DNA from: Flavobacteriales bacterium
Lineage (GTDB): Bacteria > Bacteroidota > Bacteroidia > Flavobacteriales > Schleiferiaceae
Length of the DNA: 42,946 nucleotides
NCBI GenBank assembly: GCA_012269745.1
Contig: JAAXJR010000033.1
Location: 62,267 to 105,212, forward strand
Reading direction: 5' to 3'
In this document: piece by piece, positions 1 through 42,946 of the stretch
Layout of the letters: each line of letters begins with the position of its first letter
Position numbering within the stretch: the first letter of the stretch is position 1
Position numbers and translations under genes: made by a program
Notes under the pieces: model-generated
What the model was told of the DNA's origin: nothing
The model's database searches: none
Seen by the model: the letters and a program-made list of their open reading frames with translations, nothing else

Positions 1-1110
1 AGATTCGGTTCTGTGAAGAATGAATTTACCCTCCCAAGCGGAATGCAGAGTTATATCGAAGTATTGGTTGAATTTTGACCGCTCCTGGATATTAGCAGAC
101 TCTAGTTCCTCTGCGCTCCAGGTGTAATAGCCACCTTCTTCCCTAGGTGATTCTGGGGTAGGGGAATCCGCATCTAGAGCGCTAGCATACAGACCGCTTT
201 CCAGTTTCATTTCTCCTTCGAGAAACTCAGAGATAGATTGTGCCGTTTGAAGAAATAATGGATTTTGAGAATAGCGAAATGCTCGTGCAAAGAGTCCCAT
301 CATTTGGGCGTTGTCATAAAGCATTTTTTCAAAGTGGGGGACTTTCCAAAATCGATCAGTGCTGTACCTAGAAATGCCTCCGTGAAGCCAGTCGAAAATA
401 CCTCCTAGGGCCATTTTCTCTAAGCTTAACAGGGCATAATCGATTACTTTTTGGTCGTTTGCACAAATGCCGTAATCCAACAAAAAGCTGTAATTAGACG
501 GCAATGGGAATTTTGGCGCACCATTTGGTCCTCCGTTAACGGGGTCAATGGTTCTCATCCAAAAAGCTACAACATCGTCGAAATCTTCGGATTTAAAGGC
601 ATTGGGTTTTACCGTTAAACTCACCTTGAGCATGTCCTGAAGCCCATTGCGCATCTGCTCGCCATAGTCTAGGACTTGCTGAGGTTCGTTTTCCCAGAGT
701 TGTGCTACTTGCTCAAGTGCTGACATCCAATCCTTCTTAGAAAAATAAGTGCCTCCATAGACAGGAGTTCCGTCGGGAAGGGCAATGATATTCAGCGGCC
801 ATCCGCCGGTACCAGTCATTAACTGGAGCGCATTCATATACCGCGCATCGATATCAGGATGAGTTTCTCGGTCCACTTTTATAGAGACAAAGCGTTTATT
901 CATTAGGTCAGCCACTTCGTCGTCTTCAAAACTTTCCTCTTCCATGACATGACACCAATGGCAAGATGAGTAGCCAATAGATATGATACGAAGCTTCTCG
1001 CCCGGCGTATTTGTGCGCATCAATCCCTCGTTCCACATTTGCCAATGCACTGGATTGCCCGCATGCTGCTGGAGGTAAAGGCTAGTTGATTCTTTTAAGT
1101 TGTTCGACAT
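1..1110 (-). CDS. DUF255/YyaL-type thioredoxin-domain protein (3' end truncated by window)
   Basis: The first 370 codons are present, read leftwards from an ATG at 1110; the reading frame runs off the left edge without a stop. The N-terminal part is a thioredoxin-like fold with the CHWCHVM signature (Cys50, Cys53), diagnostic of the DUF255/YyaL/SPATA20 family. It is followed by a segment rich in helices with motifs such as WLHGGISRYS and PHFEKMLYDNAQM, which belongs to the (alpha/alpha)6 barrel resembling N-acylglucosamine 2-epimerases. Family members are usually about 670-700 residues, so roughly half is missing here. The biochemical role of the family is not settled; a redox or sugar-modifying function is only inferred. 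It is transcribed divergently from the phosphate transporter. A perfect TAnnTTTG box lies 32 bases upstream of the ATG. Family assignment is secure, function is not. Confidence 0.93.
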   Translation of the reverse strand, partial: MSNNLKESTSLYLQQHAGNPVHWQMWNEGLMRTNTPGEKLRIISIGYSSCHWCHVMEEESFEDDEVADLMNKRFVSIKVDRETHPDIDARYMNALQLMTGTGGWPLNIIALPDGTPVYGGTYFSKKDWMSALEQVAQLWENEPQQVLDYGEQMRNGLQDMLKVSLTVKPNAFKSEDFDDVVAFWMRTIDPVNGGPNGAPKFPLPSNYSFLLDYGICANDQKVIDYALLSLEKMALGGIFDWLHGGISRYSTDRFWKVPHFEKMLYDNAQMMGLFARAFRYSQNPLFLQTAQSISEFLEGEMKLESGLYASALDADSPTPESPREEGGYYTWSAEELESANIQERSKFNQYFDITLHSAWEGKFILHRTES

Positions 1111-1142
1111 CTGATGCTATTTTGGGTGAGGGGCGGGTCTTT

Positions 1143-1150
1143 CAAATTTA
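1143..1150 (-). promoter_or_regulatory. Bacteroidota -7 promoter box for the DUF255 gene
   Basis: On the minus strand this reads TAAATTTG, an exact match to the Bacteroidota TAnnTTTG -7 element. A TTG lies 22 bases further upstream (1173-1175), slightly further than the usual -33 spacing. The inferred transcript starts near 1139 and has a leader of about 30 bases. This is inferred from consensus only. Confidence 0.6.
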
Positions 1151-1184
1151 ACCTTAAGTTCGCTTTGGACGTCAACGATTGCGC

Positions 1185-1192
1185 TATTTTAG
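1185..1192 (+). promoter_or_regulatory. Likely -7 box of the phosphate transporter gene
   Basis: TATTTTAG resembles TAnnTTTG. A TTG at 1165-1167 is 17 bases upstream, closer than ideal. If used, transcription begins near 1196, downstream of the TTG codon at 1179 that opens the longest reading frame, so the real start must be the ATG at 1215. Confidence 0.5.
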
Positions 1193-1214
1193 CCCACTAA
1201 ATTGGCCTCGAGAT

Positions 1215-3443
1215 ATGTGGTATGAAATTCTAGTCTTTGTACTTTTTTGTTTGGCAATCATAGACCTTACTGTTGGTGTAAGTAATGATGCGGCGAACTT
1301 CTTGAATTCGGCAATCGGTTCTAAGGTTGCTTCTTTTAATACCATCTTGATCATAGCATCCATAGGTGTGCTCGCAGGGGCGGTCTCCTCTGAAGGTATG
1401 ATGGAGGTTGCTCGAAAGGGGATTTTTGTCCCAAGTTTCTTCACCTTCGACAACATCATGCTGGTCTTTGTGGCAGTGATGTTGACTGATATTATCCTAT
1501 TGGATTTTTACAACAGTATCGGGTTGCCAACGTCGACCACGGTCAGTATTGTGTTTGAACTACTCGGTGCCGGATTTATCATTGGCCTATTGTACAGCTA
1601 CCAACAGGGAATGGAAGTGGAGTTCGCAGAATTCATCAATTTCTCCACAGCGACTAAGATCATTTCAGGAATTTTCTTGAGTGTCCTCGTCGCATTTTCT
1701 TCGGGTGCACTGGTCCAATTCATCACCCGTCTTCTGTTCACATTTAACCTAAAAGAAGGACTTCGTCGCTACGGCGCGGTATTCGGCGGTATAGCTATTA
1801 CTGCCATTACTTACTTTTTGGTAATTAAAGGACTCAAGGGGGCAAGCTTTATTGGCAGTAATACTAGGGATTACATAGGTGAGCATACATGGACCATTTT
1901 AGGCGTTAGCGCAGTGGTATGGACCATCATCACTTTTGTAATGCAGCGCTTCTTAGCGCTAAACCCATTGAAGTTCATTGTTCTTGCGGGAACCTTCTCT
2001 TTAGCGATGGCCTTCGCTGGAAACGATTTGGTGAATTTTATTGGTGTGACAGTGGCCGGATGGCAGTCGTTGGAAGCCTGGTCAGCATCGGGAATGGCAC
2101 CAGATTTATTCTTCATGGACATTCTTGGGGATAAGGCGAAAGCCCCGTTATTCATGCTTTTAGGAGCAGGAGCTATCATGGTGGTAACACTGTGGACTTC
2201 GAAGAAAGCACGTAATGTGAGCCAAACTGAGGTAAAGCTTGCGCGTCAGGGAGACGGCGATGAGCGATTTAATTCTAACGCCTTATCGCGCGGAATCGTG
2301 GGCGGATTTGTATCCTTCGGCAAGGTCTTAGGTTCGATTATCGGCCAGAATGCGGTCAATAGCATCAATGCTCGTTTTACGCACGATAGAGCGGAGATGG
2401 AGGATAGCACGGCTAGTTTCGATTTGCTTCGTGCTTCTGTGAATTTGATGACGGCTTCTATCTTGATTTCGTATGCTACCTCATTGAAGCTCCCATTGTC
2501 TACTACGTACGTAAGTTTTATGGTTGCCATGGGTACCTCATTGGCGGATCGTGCTTGGGGTATGGACAGTGCGGTATATCGTGTTGCCGGTGTACTGCAA
2601 GTTGTAGGTGGTTGGATCATGACGGCTGTCATTGCGTTTATCGCTTCGGCAACCTTCGGTCTAATTATGTTCTACGGCGGCAAGGTAGGGGTCATTACTA
2701 TTGTTGTCTTCGCTGCCATTGCACTGATTCGTTCTCACTTGAATTTTAAGAATTCAGATAAGATTGAGTTGGATGTTGAAGCCATTGAGGTGAAGCCAGA
2801 GCTTAGCGAGCAGTTCGAAGTGCACAAAAGTGGGGTGGCAGATGATTTGCGTAATCTCGATAAAATGGTAACGCTGTCGTTACGCTCCTTAGTGGGCTCA
2901 AATAAAGACATCTTGTTCGAGTGTAATAAGCGATTGGAATCGGACGGCAAGAAGCTTTCTAAAAACTTCAAAAAGGCCTTTGCTACAAATGATGCATTTA
3001 ATCGTGAGGATCAATTACTCTATACAGAACTGCACATCCATGCGCACCACAATATGGTCGAGCTTTACCGTGTTGCAGCGAAGCTTAGTGAGAATTGTCT
3101 AAATCACATCACCAACTTTGGAGGTGTACCGCGCAGTGAGTATTTGGATTTAATCATTGACGCCGAAGATGAAATAAAGCGCTACATCGATGATGTTCGC
3201 CGTCAAATTTTGAGTGGTCGCGATGAGAACAGTGGACAGCTGGGTGAAAAGGCCAAGAAGGTTACTGCTAAGCTAAATAAGGCGCTGAACAATGAACTTG
3301 CTTTCTATTCAACGAATAAGGTTAGTAATCGTTTGGTTAAGCTTCAAGTGAACATCATCTTAGATTTGATCGAGCTTGTGAAGCATGCCGAGAATATTTA
3401 TCATATTCACAATTCCTTCAATAAAGAGGCCCTGCAGGGCTAG
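1215..3443 (+). CDS. PiT-family inorganic phosphate transporter with C-terminal PhoU-like domain
   Basis: A 742-residue inner-membrane protein. The duplicated PiT/Pho4 signatures are visible as VSNDAANFLNSAIGS near the N-terminus and AFAGNDLVNFIGVTVAG in the middle; the Asn-Asp pairs are the conserved substrate-path residues of cation-coupled phosphate carriers. About twelve hydrophobic segments fill residues 1-520. The last 200 residues are hydrophilic, predicted helical and PhoU-like, a fusion common in Bacteroidota PiT proteins that probably senses or gates transport. The longest frame opens with a TTG at 1179, but the ATG at 1215 is preferred because a -7 box sits between the two. A bidirectional terminator follows. 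Phosphate import fits the PhoB/PhoR-like genes 25 kb away, but I found no three-unit Pho box directly upstream. Confidence 0.93.
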   Translation: MWYEILVFVLFCLAIIDLTVGVSNDAANFLNSAIGSKVASFNTILIIASIGVLAGAVSSEGMMEVARKGIFVPSFFTFDNIMLVFVAVMLTDIILLDFYNSIGLPTSTTVSIVFELLGAGFIIGLLYSYQQGMEVEFAEFINFSTATKIISGIFLSVLVAFSSGALVQFITRLLFTFNLKEGLRRYGAVFGGIAITAITYFLVIKGLKGASFIGSNTRDYIGEHTWTILGVSAVVWTIITFVMQRFLALNPLKFIVLAGTFSLAMAFAGNDLVNFIGVTVAGWQSLEAWSASGMAPDLFFMDILGDKAKAPLFMLLGAGAIMVVTLWTSKKARNVSQTEVKLARQGDGDERFNSNALSRGIVGGFVSFGKVLGSIIGQNAVNSINARFTHDRAEMEDSTASFDLLRASVNLMTASILISYATSLKLPLSTTYVSFMVAMGTSLADRAWGMDSAVYRVAGVLQVVGGWIMTAVIAFIASATFGLIMFYGGKVGVITIVVFAAIALIRSHLNFKNSDKIELDVEAIEVKPELSEQFEVHKSGVADDLRNLDKMVTLSLRSLVGSNKDILFECNKRLESDGKKLSKNFKKAFATNDAFNREDQLLYTELHIHAHHNMVELYRVAAKLSENCLNHITNFGGVPRSEYLDLIIDAEDEIKRYIDDVRRQILSGRDENSGQLGEKAKKVTAKLNKALNNELAFYSTNKVSNRLVKLQVNIILDLIELVKHAENIYHIHNSFNKEALQG

Positions 3444-3455
3444 AGAAAATTAGGA

Positions 3456-3491
3456 CACAAAAAAACCAGCCCGCAGGGCTGGTTTTTTGTG
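3456..3491. terminator. Bidirectional intrinsic terminator
   Basis: The arms CCAGCCC (3466-3472) and GGGCTGG (3476-3482) enclose a GCA loop. Seven A on the left and six T on the right make it work in both directions. It serves the transporter gene and the convergent M20 peptidase gene. Confidence 0.92.
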
Positions 3492-3506
3492 CTTAAAATC
3501 AATGTA

Positions 3507-4889
3507 CTACTTCGTTTCTGCGTAGTACTTGTAGAAATACGGGATGGTTTCAATTCCCTTGAAGTAATTGAAAACACCGTAGTGCTCGTTGGGGCTGTGG
3601 ATGGCATCAGAGTCTAATCCGAATCCCATCAAAATGCTCTTAGCACCTAATACTTGTTCGAACAGGGCGACAATTGGAATTGAGCCACCAGAACGAACAG
3701 GAAGAGCGGGCACACCAAATGTGGTCTCGTAAGCCTTCGAGGCGCTTTGGTAAGCAGGATCTGAAGTATGAGTAACATAAGGCAATCCTCCGTGATGAGG
3801 TGTGATTTTCACGCTAACGCTTTCCGGAGCGATATTAGTGAAGTGCTTGATAAACTTTTCAGTGATTGCATCTGGATCTTGACCAGGTACTAAGCGCATG
3901 CTAATCTTTGCGTAGGCCTTTGATGGAATTACAGTCTTTGCTCCTTCACCGATATATCCTCCCCACATACCGTTGACATCAAGTGTTGGGCGAATAGAAG
4001 TGCGTTCAGGGGTTGTATATCCCTTTTCTCCTTGCCCTGCAGGAATGTCAATAGAAGCATTGAATGCTTCTTGGCTAAATGGAGCCTTTGCCATTAAGGC
4101 ACGTTCCTGTTCACTGACTATTTCAACCCCATCGTAGAATCCTTCAACAGTAATAGCACCATTTTCATCGTGCAATGAACCAATCATTTGTGCCAAAATA
4201 TTTAGAGGGTTTGCTACAGCACCACCGTACAGACCCGAATGGAGATCTCGGTTTGGTCCAGTAACCTCCACTTCGACGTAACTCAAGCCACGTAATCCGG
4301 TAGTAATGGAAGGAACATCATTAGCGATCATTCCGGTATCAGAAATGAGGATGACGTCACAGGCCAATTTTTCCTTGTGCTCCTTGATAAATGGCTCAAG
4401 ATTCATAGATCCTACTTCTTCCTCGCCTTCAATCATGAATTTGATATTACAAGGTACGGTACCTTCCGATTTTAAAATTTCAAAGGCCTTGAGGTGCATA
4501 AACATTTGACCCTTGTCGTCACACGCTCCACGCGCAAAAATGGCACCTTCAGGGTGTATGTCTGTTTTCTTAATAACTGGCTCGAATGGATCAGCATCCC
4601 ATAGCTCAATTGGATCAGCGGGTTGTACATCGTAATGGCCGTAGACCAACACCGTTGGTAGCGCTGGGTCCACTAAGCACTCTCCGTAAACGATAGGATG
4701 TCCCGCCGTAGGGAAAATTTCCACATTCTCTAGCCCAAGCGCATTCATATGCCCTTCTATTGCAGAAGCACATTTTGCTACATCATCATTATACGCTGGA
4801 TCGGCAGAAATAGAGGGAATTCTGAGCAATTCGAAAAGCTCGTTCAACAGGCGGTCTTTATGGTTTTCAATAAAGGATTTAGGATCCAT
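3507..4889 (-). CDS. M20-family dipeptidase (metallopeptidase)
   Basis: A 460-residue cytosolic zinc-dependent dipeptidase of the M20 clan, which hydrolyses dipeptides or short peptides. The metal site is visible in order: His85 in GHYDVQP, the bridging Asp in GACDDKGQ (about residue 124), the catalytic Glu cluster in IEGEEEVGS (154-158), an Asp in ISDTGM, and the final His in AIHSPNEHYG near the C-terminus. A lid or dimerisation domain lies between roughly residues 195 and 350. There is no signal peptide. The ATG at 4889 matches the normal family N-terminus. A perfect -7 box (TAACTTTG) is 27 bases upstream. Exact substrate specificity (CNDP/DapE-like versus general dipeptidase) cannot be read from the sequence. 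Confidence 0.94.
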   Translation of the reverse strand: MDPKSFIENHKDRLLNELFELLRIPSISADPAYNDDVAKCASAIEGHMNALGLENVEIFPTAGHPIVYGECLVDPALPTVLVYGHYDVQPADPIELWDADPFEPVIKKTDIHPEGAIFARGACDDKGQMFMHLKAFEILKSEGTVPCNIKFMIEGEEEVGSMNLEPFIKEHKEKLACDVILISDTGMIANDVPSITTGLRGLSYVEVEVTGPNRDLHSGLYGGAVANPLNILAQMIGSLHDENGAITVEGFYDGVEIVSEQERALMAKAPFSQEAFNASIDIPAGQGEKGYTTPERTSIRPTLDVNGMWGGYIGEGAKTVIPSKAYAKISMRLVPGQDPDAITEKFIKHFTNIAPESVSVKITPHHGGLPYVTHTSDPAYQSASKAYETTFGVPALPVRSGGSIPIVALFEQVLGAKSILMGFGLDSDAIHSPNEHYGVFNYFKGIETIPYFYKYYAETK

Positions 4890-4916
4890 AGGTTGTGATA
4901 TGAGTTGTTAGTCTGT

Positions 4917-4924
4917 CAAAGTTA
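4917..4924 (-). promoter_or_regulatory. -7 promoter box of the M20 dipeptidase
   Basis: The minus strand reads TAACTTTG, an exact TAnnTTTG match ending 27 bases before the ATG. No well-placed -33 TTG is seen; the nearest is 15 bases upstream. Confidence 0.6.
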
Positions 4925-4965
4925 ATCGTGTGAGCGTAACAACGCCCGAAGACGTAGCTTTTTTC

Positions 4966-4973
4966 TATATTCG
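4966..4973 (+). promoter_or_regulatory. -7 promoter box abutting the start codon of the T9SS-B protein gene
   Basis: TATATTCG matches TAnnTTTG with one change and ends only three bases before the ATG at 4977. The predicted transcription start falls on or next to the ATG, so the mRNA would be leaderless. Confidence 0.5.
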
Positions 4974-4976
4974 GGC

Positions 4977-7196
4977 ATGCGCAAGTTGTACGTCATACTT
5001 TTTCTGTTTTTAGGCCAATTTTTATTTGCCCAAACACCCAGTATGACGGTGAGCTCAGCAGGGAATTACAACAAGCCTTATTGGATGGCTTCTAACATTC
5101 TTGTGGACTCTACACTATCTATTTATAACTCTGGGCAAAACGGTTTGCCGCTTACCCAAGCTGCAACCAATCAGATTGGCTATTTTCAAGCGAACGATAC
5201 TGCATTTCCAATACCAAGTGGGATTGTTATGGTGGCAGCTCAAAATGCAAGTGATGTTATCGCTTCTACCAATGGCTCTGGAAATAACGTCACCTTTACC
5301 GATGCCGAACTGGCTAGTGTCCTAACGCAATTGGGTAGTAGCGGTTATGCCATCAAGGATATGGTGGAGATCGAATTTAGCTTCATTGCCCAATCTGATA
5401 GTATCTCATTTAATTATTGTTTTGGTTCTCACGAATACGACGGCTATACCTGTTCGAACTTTAACGATGTCTTTGGCTTCTTTTTGGAGGGCTCGTACAT
5501 CAACGGTACAACTGCCCCAACGGGTCAAACCATTGTTAGGAACATCGCAACTATTCCAGGTACGACTATCCCCATTGCTGTAAACACCATTAATTCCGGC
5601 AGCCCATCGGGTTCATATCCGGCATCAAATTGTACTTCGGCTAATCCTAATTATGTTGCTCATAGTGCATATTACAATGCTTCGAACGGCTCTATCACAA
5701 CATTAGATGGGTACACCGATAAGTTTACCGCTACTGCGGAAGTAGAATGTGGTGGTTGGTATACCATACGTCTGAAGCTCGCGAATGTGAGTGATAACGC
5801 ATTAAGTTCAGCGGTATTCTTGGAAGAAAATTCATTGAAAGGTCCAGTGATCACCGTTGTTGATTCCACGAATGTGGGTAATTCCTTCAACGATTCACTG
5901 TTGGTAGAGGGGTGTAATGAAAACCACATCATCTTCTCTCGTTCAGCCAATCTTGGCGTCGAAATGAAGATCCCAATCAAGGTAGATACAGTGTTAAGCA
6001 CAGCTATCGAAGGATCAGATTTCAGTACACTTCCAGATACCATTACGCTCTCACCAGGTGAAACTTCAGACACACTGACCTTCTGGATTTATGATGATAA
6101 CCTTGTAGAAGGTATCGATACGCTGGTCATCATTCAGGACTACGTTTACACGGATTGCTACAACTATCCAGTCCGCCGCTTCCCTTACTACATCAGAGAC
6201 AAGGACACGCTCTTAGGCGAATTAATCTTGCCTGGTACTACAGATAGCGTTGCTTGCCCCGGAGATAGCATTGAGCTTTCGGTAATTCTAAATTCCTACG
6301 AAGGAGATTACTTTGGCTATTGGCATGGCGATTCATCCATTGCATTTACCCGTTATGTAGAGGTTAATCAGGATACCACAGTATTTTTTACGCTATGGGA
6401 TGAATGTGGTGATACAGTCCTTTTCGAGCAAGACTTATACGTGAAGCCCTATGAGCCGATGGTCTATGAGCGCGATACAGTTCGTGTGTGCCCTGGTGAT
6501 AGTGCTATGCTTGTTCCATTCTATTTGGGAGGAGAACAGCCTGTTGTATTCACTTGGCTGGATAATTTGACCAACAACATCCCGAGAACTATATTGCCGT
6601 TTGCCGATTCTTCATTCTATACTTTCTCTCTTGCTGATGGTTGTGGTGAATTACTCATTGACAGCGCTCTTGCGATCAATATGCCTCAGCCTAGCGCAGG
6701 TTTTCAGTACTTGAATGACCCTTACGTCCCGCTCAGGGTACTGTTCAATGAGAAGGCTCAAAATGAGGTGAGTTGGACTTGGTACATAGATACAGTTGTT
6801 TTGACTGGGCAGACTTTTGAGTATGATTTTGCTCGACCTGGTGATTATGAAGTACTACAGGTAGTTACTAGTGATTTTGGTTGTGTAGATTCAATTAAGA
6901 TTACTGTTGCAGTGGAAACGGATTTCTACCTCTACATTCCTGATGCTTTTACTCCTGATGGCGATGGCTTGAATGAATGTTTTGAGATAAAAGGGGTAGG
7001 TTTTGAAGGTTACGATTTTACGGTGTTTGACCGTTGGGGCAATGAAGTATTCCACACAGATGATGAGAATGAGTGTTGGGACGGTACTTACAGAGGCAAA
7101 CAACTTCCTATGGGGGCATACAACTATCGACTTATCGCAGATTTACCTTTCGATGAGATTGAAATCATCACCGGTACGCTGAATATCCTTCGATAA
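4977..7196 (+). CDS. Secreted choice-of-anchor L protein with T9SS type B C-terminal domain
   Basis: A 739-residue exported protein. Residues 1-18 are a signal peptide (hydrophobic core, cleavage after FAQ). Residues of about 30-290 form a choice-of-anchor L domain, marked by SFNYCFGSHEYDGYTC and DVFGFFLEG. A Calx-beta-like stretch follows around 300-400, then Cys-containing beta-sandwich segments and a PKD-like module near 570-640. The last 95 residues are the gliding-motility-associated C-terminal (CHU_C, type B sorting) domain, with YIPDAFTPDGDGLNE and VFDRWGNEVF. The family knowledge is that this domain directs export through the type IX secretion system to the cell surface or medium. The specific role (adhesin or surface structure) is unknown. 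Its stop codon directly abuts the convergent UbiA gene. Confidence 0.93.
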   Translation: MRKLYVILFLFLGQFLFAQTPSMTVSSAGNYNKPYWMASNILVDSTLSIYNSGQNGLPLTQAATNQIGYFQANDTAFPIPSGIVMVAAQNASDVIASTNGSGNNVTFTDAELASVLTQLGSSGYAIKDMVEIEFSFIAQSDSISFNYCFGSHEYDGYTCSNFNDVFGFFLEGSYINGTTAPTGQTIVRNIATIPGTTIPIAVNTINSGSPSGSYPASNCTSANPNYVAHSAYYNASNGSITTLDGYTDKFTATAEVECGGWYTIRLKLANVSDNALSSAVFLEENSLKGPVITVVDSTNVGNSFNDSLLVEGCNENHIIFSRSANLGVEMKIPIKVDTVLSTAIEGSDFSTLPDTITLSPGETSDTLTFWIYDDNLVEGIDTLVIIQDYVYTDCYNYPVRRFPYYIRDKDTLLGELILPGTTDSVACPGDSIELSVILNSYEGDYFGYWHGDSSIAFTRYVEVNQDTTVFFTLWDECGDTVLFEQDLYVKPYEPMVYERDTVRVCPGDSAMLVPFYLGGEQPVVFTWLDNLTNNIPRTILPFADSSFYTFSLADGCGELLIDSALAINMPQPSAGFQYLNDPYVPLRVLFNEKAQNEVSWTWYIDTVVLTGQTFEYDFARPGDYEVLQVVTSDFGCVDSIKITVAVETDFYLYIPDAFTPDGDGLNECFEIKGVGFEGYDFTVFDRWGNEVFHTDDENECWDGTYRGKQLPMGAYNYRLIADLPFDEIEIITGTLNILR

Positions 7197-8072
7197 TTAT
7201 AGAAAGGGGAGCGTCAGGATTCCCAGAACTAAGATTACCTTATAAGTAAGGTGTGCCCATCGCAATCCTTCCAGATTCTTTGCTTTTAGTGCAATTAAGT
7301 TGGCTACGCTCAAGAGGACGAGTATGATGAAAATGCCAATCTCCGCATGCTCATTGAACAGACTGCGTGTGAAGAATGCAGGGATCCAGGCAACCATGGC
7401 ACTGACCATTAGCGCGAATCGAGTATTCTCTTCTCCATATTCACTCGCAACGGTACGTCGTCCTACAATGATATCACCTTTAATCATTAAGAGGTCTTTT
7501 AAAAGCTCCCTAGAAAATAAGGTAAGACCTAATAAAGCACCATAAGCAAATGTGTGAAGAGAGCTAAAATTGTGATAGACGGACATCCCAAAGAAAGGCG
7601 TTAGCGCAAGAACGGCAGCACTGGTATGAGATACAATGGGGATGTTTCTCAGTCTGTGGCTATGGTACCAAAGACCCGCAGCAAAAAGTGCAAAGAAACC
7701 GGTTGCTTTATAGCTTACTGTCCAGGACAATAGTAATCCTATTACAAGAAGAGTAATAGCTGTATTTAATGAGGTGCGCTTACTAACTAAGCGTTCAAAG
7801 GCACTTTGTTTGGGTCTATTAATGCTATCTGCGTCGTGATCGTAGAAGGAATTTATAAGGAAACCAAAGCCTAGGACAAATGCCGCAGACCAGGCAACGG
7901 CATGTGTATTAAAATCGTAAAATACATCAGCTCTTCCGCCGTGAGGGGCAAATACGAAAATCGCAATGAGGTATTGGCCGAGAAGGAGTAAAGCAATGTT
8001 GTACCAGCGGATTTGGCTTAATAATGCTAGTACTTTAAGAAATTGGAGGCGATTTCGGCTTAATTTTTTCAA
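7197..8072 (-). CDS. UbiA-family prenyltransferase, DGGGP-synthase-like
   Basis: A 291-residue integral membrane protein with about eight or nine helices. The first Asp-rich motif is NSFYDHDADSINRP; the INRP extension resembles digeranylgeranylglyceryl-phosphate synthases more than UbiA or MenA. The second is KDLLMIKGDIIVGRRT followed by YGEENT. Such enzymes attach a prenyl chain from a prenyl diphosphate to an acceptor, in this subgroup an ether-linked prenylglyceryl phosphate. The gene starts with TTG at 8072 (no in-frame ATG follows near the N-terminus) and overlaps the mevalonate kinase stop as TTGA, implying translational coupling. Being the last gene of a mevalonate operon fits use of isoprenoid product. 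The acceptor is inferred; a quinone-ring acceptor cannot be excluded. Confidence 0.85.
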   Translation of the reverse strand: MKKLSRNRLQFLKVLALLSQIRWYNIALLLLGQYLIAIFVFAPHGGRADVFYDFNTHAVAWSAAFVLGFGFLINSFYDHDADSINRPKQSAFERLVSKRTSLNTAITLLVIGLLLSWTVSYKATGFFALFAAGLWYHSHRLRNIPIVSHTSAAVLALTPFFGMSVYHNFSSLHTFAYGALLGLTLFSRELLKDLLMIKGDIIVGRRTVASEYGEENTRFALMVSAMVAWIPAFFTRSLFNEHAEIGIFIILVLLSVANLIALKAKNLEGLRWAHLTYKVILVLGILTLPFL

Positions 8073-8995
8073 AATCTATAAACGACCTCGGGCTGGAATT
8101 CTTTGAGAAGTTCTTGCGTCTTTTCATAATCGCGCGTGAATCCCATAACGAATCCACCTCCACCTGAACCGCAGAGCTTTAAAAAGTACTCCTCAGATTC
8201 TAGGCCCTCTTTCCATAAATCATGGAAGCCTTGAGGAATCATTGGTTCAAAGTTCTCCAAGACCAACTTACTCAGCTTCTTTAAATTGCTGAAAAGTGGT
8301 TTTGTATCTCCTTCGACAAATGCTTTGATACAGGCATCGTTGTATTTGACGAATTGATTCTTCAGCATGCTTCTAAAACCTTCCTCTTTAAGCTTGTCCA
8401 TGAAGATTTCAACCATGGGTTGTGTTTCACCTGGCATGCCTGAATTTAATAGGAATACGGCGCCTTCCCCACTGGTTTCCGCCGGTAAAGCCACTGATCC
8501 CAATTCATCTTTACTTTTTATAAGTAGTGGAAGTCCCATGTAACATATGGTTGGGTCTATACCACTGCTTTTTCCGTGGAAATAGCTCTCCATCCAACTG
8601 AATACGGTCTTCAGTGCCTTGATGTCCGAAGATTTCTCAGGATTCTTGGCAATTTTATCTTCGCAGTATCTGTCGTAGATGGCAGCGACCAATGCGCCGG
8701 AACTACCAACGCCAAAACCTTGAGGGATAGAAGAATCGAAATACAATCCATTATTTAGATCGTCTTCAAATGCAGCTGTGTTAAATGTGCACGGCGCATC
8801 TTCTACTTTGAGGTAGTCGAGATATTTCAACAGGTGCTCGTTACTTTTCGCTTGCGTAGCATTGAATGATTCTTCAAACTGGAAGGCACCCTTGTAATAG
8901 GTATGAGGAATGCTCAGTCCCATACTGTCCTTAATGATTCCGTACTCTCCAAAGAGTAGGATCTTTCCATAGAACAAAGGGTTTGAACGGCTCAT
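8069..8995 (-). CDS. Mevalonate kinase (GHMP kinase family)
   Basis: A 308-residue cytosolic GHMP kinase. The N-terminal motif is GKILLFGEYGIIKDSMGLSIP. The ATP loop is seen as GFGVGSSGALVAA (about residues 94-106), a catalytic-Asp region as GKSSGIDPT, and the C-terminal glycine-rich motif as LCGSGGGGFVMGF. Together these fit mevalonate kinase of the Bacteroidota type, which phosphorylates mevalonate for isopentenyl diphosphate synthesis. The gene sits between the diphosphomevalonate decarboxylase gene (8-base gap upstream) and the prenyltransferase gene (4-base overlap downstream), which supports the pathway role. A related GHMP kinase with phosphomevalonate kinase activity is the main alternative. 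Confidence 0.85.
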   Translation of the reverse strand: MSRSNPLFYGKILLFGEYGIIKDSMGLSIPHTYYKGAFQFEESFNATQAKSNEHLLKYLDYLKVEDAPCTFNTAAFEDDLNNGLYFDSSIPQGFGVGSSGALVAAIYDRYCEDKIAKNPEKSSDIKALKTVFSWMESYFHGKSSGIDPTICYMGLPLLIKSKDELGSVALPAETSGEGAVFLLNSGMPGETQPMVEIFMDKLKEEGFRSMLKNQFVKYNDACIKAFVEGDTKPLFSNLKKLSKLVLENFEPMIPQGFHDLWKEGLESEEYFLKLCGSGGGGFVMGFTRDYEKTQELLKEFQPEVVYRF

Positions 8996-9003
8996 AGCAT
9001 CAA

Positions 9004-10014
9004 TTAAAGTTGTGTTGGACCAAAGCCAACAGCGTCACAAAGATAACTACCATCCTTACAGAAAGTTCTCAATTCACTATCTATAAAGCTCATAATTACC
9101 TCTTTATGCGATTCTGGATAGAGAACGTGCACGTTCGCACCAGCATCCAGCGTAAAGTACACGGGATTTCCCGTTTCTTGCCTAAACGCCCAAATACGGT
9201 TGATTACCTCTAGTGTATTCGGCTTCATCAAAATAAAGTAAGGCATAGAGGTCATCATCATGCCATGAAGAGTCAACGCCTCACTTTCCACAATGGCGCC
9301 AAAGCGTTCAAGGTCTCCTTCAAGCATTGCGGAAAGCAATGCACTTTGATTCTCGTGTGCTTGTTCGAAACGAGCAGCGGCATAAGGATGACCATTCATA
9401 AGGCCGTGACCTACTGTACTACTAACTGTTTTCTCCCCTTTATCCACTAAGAGAATAGTGTCCTGGAAGGATTTGAATATGTCGTGCACATCAGAAAATG
9501 CGACTGCAAATTCATTACTACTCCCTTCAATTTCGGCATGTTCACCCCATGCGGCAAGTGGACCATAAAGTGATCTAGAGCCAGATCCCGAACCTAAGCG
9601 AGCTGCGTTTGAAGCCTCTTCAAAGAAGTTTGCAATGGGTAGGCCAAGGTCTTTTTTTACGCTCATCATACACAAGGCCAAAGCACTCATGCCAGAGGCA
9701 GAAGAGGCTATTCCTGAGCTGTGTGGGAAGCTGTTAGAGGTGTGAATTTCGAAGTTCATCTCCTTAGCGAAAGGGAAAAATTCTGCTGTTCGCTCTAAAA
9801 AAGATTCGATTTTTGGCAGAAACATTGGTGTTTCTACACCGTCTAGAAAAACCTTAATCGAGCCCGATCCTTCTTCATACCTCAGTTTCGTGGTGGTTGC
9901 CGCTTCACTTAGGGTAAAGGAGATGGACGGGTTGGCAGGGATTTGTACATCATATTTGCCCCAATACTTCACTAGGGCAATGTTCGACGGGCTTTTCCAG
10001 GCGGTTTCTTTCAT
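9004..10014 (-). CDS. mvaD: Diphosphomevalonate decarboxylase
   Basis: A 336-residue GHMP-superfamily enzyme that uses ATP to decarboxylate diphosphomevalonate to isopentenyl diphosphate. Recognisable features are the N-terminal SPSNIALVKYWGKYD, the phosphate loop HSSGIASSASGMSALAL, the segment ASNAARLGSGSGSRS, and TLDAGANVHVLY, which holds the catalytic Asp. The length is normal for the family. The ATG at 10014 overlaps the fabD stop by one base (TAATG), and the next gene, mevalonate kinase, starts 8 bases downstream, so co-translation along one mRNA is likely. Together they show that this organism makes isoprenoids by the mevalonate route. Confidence 0.95.
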   Translation of the reverse strand: MKETAWKSPSNIALVKYWGKYDVQIPANPSISFTLSEAATTTKLRYEEGSGSIKVFLDGVETPMFLPKIESFLERTAEFFPFAKEMNFEIHTSNSFPHSSGIASSASGMSALALCMMSVKKDLGLPIANFFEEASNAARLGSGSGSRSLYGPLAAWGEHAEIEGSSNEFAVAFSDVHDIFKSFQDTILLVDKGEKTVSSTVGHGLMNGHPYAAARFEQAHENQSALLSAMLEGDLERFGAIVESEALTLHGMMMTSMPYFILMKPNTLEVINRIWAFRQETGNPVYFTLDAGANVHVLYPESHKEVIMSFIDSELRTFCKDGSYLCDAVGFGPTQL

Positions 10015-10901
10015 TATTCGAAGCTCACGCCGCTAACATTTGTTGAGCGGTCAATTTTTTTAACGAGGCCTTGCAAAGTTTTGCCAGGGCCACATTCTAC
10101 GTAATCAGTAACACCGGAGGCGATCATTTGTTGCACACTTTGTGTCCATTTTACTGGGGCCGTTAACTGATCGATCAGGTTTTGCTTTATTTCTGCTGGA
10201 TCACTCACTGCTTTGGCAACGCTGTTTTGCACAACTGGACACATTGGTGTATTGAACTCAGTCCCATCAATAGCAGCTGCTAATTCTTCTCTTGCTGGTT
10301 CCATCATAGGGCTGTGGAAAGCACCGCCAACAGGAAGTACTAGTGCACGACGTGCACCTGCTTCTTTGGCCAATTCACAAGCAGCCTCTACAGCCTCAAT
10401 TTCTCCAGAGATTACCAGCTGACCTGGGCAGTTATAATTTGCAGCGACCACAACACCTTCAACCTGAGCACAGATATCTTCTACGACTTCATCCGCCAAT
10501 CCAAGGATTGCTGCCATAGTTGATGGTTTTGCTTCGCATGCCTTCTGCATAGCCATGGCGCGAGCGCTTACCAATTTCAGCGCACTTTCGAAATCCAAAG
10601 CTCCTACGGCAGTCAAGGCTGAGAATTCACCCAAGCTGTGACCTGCAACCATCGTTGGCTTGAAATCGTCGCCTAGGAGTTTAGCCATAATCACAGACAT
10701 GGTGAAGATCGCTGGCTGAGTTACTTTCGTTTCTTTAAGTTCTTCGGCAGTACCTTCAAACATGATTTTGCTCAAGGAAAATCCAAGAACTTCGTCTGCT
10801 TTATCGAATAGTGCTTTTGCTTCATCATTACTGTCGTAAAGGTCTTTGCCCATTCCAGGGAATTGGGCTCCCTGACCAGGGAATACATAGGCTTTGCTCA
10901 T
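10014..10901 (-). CDS. fabD: Malonyl-CoA:ACP transacylase
   Basis: A 295-residue cytosolic enzyme of fatty-acid synthesis that moves malonyl from CoA to acyl carrier protein. The N-terminus VFPGQGAQFPGMG and the nucleophile elbow GHSLGEFSAL (Ser89) are classic, and the partner His is in AFHSPMM. The length is standard. It lies two bases after queD and overlaps mvaD by one base. Placing a fatty-acid gene in front of isoprenoid genes suggests joint expression of membrane-lipid precursors, but that is inference. The assignment itself is secure. Confidence 0.97.
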   Translation of the reverse strand: MSKAYVFPGQGAQFPGMGKDLYDSNDEAKALFDKADEVLGFSLSKIMFEGTAEELKETKVTQPAIFTMSVIMAKLLGDDFKPTMVAGHSLGEFSALTAVGALDFESALKLVSARAMAMQKACEAKPSTMAAILGLADEVVEDICAQVEGVVVAANYNCPGQLVISGEIEAVEAACELAKEAGARRALVLPVGGAFHSPMMEPAREELAAAIDGTEFNTPMCPVVQNSVAKAVSDPAEIKQNLIDQLTAPVKWTQSVQQMIASGVTDYVECGPGKTLQGLVKKIDRSTNVSGVSFE

Positions 10902-10903
10902 AA

Positions 10904-11317
10904 TTACTCTCCGTAATATTCGATTATGTTGTTATTGGTTTCAGCTAATACAATCTTGTGCAATTGCGCATTGTATTTTGCGATTTTCGGTTCTAGTATT
11001 TTCCAAAACTCCATGGCAATGACTTCTGCTGTGGGCATCTTACCCTTCATGAAATCTATATCTAGATTGAAGTTTTTATGGTCTACTACATCAATGATGT
11101 GTTCTCGAATGATCAATTTCAAATCAAAAAGATTCATTACGAAACCCGTTTCTGGATCAATCTCACCTTTAACTGTTACTTCGAGATCAAAGTTATGTCC
11201 GTGGTAATTTTCGTTCGAGCATTTTCCGAATACTCTTTTGTTGGTTTCTGCGTCCCACTTGTCGTTCCAGAGTTTATGTGCGGCACAGAATTGCTCTTTT
11301 CTTTTGATGTAAATCAT
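10904..11317 (-). CDS. queD: 6-carboxy-5,6,7,8-tetrahydropterin synthase / 6-pyruvoyl-tetrahydropterin synthase family
   Basis: A 137-residue T-fold enzyme. The zinc ligands are His14 (in FCAAHKLWN) and His39/His41 (in NYHGHNFDLEVTV); the catalytic Cys33 lies in FGKCSNEN. DVVDHKNFNLD and the C-terminal LAETNNN complete the active site. The most likely role is queuosine/preQ0 synthesis from 7,8-dihydroneopterin triphosphate, and queA at 39364 shows the organism makes queuosine. A tetrahydropterin role cannot be excluded by sequence alone. It is the first gene of the queD-fabD-mvaD-kinase-UbiA run, and a perfect -7 box lies 21 bases upstream. Confidence 0.9.
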   Translation of the reverse strand: MIYIKRKEQFCAAHKLWNDKWDAETNKRVFGKCSNENYHGHNFDLEVTVKGEIDPETGFVMNLFDLKLIIREHIIDVVDHKNFNLDIDFMKGKMPTAEVIAMEFWKILEPKIAKYNAQLHKIVLAETNNNIIEYYGE

Positions 11318-11338
11318 TGAAAGATCTTAAGTTTCGGG

Positions 11339-11346
11339 CAAAGATA
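11339..11346 (-). promoter_or_regulatory. -7 promoter box of the queD-fabD-mevalonate operon
   Basis: The minus strand reads TATCTTTG, an exact TAnnTTTG match, ending 21 bases before the queD ATG. It is in the 47-base gap after the ACP phosphodiesterase gene. No convincing TTG is seen at the -33 distance. Confidence 0.6.
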
Positions 11347-11364
11347 CAATCCAAAACTGAGCTA

Positions 11365-12009
11365 CTATAACCTTGAAATACGCTTCGCAAGAGGATGTTC
11401 CTCAATGAATTTAGTGCAGGCTGTAATAAGTTCTGGGTAGAAGGAAAGAAACCACTGTTCGGCAGCGATATAGCTGGAATCACCTTTTTCTAATCGATTA
11501 AAAAACACTCCTAAAGGCTTAATGGCCGGATGACGCCTGCTCATGCCCATGGCGGCTCTTTTGATTCCACTTAAGTACTTGTAGTCCATGAGCCAATTTT
11601 CGCTTCTCATAAAAGTCCACATTCTGGCGGCTTTGCCCTCTAAAAGATGATCAGCCACATGTATTTGAGAGAAACAGGTTTGGATAAAAGCTTCAACAGA
11701 TACTTCCGAAGTAAAGGATTGCAACTCTTTCATTTTATCCCAATGCTTGTGCAAGAAGTAATCTCCAAATAGGTCAAGGGCGATAGGCGCTGTTTTGCCG
11801 GCATTTTCCCTTAGGACTGCCTTCGCCTTTTTGGAAGTGGGGTGCGTGTCGGTGAATGAATCAATGAATCGATGCAATTCAACACCTATGATTTTTTCTG
11901 GTGTTGCTTGTGCTTTCCAAGTAGTGCCACGAAAACCGTCTCCCGTAAAATTAAAAACCCGAATCAGTTCATGATTCGGGCTACAATGTAAATGTGCTAG
12001 GAAATTCAT
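11365..12009 (-). CDS. Acyl carrier protein phosphodiesterase (DUF479/AcpH family)
   Basis: A 214-residue HD-like protein matching the ACP phosphodiesterase family, which removes the 4'-phosphopantetheine arm from holo-ACP. Family blocks are MNFLAHLHCS at the N-terminus, NFTGDGFRG, GVELHRFIDSFTDTHPTS (the His-Asp metal-site region, about residues 44-60) and DLFGDYFLHKHWDK. The length is close to the usual 190-200. The ATG overlaps the stop of the upstream response-regulator gene as ATGA, so the two are probably co-translated. Its in vivo role in bacteria is not well defined; assignment to the family is good. Confidence 0.87.
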   Translation of the reverse strand: MNFLAHLHCSPNHELIRVFNFTGDGFRGTTWKAQATPEKIIGVELHRFIDSFTDTHPTSKKAKAVLRENAGKTAPIALDLFGDYFLHKHWDKMKELQSFTSEVSVEAFIQTCFSQIHVADHLLEGKAARMWTFMRSENWLMDYKYLSGIKRAAMGMSRRHPAIKPLGVFFNRLEKGDSSYIAAEQWFLSFYPELITACTKFIEEHPLAKRISRL

Positions 12010-12377
12010 CCCTTGCCTTCTAATACTTCGACAAGACCGTCAACGCTGAAAGGCTTGTTTAGGAATCGGATACCTGAATCTGGAGGGAAACAGTTTAGAA
12101 CGCTTTCCAGATCAAATCCGCTCATTACTATGTATTGAGCATCTGCGTATTGATCTAAACTCTTGAGCGATTTGATGAGCTCATCAGCATTCATTACCGG
12201 CATAAAGAAGTCTGTCAATACTATGTCGACCTCCTGATGGTTTTCCCTTAGATCAACATAGGCAGCTCCACCATCTTCATAACATCTCACCACTTCATAC
12301 CCTATGATATCAAGGAGCTCTTCGAATGTTTTTCTCAGATTGACGTCGTCTTCGACTAGAACAACTTTATTCTTCAC
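12006..12377 (-). CDS. CheY-like single-domain response regulator
   Basis: A 123-residue stand-alone receiver domain. Conserved residues are the acidic pair in VVLVEDDVN (10-11), the phospho-acceptor Asp56 in DIVLTDFFMP, Ser86 in YIVMSG and Lys108 in FLNKPF. There is no output domain. The start codon is GTG at 12377 (GTG AAG AAT AAA); no nearby in-frame ATG exists. A -7-like box (TATATTAG) lies 16 bases upstream. No histidine kinase is adjacent; the only partner gene is the ACP phosphodiesterase, which it overlaps by 4 bases. The cognate kinase and the output are unknown. Confidence 0.9.
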   Translation of the reverse strand: MKNKVVLVEDDVNLRKTFEELLDIIGYEVVRCYEDGGAAYVDLRENHQEVDIVLTDFFMPVMNADELIKSLKSLDQYADAQYIVMSGFDLESVLNCFPPDSGIRFLNKPFSVDGLVEVLEGKG

Positions 12378-12393
12378 GCAGTTTTGTTTGTGG

Positions 12394-12401
12394 CTAATAT
12401 A
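12394..12401 (-). promoter_or_regulatory. -7-like box of the response regulator gene
   Basis: The minus strand reads TATATTAG, two changes from TAnnTTTG, 16 bases before the GTG start. The 80-base gap 12378-12457 contains nothing else I can name, and no clear hairpin after purS. Confidence 0.4.
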
Positions 12402-12457
12402 CTCAACCTAATTTCCCAATGCCTTATCTGAATTAAATATAGGTATAATTGAAACTA

Positions 12458-12709
12458 TTACGCTTCGGTAACTGTGAACTCAAACGCCTCCATCACTGGA
12501 TTGATGAGAAGCTTTTCACATGCTTCTTTAACCATTGCCTCTGCAGCGGCTGCATCTGAAGCTTCTACATCCATAGTGATGTGTTTGCCAATACGAACGT
12601 TTCCACAAGCTTCTAAGCCTATGTTTTTCAAATTTGCACCAACAGCTTTTCCCTGAGGATCCAAAAGTGCTTTTTGTGGCATTACGTTGATTTCAGCAGT
12701 GAATTTCAT
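12458..12709 (-). CDS. purS: Phosphoribosylformylglycinamidine synthase subunit PurS
   Basis: An 83-residue protein matching PurS, the small subunit that bridges PurL and PurQ in the three-part FGAM synthase of purine synthesis. The pattern is typical: KFTAEINVMPQKALLDPQGK at the N-terminus, then NIGLEACGNVRIGKHI, then a C-terminal KLLINPVMEAFEF. Normal length. It starts 11 bases after pssA and probably shares its transcript. No purL or purQ is in the window, so its partners must be encoded elsewhere. No alternative identity seems likely. Confidence 0.92.
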   Translation of the reverse strand: MKFTAEINVMPQKALLDPQGKAVGANLKNIGLEACGNVRIGKHITMDVEASDAAAAEAMVKEACEKLLINPVMEAFEFTVTEA

Positions 12710-12720
12710 CTTAATTGATT

Positions 12721-13431
12721 TTACTTTTTTGATAATTGGACTGTTGTGAAACTAATAATAGGAAGCGTCGCAACAGTAATGGTAAACGCTAAAGGTCCGA
12801 CAAAAATAACCAATACACAGAACAGTAGAACTATTAAAGCTTGCGCAATTCTACGAATATTATTATCGGTCGATTTAAAACTTAAAACGGGCATACTGGA
12901 GTTCAGCCAATACACACTCAGACTGAGAATGCTGATGAGTACGAGGGTCAATGCAGTGTGCTCATCTGAAGACATACTAACAATCCAGTCCCATTGCTCC
13001 CATCGTCCGAGCCATATCCATAGGCCCAAAGCGAAAAGGGCATTAGCGGGAGTAGGCATGCCAATAAAGTCGATGCTTTGTTCGGTACTGAGGTTAAATT
13101 TGGCCAGACGATATACGCTCGAGGCGGCTACAGTACCGCCAAGAATAATTCCCCAGGGCTGGGCCAATGTTCCATAATCACTTAAGATACTAGACCATAA
13201 AAATGCAGGTACGGCTCCGAACGAAATAGCATCTGCTAAAGAATCCAGCTCTTTCCCTAGAGGACCTTGAACGCCTAATTTTCGTGCCACCATACCATCC
13301 AACATATCGCACAAGGCGGCTAGGAGGATGCAGGTAGCTACACCATTTGTACTTTGAGCTGTGATGAAATAAATAGCCACTACTCCGCAGGTAGCATTAA
13401 TTAGCGTTAAAAGATTCGGAATGTGTTTCAT
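12721..13431 (-). CDS. pssA: CDP-diacylglycerol-serine O-phosphatidyltransferase
   Basis: A 236-residue membrane enzyme making phosphatidylserine, the precursor of phosphatidylethanolamine. The complete CDP-alcohol phosphotransferase motif is present in the DMLDGMVARKLG...LGKELDSLAD region (D-x2-DG-x2-AR-x8-G-x3-D-x3-D). Several hydrophobic helices surround it. The reading frame can be extended to a TTG at 13440, but ATG 13431 gives the usual KHIPNLLTLIN start. It is divergent from lnt with only 29 bases between the start codons. purS follows. Confidence 0.95.
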   Translation of the reverse strand: MKHIPNLLTLINATCGVVAIYFITAQSTNGVATCILLAALCDMLDGMVARKLGVQGPLGKELDSLADAISFGAVPAFLWSSILSDYGTLAQPWGIILGGTVAASSVYRLAKFNLSTEQSIDFIGMPTPANALFALGLWIWLGRWEQWDWIVSMSSDEHTALTLVLISILSLSVYWLNSSMPVLSFKSTDNNIRRIAQALIVLLFCVLVIFVGPLAFTITVATLPIISFTTVQLSKK

Positions 13432-13437
13432 TGGGTG

Positions 13438-13445
13438 CAAAGATG
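13438..13445 (-). promoter_or_regulatory. -7-like box of pssA
   Basis: The minus strand reads CATCTTTG, one change from TAnnTTTG, ending six bases before the pssA ATG. It lies three bases from the oppositely oriented lnt box. Confidence 0.45.
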
Positions 13446-13448
13446 CAC

Positions 13449-13456
13449 TATTTTGG
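13449..13456 (+). promoter_or_regulatory. -7 box of lnt, abutting its start codon
   Basis: TATTTTGG, one change from TAnnTTTG, ends four bases before the ATG at 13461. An in-frame upstream ATG (13443) and TTG (13431) would lie upstream of the predicted transcription start, so they are unlikely starts. Confidence 0.5.
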
Positions 13457-13460
13457 CACT

Positions 13461-15011
13461 ATGACCGATTGGAAAAAACTCAATTCGCTATCTCTTAGTT
13501 TAATCGCTGGACTTTGTTTGATTGCTGCTTGGACCTTCAGTCCACTCGTATTTCTATTGTTTCCTTCATGGGTAATTTTAATTGAAGTAGCAAGTAGAAA
13601 ACCGCGCCCACTACTATACCTATACCTCGCTTTTGCGGTTTGGAATGCGGGCACGACCTATTGGATTGCCAACGCACATCCCTTAGGTGTCATTGCCACG
13701 GTCGGTATAAATGCGTGGTTGATGGCATTTGCATTGTGGTTTGGAATGCGCTGCAAGGGCATGTTCGAGAGATTGGGCGCAAGAAAGGTAGTGTCTTGGT
13801 TGCCTGTGATTGCAGCTTGGATGGCCTTTGAGCATTTGCACGAGCATTGGGGCTTAGCTTTTCCATGGCTCCATTTGGGCAATACGTTCTTCGCATGTCC
13901 TGAAATGGTCCAGTGGTACGAGTTTATTGGAAATTCAGGGGGTACACTTTGGGTTCTGCTTGTGGCAATAATGTGGTCTACTGCCGCCGGCCGATCTCAA
14001 AAAGCAACGGTTCTTATAGTGCCTATCATACTTAGTGTAATCATGTTAGTTATTCCAGAGAAAGCTACGGATCATTCCATTTCAGTTGCGGTCGTGCAAC
14101 CCAACATCAATTCTTACACCGAGAAATGGAGTACGCCAGAACGTAAACAAATTCAAAAGGTAGACCGACTTCTGAGAGAAAGTGGTGCTCAAGATGTTGA
14201 TCTTGTGGTCTTACCCGAAACATTTTTACCCAAGGCTCGCCAGGAAAACAATTTAGGCAAGACCGTGAATGACGCAATGCTACAGAATGTTTTGAGTTCC
14301 TATGGGAAAGCGGCCATTTTCGGAGCAACCACCTATGATTTTCAACAGGAGCAGACTTATTACAACCGTCCCATGGGGGATCGATTTTACACTTTGTATA
14401 ATTCAGCCTTGTTTTCAAGTAGCACTTCAAAGCCGCTTGAAGTCTACCATAAAGGAAAACTTGTGGTGGGAGGCGAGTCCATGCCTTTTGTCAAATACTT
14501 ACAGCCCTTGTTGGGCGATTGGGCATTGGAATTAGGCGGGACTTCAGGAACGCTAGGCACATCAGAGCAGAGAATGGTTTTCGAAGATGAGGCATTGGGA
14601 TTGAAATTGGCCCCAATTATTTGTTGGGAAAATGAATTCTCAGGGTATGCTACGGAATATTCGCGCAAAGGTGCCAACCTACTTGCCGTGATTACCAATG
14701 ACGGCTGGTGGGGAGATACTGATGGACATGTGCAACACATGAGATTTTCAGCACTCAGAGCCATTGAACAACGCAAATATGTCGTGCGCAGCGCAAACAC
14801 AGGAATTAGTACAATTATCGATGCCAAAGGCCGGCCGAAGGAGCAGTTAGTGTGGGAAGAAGAAGGGGTGATTTTGGACGAAGTTCCGCTATTGGAAGGG
14901 CAGACGCTATATGCGCGAACAGGGAATTGGCTGGGGCCGCTAATGAGTGTCATTTTTGGCTTTAGCATGCTTATAGTTCTAATTAGCAGATTTTTCAGAA
15001 TTAAACCGTAG
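13461..15011 (+). CDS. lnt: Apolipoprotein N-acyltransferase
   Basis: A 516-residue inner-membrane enzyme that N-acylates the lipid-bearing Cys of lipoproteins. About six N-terminal helices (residues 1-200) precede a periplasmic nitrilase-fold domain with the Glu-Lys-Cys triad: Glu253 in VVLPETFLPK, Lys about 331-333 in VYHKGKLVVGGESMPF, and Cys388 in APIICWENEFSGY. A last helix is near the C-terminus. The start at 13461 is chosen because a -7 box lies only four bases upstream. Its substrates would include the LAAC lipoprotein encoded at 27497-28705. Strong assignment. Confidence 0.94.
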   Translation: MTDWKKLNSLSLSLIAGLCLIAAWTFSPLVFLLFPSWVILIEVASRKPRPLLYLYLAFAVWNAGTTYWIANAHPLGVIATVGINAWLMAFALWFGMRCKGMFERLGARKVVSWLPVIAAWMAFEHLHEHWGLAFPWLHLGNTFFACPEMVQWYEFIGNSGGTLWVLLVAIMWSTAAGRSQKATVLIVPIILSVIMLVIPEKATDHSISVAVVQPNINSYTEKWSTPERKQIQKVDRLLRESGAQDVDLVVLPETFLPKARQENNLGKTVNDAMLQNVLSSYGKAAIFGATTYDFQQEQTYYNRPMGDRFYTLYNSALFSSSTSKPLEVYHKGKLVVGGESMPFVKYLQPLLGDWALELGGTSGTLGTSEQRMVFEDEALGLKLAPIICWENEFSGYATEYSRKGANLLAVITNDGWWGDTDGHVQHMRFSALRAIEQRKYVVRSANTGISTIIDAKGRPKEQLVWEEEGVILDEVPLLEGQTLYARTGNWLGPLMSVIFGFSMLIVLISRFFRIKP

Positions 15012-15028
15012 TACAATCGTGCGGTACT

Positions 15029-15036
15029 TAACTTTG
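15029..15036 (+). promoter_or_regulatory. -7 promoter box of lpd-pabB
   Basis: TAACTTTG is an exact TAnnTTTG match in the 50-base gap between lnt and lpd, ending 25 bases before the lpd ATG. No clear -33 TTG is seen. Confidence 0.6.
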
Positions 15037-15061
15037 TCCCACTCGAGAAAAAAATAATTAC

Positions 15062-16459
15062 ATGAGTTCATACGACGTAGTAGTAATCGGTTCAGGTCCT
15101 GGAGGCTATGTTAGCGCCATTAGATGTGCCCAATTGGGTTTAAAAACCGCATTGGTAGAAAAGTACAGCACCTTGGGTGGTACTTGTTTGAATGTTGGAT
15201 GTATCCCTTCTAAGGCCTTGCTCGATTCTTCTGAGCATTACCATGCCGCTGTGCATTCTTTCGAGGAGCATGGTATTGTGGTAGAGAAGCCAACAGTTGA
15301 TTTTGCCAAGATGATCGAGCGCAAAGCAGGCGTGGTAAGCACGACTTGTGACGGTATTGACTATTTGATGAAGAAAAACGAGATCGATGTATTGCACGGC
15401 TTTGGCTCGTTAGTAGATAAAAATACGGTTCAGGTGGCTGGTGAAGAGACCACTACGGTTAGTGCCAAGCACATCATCCTTGCCACTGGATCTAAGCCTA
15501 TCGAGCTTCCGTTCGCGAAGTTCGACAAGGAACGCATCATCTCCTCAACAGAAGCGTTGAGCTTGAAAGATATTCCTAAGCACATGATCGTTATTGGTGG
15601 TGGTGTTATTGGGCTGGAATTGGGTTCAGTATACAAACGTCTTGGTGCTGAAGTGACTGTGGTTGAGTATGCGAAGAGCATCATACCAACTATGGACGGT
15701 GCCATGGGTAAAGAACTCATGCGTAGCTTGAAAAAGCTGGGTGTGAAATTTAGCTTGAGCACCAAGGTGAGCAATGTTACTCGCGAGGGTGATGTAGTAA
15801 AGGTTACTGCTACCAATAAAAAAGGCGAAGAGGTAGTTTTCGAAGGCGATTACTGTCTTGTGGCTGTTGGACGTGGCGCATACACTGCTAAACTAGGTCT
15901 TGAGAATGTTGGTATTGAAACTGACGAAAGAGGACGCATTTCAGTAAACGACCACTTGCAGACAGCAGTGCCAAATATTTATGCAATTGGTGATGTTGTG
16001 CGCGGTGCCATGTTGGCGCACAAAGCGGAAGAAGAAGGCGTATTCGTAGCTGAATCTATCGCAGGAGAGAAACCGCATATCAACTATGATCTGATCCCGG
16101 GTATCGTATATACTTGGCCTGAGGTCGCGGCTGTTGGTAAGACGGAGGAGCAATTGAAGGAGGAAGGCGCATCTTATAAAGTGGGGTCGTTCCCAATGCG
16201 AGCTTTGGGCCGTTCTAGAGCTTCAGGTGATATTGATGGTGTCGTTAAGGTATTGGCCGATAAGAATACCGATGAGGTGCTGGGCGTGCATATCGTTGCT
16301 GCGCGCGCCGCAGATATCATTATGGAAGCGGTGACGGCCATGGAGTTCCGCGCATCTGCAGAGGATATTGCTCGCATTTGCCACGGTCACCCAACATATA
16401 CCGAAGCCTTGAAGGAGGCAGCTTTAGCGGCTACAGCTAACCGCGCATTGCACAGTTAA
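15062..16459 (+). CDS. lpd: Dihydrolipoyl dehydrogenase (E3)
   Basis: A 465-residue FAD enzyme that re-oxidises the dihydrolipoyl groups of the pyruvate and 2-oxoglutarate dehydrogenase and glycine cleavage complexes. It shows the FAD-binding VVVIGSGPGGYVSAI near the N-terminus, the redox-active disulfide in GGTCLNVGCIPSKAL (about residues 40-54), the NAD-binding GGGVIGLELG, and the C-terminal His-Glu pair in ICHGHPTYTEALKEAA. All key residues are intact. pabB begins on its stop codon (TAATG), so they are co-transcribed. Confidence 0.97.
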   Translation: MSSYDVVVIGSGPGGYVSAIRCAQLGLKTALVEKYSTLGGTCLNVGCIPSKALLDSSEHYHAAVHSFEEHGIVVEKPTVDFAKMIERKAGVVSTTCDGIDYLMKKNEIDVLHGFGSLVDKNTVQVAGEETTTVSAKHIILATGSKPIELPFAKFDKERIISSTEALSLKDIPKHMIVIGGGVIGLELGSVYKRLGAEVTVVEYAKSIIPTMDGAMGKELMRSLKKLGVKFSLSTKVSNVTREGDVVKVTATNKKGEEVVFEGDYCLVAVGRGAYTAKLGLENVGIETDERGRISVNDHLQTAVPNIYAIGDVVRGAMLAHKAEEEGVFVAESIAGEKPHINYDLIPGIVYTWPEVAAVGKTEEQLKEEGASYKVGSFPMRALGRSRASGDIDGVVKVLADKNTDEVLGVHIVAARAADIIMEAVTAMEFRASAEDIARICHGHPTYTEALKEAALAATANRALHS

Positions 16460-17712
16460 TGATTAAAGTATCGACATACAAAGTCGATCCGAGACTATTA
16501 GAGCATCGGCTACTGGAACTTTCCAGTAATCGATCTTTTTTTGCACTATATACCAGCAACAGCTACCCGAATTCTGAAAAACGATTCGAGATTGTTTTCG
16601 GGTGGGGCGCCGGTGCTGTTTACACCGACGAAGAGCTCATACCTGAGGACTTGTCCTACGGTTGGAAGTTCGGATTTTTAGGCTACGAACTGAGAACCAA
16701 ATTTGAATCGGTCACCCAAGAAAATGAACGTTTAGGAAACTGGCCAGAAGCCCATTTCTTTGCTCCGGAAGTCGCAGGGGTGCTCCATGTGGATGGAACC
16801 TTAGATGTTTGGGCAGACGACGATAGGAAGGCAAGGGCGGTGCTGAGAGAATTGCTTCAGGTTCCTAAAAAGACCTTCCCCAAAGTCACCTCCTTAAATT
16901 TTGAGCCAGTAGAAACGCGTGAGGAGTACATCGCAAATGTAGATGCACTGAAGGCTCATATTCAACGCGGGGATATTTATGAGGTGAACTATTGTACGGC
17001 CTTCAAGGCGGAATTTGATGTTCTAGACAGCATTAGTCTTTTCCAAAACATGGTCTCTGGAACTCAAGCGCCGTTTAGTGCGTATGTGAAGATGAATGAG
17101 TATGAGTTGCTTTGTACATCACCTGAACGATACATTAAAAGGGAGGGGAGCAGGATTTGTTCGCAACCCATAAAGGGCACCAACAGATTTTCTGATATCG
17201 ATAATGAAGCGGCTCAATCAGCTTTGCTTGAAAGTGAGAAAGAGCGCGCCGAGAACGTCATGATTGTAGATTTAGTGCGTAATGACCTCTCAAGGGTCGC
17301 GAAGAAGGGCACCGTCAATGTGAGTGAGCTCTTTGGCACTTATGCCTTTAAGAATGTAAATCAGATGATTAGCACTGTCGAGGCTGAGGTCGCAGACGGG
17401 GTAAGCAATTGGGATATTGTCGCCGCAAGTTTCCCAATGGGTTCCATGACTGGAGCGCCAAAGGTGAGCGCCATGGAACTGGCTGAGCACTATGAGAAAG
17501 TGGCTCGTGAGATTTATTCAGGTGCTGTAGGATATATCACTCCAGAAGGCGATTTTGATTTTAATGTTGTTATTCGAAGTATCGCCCTGAACAAAGCCAC
17601 CGGTGTAGCCACCTTACACGTAGGAGGTGCTATCACCATTCTGAGTGACGCAGAAGCTGAATACGAAGAGTGTTTGCTCAAGGCAGAAAGTGTTTTAATG
17701 GCCGCAAAATAA
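16459..17712 (+). CDS. pabB: Aminodeoxychorismate synthase component I
   Basis: A 417-residue chorismate-binding enzyme of folate synthesis, forming 4-amino-4-deoxychorismate from chorismate with ammonia from a glutaminase partner. Signatures are DIYEVNYCTAF, SPERYI, PIKGTNRF, MIVDLVRNDLSRV and FPMGSMTGAPKVSAMEL. Lys239 in PIKGT is the residue that separates PabB from anthranilate synthase TrpE, which has Ala there. The last third carries the usual GAVGYI and VVIRSI blocks. No amidotransferase (pabA) is adjacent. It overlaps lpd by one base. Confidence 0.92.
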   Translation: MIKVSTYKVDPRLLEHRLLELSSNRSFFALYTSNSYPNSEKRFEIVFGWGAGAVYTDEELIPEDLSYGWKFGFLGYELRTKFESVTQENERLGNWPEAHFFAPEVAGVLHVDGTLDVWADDDRKARAVLRELLQVPKKTFPKVTSLNFEPVETREEYIANVDALKAHIQRGDIYEVNYCTAFKAEFDVLDSISLFQNMVSGTQAPFSAYVKMNEYELLCTSPERYIKREGSRICSQPIKGTNRFSDIDNEAAQSALLESEKERAENVMIVDLVRNDLSRVAKKGTVNVSELFGTYAFKNVNQMISTVEAEVADGVSNWDIVAASFPMGSMTGAPKVSAMELAEHYEKVAREIYSGAVGYITPEGDFDFNVVIRSIALNKATGVATLHVGGAITILSDAEAEYEECLLKAESVLMAAK

Positions 17713-17718
17713 AAGGCC

Positions 17719-17726
17719 TATTTTCG
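17719..17726 (+). promoter_or_regulatory. -7 box abutting tilS start codon
   Basis: TATTTTCG, one change from TAnnTTTG, ends four bases before the ATG at 17731, in the 18-base gap after pabB. This predicts a leaderless tilS transcript independent of lpd-pabB. Confidence 0.5.
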
Positions 17727-17730
17727 CTTC

Positions 17731-19005
17731 ATGGATCTTCCAGAATTACTTCCTGGTAAAAAAGCTGTCCTCGGTTTTAGCGGGGGAGTAGACTCTGTAG
17801 TGCTCAGTCAGCTGCTGGTCGAGCGCTATAACATTCGTCCGTATTTGCTGCACGTGAATTATGGACTCCGACAGGAGGCCGATAGCGACGAGCAGTGGTG
17901 CCGCTGGTATGCTCAGGAGCACCGTTTCGAAATCATTGTCCTCAAGGCCAACCCTGATGAGCGCGAGGGAGAGAATGTTCAAAATTGGGCCCGAAACATC
18001 CGCTATGACTTCTTTGAAAAGCAAGCGAAAGAGCTGGGAGCAGCCTATATTTTTACGGCCCACCACGCCGACGACAGACGCGAAAGTTTCTTGATGAATG
18101 CACTTCGCGGTAGTGGTCTAACCAGTGTAAGCGGCATGAACAATGCCCGATTCATCCGCCCTATGGCCAACATGGACAAATCAGAGGTGCTGGCCTACGC
18201 AGAGGAGCGCGGCTTGAGCTGGGTGGAAGATGCCTCGAATGCAACCTTGAAATACAAACGGAATCAGATTCGTCACCTTCTCTCTCCAGTACTTGACCAG
18301 GTCGAGCCACGATGGAAAGGTGGTCTTAAGAAGACGGTTGATAACCTCCACCGCGACGGGATGTTGCTTAAAGGGCTGTTGAAGGGATGGTTCGACCAGT
18401 TTGTTACGGTTCGAAATGGTGAGCATTACATTCAAATAGGCCCTTGGGCTGAGGAGCCTTTTGCCCAAGTATTATTGTGGCGCTTCTGCTTAAGCATCGA
18501 CGCTGGACTTTCCTATGAGGAGGTAGGGCATGTGCTTAAAGGCGAGATCGGGCAGCGAACTGCGGGTCGAACACATCTTTTAATTAAGGATCGGGGCCAA
18601 TTCATCCTAGGGCCCAACATCCCCGTTGATCGAAACGAGTATACCATTACCACTTTGGAAGAGCTTGGTCATTTGCCTTTTGATTTAGAGTTCATCGCTA
18701 CACCCAAAGCGGAGGTCGAATTTGGTCCAGATAAGGAGTGGATGACGAAGAATGTGCCGCTTCCACTGGTCATTCGAACGTGGAGGCCAGGCGAAAAATT
18801 CGTACCGTTGGGCATGAGTGGCACCAAGAAAATAGCCGATTTTTTAAATGATTTAAGACTGCCAAGACACCACAAAGAACGCGTTTACGTGGCTGCCCAC
18901 AAGGGCAAAATCTTATGGGTCTTGGGCCATAGAATTGATGATTCATTGAAAGTTGTCGAAGGCGACGACATGGCCTATCTTGCAGTGATAAACCCGAAAC
19001 TATGA
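17731..19005 (+). CDS. tilS: tRNA(Ile)-lysidine synthase
   Basis: A 424-residue enzyme that modifies C34 of the minor tRNA-Ile (CAU anticodon) to lysidine using ATP and lysine. The PP-loop GFSGGVDS (residues 15-22) binds ATP. HVNYGLRQEADSDEQWC, TAHHADDRRESFLMNALRGSG and NATLKYKRNQIRHLLSP follow in the normal order. The C-terminal domain shows FVPLGMSGTKKIADFLNDLR. The length is normal for Bacteroidota. dsbD starts within its stop codon (ATGA). Confidence 0.95.
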   Translation: MDLPELLPGKKAVLGFSGGVDSVVLSQLLVERYNIRPYLLHVNYGLRQEADSDEQWCRWYAQEHRFEIIVLKANPDEREGENVQNWARNIRYDFFEKQAKELGAAYIFTAHHADDRRESFLMNALRGSGLTSVSGMNNARFIRPMANMDKSEVLAYAEERGLSWVEDASNATLKYKRNQIRHLLSPVLDQVEPRWKGGLKKTVDNLHRDGMLLKGLLKGWFDQFVTVRNGEHYIQIGPWAEEPFAQVLLWRFCLSIDAGLSYEEVGHVLKGEIGQRTAGRTHLLIKDRGQFILGPNIPVDRNEYTITTLEELGHLPFDLEFIATPKAEVEFGPDKEWMTKNVPLPLVIRTWRPGEKFVPLGMSGTKKIADFLNDLRLPRHHKERVYVAAHKGKILWVLGHRIDDSLKVVEGDDMAYLAVINPKL

Positions 19006-20900
19006 AACGCATCCTTACCCTGATTGCGGTCGTATTCACTACCCTTCTGTTTGCACAACCTCAACCGGTGAAATGGTCAACCTCGTACGAGGTGCAAGAT
19101 CAATACATCAAAGTGATTGTTCACGCAGATATCGAAGAAGGTTGGCATTTGTACAGCCAGAACCTAGAAGATGGAGGGCCCATCCCAACGTCTTTTTATC
19201 TAGATACCTCAAGTGCTTTTTTACCGCTGGGTAGCTGGAGTGAAGGGGAGCCTCATGTGGAGTTCGATCCAAATTTCGATATGGATCTGGCCTTCTTCTC
19301 AGAATCGGCAGATTTTACTATTCTTCTCAAACCAAAAGAGGCTAATTTCACAGTAAAGGGTGAGTTAGAGTTTATGGTGTGCAACGACGAGATGTGTCTT
19401 CCACCAACCTATGTAGATTTTAAAACTGCAGTCGTAGATGCTCCACTTCCTTCCCCTTGGGACGGTTTGGGAACCACCTTTTGGCTCGGTTTCTTGGGCG
19501 GTTTTGCAGCCCTGATCATGCCTTGTATCTTCCCGATGATTCCTTTGACGGTAAGCTTCTTTACAAAACAGAGCAAAACACGTAGTGAAGGGATATTCAA
19601 AGCGGCTGTTTACGGTCTTAGCATCATCGTCATCTATGTGGGGCTTGGCCTTGCGGTGAGTCTGGTATTTGGTGCCGATAGTTTGAATAAGATGGCCACA
19701 AACCCTTGGTTTAACTTGGCATTCTTTGCGCTCTTTGTGGTTTTTGCAGCGAGCTTCTTTGGTGCCTTTGAAATCACCTTGCCATCGAGCTGGGTGAATA
19801 AAGCAGATGATGCCTCGAATAAGGGCGGTTTCTTAGGAATCTTCTTCATGGGCTTTACCTTGAGTTTGGTGAGCTTTTCATGTACAGGGCCTATCATTGG
19901 TTCATTGCTTGTAGAAGCAGCGTCTAAGGGAAGTTTATTGGGTCCTGCTGTAGGAATGTTCGGATTTGCACTTGCCCTGGCCATTCCATTCACACTCTTT
20001 GCAGCCTTCCCAAGCTGGTTAAACTCATTGCCATCTTCAGGCGGTTGGTTGAATACCGTTAAGGTGACCCTAGGCTTCCTAGAGTTGGCCTTTGCTTTAA
20101 AGTTCTTATCTACGGCCGATTTGGTTTGGCAAGCACACATGCTTGAGCGCGAATTATTCATTGCTATTTGGGTAGCCATCGCCTTTATGACGGCGTTCTA
20201 CCTCTTGGGAGCATTCCGCATGCCACTTGATAGTCCAGTACAAAGCATCTCAGTTTCTCGGATGGGATTCGCTATGGTATTTATGATCATGGCCTTCTAC
20301 ATGCTTCCAGGAATCTTTGGCGCACCGGTAAAATTGATTGCTGGGTTCCCGCCGCCTGAGCATTACGCGGAGAGTAAAAATGGTGCCTATGCCCAGCCTA
20401 TGATTCAGGTAGTAGGTGAAGGAAGTGATGCGGCAGCGCATTCAGCAGCTACCGGTGAGCACTGCCCGAACGATTTACCATGTTTCAACGATTACGAGGC
20501 AGGTTTGGCCTACGCCAAAGAGGTAGGGAAACCTATTATGCTTGACTTCACAGGTTGGGGGTGTGTGAACTGCCGCAAGATGGAGGAAAACGTGTGGAAA
20601 GACGAGCGCGTACATCAGCGCATTCGCGATAACGTTGTTCTGATCTCCTTATACGTAGATGAGCGTACCAATCTTCCAAAAGATGAGCAGTATGTGAGCG
20701 AGGTTACAGGTCGTAAAATCAAAAACATCGGCAACAAGTGGAGCGAATTCCAAGAGGTGAACTTCCAAGAAGTAAGTCAGCCACTGTATGTGATTCTTGG
20801 ACACGACGATTTAACGCCACTCGTAGAGAAGAATGCGTACAACCTTGATGTAGACGCCTACATCGATTGGTTGGACCGCGGAGTCGCTGCGTTTAAGTAA
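19002..20900 (+). CDS. Thiol:disulfide interchange protein, DsbD family
   Basis: A 632-residue membrane protein that carries electrons from the cytosol to the periplasm. Residues 1-19 are a signal peptide ending in FAQ. The N-terminal DsbD-alpha-like domain has a Cys pair in CNDEMCLPP, spaced one residue shorter than in E. coli DsbD. About eight helices follow; the two membrane Cys lie in IMPCIFPMIPLT and SFSCTGPIIGS. The periplasmic thioredoxin domain has Cys521/Cys524 in GWGCVNCRKME. All three redox modules are present. It overlaps tilS by four bases. Targets are probably cytochrome c maturation and disulfide isomerisation. Confidence 0.93.
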   Translation: MKRILTLIAVVFTTLLFAQPQPVKWSTSYEVQDQYIKVIVHADIEEGWHLYSQNLEDGGPIPTSFYLDTSSAFLPLGSWSEGEPHVEFDPNFDMDLAFFSESADFTILLKPKEANFTVKGELEFMVCNDEMCLPPTYVDFKTAVVDAPLPSPWDGLGTTFWLGFLGGFAALIMPCIFPMIPLTVSFFTKQSKTRSEGIFKAAVYGLSIIVIYVGLGLAVSLVFGADSLNKMATNPWFNLAFFALFVVFAASFFGAFEITLPSSWVNKADDASNKGGFLGIFFMGFTLSLVSFSCTGPIIGSLLVEAASKGSLLGPAVGMFGFALALAIPFTLFAAFPSWLNSLPSSGGWLNTVKVTLGFLELAFALKFLSTADLVWQAHMLERELFIAIWVAIAFMTAFYLLGAFRMPLDSPVQSISVSRMGFAMVFMIMAFYMLPGIFGAPVKLIAGFPPPEHYAESKNGAYAQPMIQVVGEGSDAAAHSAATGEHCPNDLPCFNDYEAGLAYAKEVGKPIMLDFTGWGCVNCRKMEENVWKDERVHQRIRDNVVLISLYVDERTNLPKDEQYVSEVTGRKIKNIGNKWSEFQEVNFQEVSQPLYVILGHDDLTPLVEKNAYNLDVDAYIDWLDRGVAAFK

Positions 20901-20922
20901 GACAAACATCATTCAATTTTAG

Positions 20923-20951
20923 GCCGGGGCAAGAACATTTCTTGCCCCGGC
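20923..20951 (+). terminator. Strong hairpin, probable terminator after dsbD
   Basis: A perfect 13-bp stem (20923-20935 with 20939-20951) closes a CAT loop. The downstream tract is T-rich (TTCGTTTTATTTAT) and runs straight into the ATG at 20966. Confidence 0.75.
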
Positions 20952-20965
20952 TTCGTTTTATTTAT

Positions 20966-21391
20966 ATGTTCTCCAAACTGAATCCATACGAAACCCGCTA
21001 CCGTCTGCGCATGGGCGAACAAATTGTAGGCTATGCCCGTGAGATTGGAAGGACGCGCTATTATTCGAAAGACCAGTTCTGGTGGAACGGGGCTATTATC
21101 AAGCACAATCAAGTAGATGAGTGTATTGGTCTGAAAGACATCAACAACAGACCGCTCTACGAATTGGATATTGTTGAATATGCTTTGGATGGCGATCGAG
21201 ATAGAATAGGTTGTGTATTGTGGGATCAAAGCAAAGAGGTGTTCATCATTAAAGATTTGAGTGATACCGATCTAGAAGTACCCTTCACATTAGAGGATAT
21301 GAACTTGTTTGCCGCTGAAGATTTACGCTTTCGAGCCTATTTGTTTTCACAGCCAGATTTAATGCGCGCATTAGGCGTTAGAGACAATTAA
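20966..21391 (+). CDS. YopX-like protein
   Basis: A 141-residue soluble protein without signal peptide or membrane segment. The block CIGLKDINNRPLYELDIVEY (about residues 50-69) followed by a beta-rich part (GCVLWDQSKEVFII) matches the YopX domain, best known from phage and conjugative-element proteins of unknown function, where the usual form is TGLKDKNGxxIYEGDIV. The frame could be opened at a TTG at 20942, but that lies in the terminator hairpin, so the ATG at 20966 is chosen. It sits between dsbD and tyrS with no other phage gene nearby. Function unknown; the family call is by eye. Confidence 0.65.
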   Translation: MFSKLNPYETRYRLRMGEQIVGYAREIGRTRYYSKDQFWWNGAIIKHNQVDECIGLKDINNRPLYELDIVEYALDGDRDRIGCVLWDQSKEVFIIKDLSDTDLEVPFTLEDMNLFAAEDLRFRAYLFSQPDLMRALGVRDN

Positions 21392-21396
21392 GGTTC

Positions 21397-21404
21397 TATT
21401 TTAG
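21397..21404 (+). promoter_or_regulatory. Likely -7 box of tyrS
   Basis: TATTTTAG resembles TAnnTTTG. The predicted start of transcription is near 21408, giving a leader of about 25 bases before the ATG at 21433. Confidence 0.45.
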
Positions 21405-21432
21405 CGGCTCGAACAGTCGTTAATTGATTCAC

Positions 21433-22713
21433 ATGGATACAAATTTTGTAGAAGAGCTGCGTTGGAGAGGCATGTTGCACGACATCATGCCTGAAACTGA
21501 GGAACTATTGACTAAAGAAATGGTCTCTGGTTATATCGGTTTTGACCCTACTGCAGATTCCTTGGGTGTAGGGAATATGGTTCAAATCATGACGCTAGTG
21601 CACTTTCAACGTGCCGGTCACAAGCCTATCGCCCTGGTAGGTGGTGCTACAGGAATGGTGGGTGATCCTTCAGGCAAGAGCGCTGAGCGAAACTTGCTGG
21701 ATCTTGAAACTTTACAGCACAATTTGGACTGTCAAAAGGCCCAATTAGAAAAGTTCTTGGACTTCGATTGCGGCGCAAATAGTGCTGAAATCGTCAACAA
21801 CTACGACTGGTTCAAAGAGTTCGACTTTTTAGGGTTTATCCGTGATGTGGGTAAGCACATGAGTGTGAACTACATGATGGCCAAAGACAGCGTTAAAAAG
21901 CGCTTAGATACCGGAATGAGCTTCACGGAGTTTTCATACCAATTGATCCAAGGGTACGATTTCTACCACCTATGGAAGAACAATGGTGTGAAGCTGCAAA
22001 TGGGCGGCTCGGACCAATGGGGCAACATCACCACTGGTACGGAGCTTATTCGTCGTCTAGGTAGAGGTTCTGCGCATGCTTTGACTACACCGCTAATTAA
22101 GAAAGCGGACGGAACCAAGTTTGGAAAAAGCGAGGGCGGTAATGTTTGGTTAGATCCGGCACGTACTTCCCCTTATGCATTCTACCAGTTTTGGCTGAAC
22201 GCTTCTGACGCAGATGCAGAGAACTACATCAAGATTTTCTCTATTAAATCACGTGAAGAGATTGAAGTATTGATTGCTGAGCATGCAGAGGCGCCGTTCA
22301 AGCGTGCCTTGCAAAAGGCCTTGGCTGAAGAGATCACGGTTCGTGTTCACAGTCAAGCAGATTTAGATAATGCGCTTACTGCATCTCAAATCTTGTTTGG
22401 TAAGGCTACAGAAGACCAGTTGAGGTCTTTAGACAGAGCAACGCTTGAAAGTGTTTTTGAGGGTGTGCCGCAGTTTGAATTGGCTGCCTCAAACCTTGAA
22501 GGAGGTTTAGATATCGTAGAAGCGCTCGCTGAGCATACAGCGGTGTTCCCTTCAAAGGGAGAGGCGCGCAAGATGGTGCAGGGCAATGGTGTTGCGATCA
22601 ACAAAACGAAAGTGAGCGTAGATAAAGTCCTGACCAAAGACGATGTGGTCGCTGGTGGATTGATCATCGTCCAAAAAGGAAAGAAGAATTACTTCCTAGT
22701 GAAGGTGAGCTAA
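21433..22713 (+). CDS. tyrS: Tyrosyl-tRNA synthetase
   Basis: A 426-residue class I synthetase that charges tRNA-Tyr. Family blocks are [65 protein letters not shown] and the second ATP motif KFGKS (229-233). The C-terminal S4 RNA-binding domain shows [19 protein letters not shown]. The first ATP motif, usually HIGH at 45-48 in bacterial TyrRS, reads GVGN, so both His are absent. The reading frame can be extended three codons to a TTG at 21424; the ATG at 21433 is more likely. A bidirectional terminator follows. Confidence 0.96.
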
Positions 22714-22726
22714 GGCTCTGAAACGT

Positions 22727-22764
22727 GCATAAAAAAGGCGCCCGACGGGCGCCTTTTTTTATGC
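22727..22764. terminator. Bidirectional intrinsic terminator
   Basis: GGCGCCC (22737-22743) and GGGCGCC (22747-22753) enclose GAC, with six A on the left and seven T on the right; the flanking GCAT/ATGC extends the symmetry. It separates tyrS from the convergent exported-protein gene. Confidence 0.93.
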
Positions 22765-22776
22765 TCAAAGCGGTCT

Positions 22777-23511
22777 TTAAAGGACCACGTAGTCAAAGAC
22801 AATATCGTCGATGTCCTTTAAAAAGCGTTCGTTCGGACGTTGGAAGAAGTAGAACATGCCGTGGTCGCGCATCTCGGCACCTTTAAGTTTAGCGTACTCA
22901 AATTCTTCACCCTTGTTCACTAGGCAATAGGGTATACCACTGCGGAAGATCATCAATGCTTGAAAATCTGGTTGTGAAGGGTTAGCGCTTCGGTTCAAGT
23001 AGGCCCAACACTCGTACTCTCCGAAGTTTTTGCCTTCCCAATCTTTGGATTTAAGTACTTCAACAAGGGCGTCGCGAACCGCACCCCCACGTTTTCCTTC
23101 GAAGAAGTTTTCAATGGTAATGGTTGGAAAGCTGCGTCGCTCAAGTTGACGACCATTGATGGAACCGCTGAGCACTACCTCGTGATATTTGCTCATACGT
23201 CGTGCAGTACTCTCCCAAAGGCTATCAATGGGGAAACCTTCCTTGCAGTATCCAAGGGTGTCTTTTTTAACTGAAAGAAGTGCCGCGCCTGCCATCAATC
23301 GCTTATCAATGACATTGACATAGTCGTCGTGTACCCAAAGATGAACGGTAGCATCGTAGCTGCCGCCGTTAAAGTTAGAAGCACTTACACGTACAGAATC
23401 TCGAAGTTCTAGACGATCCTCTCCTGAGGTCAATGCTGCCTCGCGACGAACGACCTGTGAATGTGCTACGGATGCCCATGCTAATAGGGCAATAACTGCT
23501 AATTTTCTCAT
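22777..23511 (-). CDS. Exported protein of unknown function, partner of LuxE-like gene
   Basis: A 244-residue protein I do not recognise. Residues 1-19 are a clear signal peptide (hydrophobic core, cleavage near AHSQ), so it is periplasmic or outer-membrane associated; there is no lipobox and no T9SS tail. The mature part is mixed alpha/beta with charged stretches and single Cys residues in GYCKEGF, YECWAY and PYCLVN. Its ATG overlaps the stop of the LuxE-like gene (ATGA), so it is translated from the same mRNA. No catalytic motif can be named. A lipid- or acyl-related role is only suggested by the neighbour. Confidence 0.8.
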   Translation of the reverse strand: MRKLAVIALLAWASVAHSQVVRREAALTSGEDRLELRDSVRVSASNFNGGSYDATVHLWVHDDYVNVIDKRLMAGAALLSVKKDTLGYCKEGFPIDSLWESTARRMSKYHEVVLSGSINGRQLERRSFPTITIENFFEGKRGGAVRDALVEVLKSKDWEGKNFGEYECWAYLNRSANPSQPDFQALMIFRSGIPYCLVNKGEEFEYAKLKGAEMRDHGMFYFFQRPNERFLKDIDDIVFDYVVL

Positions 23512-24485
23512 AAACTCACCATTAGGTTACAACCGCGTATCTCGCTTTTATCGAGTCGGCCGTAGACTTCAAATGTACCATTTTCAAAAACCCTGCCTTG
23601 GTCGCTAATGGCTAAAAAGCAACAGCTGTCCTTATTGGCCAAGTCTACAATCTGTAGGGCACCTCGTGACCCGTTTTGCATCGGTGCTCCGAGTGGATCT
23701 GCGATGTCTCTTGTAAACACGCGCATCCAAGGAGGACAAGCAAACAGGCCGCTATTTTTCAAGTAGGCCTGTGACAACAGCTCAGTCATGCCGTATTCGC
23801 TATCAATAGGGCTGGAGGGAAATTTCTCTTTCAACAGTGCGTGCACTTGGGCACGGATAAGCTCTTTACGACGGCCTTTCATTCCGCCGGTCTCCATAAT
23901 ACGTAGCTGAGGGAAATCCATCGCGGAAATACTTTCAGCAAAGTCTAAAAGTCCAAAAGTAACTCCCATAAGCAAGGTGGGCCGTTGCTGTTTTTGAAGA
24001 CTACGAAGCACTTGCGCTAACTCCTCGTGATTGTAGAGGTAGAATCCACTCTCTTTCTTTGTAGAGCGCTTAATCATGCCCTCGGCCATCACCACTAAGG
24101 AAGAGCCGCTGCGCTCAAGGTAGCTCGGTAATAAGGCCAATACGGTCCAATTCTCCAAGGCACCAAATTCCCGCTCAAAGCCTTCCACATACACCTTTTC
24201 ATAATGGGCCAATTCCTTCACCATATGTCTGCTGGGGGTGCCTCCAGTGGTCGTGGAAGAGGTGAATGTTGCTTCGGGGCTGAAAACGCCCGTTACGACC
24301 TCATGATTCTTAAAGAGTTCTACCGGTAGGAACGGAATATTTTTTAGCGTATTGACGGTTTCTGGCGTGCGCTTAATTAAATCACAGAACTGACCGTACA
24401 CTTCGTTATTCGCGTACTGGTGGCGGTACATTTCAAGTGCCGCCTGCTCAAAGTTTTGACCGGTGATTTCTGTGAAGTCGCGCAT
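23508..24485 (-). CDS. LuxE/PaaK-like acyl-protein synthetase
   Basis: A 325-residue protein of the ANL (adenylate-forming) superfamily, LuxE branch. The ATP-loop equivalent is FTSSTTTGGTPSRH (about residues 74-87). Downstream are LALLPSYLERSGSSLVVM, a segment ending METGGMKGRRKE, and DSEYGMTELLSQAY, the last resembling the ANL motif that ends in a Glu contacting AMP. LuxE activates a fatty acid as acyl-AMP and holds it as an acyl-enzyme; there is no luxAB or luxC here, so this is not bioluminescence. Substrate unknown. The longest frame opens with a TTG at 24518 inside the terminator stem, so the ATG at 24485 is chosen. It overlaps an exported-protein gene downstream. Confidence 0.82.
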   Translation of the reverse strand: MRDFTEITGQNFEQAALEMYRHQYANNEVYGQFCDLIKRTPETVNTLKNIPFLPVELFKNHEVVTGVFSPEATFTSSTTTGGTPSRHMVKELAHYEKVYVEGFEREFGALENWTVLALLPSYLERSGSSLVVMAEGMIKRSTKKESGFYLYNHEELAQVLRSLQKQQRPTLLMGVTFGLLDFAESISAMDFPQLRIMETGGMKGRRKELIRAQVHALLKEKFPSSPIDSEYGMTELLSQAYLKNSGLFACPPWMRVFTRDIADPLGAPMQNGSRGALQIVDLANKDSCCFLAISDQGRVFENGTFEVYGRLDKSEIRGCNLMVSL

Positions 24486-24515
24486 AAAAAAACCGCGGCC
24501 CTTGGGGCCGCGGTT
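24485..24515 (-). terminator. Strong terminator of the TonB receptor gene, touching the next start codon
   Basis: The arms 24491-24501 and 24505-24515 form an 11-bp GC-rich stem with a TTG loop. On the minus strand a tract of seven U follows and leads directly into the ATG of the LuxE-like gene at 24485. Confidence 0.85.
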
Positions 24516-24538
24516 CAAAATTACGTTTTTGAATTCGC

Positions 24539-27394
24539 TTAAAGCGAGTAGCGGAAGGTTAGTTTAAACGTTCTTCCCGGTGCCCAACGTGAGAAGTATG
24601 GAGAGAAGCTCTCGTAGCTCACGAAGATGCGGTCTCTGGTATCGTCCAAGATATTGTTGATACCGAAGCCCATCTGGTACTGGCGGTCTTCACCGAATGT
24701 TTTCATTAGGTTGAAGTTCAAGCTGTGGAAAGGAACTTCATAAACGTCTGGGTTATCGGCTACCCCTACGATGTAGAGTTTCTCGCCTTGGACGTTGTAG
24801 AACAATCCTCCTTGCCATCCCTTCTTTGGGTCATTGTAATTCAAGCCAACATTGACCATGTATGGACTCTGACCTTGCATAGGACGTAGCTCAGAAATCA
24901 CCTCACCCGTTCTTGCAGAAGCTACACGCGCTGCATATTCAGCAGAATCACGCGTTACGGCAGAGTAGATGTAAGAGAAGTTAGAATTGATTTCAAAGTT
25001 GTTCAATCCGATGAATCCAAGATTCTTACGTACTTCAAATTCTACCCCGGCAACGGTTGCATTACCTACGTTACGTGGCTGGAAGTTCGAAGGTGCAGCA
25101 GCAGAGTAAGCCACAAGCTCGATCGGATTCTGGAAGTACTTGTAGAATCCAGAAAGGGCAACAGTCTGACCGCCTTCGAAGAAGTATTCATAGCGTGCAT
25201 CCAAATTGCTAATAATGGTGTTTTGAAGATCGAGGTTACCAATGAAGGTGATACCTGTCAAGACATCCTCAATCTGTGCAGCCGATTTCTCCTTGAACGA
25301 AGGACGGGCTACCGTGCGGAACGCACCTAGACGAAGGTTGCTGTTCTCGTTCACGCTGTAGATGAAGTTGGCAGTAGGGAACAGGTTGAAGTTGTTCAGA
25401 ACAGGCTCCCAGTAGTAATTCAAACCGGTACCTGGCGCAGCAGCTTCTTGCTGGTCAACACCTGTGTAGAACTGGTCGTAGCGCTCTAAGCGAAGACCTA
25501 CGACTACCTTCATCAAAGCGTTCATGCTGAACTCCTCGTTTACATAAGCCCCGAAATTGCTTTGGATACCTTGGTAGGCATTGTTCGCTTCGTAGTTACC
25601 ACTGTAGTACGTTCCTGCGTCTGTACCAACATTCCAGATGTACGCATCTGATAGCAGGTCATCCGCATTGCCTGAAAGGGCAGGCAGGTCACCCATCGAT
25701 TTTGTACGCAACTGGTAGCGCAAGATTTCGTAATCACGGTATTTGAAGGTGTAGCTCGCACCGTACTTAAGTTTCGCATCGCGTCCACGAACCTCGTGAT
25801 TACGGGTTACATCGATGCGGTTCGAAAGGTTGAATTCGTTCAGGTTACGCCAGATTCTGTTTGGGAAACCTGTTTCACCCGGTGCAATTACAAACGCGTT
25901 GTCTTCGGTACGGAATGAAGTAGAGCGGATGTCTTTATCCGCAATACGGCTAAAGGTTGGTGCAATTCTCCAATCGATTTTCAAATCGTTGTCTTTACGG
26001 CTGTGCTGGCCATTGAAAAGCGCTGAAGTGATTGAACGCTCTGAATATTCGAGGTTGTCTCTCAAACCTTCGAAAGAGTTCTCGATAGAAGCTGTTTCGA
26101 TGAATCGACCCGTACGCGTCTCACCGTTTTGCAAGTGCATCAAGGTGAATCTGTACTTATCATTATCGTCTTTAATCGAGTAGCCGAATAGACCGCTCAT
26201 AAATACATTGCTCACTGCCAAAGACCCTTTTTGAGTGCGGTCGGCTAGCAAGTTGTATTGGTTCGGAAGGTTTCCTTTACGGTAGAAGTTTTGCTCGTAC
26301 ATGCGCGTCGAGTCGCCGCCTATACTGCCAAAGAAGTTGGTGTTGGCCTTATACGAGAACGATCCGTTGTAACCGATGGTCTTGCCGTTGTCCTTTTTGA
26401 TTTGGTTACCGCCGCTAATTCCTAGGGAACCGTTTACCGGCATTAATCGAGATTGCGCTGCAAGTACAGGTGCGAAGCTTTGGGTAAGCTCAGTGGTCGT
26501 TGGGTCGTCCAACGCTGGGTTTGGAATACCGCTGTAGATGTATTGATTTGGAAGTGGGTTGGTTCTAAAACCGCTGTCAAAACCTAGGAAATCTGTCATG
26601 GATCCTTGGTGTCCCAAGCCTTGAACAAGGTGCATCCCAGGAGTATAACCCAATGAGGAGCTGATGTTCAATGTCTTTTTCGTTGGAAAATCGACCAATT
26701 CAATATTCACCAAACCACCCGAGAAATCTGCAGGCAAATCTGCTGTAAGTGTTTTAAGAACGACGATGTTTTGAAGGATGTTCGTTGGGAAGATGTCCAT
26801 CTGCAATGAGTTACGGTCAGGATCCAATCCAGGGATGTCCATACCCATTAATTGTGTTTTTGTATAGCGATCACCCAAACCACGAACGAACACATATTTA
26901 CCACCTTGGATACTTACACCAGGTACACGCGTTACTGCTGCCGCCGCATTTCCATCACCAACACGCTTAAAGTTCTGTGCAGAGATACCGTCCATGACAG
27001 TAGCGCTTTTCTTCTTTACGTCGAGAAGTGCACTTTCAGTATTGCGCATAGCCGATGCAGTTACAGTTACTGTCATCAACTCATTAGTGGAAGGCATCAA
27101 GCGAAGGTTTTCAAAAGCAGTGACTTTGCCCGCTTCTACCTTCACATCTGAGATAGTCAATGTCGCTAGACCCAAAAAGCTGATCTCGAGATCGTAGGTG
27201 CCTGGCTCCAAGCTTAATTCAAAGTTTCCATCAAAATCTGTGAATGCCACAGCTCCCACAGAAGGGATTTGTGCGTTCGCGTAAAAGAGTGCTTCACTGG
27301 TTTCGTCTTCGTACACAGTTCCGCGGATAATACCATTCTGAGCGTAAGAAAGTACGCTGAATAGAAGTGCTGCAAATAGCGCTTTAATTTTCAT
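24539..27394 (-). CDS. TonB-dependent outer-membrane receptor with carboxypeptidase-regulatory-like domain
   Basis: A 951-residue outer-membrane transporter. Residues 1-18 form a signal peptide (cleavage near SYAQ). Residues of about 20-105 are a carboxypeptidase-D regulatory-like beta domain (GIIRGTVYEDETSEALFYAN). The plug follows with ATRVPGVSI-type and FVRGLGDRY motifs, and the rest is a beta-barrel ending in the aromatic C-terminus FKLTFRYSL. The reading frame extends to a GTG at 27427, but the ATG at 27394 begins the signal peptide. Upstream are a terminator hairpin and a three-unit 11-bp-phased array resembling a Pho box. Neighbouring PhoB/PhoR-like genes suggest a phosphorus-containing ligand; this is inference. 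A SusD partner is absent; the upstream lipoprotein may take that place. Confidence 0.93.
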   Translation of the reverse strand: MKIKALFAALLFSVLSYAQNGIIRGTVYEDETSEALFYANAQIPSVGAVAFTDFDGNFELSLEPGTYDLEISFLGLATLTISDVKVEAGKVTAFENLRLMPSTNELMTVTVTASAMRNTESALLDVKKKSATVMDGISAQNFKRVGDGNAAAAVTRVPGVSIQGGKYVFVRGLGDRYTKTQLMGMDIPGLDPDRNSLQMDIFPTNILQNIVVLKTLTADLPADFSGGLVNIELVDFPTKKTLNISSSLGYTPGMHLVQGLGHQGSMTDFLGFDSGFRTNPLPNQYIYSGIPNPALDDPTTTELTQSFAPVLAAQSRLMPVNGSLGISGGNQIKKDNGKTIGYNGSFSYKANTNFFGSIGGDSTRMYEQNFYRKGNLPNQYNLLADRTQKGSLAVSNVFMSGLFGYSIKDDNDKYRFTLMHLQNGETRTGRFIETASIENSFEGLRDNLEYSERSITSALFNGQHSRKDNDLKIDWRIAPTFSRIADKDIRSTSFRTEDNAFVIAPGETGFPNRIWRNLNEFNLSNRIDVTRNHEVRGRDAKLKYGASYTFKYRDYEILRYQLRTKSMGDLPALSGNADDLLSDAYIWNVGTDAGTYYSGNYEANNAYQGIQSNFGAYVNEEFSMNALMKVVVGLRLERYDQFYTGVDQQEAAAPGTGLNYYWEPVLNNFNLFPTANFIYSVNENSNLRLGAFRTVARPSFKEKSAAQIEDVLTGITFIGNLDLQNTIISNLDARYEYFFEGGQTVALSGFYKYFQNPIELVAYSAAAPSNFQPRNVGNATVAGVEFEVRKNLGFIGLNNFEINSNFSYIYSAVTRDSAEYAARVASARTGEVISELRPMQGQSPYMVNVGLNYNDPKKGWQGGLFYNVQGEKLYIVGVADNPDVYEVPFHSLNFNLMKTFGEDRQYQMGFGINNILDDTRDRIFVSYESFSPYFSRWAPGRTFKLTFRYSL

Positions 27395-27428
27395 AGAAAG
27401 TCTAGTTCGTTTCTGAGTGCAAAACACG

Positions 27429-27462
27429 AAAAAAGGCCCGAGACATATGTCTCGAGCCTTTT
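27429..27462. terminator. Bidirectional-looking terminator between lipoprotein and TonB receptor genes
   Basis: A 12-bp stem with one mismatch (27435-27446 with 27447-27458, centre CATATG) has six A on the left and four T on the right. It should end most transcripts from the lipoprotein gene before the receptor gene. Confidence 0.8.
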
Positions 27463-27486
27463 AATGTTCCTTTAACTTTATGTTAA
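27459..27486 (-). promoter_or_regulatory. Pho-box-like array upstream of the TonB receptor gene
   Basis: Read on the minus strand: TTAACA-N5-TTAAAG-N5-TTAAAA. The hexamers start at 27486, 27475 and 27464, an exact 11-bp period. It begins 10 bases after the lipoprotein stop and runs into the terminator stem. The Bacillus PhoP consensus is TTAACA-like hexamers with 5-base spacers, which it fits. Binding by the PhoB-like protein at 28912 is inferred. Confidence 0.55.
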
Positions 27487-27496
27487 GTGCGAGAGC

Positions 27497-28705
27497 TTAG
27501 AATGCGCCTTTCATAGCAGCATAGGTCCAAGCAAGCTTGCTTTCGTCAGCACCTACTGTAGGAGCAGTAACTACTGTAGCAAACATTGTAGGATCCCAAG
27601 CTGTAACAGCACCAGATTTATCCATAAATACTTCAGCGAGTGTTTTACCTGCTGTGTAGTTAGTCATATCGATTTCGATAGAAGCGAAGTTCAACAAACC
27701 GTTCTCGTAGTTGTAAGCACCACCAGTTTCGTCGATTTCCCAATCGCCTGCATCATCAAAACCTGTGATGTAGATGTTCTGAACCGTACCCATTGCTGAA
27801 TCGCGGAAATCTGCAATCTCTGCGTTCATACCGTATAGCGTTCCGTTGGTTGCGGTAAAGCCAGCACCCATTGTGCCTTCTGGACCATCTACTTCCATAC
27901 CGTGGTCAGAATCTGGACCCGCTACGTATACGAAGTTGTCTATAGTACCCGCGTAAGCCTGGTCGATGTCGTAGGCATCATCACCTTGCGCCCAAACGAC
28001 AATATTAGAAGCGTTTACTGTTCCTCCGAAGAATTCAACACCGTCATCCACGTTAGCAACAACTTCAATGTTGTTTACTACTGTCGCAGAACCTACACCT
28101 GCCAATGTAAGACCGTTGATTTCGTTACCGTCACCAATCAAAGTACCGCCGTGACGTACACTCACGTACTCAATAGAACCTGAGTTGTCAGCTGCGTCAG
28201 TTCCACCGTAAACTGCATATGACTCGTTTGCTGGAAGACCTTCAATAAGTGCAGTAGCGGCATCCGCTGAGATAGGTGCGTAACCCAATACTATCAAACC
28301 GCCCCAAAGACCTGCATCTGTTTCGTCTAGGTTTGTACCCGCTTGTTGACCAACTGTGATGTTGTCCAATACTGAAGTCATGATAATTGGAGCACTTTCA
28401 GTTCCCTGAGCGTCGATCATACCGCCTTGAGCGATGATCAAAGTAGATGCATTTGCACCGTCTCCTTCTTTACCTTTAATGATAGTTCCTGGTTCTATGG
28501 TAAGTTCTACACCTGCTGGAACAACAACACGACCATTGAGCACGTAGATAGAATCTCCGCTCCATGTTTCGTTAGCAGCTAGTACACCCGCCTTGTTTAC
28601 CTCTAAAGGGTTTACATTTGGATTAGTGCCACCGCCACCGTTTCCTTCACATGCAGCTAGGAGGGTTGCAGCTGCAGCAATAGTCATTAGTTTGTTGAAT
28701 TTCAT
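27497..28705 (-). CDS. Right-handed beta-helix outer-membrane lipoprotein, phosphate-regulon candidate
   Basis: A 402-residue lipoprotein. The lipobox LLAAC puts the lipidated Cys at residue 19; the next residues (EGNGGGGTNPN) are a flexible, acidic-glycine linker. The mature part has repeated short strands with Gly/Asn/Asp turns (LTIEPGTIIKG, LIIAQGGMIDAQG, IEYVSVRHGG, INGLTLAGVG, VDDGVEFFGG), typical of a parallel beta-helix. It is acidic with no visible catalytic triad. Homologous beta-helix proteins next to TonB receptors are common in Bacteroidota, sometimes misnamed multidrug transporters. Upstream is a three-unit Pho-box-like array and then a PhoB/PhoR-like pair, divergent. A surface binding or hydrolysis role for a phosphorus source is inferred. 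Confidence 0.85.
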   Translation of the reverse strand: MKFNKLMTIAAAATLLAACEGNGGGGTNPNVNPLEVNKAGVLAANETWSGDSIYVLNGRVVVPAGVELTIEPGTIIKGKEGDGANASTLIIAQGGMIDAQGTESAPIIMTSVLDNITVGQQAGTNLDETDAGLWGGLIVLGYAPISADAATALIEGLPANESYAVYGGTDAADNSGSIEYVSVRHGGTLIGDGNEINGLTLAGVGSATVVNNIEVVANVDDGVEFFGGTVNASNIVVWAQGDDAYDIDQAYAGTIDNFVYVAGPDSDHGMEVDGPEGTMGAGFTATNGTLYGMNAEIADFRDSAMGTVQNIYITGFDDAGDWEIDETGGAYNYENGLLNFASIEIDMTNYTAGKTLAEVFMDKSGAVTAWDPTMFATVVTAPTVGADESKLAWTYAAMKGAF

Positions 28706-28735
28706 TTTCGTCTAGTGTTTGATTTTTTGACACCA

Positions 28736-28743
28736 CAAACAAA
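28736..28743 (-). promoter_or_regulatory. -7-like box of the lipoprotein gene
   Basis: The minus strand reads TTTGTTTG, one change from TAnnTTTG. It lies nine bases downstream of the Pho-box-like array, the place where an activator would replace the -33 element. Predicted leader about 27 bases. Confidence 0.4.
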
Positions 28744-28752
28744 AGAGACTAA

Positions 28753-28780
28753 TGTTAATCCACAGTTAAGCGCTTGTGAA
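28753..28780 (-). promoter_or_regulatory. Pho-box-like array upstream of the lipoprotein gene
   Basis: Minus strand: TTCACA-N5-TTAACT-N5-TTAACA, with hexamers starting at 28780, 28769 and 28758, an exact 11-bp period. All fit the TT-A-A pattern of Gram-positive Pho boxes. It is in the 206-base gap with the PhoB-like gene. A -7-like element follows after nine bases. Confidence 0.6.
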
Positions 28781-28819
28781 CCTTCGGTAATTCGACATCA
28801 AAGAATTTTTATCGCAGTG

Positions 28820-28858
28820 TTATGGGATTGTTAAGTGCCCATTTTACTAGCTTTTAAA
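28820..28858 (+). promoter_or_regulatory. Weak phased TT-hexamer array before the PhoB-like gene
   Basis: TTATGG, TTAAGT, TTTTAC and TTTAAA start at 28820, 28831, 28842 and 28853, all 11 bp apart. Matches to TTAACA are only partial. A TATCTTCA box follows nine bases later (28868-28875). It could be an autoregulatory site, or chance in an AT-rich gap. Confidence 0.3.
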
Positions 28859-28892
28859 GTAAAAGTGTATCTTCAAAGCACTTACTTTTACT
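28858..28892. repeat. 9-bp perfect inverted repeat in the phoB leader region
   Basis: AGTAAAAGT (28858-28866) and ACTTTTACT (28884-28892) are perfect inverse copies separated by 17 bases. A third part copy, TTTTACT, lies at 28842-28848. They could be operator half-sites or a leader hairpin. Confidence 0.55.
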
Positions 28893-28911
28893 CTGAACAA
28901 ACATTCAATCT

Positions 28912-29604
28912 ATGAAAGCTACTGGCGCCAAAATCTTATTAGTAGACGACGAACCGGATATCCTAGAAATCGTAGGATATAACCTCAAGAACGAAGGATA
29001 CCAAGTATATACTGCATCTAGTGGTAAAGAAGGTGTTGCTGTTGCTAAGGAAGTCAAGCCGGATCTCATATTATTAGATGTAATGATGCCTGAAATGGAC
29101 GGTATCGAGGCGTGCGATCAAATTCGCAGAGTGCCTGCCCTTGAAGGCACCATCATTGCTTTTTTAACTGCTCGCGGGGAGGATTACTCCCAGGTTGCCG
29201 GGTTTGAAGCTGGCGCGGATGATTACATCACTAAACCGGTTAAGCCGAAAGTGTTGACTTCACGATTGAAGGCGTTGCTGCGCCGCAGACCTACTGCAGA
29301 ACAAGAAGTGCCTGAACGTATGAGTCTCGGCGATTTAATTATTGACCCTGAGCGCTACCACATTGAATTAGGCGGTGAGGTTTTAGATTTACCAAGAAAG
29401 GAATTTGAGCTACTAAGTTTGCTTGCTTCAAAACCAGGTAAAGTATTTCCAAGAGAGGAAATTATGGACCGCATCTGGGGAACGGCGGTAATTGTAGGCG
29501 GTCGAACAATCGACGTACACATTAGAAAGCTCCGTGAAAAAATTGGCGACGACCGCATCAAGACGGTGAAAGGTGTAGGCTATAAATTTGAAGCGCAAGG
29601 TTAA
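28912..29604 (+). CDS. OmpR/PhoB-type response regulator
   Basis: A 230-residue DNA-binding regulator. The receiver domain (1-120) has the acidic pocket VDDEPD, phospho-acceptor Asp56 (LLDVMMPEMDG), Thr86 (FLTARGED) and Lys108 (YITKPVKP). The winged-helix output domain (about 130-230) shows LPRKEFELLSLLASKPGKVFPRE, GRTIDVHIRKLREKIG and a C-terminal TVKGVGYKFE. It is followed with a one-base overlap by its histidine kinase. The identity as PhoB rather than another OmpR-family member is supported by the Pho-box-like arrays in front of the neighbouring outer-membrane genes. Confidence 0.9.
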   Translation: MKATGAKILLVDDEPDILEIVGYNLKNEGYQVYTASSGKEGVAVAKEVKPDLILLDVMMPEMDGIEACDQIRRVPALEGTIIAFLTARGEDYSQVAGFEAGADDYITKPVKPKVLTSRLKALLRRRPTAEQEVPERMSLGDLIIDPERYHIELGGEVLDLPRKEFELLSLLASKPGKVFPREEIMDRIWGTAVIVGGRTIDVHIRKLREKIGDDRIKTVKGVGYKFEAQG

Positions 29605-30623
29605 TGGGCGTAGGTAGACTTCTTCCTGTTTCACTTGGCTTAGCTGTACTTTTTACTCTCACAGGCGTTCTATTTGTCTTTCTAGATGATCAATTCTTAG
29701 AGGTGCCAGATAGTATTTGGTACTTGCTGTTTTTTGCAGTGGTCTTTGTACTGATGCTAGTGGCCATTAACATCAACATTACCAAAAGAGTGCGTCGCAT
29801 TCAGAAGCGCATACACGAGAGTGGTGTGGATACCATGAGCGGTACTTCTCGAACGATGACCTTGGATAAGCTAGAAGAGGCAATAGGTGAATGGACGATG
29901 AAACAGGCCAGAGTAGTGCAGGAATTGGAAAGTCGTGAGGAATTCCGTCGTGAGTATATGGGCAATGTAAGTCATGAGCTCAAGACACCAATCTTCAATA
30001 TTCAAGGATATATCTTGACTTTATTAGATGGTGCCAAAGACGATCCAAAGATTGCTGCAAGATTCTTGAAGCGCGCTGCAAAATCGGTAGATCGCATGAC
30101 CTCGCTCATTAAAGATATGGACGTGCTTTCGAAAGTGGAGAGTGGTCAATATGATATTCGATTGGAGCCAGTGCAGTTAAACTTACTTATAGAGGATACG
30201 CTGCAAGGTGTGGAATCGTATGCGCGCAAGAACGACGCGAAGATTAGCGTAGATTTTGAGGTAGATGAGCGTGTTGACGTTTTGTGTGATAGTGCGCGAA
30301 TAGAGCAAGTGCTAGATAATCTAGTCGTTAACGCTATTAAATATAGTGACGATAATAAGAAGGTTAAAATCAAAGTGGAGGACTTGGAATCTAAGGTGCA
30401 AATAAGTATCAAAGACAACGGTTTCGGTATTCCTGAGAAAGACCTTGGTCGAATCTTTGAACGATTTTACCGTGTAGATAAGGCACGTTCTCGAGATGCC
30501 GGTGGATCCGGTTTGGGATTGTCTATCGTGAAGCACATTATTGATAAGCACAACCAGACCATCACAGTTACTTCTCAGGAAGGGAAGGGTACGACTTTCA
30601 AGTTTACCTTGAATAAGGCCTAA
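29604..30623 (+). CDS. PhoR-like sensor histidine kinase
   Basis: A 339-residue membrane kinase. Two helices (residues of about 7-27 and 38-58) enclose a very short periplasmic loop, so it probably senses through partners, as PhoR does, rather than by a ligand domain. The phospho-His124 is in NVSHELKTPIFN. The ATPase domain carries the N box (LDNLVVNAIKYS), G1 (KDNGFGIP), the F box (IFERFYRVDKARS) and G2 (GGSGLGLSIVKHI). There is no PAS domain. Its ATG overlaps the regulator stop by one base (TAATG). Confidence 0.9.
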   Translation: MGVGRLLPVSLGLAVLFTLTGVLFVFLDDQFLEVPDSIWYLLFFAVVFVLMLVAININITKRVRRIQKRIHESGVDTMSGTSRTMTLDKLEEAIGEWTMKQARVVQELESREEFRREYMGNVSHELKTPIFNIQGYILTLLDGAKDDPKIAARFLKRAAKSVDRMTSLIKDMDVLSKVESGQYDIRLEPVQLNLLIEDTLQGVESYARKNDAKISVDFEVDERVDVLCDSARIEQVLDNLVVNAIKYSDDNKKVKIKVEDLESKVQISIKDNGFGIPEKDLGRIFERFYRVDKARSRDAGGSGLGLSIVKHIIDKHNQTITVTSQEGKGTTFKFTLNKA

Positions 30624-30672
30624 TGGTTTATAACCTCTTGCTTAGGTGGTCTGCCTAACGGCTTATTCCCCT

Positions 30673-30680
30673 TATTTTTG
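30673..30680 (+). promoter_or_regulatory. -7 promoter box of the tryptophan dioxygenase gene
   Basis: TATTTTTG is an exact TAnnTTTG match, ending 24 bases before the ATG at 30705. A TTG at the -33 distance is not obvious. A weak hairpin (TTAGG...CCTAA near 30642-30658) precedes it. Confidence 0.55.
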
Positions 30681-30704
30681 ACGTAAACCCAATGCAAAGC
30701 CACT

Positions 30705-31670
30705 ATGGAATGGAGTCCTGAATTAATGAAAAAGCTCGAAGCCCTGCGCTCTAAGATTGAGGATACGGGGCAAGATTTCGAGACCTATGTCAACGGTTGG
30801 CAACTGCAGCGTTTTCAAAATTATTGGGACTACATTCAGTTGGATACATTGTTGAGTCTTCAGCGCCCTGTCACCCAGGTTGAAGACGAGCCCATCTTCA
30901 TTATTTACCACCAGATTACTGAGTTGTATTTCAAACTTGCTCGTATTGAGATTGATGCTATCGCAAAAAACGAAGTCAATACCGTAGCCGATTTTACGGA
31001 GCGTATTCATCGCATTAACAGATATTTTGGTGCGCTTCGAGGCAGCTTTGGTGTGATGGAACTTGGTATGAAGAAGGAGGAGTTTTTGGCGTTCAGAGAT
31101 GCGCTTGCTCCGGCTTCGGGTTTTCAAAGTGTGCAATACCGCATCATTGAGCTGGGATGTGCTCCGCTCATTAACATTGTGAGTGAGGAGCGCCGTGATG
31201 CATTGAGGGATGCACCCATTGAGGAGCAGCTTGACGGTATTTACTGGAAAAATGGTGCGACGAGAGAGGACAATGGAAAGCCGGCTTACACAGCGACTCA
31301 GTTTATTGAGAAATATTGGGACGATTTACTTTTTACCGCCGAGACTTATGAGCACTGCAACATTTGGGTGCGCTTTGAGCAGCTTCGTGAAAAGGCTTCA
31401 CAGTCTGAGCGCAAGCAGCTAGAAGATGCGTTGAGAGCATTGGATTTGAATGTCAATGTGAATTGGCCGCTACAACATTATAAAACCGCTGTTCGTTACC
31501 TATCTAAAAAACCGACCGATATACCAGCTACAGGAGGAACCAACTGGCAGAAATACCTGCCGCCACGCTTCCAACGCAGAATTTTCTTCCCAGAACTTTG
31601 GGGTGCCGAGCAGAAGGCAGAGTGGGGGAAAAGTTGGGTGCATGAAGTTTTAGCTGAATTAGAATCGTAA
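30705..31670 (+). CDS. Tryptophan 2,3-dioxygenase family protein
   Basis: A 321-residue heme enzyme that opens the indole ring of tryptophan to N-formylkynurenine. IFIIYHQITELYFKL (His69) corresponds to the substrate-binding HQ-E-F segment. NWPLQHYKTAVRYL (His258) holds the likely proximal heme ligand, and PATGGTNWQKYLPPRF is the typical C-terminal loop in Bacteroidota homologues. Other helical blocks fit the all-alpha fold. Its next gene, an M23 peptidase, begins six bases later, so they are probably co-transcribed. No kynureninase or kynurenine monooxygenase is in the window. Confidence 0.93.
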   Translation: MEWSPELMKKLEALRSKIEDTGQDFETYVNGWQLQRFQNYWDYIQLDTLLSLQRPVTQVEDEPIFIIYHQITELYFKLARIEIDAIAKNEVNTVADFTERIHRINRYFGALRGSFGVMELGMKKEEFLAFRDALAPASGFQSVQYRIIELGCAPLINIVSEERRDALRDAPIEEQLDGIYWKNGATREDNGKPAYTATQFIEKYWDDLLFTAETYEHCNIWVRFEQLREKASQSERKQLEDALRALDLNVNVNWPLQHYKTAVRYLSKKPTDIPATGGTNWQKYLPPRFQRRIFFPELWGAEQKAEWGKSWVHEVLAELES

Positions 31671-31676
31671 GAATAC

Positions 31677-32909
31677 ATGAGTACAAAGAAGATTGCATGG
31701 GTGGCTGTTGCCTCCATTTTTCTTGTCATAATCATTGCAGTAATCACCTCTAACCCGGATGCTCCTGCTGTTTTAGCCGATGAGGAGCTCTTCGTTGAGG
31801 AGCCAACTTATTACCTCACTCTGCCTGCGGATACCCTGCGTTTTGAATCGCACAAGATTGCTTCAGGAGAGAGCTTCGGCGCCTTATTGGGAAAACGAGG
31901 AATAAGTACAGCACAGATTTATAAAATTGCCGCTGCAGTAGAGGATGAGTTCAACGTACGTCGCATTCGAGCTGGAGTTGAGGTCCAATTTGCCACAGGT
32001 GATAGTTCGCTATTCCCGTCGTATTTCATCTACCCGGAAAGCAAATTCGAATATTGGATCATTGGGATTAACGATTCAGTATTCGCTAAAAAAGTAGAGA
32101 AAGAGCGTGAAGTTCGTCGCCGTGAAATAAGTGGCACTATCGATGATGCTCTTTACTTAAGTGTGGGTCGTGCAGGAGGTACCCAAGCCTTAGCCATGTC
32201 TTTAGTGGAAGTTTATGCATGGACCATTGATTTCTTCCGCTTGCAAAAGGGCGATGCCTTCTCAGTGATTTACGAAGAGGAGTATGTGGACGATACCACC
32301 TATGTTGGCCTAAAGCGCATTGTCGCTGCCAACCTTACCCATGTAGGCAATGATTTCTATGCCTTCCCGTACGAGAATGAATTGGGCTTTGATGATTATT
32401 ACGACGAAGAAGGCCGCAGTTTACGCAAGACCTTTTTGCGTGCACCGCTGAACTTTACTCGTATTTCTTCCCGCTACAGCGGTCGTAGATTCCATCCGGT
32501 TCAAAAGCGTTGGAAAGCCCATTTGGGGACCGATTATGCAGCACCTACTGGTACACCTATTATGTCAACGGCGGACGGTGTCGTCATTGCCGCGAAGTAC
32601 ACCTCAGCCAACGGAAACTACGTAAAGGTTCGCCACAACAGCACGTATACCACCCAGTACTTGCACATGAGTAAGATCAAGCCAGGCATCAAAAACGGCG
32701 TACGTGTAAAGCAAGGAGATGTTATTGGTTATGTGGGGTCAACAGGATTGGCTACTGGACCGCATGTGTGTTACCGCTTTTGGGTAAACGGCAAGCAAGT
32801 CGATCCTTACAAGCAAAAATTACCCGATGCAAAACCGCTGGAAACTGATCGTATGGATACTTATAAAAGCTATATGGCTTCGCTCAAACAAGAGCTCGAT
32901 GCGCTGTAG
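31677..32909 (+). CDS. M23-family peptidoglycan DD-metalloendopeptidase, membrane-anchored
   Basis: A 410-residue cell-wall hydrolase. A signal anchor (residues 5-23) is followed by a periplasmic part with a LysM/Csd3-like N-terminal region (HKIASGESFGALLGKRGIS). The catalytic M23 domain (about 275-380) contains the zinc ligands in AHLGTDYAAPTGTP (His and Asp) and GPHVCYRFW (His), with a further His in QYLHMSKI. It would cleave peptide cross-links in peptidoglycan. HVCY replaces the HxHY form seen in many M23 enzymes, which is usual in Bacteroidota relatives. A bidirectional terminator follows. Confidence 0.93.
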   Translation: MSTKKIAWVAVASIFLVIIIAVITSNPDAPAVLADEELFVEEPTYYLTLPADTLRFESHKIASGESFGALLGKRGISTAQIYKIAAAVEDEFNVRRIRAGVEVQFATGDSSLFPSYFIYPESKFEYWIIGINDSVFAKKVEKEREVRRREISGTIDDALYLSVGRAGGTQALAMSLVEVYAWTIDFFRLQKGDAFSVIYEEEYVDDTTYVGLKRIVAANLTHVGNDFYAFPYENELGFDDYYDEEGRSLRKTFLRAPLNFTRISSRYSGRRFHPVQKRWKAHLGTDYAAPTGTPIMSTADGVVIAAKYTSANGNYVKVRHNSTYTTQYLHMSKIKPGIKNGVRVKQGDVIGYVGSTGLATGPHVCYRFWVNGKQVDPYKQKLPDAKPLETDRMDTYKSYMASLKQELDAL

Positions 32910-32939
32910 GCTGCAGCAAAAAAAATCAGATATAGAATC

Positions 32940-32968
32940 AAAAAAGGCGCCCGCAGGGCGCCTTTTTT
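32940..32968. terminator. Bidirectional intrinsic terminator
   Basis: GGCGCCC (32946-32952) and GGGCGCC (32956-32962) enclose GCA, with six A and six T either side. It serves the M23 gene and the convergent leuS. The stem is identical to that of the terminator at 22737-22753. Confidence 0.93.
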
Positions 32969-33006
32969 GGTGGGATATAGCTTTAAAATTTGCTACTCCT
33001 GTCGGA

Positions 33007-35766
33007 TTAGCCAATGACAATATTGATAATACGTCCAGGTACGACAATCATCTTACGGACCTGCTTGTCGCCGATTTGTGCGGCTGTGCGCTCGTCGGCC
33101 ATTACGGCTTTCTCGATATCGTCTTTGCTCATATCTAGTGGCAATTCCAATTGGAATCGAACCTTACCGTTAAACGAAACAGGGTAGTTCTTGCTGCTCT
33201 CTACTAGGTAGCTTTCATTGTGCGATGGATACTCGCTATGCGTTACTGAACCTTCTCCGCCCAAGAGTTCCCACAATTCCTCTGCAAGGTGTGGGGCAAA
33301 CGGTGAAATCAGGCGAACGAGCGGCTCCAATACCTCGCGGTTATTGGCCTTCAAATCTGTCAATTCGTTGGTCGCAATCATAAACGCGCTGACCGAAGTG
33401 TTGAAACTGAAGTTCTCAATGTCTTCATTCACCTTCTTGATACACGCATGTGCTGCCTTCAAAGCTTTTTTATCCGCTGGCGCATCGCTCACATTAAATG
33501 TTCCTCCTTGGTGGAAGAGCTTCCAGAATTTGCGTTGGAAACCGGCTACACCAGAAAGTCCTTGTGTGTTCCACGGTTTGCTTTGCTCCAAGGGGCCCAA
33601 GAACATCTCGTACATGCGCAACACGTCTGCACCATACTTCTCAACGATATCGTCCGGGTTGGTCACATTGAATTTGGACTTTGACATCTTCTCCACCTCA
33701 CGGCTACAGATGTACTTTCCATCTTCGAGGATGAATTCGGCATCCTTGTATTCTTCACGCCAATTCTTAAATGCTTCCACATCCAGCTCGTCGCCTTGCA
33801 ACAAGCTCACGTCTGCATGAATGGCCTGCGTTTCATGGTCGCCCTTGAGCCCAGCACTTACAAAGGTGTTGGTTCCGTTAATTCTATGAACGAAGGCACT
33901 GATGCCTTGAATCATCCCCTGATTGATCAGTTTCTTGAACGGCTCGTCAAAGCTGATGAAGCCCATGTCGAATAGGAATTTCGTCCAGAAGCGCGAGTAG
34001 AGTAGGTGACCCGTGGCGTGCTCAGAACCGCCGACATACAAATCGACCTGATTCCAATACTCTGTGGTTGCCTTCCCGGCAAATTCTTCGTTGTTGTGTG
34101 CGTCCATGTAACGCAAGAAGTACCACGATGAACCTGCCCAGCCAGGCATCGTCGTCGTTTCCAATGGATGGCCGTTGTAGGTCCAATCGTTGGCGCGTGC
34201 GAGCGGCGGTTCGCCGTCTTCTGTCGGTAAGTAGGCATCTACTTCCGGCAGGGTCAAAGGCAAATCTTCAAGCGGCATCGTCTTGGCAATACCGTTCTCG
34301 TAGTACACTGGTATAGGTTCTCCCCAGTAGCGTTGACGTCCAAAGATGGCATCGCGTAATTTATATTGAGTGGCTCCTTTTCCGTAGCCAATTCCTTCCA
34401 AGTGCTCAATCATTTTCGCCTTGGCGTCCATGCACTCCATGCCGTTAAGGAAATCGGAATTCACCATTTTCCCTTCTTTGGCTTCGAAGGCCTCTACGCT
34501 CAAATCGCCGCCGGCTACGACTTCTACAATCTCAAGGTCAAAGTGCTTTGCGAAGGCATAATCGCGGCTGTCGTGACCAGGAACGGCCATTACGGCACCT
34601 GTTCCATAGCTTGCCAATACATAATCGCCAATCCAAATAGGCACCTTAGCACCGCTGATTGGGTGCAGGGCATAGGCACCAGTGAAACAGCCGCTGATTG
34701 TTTTTGTATCCGCCATACGGTCGCGTTCGCTGCGTGCTGCAGCCTTGGCTTGGTAGGCTTCTACGGCCTCCCGCTGGTCGGCCGTAGTAATCTTCTGAAC
34801 CAATTCATGCTCTGGTGCCAAAGTCACAAACGTGGCACCGAACAAGGTATCTGGACGCGTAGAGAAGACCTCAATCTGTCCCTCGTGCCCATCAATATCA
34901 AAGAAGATGGCAGCACCTACAGATTTTCCTATCCAATTGCGCTGCGTCTCTTTAAGTGACGTACTCCAATCAATGCGGTCCAACCCTTCAAGCAGACGAT
35001 CTGCGAAGGCGGTGATGCGCATTGACCATTGCATCATTTTTTTCTGTACTACTGGGTGTCCGCCGCGCTCACTCAAGCCGTCTTTCACCTCGTCGTTCGC
35101 CAACACGGTGCCCAGGGCAGGACACCAGTTCACGTTGCTTTCGCTGCGGTAGGCCAAACGATAGTTTAGCAGAACTTCTGCTTGTGCGGCTTCGTCCATC
35201 CCTGCCCATTCTTCGGCGCTGAAGTTTAATTCTTCCGTCTGTGCGGCGTTCAGTCCTTCGGTGCCGCGTTTAGCAAAGTGCGCAACAAGCGTATCAATAT
35301 GACGGCTCTTACCTTCATTATGGTCGTACCACGCATCGAAGAGTTGAATGAAAATCCACTGCGTCCATTTGTAGTAAGAAGGATCCGTGGTTTTGAATTC
35401 ACGCGACCAATCCAAGCCGAAACCGATGTTGTCGAGCTGTTGGCGGTAGCGCGCGGTATTTATTTCCGTTGTTTTCTCCGGGTGCTGTCCTGTTTGGATG
35501 GCATATTGTTCTGCCGGCAATCCAAAAGCATCATAGCCCATCGGGTGCAGGACGTTAAAGCCCTTCTGCTTCTTGTAACGACCGTAGATGTCTGAGGCGA
35601 TGTAGCCCAGCGGATGGCCTACGTGCAGACCCGCACCCGATGGATACGGGAACATGTCCAAAACGTAGAATTTTGGTTTGTCCTGTGAATTTGAAGCATG
35701 GTAGGTGCCTTCAGCGGCCCATTTGCCCTGCCATTTCTTGTCAATTTCCTGATGATTGTACTCCAT
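33007..35766 (-). CDS. leuS: Leucyl-tRNA synthetase
   Basis: A 919-residue class I synthetase. It has the HIGH motif as GLHVGHPLGY near residue 50, the CP1 editing domain (the TRPDTLFGATF block), the VEKMSKSKFN motif with PDDIVEKYGADVLRMYEMF after it, and the anticodon-binding and C-terminal domains. Bacteroidota-type insertions (the AKRGTEGLNAAQ region and the one before KMSKS) are present. The frame extends to a TTG at 35847, but the ATG at 35766 gives the standard MEYNHQEIDKKWQ start. It is divergent from ftsX. Confidence 0.97.
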   Translation of the reverse strand: MEYNHQEIDKKWQGKWAAEGTYHASNSQDKPKFYVLDMFPYPSGAGLHVGHPLGYIASDIYGRYKKQKGFNVLHPMGYDAFGLPAEQYAIQTGQHPEKTTEINTARYRQQLDNIGFGLDWSREFKTTDPSYYKWTQWIFIQLFDAWYDHNEGKSRHIDTLVAHFAKRGTEGLNAAQTEELNFSAEEWAGMDEAAQAEVLLNYRLAYRSESNVNWCPALGTVLANDEVKDGLSERGGHPVVQKKMMQWSMRITAFADRLLEGLDRIDWSTSLKETQRNWIGKSVGAAIFFDIDGHEGQIEVFSTRPDTLFGATFVTLAPEHELVQKITTADQREAVEAYQAKAAARSERDRMADTKTISGCFTGAYALHPISGAKVPIWIGDYVLASYGTGAVMAVPGHDSRDYAFAKHFDLEIVEVVAGGDLSVEAFEAKEGKMVNSDFLNGMECMDAKAKMIEHLEGIGYGKGATQYKLRDAIFGRQRYWGEPIPVYYENGIAKTMPLEDLPLTLPEVDAYLPTEDGEPPLARANDWTYNGHPLETTTMPGWAGSSWYFLRYMDAHNNEEFAGKATTEYWNQVDLYVGGSEHATGHLLYSRFWTKFLFDMGFISFDEPFKKLINQGMIQGISAFVHRINGTNTFVSAGLKGDHETQAIHADVSLLQGDELDVEAFKNWREEYKDAEFILEDGKYICSREVEKMSKSKFNVTNPDDIVEKYGADVLRMYEMFLGPLEQSKPWNTQGLSGVAGFQRKFWKLFHQGGTFNVSDAPADKKALKAAHACIKKVNEDIENFSFNTSVSAFMIATNELTDLKANNREVLEPLVRLISPFAPHLAEELWELLGGEGSVTHSEYPSHNESYLVESSKNYPVSFNGKVRFQLELPLDMSKDDIEKAVMADERTAAQIGDKQVRKMIVVPGRIINIVIG

Positions 35767-35792
35767 GTCGTTAAAGAAGTGTTGAACACGCG

Positions 35793-35800
35793 CGAAATTA
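35793..35800 (-). promoter_or_regulatory. -7 box of leuS
   Basis: The minus strand reads TAATTTCG, one change from TAnnTTTG, ending 26 bases before the ATG at 35766. It lies 23 bases from the opposite box of ftsX. Confidence 0.45.
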
Positions 35801-35823
35801 GTGAATGATGGGGCAGGAATTAC

Positions 35824-35831
35824 TATTTTCG
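35824..35831 (+). promoter_or_regulatory. -7 box abutting the ftsX start codon
   Basis: TATTTTCG, one change from TAnnTTTG, ends five bases before the ATG at 35837. This predicts a near-leaderless mRNA for ftsX-DUF3098-uppP-truB. Confidence 0.5.
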
Positions 35832-35836
35832 CTCCA

Positions 35837-36715
35837 ATGAGTTCCAAAGAGCAAAAATTTACCGCCTCCCGCGTTCGTTCTTCCTACATCAGCGTCGTTG
35901 TTTCTATGACGCTCGTACTATTGGTATTGGGCCTTTTAGGTTCTTTAGTGCTGAGCGCTAATGATTTATCGAATGCCGTTCGCGAGAATTTCACCTTCAC
36001 CTTAGTATTGGAGGAGGACATTCCAGAAGCCGATTTGAAAACACTCCTGAAGACCCAACAATTGGCGCCGTATGCAAAAAACGCACAATTGGTGACCAAG
36101 GAGCAAGCCGCAGAGAGCCTTCAGGCGGATCTTGGTGAAGATTTTGTGGACTTCTTAGGCTACAACCCATTGAGTAACACCATCGATATCAACCTCCAAG
36201 CTAATGTGGTTGCCACTGGAGATTTGGATGCACTGAAAGTGCAAATGATGGAGGAGGAGTACGTTAAGGACGTATTGTACGACCGCGATTTGGTAGCTTT
36301 AGTGAACGACAACATTGAAAAAATATCGCTCATTCTACTCGGCGCCTCTGTACTGTTATTGATTGTAGCCCTTGCGCTAATCAACAGCAGTATTCGATTG
36401 ACTATTTACTCTAAGCGATTCTTGCTAAAGACCATGCAGCTCGTGGGTGCTACAAGTGCATTCATTCGCCGTCCGTATTTGGTCAATTCCTTATTGCTCG
36501 GCATTATTTCCACTATTTTGGCCATCGGTTTGTTAGCGCTTGCAGGATATGGCGGTGCTGCCTACTTCCCAGGATTAGTGGAATTATTTACTCCTGAGGT
36601 CCTTTTGACTGTGGGAGCTGCTCTGCTGGGAATTGGATTAGTAGTTCCAGGAGTGAGCACAGCGATTGCCATTCGCAGATACTTGAAATTGAGAACAAAC
36701 GAATTATACTTTTAA
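35837..36715 (+). CDS. ftsX: Cell-division ABC transporter permease FtsX
   Basis: A 292-residue inner-membrane protein. The FtsX pattern is one N-terminal helix (residues of about 16-40), a large periplasmic domain (about 45-165), then three more helices in the C-terminal FtsX domain (VLLLIVALALINSSIRLTIY, the segment after RRPYLVNSLLLG, and the last before TAIAIRRYLK). With FtsE it activates cell-wall hydrolases at the septum. ftsE is not adjacent. The start is the ATG at 35837; the frame extends to a non-ATG start at 35801. First gene of a four-gene run with DUF3098, uppP and truB. Confidence 0.92.
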   Translation: MSSKEQKFTASRVRSSYISVVVSMTLVLLVLGLLGSLVLSANDLSNAVRENFTFTLVLEEDIPEADLKTLLKTQQLAPYAKNAQLVTKEQAAESLQADLGEDFVDFLGYNPLSNTIDINLQANVVATGDLDALKVQMMEEEYVKDVLYDRDLVALVNDNIEKISLILLGASVLLLIVALALINSSIRLTIYSKRFLLKTMQLVGATSAFIRRPYLVNSLLLGIISTILAIGLLALAGYGGAAYFPGLVELFTPEVLLTVGAALLGIGLVVPGVSTAIAIRRYLKLRTNELYF

Positions 36716-36716
36716 G

Positions 36717-36950
36717 ATGAATAACAAAGAAACTTTCCTTTTTGACCGCCGTAAATACACGGTGTTGATCGCAGGATTAATCATGTTGGCTGTAGGTTTT
36801 GGCCTAATGCTCGGGGGCGGTTCTGAGAACCCCGCAGAGTTTAACCCAGAAATTTTTGGTACTCAGCGCGTAGGTATTGCGCCTTGGTTCCTGTTTATCG
36901 GTTTGCTACTTCCAATCGTAGCGATCATGATGCCTAAAAAAGAAGCCTAA
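36717..36950 (+). CDS. DUF3098 membrane protein
   Basis: A 77-residue protein with two hydrophobic helices (about 17-34 and 53-71), starting one base after the ftsX stop. The pattern FLFDRRKYTVLIAGLIMLAVG, then FNPEIFGTQRVGIAPWFL, is the DUF3098 family, found in Bacteroidota next to ftsX. Function unknown; constant linkage to ftsX and uppP suggests envelope biogenesis or division. Confidence 0.88.
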   Translation: MNNKETFLFDRRKYTVLIAGLIMLAVGFGLMLGGGSENPAEFNPEIFGTQRVGIAPWFLFIGLLLPIVAIMMPKKEA

Positions 36951-36967
36951 GGCCAAAAGCACTCCAA

Positions 36968-37768
36968 ATGACACCCATCCAAGCCATGCTACTCGGCCTT
37001 ATCCAAGGCCTCACTGAATTTTTACCTGTAAGCTCTTCCGGTCATCTCGAGATAGGAAAAGCACTTTTTGGGCTCGATTTATCGGGCAAAGAAAGCCTCA
37101 CCTTTGATGTGGTTGTGCACGCAGGTACAGCACTAAGTACTATCGTTGTCTTCCGCAAGGACATTGGCCAAATCATCAGTGGCCTTTTGAAATTCAAGTG
37201 GAATGCAGAGACAAAATTTGCGCTATTTATCCTCATATCAATGATTCCCGCTGGCGTCATTGGGCTTGCTTTTGAAGATGAGATTAGTGCACTATTTGAG
37301 GGCCAATTGCTATTAATCGGTGCCACTTTAACCATCACTGGTTTGCTGCTATTTATGGCAGACCGCGCCAAAGACACCAACAAGGAACTCAAGTGGGTGG
37401 ACGCACTCATCGTAGGTCTGGCGCAGGCCGTAGCCATCTTGCCGGGTATTTCGCGCAGTGGTTCAACCATCGCAACTTCGGTGATTTTGGGTATCGACCG
37501 TGCGAAGGCCGCGCGTTTCTCTTTCCTAATGGTACTTCCTATCATCTTGGGCAAAGCATTGCTCGACGCCAAGGACATTGTCTCAGGCGAGGCCATGGGC
37601 GCAGAAGTAGGGGCCTTCCCACTCGTGTTGGGATTGTTGGCCGCATTCTTCAGTGGAATTGTTGCCTGTAATTGGATGATCGCACTAGTGAAGCGCAGTC
37701 AACTCAAATATTTCTCATTTTACTGTTTTGCAGTAGCGCTTATCGTTTTGGTGAGCCAATTCATTTAA
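36968..37768 (+). CDS. uppP: Undecaprenyl-diphosphatase
   Basis: A 266-residue membrane phosphatase (BacA/UppP) that recycles the C55 lipid carrier for peptidoglycan and polysaccharide synthesis and gives bacitracin resistance. The motifs QGLTEFLPVSSSGHLE at the N-terminus and PGISRSGSTIATS in the second half carry the catalytic residues (E in TEF, the SSSGH loop, and the Arg/Ser of ISRSG). About eight helices. It lies 17 bases after DUF3098 and 7 before truB. Confidence 0.96.
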   Translation: MTPIQAMLLGLIQGLTEFLPVSSSGHLEIGKALFGLDLSGKESLTFDVVVHAGTALSTIVVFRKDIGQIISGLLKFKWNAETKFALFILISMIPAGVIGLAFEDEISALFEGQLLLIGATLTITGLLLFMADRAKDTNKELKWVDALIVGLAQAVAILPGISRSGSTIATSVILGIDRAKAARFSFLMVLPIILGKALLDAKDIVSGEAMGAEVGAFPLVLGLLAAFFSGIVACNWMIALVKRSQLKYFSFYCFAVALIVLVSQFI

Positions 37769-37775
37769 ATCTCCC

Positions 37776-38480
37776 ATGACGGCAGAGGATATCAAAGCAG
37801 GCCAAGTGCTCTTGGTGGACAAACCCCTAGAGTGGACCAGCTTCCAAGCCGTTGCAAAGATTCGCTACACCCTGCAGAAGGAATTGGGGTTGAAGAAGCT
37901 TAAAGTAGGTCATGCCGGTACTTTGGATCCTCTGGCTACCGGACTTTTAATCATCTGTGTGGGTAAGAAGACTAAAGAAATCAGCTCGTTCATGGGCCAG
38001 AGTAAGGAGTATGTAGCACAAATCACTTTTGGTGGGACAACGCCATCCTATGATTTGGAAAGCGAGATAGATGCCACATTCCCTACAGCACATATCGACC
38101 GCGCTGCCATCGAAGCCGTGCTTCCGCAGTTCACCGGAGATATTCAGCAGTACCCGCCCATTTTTTCAGCTATTAAACAGGGCGGTGTTCGCATTTATGA
38201 AAAGGCCCGTGCCGGAGAAGAAGTCATCGTTGAACCACGGGACATTACCATCCATGAATTGGAAATCTTGTCTTTTGAAAACAACGTTCTTTCTCTGCGA
38301 GTGCTTTGTGGCAAGGGAACGTATATCCGCTCTTTAGCACATGATCTGGGTAAGGCGCTGCAATCGGGTGCCCATCTCAGCGGGTTGCGCCGAACAAAAA
38401 TCGGGTCTTTCGAGGCCGAAGGCGCGAAAGACCCGATACAGTGGTCGGAATATTTTAAAGAAGTCCTCGAAAAGGATTAA
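37776..38480 (+). CDS. truB: tRNA pseudouridine(55) synthase
   Basis: A 234-residue enzyme that makes pseudouridine at position 55 of tRNA. The core GHAGTLDPLATGLL contains the catalytic Asp51. Other family blocks are VDKPLEWTSFQAV, YVAQITFGGTTPSYDLE, PPIFSAIKQGGVRIYEKAR and VLCGKGTYIRSLAHDLG. The length is that of the short, PUA-less form. Its stop shares the TTAA with the stop of the convergent gene, so there is no spacer. Last gene of the ftsX operon. Confidence 0.96.
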   Translation: MTAEDIKAGQVLLVDKPLEWTSFQAVAKIRYTLQKELGLKKLKVGHAGTLDPLATGLLIICVGKKTKEISSFMGQSKEYVAQITFGGTTPSYDLESEIDATFPTAHIDRAAIEAVLPQFTGDIQQYPPIFSAIKQGGVRIYEKARAGEEVIVEPRDITIHELEILSFENNVLSLRVLCGKGTYIRSLAHDLGKALQSGAHLSGLRRTKIGSFEAEGAKDPIQWSEYFKEVLEKD

Positions 38481-39199
38481 TCGAGGTACTTACTTTTCCA
38501 AAGATTAGCATTGAAATTCTTCATGCGACTAAACCCGTAGAGGGCTGTCATGGCTCCTGTGGAGAAGACCATCCAGAAGAAGAAGATGACGCGAATGTGC
38601 AAAATAGTTCCCGTGTCTTTTGGGCCACGCATGAGGCTCTCTGGGAATAACAGGGCTACTGCGAGGCAAAAAACAAATACGCTCTTCATTAAGCTTTCAA
38701 AATCTCTAAAAGGGTATACCAATGCTTTGCGAAGCGGGTGTAAATCGTTGCCCCATTGTGCCAACAAGTAGTGGTAGCCACCGCCCATAGGGACGAACAG
38801 CAATGGATCTTTATCCTTCTCGGCAAGTTTGAACATGCCCGCTGGAGCGATCATTTTAAATCCTGTGATCTCGCGTTCCTGCTCTTTTTCAAAAGCCTTG
38901 ATCGCATCTAACGCCTCTGCCGGGAAGGTGCCGTTAAAGTGTTTTGAATCTAGAAAACGCAGACGATAATCTACACAGAGCTTCTTGATATCGTCAATAT
39001 GGTAGATGCGTGAAACTTCTAAAGAATCGAAGTTTAACTCCTCTTCGTTACCCTCTGAAGAGAATAAATTACCAAGGATACGTTCGCCTTCTGTAGGCTT
39101 AGCCAATAACGCTTCAAAACCCGCTAGGATCTCAGTGTTGGTCGCTTGTGTATTCTTTGAACGAATGTCGTTCAGCTTGTCAAGAAGATTGATTCCCAT
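38477..39199 (-). CDS. Membrane protein of unknown function
   Basis: A 240-residue protein I do not recognise by function. There is no signal peptide; residues 1-165 are hydrophilic, and two helices (about 174-191 and 203-222) near the C-terminus leave a basic tail (RMKNFNANLWKSKYLD). The cytosolic part contains IYHIDDIKKLCVDYRLRFLDSKHF and MIAPAGMFKLAEKDKDPLLFVPMGGGYHYLLAQWG, which look conserved. The frame extends to a TTG at 39205; the ATG at 39199 is used. It is convergent with truB and divergent from queA, a position it may share in related genomes. Confidence 0.8.
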   Translation of the reverse strand: MGINLLDKLNDIRSKNTQATNTEILAGFEALLAKPTEGERILGNLFSSEGNEEELNFDSLEVSRIYHIDDIKKLCVDYRLRFLDSKHFNGTFPAEALDAIKAFEKEQEREITGFKMIAPAGMFKLAEKDKDPLLFVPMGGGYHYLLAQWGNDLHPLRKALVYPFRDFESLMKSVFVFCLAVALLFPESLMRGPKDTGTILHIRVIFFFWMVFSTGAMTALYGFSRMKNFNANLWKSKYLD

Positions 39200-39294
39200 G
39201 CTCAATTAAATTCTATCTGTTCGGGAACTCATGGCGTATAGATTTAACAAAGTTCGCAAATGCATTGTTCAATGTCAATTGGTTCGGCAAAAAC

Positions 39295-39326
39295 TTGACA
39301 AGGGGGGGCGCGAAATCGTACCTTTG
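39295..39326 (+). promoter_or_regulatory. Complete Bacteroidota promoter of queA
   Basis: TTG (39295-39297) is followed after 21 bases by TACCTTTG (39319-39326), an exact TAnnTTTG. This is the best -33/-7 pair in the window. The transcript should start near 39330, giving a leader of about 34 bases. Nothing else is seen in the 164-base gap 39200-39363. Confidence 0.7.
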
Positions 39327-39363
39327 TACTCTTATTAATTCAAAATTTCAAAGCCCGTAAGCT

Positions 39364-40419
39364 ATGAAAATGAAACTTTCTCACTTCGCGTATGACCTTC
39401 CTAAGGAACTCATCGCGCAGGAACCAACCTTGCACAGAGACGATAGCAGGTTGATGGTAGTCCATAAGGATACCGGCGAAATTGAACACAAGCACTTCCA
39501 CCAGTTGATCGATTATTTCGACGATGGTGATGTAATGGTGCTGAACAACACGAAAGTTTTTCCTGCCCGCATGTGGGGTAATAAGGAAAAAACTGGTGCT
39601 CGTATCGAGGTGTTCTTGCTTCGTGAATTAAATTCAGAAAGCCGTCTTTGGGACGTATTGGTTGATCCGGCGAGAAAGATCCGTATTGGAAACAAACTCT
39701 ACTTCGGCGAGGACGATTCTCTAGTTGCTGAGGTCATTGATAATACTACTTCTCGTGGCCGTACCCTTCGCTTCTTGTTTGACGGTTCTTACGAAGAATT
39801 CCGTGCGAAGTTGAAGGAGATGGGGGAAACACCACTTCCAAAGTACATCGACCGTGAGCCTACTGAAGAGGATGGTGAGCGTTACCAAACCATCTTCGCA
39901 AAGGAAGAGGGTGCTGTGGCTGCTCCAGTTGCAGGTTTGCACTTCTCAAAGCACTTGATGAAGCGTTTGGAGATTAAAGGTGTACACTTGCCAGAATTGA
40001 CCCACCATGTTGGTCTTGGAACCTTCCGTCCAGTAGAGGTAGAAGATTTGAGCAAGCACAAGATGGATAGCGAGCAGTTCTTTATGCCGCAATCTACTGC
40101 TGATGTGGTAAACGAGGCTTTGGCGAACAAGCGTCGCGTTTGTGCTATTGGTACGACAACAGTTAGAACACTTGAGAGCTCATTGACTACGGGTGGTCGC
40201 GTAACGGAGACAGAAGGTTGGACGAATAAATTCATCTTCCCACCGTACGAGGTGCAGATCCCGAATGCGATGGTGACAAATTTCCACCCTCCAGGTTCTA
40301 CACTATTGATGATGAACAGTGCGATGTTGGGTCACGATCTAGCGATGCACGCCATCAACGAAGCAATCAAAGAGAAGTACCGCTTCTTGGCCTTCGGTGA
40401 TGCGATGTTGATCATCTAA
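39364..40419 (+). CDS. queA: S-adenosylmethionine:tRNA ribosyltransferase-isomerase
   Basis: A 351-residue enzyme that attaches an epoxycyclopentanediol group from SAM to preQ1-tRNA in queuosine synthesis. Characteristic blocks are [23 protein letters not shown] at the N-terminus, [42 protein letters not shown] and a C-terminal [11 protein letters not shown]. Full length. queD is also present in the window (10904), although 29 kb away. A full -33/-7 promoter precedes it and an intrinsic terminator follows. Confidence 0.97.
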
Positions 40420-40441
40420 TCCACTAAGATATTTTTGAGGA

Positions 40442-40469
40442 AGCCCTGCCAGTTTTGGTGGGGCTTTTT
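40442..40469 (+). terminator. Intrinsic terminator after queA
   Basis: AGCCCTGCCA (40442-40451) pairs with TGGTGGGGCT (40456-40465), including two G-U pairs, across a GTTT loop; five T follow. The T tract contains the stop codon of the convergent glycosyltransferase gene. Confidence 0.8.
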
Positions 40470-41544
40470 ATTTGATGCTCGCGAAAGCTTGGAGGTATTG
40501 CTGGGCAATTTTTGGCCAATTAAAGTGTTCCTTAATTCTTTCTTGAGCCAATTTTCCTTGTTCTTCCTTCACCGCCTTATCAGGAAGGTTCTGAAGCATC
40601 ATTGCCAATTCCTCTTCACTGCTCCATAATCCGCCTAATCCACCCAGCACGCTTGCGTTGAATGGATTGCTGTGCGCTAGGACAAAGGCTCCGCAGCCCA
40701 TCGCCTCCAAAAGTGCAGGGTTTGTGCCACCGGCACTATGTCCGTGCAAATAGGCATCACAATGCATTCGAAGCGCATTCACCACCTCTTTCTCATAGAT
40801 CGTCCCAGGGAAGATGATGTTCTCACAATCTTGGAATTCTTTGTGCAGTTTCTTTCCGTAGGGAGTGGAGTAATCGCCTACTGCTATTAAGGTTATGCCG
40901 CTTTGTTTGGCAGCCTGCAGAATTTCCTTAACGTGGTTATCTGGTTGTACTCGGCCGATGTGGAGGATGAAATTCTCCGTGGGCAGATTTTGTTCAGCTA
41001 AAAGCTGCTTGTTGGAAGATTCGACCACTGCTGCACCGTAGGCAATAGTAGTGCAAGGGGTTTTGTATTTCTTCAGGTAGTCGGCAATCATAGGATTGTC
41101 AGCAACTAGAAGTTTTGAACGTTTGGCAGCTCGGCGCTCGGACCAACGCAAGAAATTTGCGAGCGGGCCTTTGTATTTGGCTCTTTGGTGCTCCAAACCG
41201 TCCATGTTGGTGATGGTTTTTTCACGCGGCCATAGGAAAGACCAAATGCCTGAAGTAGTGTAACCCAATTGCAGAATGAGGTCAAAATCTTTCTTACGAG
41301 CATCGCGGATGCAGTGGTAATCGTAGATGAATTGGCCCGCTAATCCAAGGGTCTTCTCGGGATTGAAAATATGCGTGATCTGCACCCCGTCAAGCGCTCG
41401 GAGTTTTTCTGGATGATCGCTAACGGTATATACGGTAACCTCGTGGCCTGCCTTTACCCATAAAGGGCAAACGCGTTCTGCCATTTCTTCAAAGCCGCCG
41501 TAGCGGTTGGGTATACCTCGAGAACCTAGTACTGCAATTTTCAC
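40468..41544 (-). CDS. GT4 glycosyltransferase with DUF1972-type N-terminus
   Basis: A 358-residue cytosolic glycosyltransferase with two Rossmann domains. The N-terminal VLGSRGIPNRYGGFEEMAE is the DUF1972/rhamnosyltransferase-like signature, and LQLGYTTSGIWSFLW and TNMDGLEHQRAKY follow. The C-terminal GT4 domain has HIGRVQPDNHVKEI and the nucleotide-sugar-binding HSAGGTNPALLEAMGCG (with the conserved Glu). Sugar and acceptor are unknown; surface polysaccharide or lipopolysaccharide synthesis is likely. The start is GTG at 41544, five bases after a -7-like TACATTTA. Confidence 0.9.
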   Translation of the reverse strand: MKIAVLGSRGIPNRYGGFEEMAERVCPLWVKAGHEVTVYTVSDHPEKLRALDGVQITHIFNPEKTLGLAGQFIYDYHCIRDARKKDFDLILQLGYTTSGIWSFLWPREKTITNMDGLEHQRAKYKGPLANFLRWSERRAAKRSKLLVADNPMIADYLKKYKTPCTTIAYGAAVVESSNKQLLAEQNLPTENFILHIGRVQPDNHVKEILQAAKQSGITLIAVGDYSTPYGKKLHKEFQDCENIIFPGTIYEKEVVNALRMHCDAYLHGHSAGGTNPALLEAMGCGAFVLAHSNPFNASVLGGLGGLWSSEEELAMMLQNLPDKAVKEEQGKLAQERIKEHFNWPKIAQQYLQAFASIK

Positions 41545-41609
41545 GGCACTAAATGTAGGATTTTTAAGGGGGATGGGGGAACTTAAAGTAATAACCTAAA
41601 CCCCGAATT

Positions 41610-42236
41610 ATGGATTTTTACAGCAACGACCAGAGTTGGTCTCAAGAGCAGCTGCTCAGTTTTGTGCTCAATGGTGCGAGCCGCTATCAAAATGTGGAGA
41701 AGATGGCTGAAGAATTTAAAGGCCAATTCAAAAGTCTCAATCACCTGCACCAAATGGATGAGGCTTCGCTGCGGAGCATCAAAGGAATTGGTCCGGTAAA
41801 AGCCAAACAGATCATGGCCTTGCTCGCTCTACACCGCGCTTGGAATGCACCAGAGAAACTCCCGGACAGCATTAAGAAGAGCGGCGATGCCTTGCCTCAC
41901 TTTCAGGCGCTCAAATCGCTCTCGCACGAAGAATTTCACGTTTTGTACCTCAATAGGGCACATACCCCGCTCACCTGCCAATCCCTGTTTAAAGGAGGAA
42001 TTACAGGCACGGTGACCGATGTACGAATAGTCATGAAAAAGGCATTGCAATGGGGAGCTACTGCAATGATTGTGGCACACAACCATCCCTCAGGGGCCCT
42101 GTATCCTAGCGAGAATGACAAGCGAATGACGAAAAAGCTCGTTTCTGCTGCTAAAACCTTAGATCTGACGGTGCTCGATCACTTAATTGTGACGCGTAGT
42201 GGCTACTTTAGCTTTTCGGATCAAGGCTTGATGTAA
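41610..42236 (+). CDS. radC: RadC-family JAMM-domain protein
   Basis: A 208-residue protein. The N-terminal helix-hairpin-helix part (about residues 50-72, SIKGIGPVKAKQIMA) is followed by a JAMM metalloprotease-like domain with the metal ligands H157-x-H159-P-S161...D170 in VAHNHPSGALYPSEND, all intact. The family is traditionally named for DNA repair, but the role is uncertain and some members act in natural transformation or mobile elements. The next gene follows directly after its stop. Confidence 0.95.
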   Translation: MDFYSNDQSWSQEQLLSFVLNGASRYQNVEKMAEEFKGQFKSLNHLHQMDEASLRSIKGIGPVKAKQIMALLALHRAWNAPEKLPDSIKKSGDALPHFQALKSLSHEEFHVLYLNRAHTPLTCQSLFKGGITGTVTDVRIVMKKALQWGATAMIVAHNHPSGALYPSENDKRMTKKLVSAAKTLDLTVLDHLIVTRSGYFSFSDQGLM

Positions 42237-42946
42237 ATGGGAGCAGTACGCTACCTGCAGAATTGGAGGACATTTTTAACAAAGTATGACCATTGGCGGT
42301 TTCTCTTTGCGGAGCTCAATAAGCTCGTGTACTTGCGATCCTACACGCAGGATTTAGACGAAAAAGGCAAGGAGCAATGTTTGCACCACGCAGCCAAGTG
42401 GCTCATACGCGCTCAAGAGCAAGGCGTGACCAATGGTTGCGGCACCTATTATTTCAACACCGGTTGGACGAGTGATTACCCGGAAACTACGGGATATATT
42501 ATTCCTTCTTTATTGCGCTATGCATCTTATGAAAAGGCACAATGGTCTGAAGAAGCTGTCAATTCTGCCCTTGAAGCGGGCGAGTGGTTGTTGACTGTTC
42601 AACGCGAAGACGGCGGCTGGCCCGGTGGTTATGTTGAGCAAAACCGTCCTTCTGTAGTTTTTAACAGTGGTCAAATATTACGTGGGATGCTTGCCCTATA
42701 CGAGCACAACAAAGAATCGAAATGGAAGGAGGCGGCACTGCGATGTATCCATTGGATCTGGGCGCAGCTTGATGAACAAGGGAGGTTCTCCCAAAACGAT
42801 TACATGGGTGCCATTCGCGTGTATGGAACGTATGTAATAGCACCAATTTTAGATTGGCTTCCGCATTTTTCCGAAAATCGTAATTCCTGGAATGCGCTTG
42901 CCACACGGCATTTGAGCTGGGTATGTACTCAGCAAAATGAAGTGGG
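42237..42946 (+). CDS. Alpha/alpha-toroid-like protein (3' end truncated by window)
   Basis: The first 236 codons are present, from an ATG right after the radC stop (TAAATG) to the right edge without a stop. The sequence is helical, rich in aromatic residues, with TGWTSDYPETTGYIIPSLLRYAS (in part) and LTVQREDGGWPGGYV repeats at about residue 50-130, recalling the squalene-cyclase/GH-like six-hairpin fold. It has no signal peptide. In Bacteroidota such genes are often near polysaccharide loci, and the glycosyltransferase upstream fits. Function unknown. Confidence 0.7.
   Translation, partial: MGAVRYLQNWRTFLTKYDHWRFLFAELNKLVYLRSYTQDLDEKGKEQCLHHAAKWLIRAQEQGVTNGCGTYYFNTGWTSDYPETTGYIIPSLLRYASYEKAQWSEEAVNSALEAGEWLLTVQREDGGWPGGYVEQNRPSVVFNSGQILRGMLALYEHNKESKWKEAALRCIHWIWAQLDEQGRFSQNDYMGAIRVYGTYVIAPILDWLPHFSENRNSWNALATRHLSWVCTQQNEV

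Follow-up and report, generated by a model that had tools for sequence, protein, structure and literature searches.

An array of 11-bp-phased hexamers that we found to head an operon in a Schleiferiaceae genome (order Flavobacteriales, assembly GCA_012269745.1) is, with a probability of roughly 0.86, a Pho box, that is, the predicted operator of the adjacent PhoB-like response regulator at a Bacteroidota-type sigma-A promoter. It is the Bacteroidota form of a known element. Pho boxes are placed just upstream of the -10/-7 promoter element, where they replace the -35/-33 element, which in Bacteroidota has a consensus of the TTG type. The array has the two or more tandem 11-nt direct repeat units of a Pho box, stands immediately upstream of a -7 element in the place of a -33 element (18 or 29 nt from TNAC to TTTG), and recurs across the phylum before phosphate-starvation genes (16 of 51 sites vs. 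none of 11 sites in a spacing control, three of which have a downstream open reading frame, ORF). In addition, the regulator beside it is the best PhoB candidate among the three OmpR-type regulators scanned in its genome and is paired with a PhoR-like kinase. "The window" is used below for the whole stretch of DNA that was analysed (42,946 nucleotides).

The array is located in the gap between the divergent lipoprotein and PhoB-like regulator genes (Table 1), and its first three units start exactly 11 bp apart on the minus strand, letter for letter as the earlier note on this DNA had read them. TTAACA (28758) is followed by nine bases (ttagtctct) and then by TTTGTTTG at 28743-28736, confirming the -7-like sequence that had been claimed nine bases past the last unit. 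The strictly conserved part of this element is TTTG, mostly TTTGC in the orthologues and TTTGT in the window, and not the whole of TTTGTTTG. According to the available part of PMC9723704, the flavobacterial -7 box is TAnnTTTG at -12 to -5; the window element reads TnnnTTTG, the A of TAnnTTTG being absent. TTTG starts 19 nt past the start of unit 3, and because this unit ends 13 bp before TTTG, the array occupies the expected place of the -33 element; no TTG-type -33 element was seen in the window promoter.

Table 1. Features of the array and its genomic neighbourhood, in window coordinates
Feature	Position	Strand	Remarks
TonB-dependent receptor gene, downstream of the lipoprotein gene	24539..27394	minus	PF00593, PF07715, PF13715
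Terminator-like hairpin in the lipoprotein/receptor gap	27431..27462	minus	1 found vs. shuffle mean 1.1; not significant alone
Lipoprotein gene, 402 aa (predicted target gene)	27497..28705	minus	
-7-like element TTTGTTTG	28736..28743	minus	conserved core TTTG at 28739-28736
Array unit 3, TTAACA, promoter-proximal	28753..28758	minus	start 28758; consensus TTWACA; fixed distance to TTTG
Array unit 2, TTAACT	28764..28769	minus	start 28769; TTAAC is the genus-weighted consensus (46 sites)
Array unit 1, TTCACA	28775..28780	minus	start 28780; read from the window
Fourth in-phase unit, ATTACC	28786..28791	minus	11 bp upstream of unit 1
Distal 11-bp-phased group, TTAACAATCCC-ATAACACTGCG-ATAAAA	28807..28834	minus	nearer phoB; 3 mismatches to the pattern
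PhoB-like OmpR-family response regulator gene	28912..29604	plus	predicted binder of the array
PhoR-like sensor histidine kinase gene	29604..30623	plus	HisKA, HATPase

The array probably comprises four units rather than three, plus a second, distal box. In the orthologues, the columns matching the fourth unit show a weak preference (T 0.65, A 0.75). The distal group is offset by 54 nt from unit 1 and is thus one base out of phase with the main array. A distal pair at 11-bp spacing is found in 31 of 46 orthologue upstream regions vs. at most 11 at any other spacing from 6 to 19, at positions that vary among the orthologues, and may represent a second operator or a site for phoB autoregulation. 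Another 11-bp-phased run with three mismatches (TTAACATAAAG TTAAAGGAACA TTAAAA, 27459-27486, minus strand) is found between the lipoprotein and receptor genes, overlapping the start of the terminator-like hairpin. The hairpin was also considered as a part of the array and rejected, as was an RNA element, since the array is upstream of the -7 box.

The earlier note had made its reading depend on conservation of the array in orthologous promoters, and there the array is indeed conserved. Our comparison drew on 75 homologues of the lipoprotein gene within the family and order of the window, selected among the genomes with a match, and used the DNA upstream of each. After inspection, 12 low-scoring or distant regions (nine f5, one g21, two f14) were excluded, leaving 63, two of which are cut short at contig ends (G077, G048). 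The pattern T.A-N8-T.A-N15-TTTG is kept in 45 of these 63 regions, compared to a mean of 0.74 and a maximum of 4 in shuffles (n = 300), and in none of the 12 excluded regions, i.e. in 45 of 75 over the full set. TNAC stands 18 nt from TTTG in 39 of the 63 regions and, a further turn away, 29 nt from it in 32; between 8 and 33, no other distance is seen in more than four regions. The genus-weighted consensus of 46 sites is TTnAnn / TTAACn / TTWACA / 13 bp / TTTGC. Among the aligned members, protein identities to the window are as low as 43%, and a divergent receiver-like ORF is found at 44 of the 63 loci. A strict pattern match is lacking in 18 of the 63 orthologues: four (G022, G118, G238, G292) keep the repeats with a varying TTTG, G040 has TTCG (by eye), G034 and G035 have units 1 and 2 in register and miss unit 3, two are the regions truncated at contig ends, and no array is visible in nine (G064, G066, five f10, one f6, and one f7). 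In G064 (L009) and G066 (L008), the lipoprotein gene is thus present without an array, and the divergent gene at L009 encodes a response regulator whose start differs from that of the PhoB-like type. Six loci (L015-L020, from G086, G069, G075, G063, G084, and G085) carry two lipoprotein copies in one open frame of 780-815 aa.

Counts within single genomes are less informative. Allowing at most three mismatches, TTMACWN5TTAACWN5TTAACW matches the window four times vs. 0.49 times per dinucleotide shuffle (largest 3, n = 100), and the array is the sole exact match in both the window and the whole genome, where at most two mismatches give three sites vs. six for the reversed control. These window and genome counts prove little because the site itself served as the source of the pattern.

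Across 392 genomes from the phylum of the window, scanning with TTAAC-N6-TTWACA-N13-TTTG and no gene information yielded 65 sites in 54 genomes at the 11-bp spacing (reversed pattern: 31), whereas the same letters at a 13-bp spacing gave 11 sites in 11 genomes (reversed: 25; 65 vs. 11, binomial p = 2e-10). Ten of the 65 sites lie inside open frames and four have no downstream ORF. Of the 51 remaining downstream ORFs, 47 were scanned against Pfam as a set; the others are the window's own gene (Pfam separately), L253 and L254 (orthologues of L252), and L283 (like L282). By Pfam alone, 16 of the 51 belong to phosphate-gene families, namely PhoU_div/DUF47 (PF01865, n = 9), PstS-type proteins (PF12849, n = 3), phosphate-selective porin O/P (PF07396, n = 2), 5'-nucleotidase (PF02872, n = 1), and a phytase-like family (PF13449, n = 1). 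Two further ORFs encode OmpR-type regulators with PhoB as the best model, below its cut-off. Receptor-type outer-membrane proteins account for 11 of the 51 (nine with a TonB plug, the OMP_b-brl_4 barrel protein at L257, and L283, unscanned and like L282), and the receptor-type site L246 is divergent from a PhoB-type gene. The other genes include one for a metallophosphoesterase, one for a histidine kinase, two resembling those of beta-helix lipoproteins (by eye), and the window's own, and for 17 sites the downstream gene shows no obvious relation to phosphate (aldehyde dehydrogenase, enolase, AraC, TetR, and others). Among the control sites, seven of 11 are inside open frames and three have a downstream ORF, none of which is a phosphate gene; with only three such ORFs in the control, the gene-class contrast draws mainly on the rarity of phosphate families. 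The expectation that 11-bp units would be found near phosphate genes is borne out for the five families listed above. PhoX (PF05787) had three weak matches in 11 genomes, and the array is upstream of none of these Flavobacterium candidates.

The scan also recovered units outside the searched letters. The motif nTnA occurs at -11 of 24 and at -22 of 20 of the 55 noncoding sites, compared to 17 and 12 at offsets -12 and -23 and at most 12 at all others between -30 and -4; for the ten coding sites the counts at -11 and -22 are 0 and 1. This recurrence suggests that the full array often has four units, as in the window. Two smaller groups of sites were seen in the same scan: in two congeneric genomes, L270 and L273 precede a small, conserved protein (~147 aa) that matches no Pfam family, and L252, L253, and L254 are equidistant matches ahead of similar genes for AraC-type regulators in three f5/g23 genomes, only L252 having been scanned.

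The gene across the gap, which had been proposed to encode a PhoB-like regulator, does encode an OmpR-family regulator that is PhoB-like by score. We call it PhoB-like because it misses the curated PhoB cut-offs (TIGR02154, 213.5 vs. 296.2; NF053854, 206.8 vs. 270), as does its counterpart in the Flavobacterium-like genome G356. Its genome has 21 receiver-domain matches, of which seven besides that of the window were taken and two of the seven scanned. The DNA-binding helix has the sequence RTIDVHIRKLR, identical in G356, vs. RTVDVHIRRLR in PhoB chains of the PDB, which we take to be those of E. coli, the aligned segment presumably being the recognition helix. For the adjacent kinase (29604), the best models are PnpS, PhoR, and WalK, all below cut-off. 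The receptor gene presumably starts at the ATG of MKIKAL, the listed ORF beginning at GTG 27427.

The array precedes the lipoprotein gene in the window, as the earlier note had described; its tie to that particular gene does not hold, since in Flavobacterium and relatives the receptor gene comes first, the lipoprotein gene second, and the array heads the receptor gene. Among 34 named Flavobacteriaceae loci, the receptor gene was recognised in 33, and the array is directly before it in 30 of these, the remaining three having their match before the lipoprotein gene; 28 of the 33 have a PhoB-type gene diverging from the receptor gene, 26 of them together with the array, 24 of the named loci (L129-L152) being close Flavobacterium-like relatives and not independent. 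Two loci (L159, L160) have little upstream sequence in the comparison. The array therefore marks the operon head whichever gene is there, the lipoprotein gene in the window and the TonB-dependent receptor gene in Flavobacterium, where G356 has the receptor-first cluster. The phoB-receptor-lipoprotein neighbourhood is old: the window and locus L122 of G356 share LuxE-like and TyrS-like genes on its flanks (the name TyrS-like being our assumption for the shared flanking gene). Identities between the window and Flavobacterium are 66% for the regulators and 40% over 282 aa for the kinases (both with G356), 26% for the receptors, and 37% over 213 aa for the lipoproteins.

Tandem direct repeats are common to many OmpR-family sites, so the array could instead be the operator of another OmpR-family regulator, for example one of envelope or redox stress, with phoB as a mere neighbour. 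The genome does encode at least two other OmpR-type regulators, and at three loci (L153, L154, L158) the array heads the receptor gene but no PhoB-type gene was detected over 1600 bases; there it may act at a distance from phoB. Findings from a published PhoP motif bear on this reading as well. In the available text of PMC9603813, the DAP-seq motif of Riemerella anatipestifer PhoP has TTTAACA as its most conserved bases, which fits the array unit and speaks for the Pho box, but the motif, from 583 peaks, is reported as ArcA-like; in that text, "Pho box" is nowhere used and "repeat" appears once, in a protein name. The mutant of that system is unlike a classical phoB mutant, with 8-fold more pstS according to the accessible part of PMC5399024, and because of this, R. 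anatipestifer PhoP and the window regulator may not be the same regulator. What makes control by a different regulator unlikely is the recurrence of the array before PhoU_div, PstS-type, phosphate-porin, 5'-nucleotidase, and phytase-like genes across the phylum, its persistence at the operon head despite the changed gene order, and the phosphate induction of the counterpart operon in F. johnsoniae (PMC8115612).

In that species, the PhoBR operon cluster (PUSIV, Fjoh_0541-0549) holds phoB, phoR, receptor, and lipoprotein genes together, as in the window, and is phosphate-induced; we read the array itself in close Flavobacterium relatives rather than in F. johnsoniae. On phosphate depletion, the receptor Fjoh_0545 rises by 8.02, the lipoprotein Fjoh_0546 (IPR011050) by 9.91, and PhoB (Fjoh_0544) by 3.06, values that are given under a column headed FC and are log2FC by the text of the paper (PMC8115612). 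The same study lists 95 phosphate-induced transcripts at log2FC > 4, describes its phosphate-responsive loci of unknown function as tightly repressed under nitrogen and iron limitation, and gives a value of 11.56 for Fjoh_4889 (FIII); the terms "Pho box" and "promoter" occur nowhere in it. Fjoh_0542 (OprP) is not induced (-1.3, not significant; PMC8115612). One array-bearing gene type, the oprP-type porin of G356, thus has an uninduced counterpart in F. johnsoniae, which counts against a Pho box.

In the mechanism that we propose, in which we infer the direction of control in the window's organism, the dimer arrangement, and the transcription start, low phosphate would cause the PhoR-like kinase to phosphorylate the PhoB-like regulator. 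Phosphorylated dimers would then bind the 11-bp direct repeats head to tail, one helical turn per subunit, and two dimers could cover the four units as ATTACC-TTCACA and TTAACT-TTAACA. With the -7 box at -12 to -5, unit 3 would extend from approximately -27 to -22 and unit 2 from -38 to -33, in the position otherwise taken by the -33 element, and transcription would start near 28731. The bound regulator would recruit RNA polymerase in place of the -33 element, producing lipoprotein mRNA and, past the terminator-like hairpin, some receptor mRNA. The distal pair may increase cooperativity or act on phoB, whose counterpart in F. johnsoniae is induced too. The activator layout that had been suggested for this promoter, with a PhoB/PhoP-type protein replacing the -33 element, is supported by the conservation of the array, its link to phosphate genes, and the induction of the counterpart genes in F. 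johnsoniae, the binding itself being predicted.

A phosphate-regulated promoter could also be one at which the array represses or anti-activates, the PhoB-bound block covering the -33 region. The overlap of the array with this region, where a bound protein could block the polymerase, and the higher pstS level of the R. anatipestifer mutant (available part of PMC5399024) would agree with this. We nevertheless regard it as very improbable, since a promoter with no TTG-type -33 element should be weak without an activator and since the F. johnsoniae counterparts go up by 8.02 and 9.91 (log2) while PhoB rises too (PMC8115612). Finally, that three similar hexamers met by chance in AT-rich intergenic DNA, where TTAAC-like words are frequent and single-genome counts are no higher than those of reversed controls, is scarcely credible and already contradicted by the phase and the distance to TTTG conserved across genera, as well as by the 65 vs. 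11 spacing contrast and the extra units outside the searched pattern.

With activation through a Pho box as the preferred reading, the array can be compared with the known sites. In the available part of PMC4415409, the Pho box consists of tandem 11-nt direct repeats, with approximately seven conserved and four less conserved bases and PhoB bound head to tail, and this tandem 11-nt structure is common to the sites of E. coli PhoB, Bacillus subtilis PhoP, and Streptomyces coelicolor PhoP and to the window array. The unit differs, being TTAACA/TTWACA in the array vs. CTGTCAT in E. coli and GTTCACC in S. coelicolor (same part of PMC4415409). For Bacteroides fragilis, the accessible text of PMC3547664 reports that PhoB binds the pstC promoter and that a phoB deletion strain has only trace pstC expression; binding was to a 512-bp fragment with no site given, and the words "motif" and "consensus" are absent from that text. 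For plcP clusters of marine bacteria, putative Pho boxes were predicted by bioinformatics, with no Bacteroidota consensus in the available part of PMC4796936. In keeping with the statement that Pho boxes are poorly defined in Bacteroidota, we found neither a description of a Bacteroidota Pho box nor a definition of a PhoB site in the open-access papers searched; subscription papers may hold one. The promoter context differs as well. The array stands at a fixed 13 bp from the -7 TTTG of Bacteroidota and often has four units, whereas known Pho boxes are combined with a -10 element of the TATAAT type.

In the window's family, a related pattern has 41 sites in 88 genomes vs. 12 for the reversed pattern, and 21 of the 41 are lipoprotein promoters. 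Two genomes of the window's genus with no lipoprotein match (G073, G078) have the array before a PF07396 porin gene. A PstS-type protein (PF12849, E up to 1e-20) was found in none of these 88 genomes and in 13 of 14 control genomes, and the phoB-adjacent lipoprotein gene is common in this family, in which PstS-type proteins were not found. The Flavobacterium genomes show no enrichment, neither with the strict pattern in three genomes (13 sites vs. 13 reversed) nor with the loose pattern in eight (139 vs. 221). Recurrent in the eight are the phoB-adjacent receptor promoter, the oprP-type promoter (8/8), and the FIII-type lipoprotein promoter (7/8); other repeated matches, which were not annotated singly, look coincidental. 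A perfect array is present in all eight, in G356 (L122 2035, minus strand) before the oprP-type porin gene adjoining phoR. At the second Flavobacterium lipoprotein promoter (L124, L127), TAAC precedes the last unit by 33 nt (three turns) or 22 nt, with the 13-bp gap to TTTG (by eye). Sites of this type occur in seven of eight Flavobacterium genomes with the phase kept in six, TAAC in G383 being 19 nt from the last unit, out of step with the 11-bp period; the genomic position of the lipoprotein gene leads us to equate its product with FIII, Fjoh_4889.

Taken further, TTAACA/TTWACA units repeated every 11 bp, with a gap of 13 bp between the last unit and TTTG, could form a general Bacteroidota Pho box that is recognisable from sequence alone, and in the window's family a TonB receptor and a beta-helix lipoprotein could replace the Pst transporter as the phosphate-controlled surface system, an extension whose odds we judge to be about even. 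If the general Pho box is true, the Pho regulons of the phylum, in which phosphate responses have so far been mapped by expression (F. johnsoniae, B. fragilis), become readable from genomes. With unit, phase, and distance to -7 as its definition, the site would allow regulon prediction in uncultured marine and soil lineages and would help to separate direct from indirect phosphate responses, e.g. those via ECF sigma factors. The array also offers a route to the design of phosphate-controlled promoters for Bacteroidota genetics.

The window lipoprotein, which has no Pfam match, is by position and homology (through G356 and L140) the probable counterpart of the F. johnsoniae FII lipoprotein. Its AlphaFold2 model consists mostly of strands (mean pLDDT 69, pTM 0.77), and the PDB matches of the model are mostly beta-helix proteins, weak (best E 1.3e-3) and carrying no weight. 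The low-phosphate Caulobacter lipoprotein that has been compared with the F. johnsoniae proteins is presumably ElpS. According to PMC8115612, it is 31-36% identical to FI-FIII; the available passages of that paper suggest glycan binding or hydrolysis for the relatives of the window lipoprotein and ascribe to a Caulobacter homologue an accessory part in phosphatase activity. ElpS of Caulobacter crescentus is a phosphate-starvation outer-membrane lipoprotein released by the type II system, according to the accessible part of PMC2996285.
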